Source: Lachnospiraceae bacterium (GTDB lineage: Bacteria; Bacillota; Clostridia; Lachnospirales; Lachnospiraceae). Taken from it: a DNA stretch of 9,778 nucleotides. Under the pieces are notes generated by a model. It saw only the letters and a list, made by a program, of their open reading frames with translations. It had not been told where the DNA came from and made no database searches. Position 1 is the first letter of the stretch. Every line of letters begins with the position of its first letter. Below, piece by piece: positions 1 through 9,778 of the stretch. The stretch is from positions 1 through 9,778 of the forward strand of contig JAJQIE010000180.1 of NCBI GenBank assembly GCA_021199395.1, given 5' to 3'. Both the position numbers and the translations under genes were made by a program.

Positions 1-1021
1 CATGATGAACCTCATACCAGTTTACACCGGCATTCACCAGAGAATAATAGCTTTCTTTTCCACGGATACGCATCTCCATGCCGATATTCCGCTTTACCAT
101 ATCCCGACCGCCAAAAATAATCTCCCGGATCGAAGTTATCCCGGCCCGTTCCATTGCGGCAAAGCAGGCTCCCTTGGAATAGAGATTCATGCCCTGATAC
201 GCGCGGCGGCGACAGCACAAAAACTGTATGGAGCGTACCGCCCAGCTTTTGTTGAAATAATCCCCCATCAGGTAGCTGACTGACACGGTACGGCGCTCAA
301 ACACCTTTTTAAGAAGCTCGAAAAATAGCCGATCCTTTTCTTTGTCCCAGTCCTCCTGTGAGCGCCCCGCGCGAACCTCATCGTTCATAGGCTGCCGCGC
401 GATCCGATCCACATGGGCGATCGCTGGCTTTGTCGAATAATCAATATGCAGGACATACCCCGCTATCGCTTCGTCTTCATATGTGATCAGCGCCACATCC
501 TGCATCCAGAGCTCTTTTTTCTGATTGACCGTATAGTAATAAAAAGACGAAAGATAATCCTGCACATAGATATGCTTCCGGTCTACGCCCAGCCGCAGCA
601 GAGCTCCCACAAGTACCTGATTCAGTTCCTCCGTCAGACGGCGAACCGTAATCATCACATGAAGAGTGGTATTCGAAGTCAGCAGCTTCAGATCCGCGAT
701 ACACTGGTTCAGATAGACCGCCAGCAGATCTTCCGGTTCGAATACCATATCCCCGCTTAGGATCGTCTCCCGGCGTTCAATTTTCCCATATACATCTGAG
801 ATCCGGTGAAGATCTCCGCTTTCGCCCTCGGTCGCGGGAGAGCCGTCCCAAAGGCTCCATGCCCCGTTTTCCTCCTGCCGCAGTCCGGTCGCAAACTGGC
901 GCGCATTTTCCTCCGCCCCGATCGTCACAGGTTCCCTGGACGATGAATGCCAGTAAGTCACCTGCGCATAGTCTGAATTCAGATCGATCCCCAGAATCAG
1001 TTCATTTGTAGCCTGTATCAT
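1..1021 (-). CDS. DUF5716-type, Hsp70/actin-like (ASKHA) protein, C-terminus beyond window
   Basis: The frame is open for 340 codons from ATG 1021 to the window edge, so the C-terminus is missing. An SD-like AAGGGTG ends 9 nt before the ATG. The gene begins 14 nt after the stop of the DUF5717-type gene, which implies one operon. Seen: residues 9-24 (ILGIDLNSDYAQVTYW) resemble the phosphate-1 strand-turn of actin/Hsp70-fold ATPases. Residues 121-160 (HVMITVRRL, then a helix and VDRKHIYVQDYLSSF) resemble the Hsp70 stretch that follows it. Residues 247-290 (VSYLMGDYF, then QGMNLYSKGAC) look like an adenosine-motif region. No clear DLGGG-type phosphate-2 motif is visible. Family knowledge: I recognise it as DUF5716, which commonly sits beside DUF5717 in Lachnospiraceae. 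There is no signal peptide or membrane segment, so it should be cytoplasmic. Inference: a nucleotide-dependent switch or chaperone-like partner of its neighbour. Function unknown. Confidence 0.85.
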   Translation of the reverse strand, partial: MIQATNELILGIDLNSDYAQVTYWHSSSREPVTIGAEENARQFATGLRQEENGAWSLWDGSPATEGESGDLHRISDVYGKIERRETILSGDMVFEPEDLLAVYLNQCIADLKLLTSNTTLHVMITVRRLTEELNQVLVGALLRLGVDRKHIYVQDYLSSFYYYTVNQKKELWMQDVALITYEDEAIAGYVLHIDYSTKPAIAHVDRIARQPMNDEVRAGRSQEDWDKEKDRLFFELLKKVFERRTVSVSYLMGDYFNKSWAVRSIQFLCCRRRAYQGMNLYSKGACFAAMERAGITSIREIIFGGRDMVKRNIGMEMRIRGKESYYSLVNAGVNWYEVHH

Positions 1022-1035
1022 AGTTTGCTTCACCC

Positions 1036-4000
1036 TTATACTAATGTAAACACTTCATCCGCAAGATATTCAAATGTCAGCCAGGAATCCAGCGCCTCCT
1101 CCGCCTCCGCTTCGTTTTTATCCTGTAAAGCGCGGCAAAATCGATTCAGCAGACCATACATTCCGGCAGCTTCATCCTCCTGCTCGGCTCTGAGCGTCCA
1201 TTTGCCGGAACAGATTTTATCCTGCCCATTGTCCTCAACAAAGCTGCACTCAATCTCCTCCCCGGCGAAAAGAGTAAATTCCCTCACAAAGATGCCCTCA
1301 AAGCAGTTCGGCACCACTTCCCTGACGTATCCGGCTTCCGCCGCAGGTTCCTCCGGGCAGCCCTGCTCCCGGCCCCCCTGCACCGGTACGCCTGCCACGG
1401 GCGTTTTCTGTGCATCCGGGACATCTGACTTTGTCTGCCCCCTGTACCTGTAAAAAATATATACGGTGCTCCCCGGATTACCGACATACTCCGCAAACAC
1501 ATGTCCCTGCATCTGCCACGGCTTCAGCAATTCCCGGTCAAAGCGTTTAAAGAAAGCGAACCGCATCCCTTTTGTATTAAATTCCTCAAGCATTTCTTCC
1601 GCAAATACGCGCTGGGTCTTTGTCAGAGACACAGCTCTCGCGTAATGCTGAAGAAGCGCCAGCCTGCATACCTCTTCCTGCTCCGAAATACGGTTCAGCC
1701 CGCTAAGACGCCTGTACTCATTTTCAATAAACAGGAACACGGAATCCGCCACCGGAAGTCCCTTTACAAAGTATTCCCAGGATTTCAGGTTCACATAGGC
1801 TCTGCAGAGCTTTTTCCGCCCCATCTTTTTCCAGTATGCTTCAAAGATCATTTCCGAGCCCTCTGTGCCGCGCCGTGTAAACAGCATCAGCATGAGGATT
1901 TTCTCTTCGAGCAGCATGGTGTCCAGCTCAAATTCACAGGCGGCTGTCCATACCTGCTTCATATCCTCCACGGAGCCCTCATAATAAAGGATCAGGTAAC
2001 GCAGCAGCTTATCATCGTATTTTCCATTCGCAAAGCACCAGTGGCAGAGGGACAGCAGCATCGCGTTCTCCTCAAATTCCAGCTCCAGAACCATACGGCT
2101 GCAAATGCGAACCAGCTGAAGCAGAGGAATATCCTCCGCGCCATAGGTATTCAGCAAAGCGAAGGCTTCTGTGCATCTGCCCTCCTCCGCAAGCAGGGTG
2201 ATCAGCGCTGCCTTATCCGCCAGGGCATACTCTTCACAGGAGATTCTTTCAAGAAATTCCGGAAGAGAATCCTCCCTCGGATGCGCCATATACCACGCAA
2301 GCACCACCCGGCGCAGCTCATCCCGAAAATCGGCAGAAATTTCTCCAAGCTCGCAGCCCGTGCAAAAATATGGGAGCAGCTTATCGTTCATGAGGTTTGC
2401 TTTCAGGCTCTCCACACAGAGGAAAACCACAAGCCCCGGATGATCGGGCGCTTTTTTTGCGCACCAGGCAAGCAGCTTTTCATCCTCGAATACCCGCTCC
2501 ATCCGACAGAAAACGGAAGCCTCATAGCGCTGTCCCTTTGCGTCCACCGCGAACACTGCTCCATCCGGATCATAAAGACGGATCTGGCATCTGCCATTTA
2601 CTAAATTTACAGTCTCTTCACCCGGCATACGCACAGAGCGCACTGCGATCTGACGGATCCCCGGACAGTCGCAGGTAATCTCATACGTAAACAGAAGCCG
2701 GATCAGTCTGTGCGCAAGCGGGACGGTAATCATGGCTTCCCGCAAAAATCCCCGGTAAAGCACAGCCAGGTCGTCTGAGATATGTCCGCTCTCCAGCTGT
2801 TCCATCACAAACCGCTCCATCGCCGACCGATGGTTGTGCCAGGTCTGAGGGTCACTCTCCCGGTTATCCAATATGCTCCGGTACAGAGCCGCTCGTCTGC
2901 GGTAATCGAGGGATGTGTCATATACGAAATACATACGGATGATCTGTGGAAGATCTCTGAAAACCACAGTCTCCATTGTCTGCATATAAGCTTCATAAAG
3001 CCCATTCATCCGGAAACCGTTTTCTACTCCCCGCGCATACCACTCAAAATATAAGCTGTCCTTTTTTTCACCGCGAATCAGAATCTGGCAGATGGCCTTT
3101 ACCAGATCGTCGGAGGGATAGAGACGCCAGCCATGTGTAAGGGTATCATACAGACGCTGGTCAAATACGGACTGGTGCATGGCCAGATTCGCCACCTGGC
3201 GGAGAATCTCCGCAGTCATCACCTTTTCCTCATCCGCAAAACGCAGTAAATGAAGCTCATATTCCCCAAGATGGCGCAATAAAAACGGATTCGCTTTCAG
3301 CGCCTGCCATGCTTCTACATAGAGAATCCGACTGCGGCAGCCGCTCCGGAACTGCTCCGCCACCGCTTCATAGCGCGAATCCGGAGCGTTTAAAAATTTT
3401 TCCTGGAGATACAGAAGAATCCACTGCAAAGGCCAGCTTGCCGGATTGCGGTAAAACTCCCTGCAGACCTCTTCCTCTACGCGGTCCACATAAGAAATCT
3501 CCTGATAAAAAAATGTCGTAATATAAAGATAGAAGCAATAGCGCTCCGGAGTATCGAGTCTCTCCTTTTGCGCTTCTATCTGTTCCAGCAGCCTGGAGGC
3601 TTTGTGCTTCTTGTCATCCGCAAAATACATCTGTACCAGAAAGAGATCTGCAAAAGGATCGTCCCCACCGGCTCGCTTATAGCTGTTTATCACACTGATG
3701 GAATGCTCGATCCAGGTCGGCAGATCCGTTTTCTGCAGGCGAAAACTGACGTACAGATTCTCCAGCTTTTTTATCATAATTTTCCGGATATGAGCCTGAT
3801 GATCTCTCCCCCACAGCGCTTTCTTTTTCGCGGTCAGCGAGATCAGCAGAGTCTGCCGGCCCGCAGTCAGCGTCAGTCTCGCGTAGTTGTTTCCCGCGTG
3901 CATCAGATTTGTATCCAGAATCAGATTCAGGTCAAAGGTGCTCCCCACAAAATCATCGGTCGTAAACTGCCAGCGCTCCGGGCGCACAAAAAGAGCGTCG

Positions 4001-4743
4001 GATTCCACCGATATCGTCTGAAACCCCCATGTGCTTTTTCTCAGGCGAACCGTTTCCTGCACCGGCTCGTTCAGCTCGCCATAATCCAGTTCAACAGCCG
4101 TCGGCTCTCCCGCATTTTCCGTATCCGTTCTGCGCGGCTTCCCGCCCTCAGGATTCTCTTTCACAAAAGAAAAAAGCAGAGCGTCCTTCTGCCCGGCTCC
4201 GACCAGGAATTCCTCCATGCCGCTGCAGCCCGCATCCGGAACACCCAGGCCCTCATAGAGCGCGAGAAGCTCCGGCTCTCCCTTTAACAATACCCGAAAT
4301 CCGGGCGACAGAAAATACCGGTACGCCCTCTGGTAATCTGCCTCAGCCAGCCGGGTAAACTCCGCGGGTGTCGAGAAGGGCAGCTTCTCCTCCTCCATCC
4401 CCGACGCCACGCTCACAGTATAAGGGATCTCATCCTCTCCGCAGTCGCTGCATACAACAATCCTGCCGCTGCTGACCGCCCCCGCTTTCAGGCCGCTGCA
4501 GTCAAATTGATAGTGGATCTCATTCGAAATACCATGAAACTCCACCGGGTCACAGATCATCCGCGCGTCAGAAGGATACAAAAATCCATGCACCCGCTGA
4601 CCGTCCGTTCCCTCCAGAAAAAGCTTTCCGCGAAGCACCGAACCGACGGACGCTTTCAGCTCCAGTTCGTCCGGCCTGGCCACAAGACGTCCCTGTTCGT
4701 ATTCAAATATTCCGTTTAATAATTGTTCAATTCGTCTTCTCAA
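1036..4743 (-). CDS. DUF5717-type large protein: Ig-like domains plus long helical-repeat region
   Basis: The protein has 1235 residues from the proposed TTG start. The frame stays open upstream to an ATG at 4824, but I chose TTG 4743: AGGTGG lies 6 nt before it, a good promoter lies between the two candidates, and the protein then opens MRRRIEQLLNGIFEYEQG, as I recall for the family. Layout: residues about 25-112 look like an Ig-like beta-sandwich (ELKASVGSVLRGKLFLEG, later FDCSGLKAGAVSSGRIVV). Residues about 232-305 look like a second one (LILDTNLMHAGNNYARLTL). About 325-1000 is helical and TPR-like, rich in aromatic/leucine helix pairs. About 1020-1235 is a beta-rich C-terminal region interrupted by a proline/glycine/glutamate-rich linker. 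No signal peptide or membrane helix is visible, so it is probably cytoplasmic. It is the first gene of an operon with the DUF5716-type gene. Inference: a scaffold for that ATPase-like partner. The biochemical role is unknown, and the domain labels rest on residue pattern only. Confidence 0.88.
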   Translation of the reverse strand: MRRRIEQLLNGIFEYEQGRLVARPDELELKASVGSVLRGKLFLEGTDGQRVHGFLYPSDARMICDPVEFHGISNEIHYQFDCSGLKAGAVSSGRIVVCSDCGEDEIPYTVSVASGMEEEKLPFSTPAEFTRLAEADYQRAYRYFLSPGFRVLLKGEPELLALYEGLGVPDAGCSGMEEFLVGAGQKDALLFSFVKENPEGGKPRRTDTENAGEPTAVELDYGELNEPVQETVRLRKSTWGFQTISVESDALFVRPERWQFTTDDFVGSTFDLNLILDTNLMHAGNNYARLTLTAGRQTLLISLTAKKKALWGRDHQAHIRKIMIKKLENLYVSFRLQKTDLPTWIEHSISVINSYKRAGGDDPFADLFLVQMYFADDKKHKASRLLEQIEAQKERLDTPERYCFYLYITTFFYQEISYVDRVEEEVCREFYRNPASWPLQWILLYLQEKFLNAPDSRYEAVAEQFRSGCRSRILYVEAWQALKANPFLLRHLGEYELHLLRFADEEKVMTAEILRQVANLAMHQSVFDQRLYDTLTHGWRLYPSDDLVKAICQILIRGEKKDSLYFEWYARGVENGFRMNGLYEAYMQTMETVVFRDLPQIIRMYFVYDTSLDYRRRAALYRSILDNRESDPQTWHNHRSAMERFVMEQLESGHISDDLAVLYRGFLREAMITVPLAHRLIRLLFTYEITCDCPGIRQIAVRSVRMPGEETVNLVNGRCQIRLYDPDGAVFAVDAKGQRYEASVFCRMERVFEDEKLLAWCAKKAPDHPGLVVFLCVESLKANLMNDKLLPYFCTGCELGEISADFRDELRRVVLAWYMAHPREDSLPEFLERISCEEYALADKAALITLLAEEGRCTEAFALLNTYGAEDIPLLQLVRICSRMVLELEFEENAMLLSLCHWCFANGKYDDKLLRYLILYYEGSVEDMKQVWTAACEFELDTMLLEEKILMLMLFTRRGTEGSEMIFEAYWKKMGRKKLCRAYVNLKSWEYFVKGLPVADSVFLFIENEYRRLSGLNRISEQEEVCRLALLQHYARAVSLTKTQRVFAEEMLEEFNTKGMRFAFFKRFDRELLKPWQMQGHVFAEYVGNPGSTVYIFYRYRGQTKSDVPDAQKTPVAGVPVQGGREQGCPEEPAAEAGYVREVVPNCFEGIFVREFTLFAGEEIECSFVEDNGQDKICSGKWTLRAEQEDEAAGMYGLLNRFCRALQDKNEAEAEEALDSWLTFEYLADEVFTLV

Positions 4744-4749
4744 CCTATT

Positions 4750-4755
4750 CCACCT
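4750..4755 (-). promoter_or_regulatory. Shine-Dalgarno AGGTGG that fixes a TTG start
   Basis: AGGTGG stands 6 nt before TTG 4743 of the DUF5717-type gene. It lies downstream of the predicted transcription start, whereas the upstream ATG at 4824 would not be on that transcript. Confidence 0.65.
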
Positions 4756-5038
4756 ATCCCAGAGTCTCAGCACATGGCTTCTTCCTACAGACCAGAATAG
4801 TATAGCACCGAATCCATTCTTCATGCAACCATTTCTCTTCCATCGCTGAAAAAGAAAAAGGGAAGCCGGAAGGATGCCATTGCAGGATCGTTGCCTTTGA
4901 CGACAGCCCCTTTTTGTTTAACAGTTTTTTGCAGGCAGCCGTATTTTTCTCCGGAGTATTCACCGTTAATTTTTTGTAGTTGCTCTTTCCGGCACAGGTA
5001 AACGCTTTGTCTCCGACCGTTTTGGATGTCAGCTTCAC
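4754..5038 (-). pseudogene. Remnant of a BspA-like LRR_5 surface protein (C-terminal piece)
   Basis: The frame from GTG 5038 reads KLTSKTVGDKAFTCAG, then NYKKLTVNTPEKNTAACKKL, then NKKGLSSKATI, over about 51 codons (5038-4886). This matches the usual ending of BspA-like leucine-rich (LRR_5/LRR_6) proteins of gut Firmicutes: a VGxKAF repeat, a short strand, then an AYKKLLKKKGL-type helix. No SD precedes GTG 5038, and a TGA lies in frame two codons upstream. After SSKATI the frame runs into an unrelated hydrophobic and basic tail that overlaps the next gene's promoter and stops at 4754. No signal peptide or repeat array is present. I read it as the decayed end of a secreted protein gene. A chance short ORF is possible, but the match to the family's ending is specific. 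Confidence 0.45.
4799..4828 (-). promoter_or_regulatory. Sigma-A-type promoter of the DUF5717/DUF5716 operon
   Basis: The -35 is TTGCAT (4828-4823), the spacer is 18 nt, and the -10 is TATACT (4804-4799) preceded by TGC, giving an extended -10 (TGCTATACT). The start of transcription should be near 4792, leaving a leader of about 50 nt before the TTG at 4743. The promoter is embedded in the open frame that continues from the upstream LRR remnant. Confidence 0.62.
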
Positions 5039-5249
5039 TGATTTTATCGTTCATCAGAAAGCTCTGGTGCCCCTGACCGACAGACGCATCCACGTAGCCC
5101 TCGTAGCCCGTGACAATATAAAGATCCCATTCGTCTCCTGTTCTTCCCTTATGCCTTCTTATGCATTGATAAATTTTCGTACTCTCCCTGTCTCAAACCG
5201 ATTCTGACGCGGTACCGGTCTGTGCCGGAGCAGCATAACACTATGTCCG
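5039..5249 (-). other. Apparently decayed coding sequence upstream of the LRR remnant
   Basis: No intact gene is visible. One frame is open from 5192 (after a TGA at 5195-5193) and reads GDEWDLYIVTGYEGYVDASV, then GQGHQSFLMND, which has a protein-like composition. It sits in a different frame from the LRR_5 tail, as expected if frameshifts broke one ancestral gene. Another frame begins ATG CAT AAG AAG GCA TAA after GGGAGAG (near 5175), a four-codon stub. I cannot assign a family. A transglutaminase-like ending (xxYFLxxD) crossed my mind but is too weak to claim. A promoter-like sequence lies just upstream. Positions 5279-5383 show nothing recognisable. Confidence 0.3.
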
Positions 5250-5278
5250 ATTTTAGCACGAAACATTCATAAATGCAA
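5250..5278 (-). promoter_or_regulatory. Sigma-A-type promoter in front of a decayed locus
   Basis: The -35 is TTGCAT (5278-5273), the spacer is 17 nt, and the -10 is TAAAAT (5255-5250) preceded by TGC (extended -10). Transcription would start near 5243 and enter the remnant at 5192-4754, where no intact gene is visible. It may be a relic promoter or may express a short RNA. Confidence 0.5.
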
Positions 5279-5383
5279 AACATAATAACTGTGATGGCAG
5301 GGTTGAATAAGAGGATGTGACCTGAAACAAGAGGATTGAAAGGACGAAAAAGATTCCTGCTCTGAGGAAAGAAAAGAATTTTA

Positions 5384-5435
5384 AAAGGCACTTATGCAAG
5401 CCTGTTGTGAACAATAAGACTGCATAAATGCCTTT
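5384..5435 (-). terminator. Hairpin terminator downstream of tRNA-Glu
   Basis: In the minus-strand RNA, AAAGGCATTTATGCA (5435-5421) pairs with TGCATAAGTGCCTTT (5398-5384): 15 bp with a single U-G wobble and a 22-nt loop, followed by TAAAATTCTTTTC. The odd pair is a wobble only on the minus strand (it is C-A on the plus strand), which agrees with selection for a minus-strand RNA. The U tract is broken and the loop is long, so efficiency is uncertain. Confidence 0.6.
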
Positions 5436-5445
5436 CAATAAAAAA

Positions 5446-5517
5446 TAGTCCCTAGGGGAATCGAACCCCTGTTTCCGCCGTGAGAGGGCGGCGTCTTAAC
5501 CGCTTGACCAAGGAACC
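5446..5517 (-). tRNA. tRNA-Glu, anticodon CTC
   Basis: A complete 72-nt cloverleaf can be read on the minus strand. The acceptor is GGTTCCT/AGGGACT (pairs 1-72 and 4-69 are G-U wobbles). The D arm is GTC/GAC around AAGCGGTTAA. The anticodon stem is CCGCC/GGCGG around the loop CTCTCAC, which places CTC at 5484-5482. The variable loop is short, the T arm is AGGGG/CCCCT around TTCGATT, and the discriminator is A. The tRNA therefore reads GAG codons. CCA is not encoded and must be added after transcription. It stands alone, with its own promoter and a downstream hairpin, and is not part of a tRNA cluster. Confidence 0.96.
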
Positions 5518-5527
5518 ATGCTTGAGT

Positions 5528-5556
5528 ATTATAACCTGACCTTCCCAAAATTGCAA
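5528..5556 (-). promoter_or_regulatory. Strong sigma-A-type promoter of the tRNA-Glu gene
   Basis: The -35 is TTGCAA (5556-5551), the spacer is 17 nt, and the -10 is a perfect TATAAT (5533-5528), 10 nt before the mature 5' end. The upstream side (about 5557-5585) is rich in A and T runs, like an UP element. The start near 5521 leaves a very short 5' leader. Confidence 0.85.
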
Positions 5557-5669
5557 GTGTTTTTTTCATTTTTTTGAATTTCGGAATTTGATGAAAAATA
5601 TGCCATTTTGTCAGATATTTTCAAGATACAGCATCCGTTTTCTGTTATTTTACAGTCCGGTCGAATGCC

Positions 5670-5727
5670 GACGCAGGCTATGCCATAAGGAATACCGGCT
5701 CATCCGTGGATTCCTTATGGCTGCGTC
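5670..5727. repeat. Bulged 18-bp palindrome downstream of the M32 gene
   Basis: GCCATAAGGAAT (5682-5693) and ATTCCTTATGGC (5710-5721) are perfectly complementary. After a 6-nt bulge (5676-5681) the stem continues with GACGCA (5670-5675) against TGCGTC (5722-5727). The loop is 16 nt. No U run follows on either strand, so it does not look like a standard intrinsic terminator. It shares the pattern ATTCCTTA…GC…TGCG (minus strand) with the palindrome at 9010-9061, which suggests one family of dispersed palindromes. The rest of 5518-5811 holds the tRNA promoter, the tandem repeat and no gene. Confidence 0.6.
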
Positions 5728-5772
5728 CATCTGCTGCCAATCCCGCTTTAAAAAGCAGCACTCTTTTTTACC

Positions 5773-5808
5773 CGCATAAACCCAGACAGGCGCATAAACC
5801 CAGACAGG
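5773..5808. repeat. Perfect 18-bp tandem duplication
   Basis: CGCATAAACCCAGACAGG occurs twice in a row (5773-5790 and 5791-5808) without a mismatch, ending 3 nt from the stop codon of the M32 gene (5814-5812). It is non-coding, in the 3' untranslated part of that transcript. Likely a slippage or short duplication event. Confidence 0.9.
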
Positions 5809-5811
5809 CTT

Positions 5812-7317
5812 TTACCGTTTAAAGCCATACAGTTCTGAGTATTTTCTGTTAAAATAATCCAGCAGCGGGCGGGCGGTGAGCTCCCGGCCACAGACGCGCT
5901 GTAATACTTCCGCGGATGTATAGAGACTTCCGTAGCGATGAATCTTTTTGTTCAGCCATTCGGTAATCTCACCGATGCGCCCCTCTTCGAGAATTGTATC
6001 TACGCTGCCCATCTCGTCTTCCAGTGCCTCAAGAAACATGCCATCGTACATGGAGCCGAGCAGATAGGAAGGAAAATATCCAAAGGAGCCGTCCGACCAG
6101 TGCATATCCTGAAGGATTCCCTCCCCGTCATTTTCCGGCCGGATACCGAGCAGCTCCTCCATCCAGTCATTCCAGAGCCGCGGAAGCTGATCGACCGGAA
6201 CATTTTCACGGAAGATTGCTTTTTCCATCTCGTAACGCAATATAATGTGCAGACAATAAGTCACCTCATCCGCCTCCGTACGGATCATGCTTGGGTGTAC
6301 ATCATTGATCGCGCGGCAGAAGGTATCCAGCGGAATCCTTCTGAACTGCGGCAAAAGCTCGCCGAGCCGGTCATAGATCGGCGTCCAGAAGCTGCGGCGG
6401 CGCCCCAGAATGTTTTCATAAAAACGCGACTGACTCTCATGAAGTCCCATCAGCTCCACTTTTTCAGCAGCGGTATTTTCGTAGGCCGGGTCAATACTCT
6501 GCCCGAAGATTGCATGTCCGCCCTCATGGATAGCGCTGAACATCGCGGAAAGCGGGTCGTCTTCTTTATAATGGTTCGTCACACGGACATCACCGATACA
6601 CAGATCCAGTGTAAACGGGTGCTCACTCTCGGCAGTCGCTCCTGCATCCGCGTCAAAGCCAATGTATCGGAGCAGCATGTCCTGCACCTTTTTCTGGGCA
6701 TTGATATCATAGCTCCCTTCAAGCGCGCGAAGATCCGGTTTCGGACTTTCCTCTATCTTTTTCAGCAGAGGAGGCAATTCCTCCTTCAGCTCGTCAAAAA
6801 CGCGGTCTATCGTAGCGCTATCCATTCCTTCCTCATATAATCCCAGCAGCACATCATAAGGATCCTCGTCCGGCTCCATATAATGCACATATTCCTTTGT
6901 CATGGAAATCACCTTCTCCAGATGCGGGGCAAATTCCGAAAAATCCGAGCTGCGTTTCGCTTTCTCCCATGCTTTTTCAGAACGTGTCTTCGCTTCTGTA
7001 TAGGAAGTGTAAAAATCCTCCGGGATGCGCTTAAAGCGCTCATAATCCCGCAGATAGCGTTTTACCGTAAGCTGCATCGCCGCGTCAAGCGTATCAAACT
7101 GCTCCGGTTCGGACAACTCTCTGAGCATTTCCCCAAGCTCATCCGAGGTGGAAAGCCGGAACTGCTCAGTCGAAAAATAATTGATCGCACCAACGCGCGT
7201 CTCCATGCCTTTTTCCGGTGCCATAGTATTCATATCCCAGTAAAGCAGAGAAAGCACATGCTCGTACTGGCGCATTTTGCCCAGATATGCTTTTAATTGA
7301 TCCAGTGTATGATTCAT
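5812..7317 (-). CDS. M32 family metallocarboxypeptidase (Taq carboxypeptidase type)
   Basis: The protein has 501 residues, the normal size for peptidase family M32 (zinc or cobalt carboxypeptidases that remove C-terminal residues from peptides in the cytoplasm). Visible motifs in order: HEGGH at 264-268 (HExxH metal site and catalytic Glu265), HESQSR at 293-298 (Glu294 as third metal ligand), IRTEADEVTY at 345-354, and GILQDMHW at 400-407. All are M32 hallmarks. There is no signal peptide. Start: ATG 7317 follows GAGGAGG by 5 nt. The frame is open further up (ATG 7392 and beyond), but those codons lie in or before the promoter, so they should not be translated. The downstream side lacks an obvious U-tract terminator. 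It follows the D-Ala-D-Ala carboxypeptidase by 170 nt with its own promoter, so joint function is not implied. Likely role: peptide turnover. Confidence 0.96.
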   Translation of the reverse strand: MNHTLDQLKAYLGKMRQYEHVLSLLYWDMNTMAPEKGMETRVGAINYFSTEQFRLSTSDELGEMLRELSEPEQFDTLDAAMQLTVKRYLRDYERFKRIPEDFYTSYTEAKTRSEKAWEKAKRSSDFSEFAPHLEKVISMTKEYVHYMEPDEDPYDVLLGLYEEGMDSATIDRVFDELKEELPPLLKKIEESPKPDLRALEGSYDINAQKKVQDMLLRYIGFDADAGATAESEHPFTLDLCIGDVRVTNHYKEDDPLSAMFSAIHEGGHAIFGQSIDPAYENTAAEKVELMGLHESQSRFYENILGRRRSFWTPIYDRLGELLPQFRRIPLDTFCRAINDVHPSMIRTEADEVTYCLHIILRYEMEKAIFRENVPVDQLPRLWNDWMEELLGIRPENDGEGILQDMHWSDGSFGYFPSYLLGSMYDGMFLEALEDEMGSVDTILEEGRIGEITEWLNKKIHRYGSLYTSAEVLQRVCGRELTARPLLDYFNRKYSELYGFKR

Positions 7318-7395
7318 AAAAACCTCCTCATTATCCGTAACAGGTAAAATTCCATAAAACCAGTATTGTTTAAAATCATCCGTATTATTCATGGA

Positions 7396-7424
7396 TTTAT
7401 ACATGGATTCTCCGCATCTGTCAA
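7396..7424 (-). promoter_or_regulatory. Near-consensus sigma-A promoter of the M32 gene
   Basis: The -35 is a perfect TTGACA (7424-7419), the spacer is 17 nt, and the -10 is TATAAA (7401-7396). The start near 7389 gives a leader of about 72 nt ending in GAGGAGG before ATG 7317. It settles the start codon choice for the M32 gene and separates it from the upstream carboxypeptidase gene. Confidence 0.85.
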
Positions 7425-7487
7425 AACGAAGCGGGGAGAAGCGTTCAGGCCGATGATAGCCATCCCCGGCGCAAACGACAGGCTGTT

Positions 7488-8798
7488 TCAGAAAAGAAAT
7501 TCTTCTGCAAGTGCCTGCAGGCAAAAGAGCCAGGTACGTTTTTCCACCGTCTGAGTCGTCAGGATCGAAGCCGTCGCATACTCTGTGCCATCGACCAGAT
7601 AATGCGCCAGCCCAACCTGCGTCCCCTTTCCCACAGGCGCTTCGACTGTCTGCATCATTTCCACGCGAACCTCCACCTCATCACCGGAACGCATCAAAAC
7701 CTCCGTCGTCCCGGCCTCTGCAAGTGTGGTCGATACATATTCCTGCTGCCCATCTGTAACCGGAAGATCGGAGGTAGATATGTACACATCTGTAATGTCG
7801 CAGGCTTCAAACTCTGTCAGCCCATAATTCATCAGTTTTTTCGTATCCGTCCACTTGTAGCCCCTGTTGTTCGGCCATCCGCAGGCGAGGAGAGCCACAA
7901 TCAGAAGCTTTCCATCCCGCTTTAACGCGCCGACATAACAGTATCCCGCTTTCGAGGTAAAACCGGTTTTCCCGGAAAGCGCGCCGTCCATCAGGTTCAA
8001 AAATGCGTTGTGATTTGTACAGCTGTAGGTACGGGTGCCGGCAATATTTGAAAATGTATAGGATGCGGTTCGGGTTACGCGCAGAAATTCTTCCCTCTCC
8101 GGCGACTCTGTCAGACAATAGCGCATCACAAGAGCCAGCTCCCTGGCTGTCGTGTGGTGCTCTCCGTTCTCATCCTCCGCGTCCAATCCGTTCGGAGTGA
8201 TATAATATGTCCGGGTACAGCCGATCTCTGCCGCTTTCGCGTTCATCATCGCAGCAAAGCTTTCAACGCTGCCCCCGACCGTCTCCGCAATACAGACTGC
8301 CGTATCATTGTGTGATTCCAGCATCAGGGAATACAGCAGATCTCTCAGATAAAATGTATCGCCCTTTACCATTCCAAGCTTCACCTGCGGCTGCGCGGAA
8401 GCATTTCCGGACACGGTACAGACGGTATCTTCCTCCATCGCTTCCAGTGCCAGAATACAGGTCATGATTTTGGTCGTGCTCGCCATCGGAAGCGGCGTGT
8501 CGCCCTCACAGTCATACAGGACGCGCCCGCTGCCGCCATCCATCAGAACCGCGCTGCGGGCATACAGATCAAGCTGCGGCTGCTCCTCACCTGACGCAGC
8601 CTGATCCTCGTCGGTCGTCCGCTCCTCATCTGTCGTCTGCTCGTCTGCGGCATTCGCCTCAACAGCCGCGAGACTGCGCTCAGCAAATGCGAGGGTCTGC
8701 ATGGGCATCCATCCAGACTGCACAAATGAAACTACCGGGAGCAGAATAATGAAAAGCACGGCAGACCTTCCTGCCGCCTTTTTGCGAAGCCATCTCAT
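7488..8798 (-). CDS. D-alanyl-D-alanine carboxypeptidase (S11, PBP5/DacF type)
   Basis: A secreted penicillin-binding protein that removes the terminal D-Ala from peptidoglycan pentapeptides. From ATG 8798 it has 436 residues: a signal peptide (MRWLRKKAAGR, a hydrophobic core, cleavage probably near LAFA), an acidic linker with TTDE repeats (about 45-75), the S11 catalytic domain, then a PBP5_C-like beta domain (about 335-415) and a short amphipathic end (TWLFCLQALAEEFLF) that may anchor it to the membrane. Active-site motifs: STTK (Ser107, Lys110), SHN (162-164) and KTG (277-279). TPNGLDAED (201-209) is also typical. The frame is open up to GTG 8897, which would add 33 residues, 10 of them Lys or Arg. 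I prefer ATG 8798 because it gives a normal signal peptide, although its SD (GGGG) is weak. No convincing promoter was found. Its product is the donor substrate for L,D-transpeptidases such as the one upstream. Confidence 0.95.
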   Translation of the reverse strand: MRWLRKKAAGRSAVLFIILLPVVSFVQSGWMPMQTLAFAERSLAAVEANAADEQTTDEERTTDEDQAASGEEQPQLDLYARSAVLMDGGSGRVLYDCEGDTPLPMASTTKIMTCILALEAMEEDTVCTVSGNASAQPQVKLGMVKGDTFYLRDLLYSLMLESHNDTAVCIAETVGGSVESFAAMMNAKAAEIGCTRTYYITPNGLDAEDENGEHHTTARELALVMRYCLTESPEREEFLRVTRTASYTFSNIAGTRTYSCTNHNAFLNLMDGALSGKTGFTSKAGYCYVGALKRDGKLLIVALLACGWPNNRGYKWTDTKKLMNYGLTEFEACDITDVYISTSDLPVTDGQQEYVSTTLAEAGTTEVLMRSGDEVEVRVEMMQTVEAPVGKGTQVGLAHYLVDGTEYATASILTTQTVEKRTWLFCLQALAEEFLF

Positions 8799-8920
8799 AA
8801 GCGTTTTCCCCGCCGCATATCTTCTCCGGTAATTATATGCCGCAGGAGGTTTTCTTATACCCGCAATCCATTCGCCGCCTTTTCGCCACTTTTTCACCTC
8901 TATTCATGCACATTGCCGCA

Positions 8921-8954
8921 GGCGGCAAAGCCGCCCAGGCTTTTTCGCAGCCTG
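8921..8954. repeat. Two adjacent GC-rich hairpins in the leader of the D,D-carboxypeptidase gene
   Basis: GGCGGC-AAA-GCCGCC (8921-8935) is immediately followed by CAGGCT-TTTTCGC-AGCCTG (8936-8954). Each stem is a perfect 6 bp. They lie between the terminator at 8969-8998 and the carboxypeptidase gene. They could shape the leader RNA of that gene. No U tract follows on the minus strand. Confidence 0.5.
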
Positions 8955-8968
8955 ACGCGCCTTTACAG

Positions 8969-8998
8969 AAAAGGACCTGAATCGAATCAGGTCCTTTT
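8969..8998. terminator. Bidirectional intrinsic terminator between the two cell-wall genes
   Basis: AAAAGGACCTGA (8969-8980) pairs perfectly with TCAGGTCCTTTT (8987-8998) across a 6-nt loop. Both strands end in a T run (TTTTT on plus, TTTT then CTGT on minus). On the minus strand it should end the L,D-transpeptidase transcript before the D,D-carboxypeptidase gene. Confidence 0.88.
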
Positions 8999-9009
8999 TG
9001 CTTTATGAT

Positions 9010-9061
9010 GCGCAGGGCTGCGTAAGGAATTATTCCAGCTTTCGCTGGACGCAGCCCGCGC
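9010..9061. repeat. Branched palindrome in the 3' region of the L,D-transpeptidase gene
   Basis: The outer stem is GGGCTGCGT (9015-9023) with ACGCAGCCC (9049-9057), extended past a single-base bulge by GCGC/GCGC. Inside lie CCAGC-TTTC-GCTGG (9035-9048) and the small palindrome GGAATTATTCC (9026-9036), which share two bases and so compete or stack. It resembles the palindrome at 5670-5727 in the ATTCCTTA…GC…TGCG pattern. Confidence 0.6.
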
Positions 9062-9070
9062 TAGCTAGAT

Positions 9071-9098
9071 GGATAGGGGAAGAGAACTCCCCCTATCC
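9071..9098. repeat. 9-bp hairpin just after the L,D-transpeptidase stop
   Basis: GGATAGGGG (9071-9079) pairs perfectly with CCCCTATCC (9090-9098) over a 10-nt loop, 36 nt past the stop codon. No U run follows in the minus-strand RNA, so it is more likely a 3'-end stabiliser or part of a composite terminator region than a terminator by itself. Confidence 0.6.
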
Positions 9099-9134
9099 AA
9101 TTTCTGTATGAATCCTGGCAGGCTGCTTTTACTG

Positions 9135-9778
9135 TCAGTAGCTTACCACCTTTGTCCCAATCGGAATATTATCATAAATCCACTTTGCATTCGTAAGCGA
9201 GAGACGCACACAGCCATGAGACGCGTTTGTACCCAGTCCGCTTTCCTGAATGCTCGTCATACTTCCCGAATTATACAGGATCGAATGGAACAGATAATTC
9301 CCGTAAAACTGCGTATAATACCAGCAGGTATAACCGCTGCCAAATGCCAGTCCTTTTGACAGCACAGTAAAGGTACCCTTTACCGTTGGGCTGGAAGACT
9401 TACCGGTCGCGCAGACCCAATAATACTTCAGCGTCCAGTTCCCCTCTGAGCCATAGAAAATACCTACCCTGTTTGTTGACGAGTTGACCAGTATCATCCA
9501 GTTCGTACTGCTTGAATAAGACTGCGCCTTGGAAATCATGGCTACAGCGCTGGTCTCCACAGACGCCGTCAGCTTTCCATTGCTGTCCACATAACCATAT
9601 CCTTCGGATGAGGAGCCCGCCACACAGCTGGTCTGCAGGACGCCCTTGCTGTTGAAATAGTAGGTCGAACCGTCAATCTTCACCCATCCGGTCTGCAATT
9701 TTCCTTCAGATGAGAAATAATAGGTATTACTGTCTATCGTTGCTTTCTGCCAGCCGGTCACAGCCGATCCCTTTACAC
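9135..9778 (-). CDS. L,D-transpeptidase (YkuD) with cell-wall-binding repeats, N-terminus beyond window
   Basis: The frame is open from the window edge to TGA 9137-9135, so only the last 214 residues are seen. A GTG at 9761 is an internal Val codon, not a start. First come choline-binding-type repeats (CW_binding_1), TGWQKATIDSNTYYFSSEG and TGWVKIDGSTYYFNSKG, plus a more degenerate third (about 9775-9560). Then comes a YkuD catalytic domain (about 9512-9135). The active-site motif SHGCVRL has its Cys at codon 9212-9210, with the upstream YLFHS strand and the family ending IPIGTKVV. The enzyme acts outside the membrane, using tetrapeptide donors to form 3-3 cross-links or attach proteins. The repeats would hold it to the wall. 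A signal peptide is expected but lies outside. Downstream is a structured spacer with a terminator, then the D,D-carboxypeptidase gene that makes its substrate. Confidence 0.95.
   Translation of the reverse strand, partial: VKGSAVTGWQKATIDSNTYYFSSEGKLQTGWVKIDGSTYYFNSKGVLQTSCVAGSSSEGYGYVDSNGKLTASVETSAVAMISKAQSYSSSTNWMILVNSSTNRVGIFYGSEGNWTLKYYWVCATGKSSSPTVKGTFTVLSKGLAFGSGYTCWYYTQFYGNYLFHSILYNSGSMTSIQESGLGTNASHGCVRLSLTNAKWIYDNIPIGTKVVSY

Follow-up and report, generated by a model that had tools for sequence, protein, structure and literature searches.

The window, by which we mean the whole stretch of 9,778 nucleotides analysed here, is contig C294 of a Lachnospiraceae draft genome (G000) that is 71.6% complete. 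At one end it carries, on the reverse strand, a complete gene for a giant protein of the DUF5717 family followed by the first part of a gene of the DUF5716 family. Read in the direction of the genes, the features of the locus are:

4799..4828 (-), weak sigma-70-like hexamers TTGCAT and TATACT, 18 nt apart, 8/12 consensus positions; candidate promoter
1036..4743 (-), DUF5717 coding sequence, TTG start, 1235 codons, stop included
4399..4689 (-), DUF5717 Ig-like domain 1, predicted PapD-like beta sandwich (aa 19-115)
3817..4185 (-), DUF5717 Ig-like domain 2, predicted PapD/HYDIN-like beta sandwich (aa 187-309)
2692..3816 (-), DUF5717 helical solenoid 1 (aa 310-684), from the secondary structure of the predicted model
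2488..2691 (-), DUF5717 beta insert (aa 685-752), mapped from the predicted model
1513..2487 (-), DUF5717 helical solenoid 2 (aa 753-1077), mapped from the predicted model
1048..1512 (-), DUF5717 C-terminal beta domain and two helices (aa 1078-1232), predicted model
1022..1035 (-), 14-nt spacer; a ribosome-binding-like GGGTGA precedes the DUF5716 ATG
1..1021 (-), DUF5716 coding sequence, ATG at 1021, first 340 codons; the contig end truncates the gene
128..1006 (-), DUF5716 nucleotide-binding-domain-like part with degenerate ATP motifs (aa 6-298), from predicted structure and motif counts
2..127 (-), DUF5716 beta substrate-domain-like part, start only (aa 299-340; the relative P0002 has 422)

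The DUF5717 protein matches PF18984 at 1.6e-220 and PF18983 at 1.5e-78, and the DUF5716 protein matches PF18980 at 8.8e-65, all over the Pfam cut-offs. DUF5717 homologues have the consensus start M-K-x-R-I-E-Q-L-L-N-G, with which the window protein agrees except at the second residue. The gap of 14 nt between the DUF5717 stop and the DUF5716 start, as described in the original prediction, is borne out by the sequence. That prediction also placed a promoter shared by both genes at 4799-4828: the hexamers are there (4828-4823 and 4804-4799), below the threshold of the promoter scan and absent from its list, and the shared promoter is unproven. The description of the locus as a two-gene operon has to be revised to at least three genes, the third being of the TPR type. 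Most of the full-length DUF5716 relatives listed have about 415-440 residues, and positions 6-170 of another contig of the same genome, C20, which is not joined to the window contig, match DUF5716_C positions 240-294. This piece is followed on C20 by a TPR-type gene at 224-1081 (TPR_1 E 0.0013, below the Pfam cut-off) and, further downstream, by purF-, purB- and purA-like genes, named by sequence recognition.

Elsewhere in the window, an open frame just upstream of DUF5717 (4754-5038, reverse strand) contains the stretch LTSKTVGDKAF...KKLTVNTPEKN...KKLLNKKGLSSKATI, which we take to resemble the C-terminus of BspA-like leucine-rich-repeat proteins and which is perhaps a gene remnant. A tRNA-Glu (ctc) with a promoter-like site of its own (10/12, at 5556-5528) lies at 5445-5518 on the reverse strand, between an M32 peptidase gene and DUF5717, and a gene at 9135-9776 (reverse strand), truncated by the contig end, encodes choline-binding-type repeats and then an L,D-transpeptidase (YkuD) domain.

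The domain map of DUF5717 comes from the predicted structure of a full-length relative and was transferred to the window protein. The model agrees with the two Ig-like stretches, long helical region and beta-rich end that had been read from the 1235-residue sequence, and its Ig-like domains and solenoid support the scaffold-like build proposed for the protein. The two solenoids are its best conserved large parts, and their structure matches are generic solenoids only. Compared with the PapD/ASH Ig domains of FimC, HYDIN and CEP192, those of DUF5717 find no PDB match by sequence profile, and they are joined to a helical solenoid some 700 residues long that contains a beta insert. No mention of DUF5717 was found in the literature searched.

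Pairing and distribution

The DUF5717/DUF5716 locus is real and well conserved. Of 55 genome loci, found with two DUF5716 patterns and biased to one part of Lachnospiraceae, every one has DUF5717 as the gene immediately upstream of DUF5716, in the same orientation, and a TPR-type homologue follows DUF5716 in all 54 that extend far enough (52 passed the filter; L025 and L056, whose frames overlap DUF5716 beyond the filter, complete the count; L033 was too short and is excluded). A pairing check by eye on the first 20 rows of the family match table found, in 20/20, the DUF5717 domain on the contig and strand of DUF5716, at a distance of 349-524 nt upstream. An nrdR-like gene stands upstream in 32 of the 55 loci, and purF-like (29), purB-like (36) and purA-like (33) genes stand downstream, all named by recognition.

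Among 299 Lachnospiraceae genomes, 293 carry DUF5716_C, 293 carry DUF5717 and 292 carry both. The earlier expectation that the two genes stand side by side in this family is therefore upheld, the survey having shown strict pairing. Only one of the two was found in G318 and G444 (67% and 68% complete) and neither in five genomes (G327, G389, G396, G426 and G522); the first three of these five are at least 93% complete, and therefore the system is not strictly essential. In the draft genome G307, DUF5716 and DUF5717 lie on separate contigs (C12 and C111), and G427, with two matches to each family and 6% contamination, may be a mixed bin.

In an order sample of 116 genomes, 11 matching genomes belong to Lachnospiraceae; of the other 105, 48 have DUF5716_C at E ≤0.001 (44 over the cut-off), and by a comparison of the lists by eye all 48 carry DUF5717 and 3 more carry DUF5717 alone. 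All 9 DUF5716_C matches in a class sample of 245 genomes fall within Lachnospiraceae, as do all 4 genomes with DUF5717 over the cut-off in a phylum sample of 299, in which G027 has a DUF5717 match of 6.5e-4, below the cut-off.

Fold and active site of DUF5716

The predicted model of a DUF5716 relative has a nucleotide-binding domain (NBD) of the ASKHA fold followed by an Hsp70-type beta substrate domain, with no lid. Residues 7..422 of the model align to DnaK 2..503 over 389 residues in the same domain order; the rmsd against whole DnaK is large, 6.9 A, and the domain placement may differ. This fold, an Hsp70 NBD and beta substrate domain without a lid, is a high-confidence prediction. The actin/Hsp70 fold that had been suspected is thus present in the model and can be narrowed to the Hsp70 type, while a cytoskeletal complex, also suggested, gains no support, since both the model and the tree described below point to Hsp70. 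DUF5716 is like DnaK/Hsp70 (PF00012) in the presence and order of these two domains but differs in lacking the helical lid, the ATP motifs and parts of lobe II: as to the alpha-helical lid, DnaK 484-626 is unmatched in at least 80% of 23 DUF5716 proteins, and the lobe II stretches 194-239 and 252-277 are likewise missing in at least 80% of the 23. In the literature searched we found no account of a function for DUF5716; the one paper that came up for it is about cancer drugs.

Motifs were counted in 297 DUF5716 sequences (288 distinct), a partial set drawn from the best 120 of 276 and the best 120 of 1685 proteins, with proteins under 330 aa from the search lists excluded. Both G-x-D-x-GTTNS and D-x-GGGT are absent from the whole set (0/297 each); the original prediction had itself pointed to the lack of a clear DLGGG motif. 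At the column of DnaK K70 no sequence has Lys (0/297, 13 of them gaps), whose place is taken by Tyr, Leu, Phe, Trp or Met in 282. Most of the phosphate-2 glycines have given way to other residues, often acidic ones (Glu or Asp); of the two VGG glycines, the first is kept in 288/297 and the second is Asp in 254/297. The position of the catalytic E171 is Asp in 294/297, with a doubt of one residue, as a second alignment is off by one, and D8 is Asp in 191 and Glu in 91 (282 together). We read DUF5716 as a pseudo-ATPase that possibly still binds something in its cleft: the ATPase activity appears, from these counts, to have been lost, and some nucleotide or metal binding may persist because the Asp at the E171 position and the Asp or Glu at D8 are kept. 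The idea of a nucleotide-driven switch, advanced in the original prediction, is not supported: GTTNS, GGGT and the K70 lysine are missing throughout the set.

Sister operons and the ancestry of DUF5716

Many relatives within the order but outside Lachnospiraceae have two DUF5716_C-matching frames side by side. From the 48 non-family order genomes with DUF5716_C at E ≤0.001, 17 sister loci were chosen for contig room, and their genes are, in order:

DUF5717
Hsp70-A, 554-581 aa
coiled coil with C-terminal GrpE domain, 563-644 aa (279 in L062)
Hsp70-B, 472-542 aa
Hsp70-C, 539-555 aa
Hsp70-D with C-terminal vWA domain, 690-735 aa (split in L062)
TPR protein, 371-413 aa (split in L062)

All seven components are present at 13 of the 17 loci; L070 is without Hsp70-C and the TPR protein, L071 is without Hsp70-C, and L067 and L072 have a partial set at the locus and DUF5717 elsewhere in the genome. 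Pfam GrpE matches 6/6 scanned coiled-coil proteins (E 1.2e-10 to 3e-13), Pfam vWA matches 4/4 scanned Hsp70-D proteins, and the D-x-S/T-G-S motif is found in 14/14 Hsp70-D proteins longer than 600 aa. Hsp70-A, -B and -C also end near the stretch of DnaK (484-626) that most DUF5716 proteins lack. Examples of the two fusions are:

L065 4495-6573 (-), Hsp70-vWA fusion
L063 3787-5862 (-), Hsp70-vWA fusion
L071 4762-6921 (-), Hsp70-vWA fusion
L070 9192-11399 (+), Hsp70-vWA fusion
L065 9870-11804 (-), coiled coil with C-terminal GrpE in the Hsp70 operon

This multi-Hsp70 operon is apparently undescribed in the literature searched. At L062 (G596:C25:33000-50000), DUF5717, Hsp70-D and the TPR gene are each divided into two open frames, as by frameshift or decay. 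PADLOC gives weak PDC-M61B matches within the Hsp70 part of two L065 proteins, Hsp70-C (6577-8232) and Hsp70-D (4495-6573), both on the reverse strand; these probably reflect the shared Hsp70 fold only. A gene for a coiled coil with a hydrophobic stretch, possibly a membrane tether for the complex, is found close to the TPR gene at L058 (11982-13136), L059 (5658-6806) and L087 (4551-5978), and genes of the same type lie near the sister loci L062, L070 and L071.

The ATP motifs differ between the paralogues. D-x-GGGT is kept in Hsp70-A (16/16), Hsp70-C (13/13) and most Hsp70-D (13/15) and in 0/17 Hsp70-B, which keeps D8 in 17/17 and more motif glycines than DUF5716. In our main tree (56 of 95 rows, with the long rows D16_L087, D16_L086, HspB_L070 and HscClike_L083 excluded), DUF5716 groups with Hsp70-B, apart from Hsp70-A, -C and -D, DnaK and the HscC-like proteins (100/100); the sequence closest to it is the L062 Hsp70-B, encoded beside all six other components (100/100), and Hsp70-A, -C and -D, their motifs intact, each form one group. 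A quick tree of 77 of the 95 rows agrees, with 22/23 DUF5716 beside Hsp70-B and D16_L087 outside on a branch of 4.97; two of the six HscC-like rows, a label that we assigned, group with DnaK there. An Hsp70-B profile built with L062 excluded is the best of four for 55/55 DUF5716 proteins (median 93.6 bits vs 25.2 for Hsp70-C), and single Hsp70-B sequences outscore their Hsp70-C neighbours in 53, 55 and 55 of 55. The assignment to Hsp70-B rests on the profiles and the tree because PF18980 also matches Hsp70-C over the cut-off and one Hsp70-C sequence matched 28/55 DUF5716 proteins, beating one Hsp70-B in 2/55. Hsp70-B links PF18980 to PF00012, and the TPR genes of the family and of the sister operons are homologous (hhalign E 1.7e-19, 166 columns).

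The flanking sequence examined at the 55 Lachnospiraceae loci has a median length of 6.3 kb on the upstream side and 10 kb on the downstream side, and is shorter at some of them. In it no frame matched Hsp70-A, the GrpE coiled coil or Hsp70-D, and the sole matches to Hsp70-C were the DUF5716 proteins themselves (28/55). The divergent Lachnospiraceae members L086 and L087 carry the reduced set too. A search for Hsp70s in 15 Lachnospiraceae genomes with DUF5716 returned DnaK-sized frames and others; the six long extra ones placed in the quick tree group with DnaK, the remainder being pieces in G495 and frames some 340 aa long. The DUF5717-DUF5716-TPR operon likely descends from a multi-Hsp70 operon, and in Lachnospiraceae the locus appears to have lost the GrpE fusion along with the three motif-intact Hsp70s. 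A chaperone-like complex, as first proposed, fits this Hsp70 ancestry, as judged by profiles and trees, and may apply to the present protein.

Proposed mechanism, alternatives and significance

Judged from gene order alone, the products of the DUF5717-DUF5716-TPR operon would form a cytoplasmic complex. We suggest that in it the DUF5717 scaffold and the TPR protein hold DUF5716, a predicted lidless protein of Hsp70 descent that would serve as a non-cycling clamp or adaptor. In the sister machine, client handling would be powered by the ATP cycles of Hsp70-A, -C and -D, aided by the built-in GrpE, and Hsp70-B already has the look of a pseudo-ATPase subunit; of this machine Lachnospiraceae would have retained a separable sub-complex without an ATP cycle, made up of scaffold, pseudo-Hsp70 and TPR protein. 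Because only these three were kept, DUF5716 would bind without ATP-driven release, its beta domain holding a peptide segment or a fixed partner that DUF5717 and the TPR protein present; that it binds peptide without a lid is our assumption. Given the observed gene order, co-occurrence, motif loss, homology and tree position, we lean towards this non-cycling clamp or adaptor, derived from a multi-Hsp70 machine, as the somewhat more probable account, the loss of ATPase activity, the complex, the binding role and the direction of change being its conjectural parts.

Other readings have to be weighed against it. DUF5716 could be a working nucleotide-driven switch whose unusual residues bind and perhaps hydrolyse ATP, driving changes in the shape of DUF5717; the predicted Hsp70-type fold with both lobes, the acidic residues at E171 and D8 and the first VGG Gly speak for this, but the absent GTTNS, GGGT and K70 lysine, the altered phosphate-2 and VGG glycines, the deletion of DnaK 194-239 and 252-277 in most of the 23 and the absence of a GrpE-coiled-coil gene from the examined flanks of 55 loci make it unlikely. 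The direction of change could also be the reverse, with the three-gene set ancestral and the Hsp70s gained in the sister operons. The change is read without a rooted species tree, and L067, L070, L071 and L072 show that operon composition varies; we nevertheless consider a reversal distinctly unlikely in view of the position of DUF5716 as sister to the L062 Hsp70-B amid a full operon, the single, motif-intact groups of Hsp70-A, -C and -D, and the more conserved D8 and glycines of Hsp70-B. Actin, MreB and Hsp70 have the ASKHA fold in common, and Pfam MreB_Mbl also matches Hsp70-A, -C and -D, so actin-like filaments made by DUF5716 in a cytoskeletal operon might be imagined; the Hsp70 beta substrate domain kept in the model, the place of DUF5716 among operon Hsp70s and the lack of any MreB_Mbl match to the window DUF5716 at E up to 1 render them highly implausible.

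A last alternative, which we rate as improbable, places the locus among the relatives of the GAP1-N2 systems, as an immunity-like conflict system that has no GTPase. Kaur et al. 2020 (PMC7159879) describe GAP1-N2 neighbourhoods in which HSP70 and GrpE occur, some of them with a further HSP70 that lacks its peptide-binding domain, and also FNIII proteins that are fused to DnaJ or to TPR. This HSP70/GrpE theme is the closest published relative that we saw, and with it the sister operons have in common vWA and a neighbourhood that combines Hsp70 and GrpE with Ig-like repeats and TPR. The GAP1-N2 systems differ in their GTPase core: at L065, the only locus with a full scan, the listed matches of the seven operon proteins include no GTPase family (for the TPR protein, 25 of 28 matches). 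The sister operons differ further in their four Hsp70 paralogues, GrpE-coiled-coil fusion and Hsp70-vWA fusion, and no PADLOC match was found for the window proteins. Unlike patchy conflict systems, the DUF5716/DUF5717 set is nearly fixed in one family, mostly single-copy and recurrently flanked by nrdR-like and pur-like genes.

Ssz1 of the yeast ribosome-associated complex is an Hsp70 without need for ATP hydrolysis, and the stepwise loss of ATPase motifs on the way to DUF5716 may be a parallel to it. Ordinary Hsp70s score alike in the comparison with Ssz1. The systems also differ in that the neighbour of DUF5716 is DUF5717, not a Zuo1-type protein, and that no J-domain gene was found within the operon in the 10 genomes searched; J-domain matches occur outside it in 10/10, and a partner is possibly encoded elsewhere.

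No function for the DUF5717-DUF5716-TPR gene set was found in the literature searched. What is new is the view of DUF5716 as an Hsp70-derived, lidless, predicted pseudo-ATPase, the third operon gene and the likely descent from a multi-Hsp70 operon, together with a pointer to the Hsp70-vWA and GrpE-coiled-coil fusions of that apparently undescribed operon in related families. The series from Hsp70-A, -C and -D through Hsp70-B to DUF5716 would present a bacterial Hsp70 losing its ATPase motifs step by step. In its boldest form, which we put forward tentatively and with less than even confidence, a four-Hsp70 machine with fused GrpE and Hsp70-vWA lost its ATP engine, and an ATP-independent pseudo-Hsp70 clamp on a PapD/ASH-solenoid giant survives, nearly fixed in Lachnospiraceae, as a lineage-defining proteostasis complex. 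Lachnospiraceae are common in the gut, the gene set is near-universal among them, and the pseudo-Hsp70 reading would turn two families of unknown function into a testable chaperone problem.
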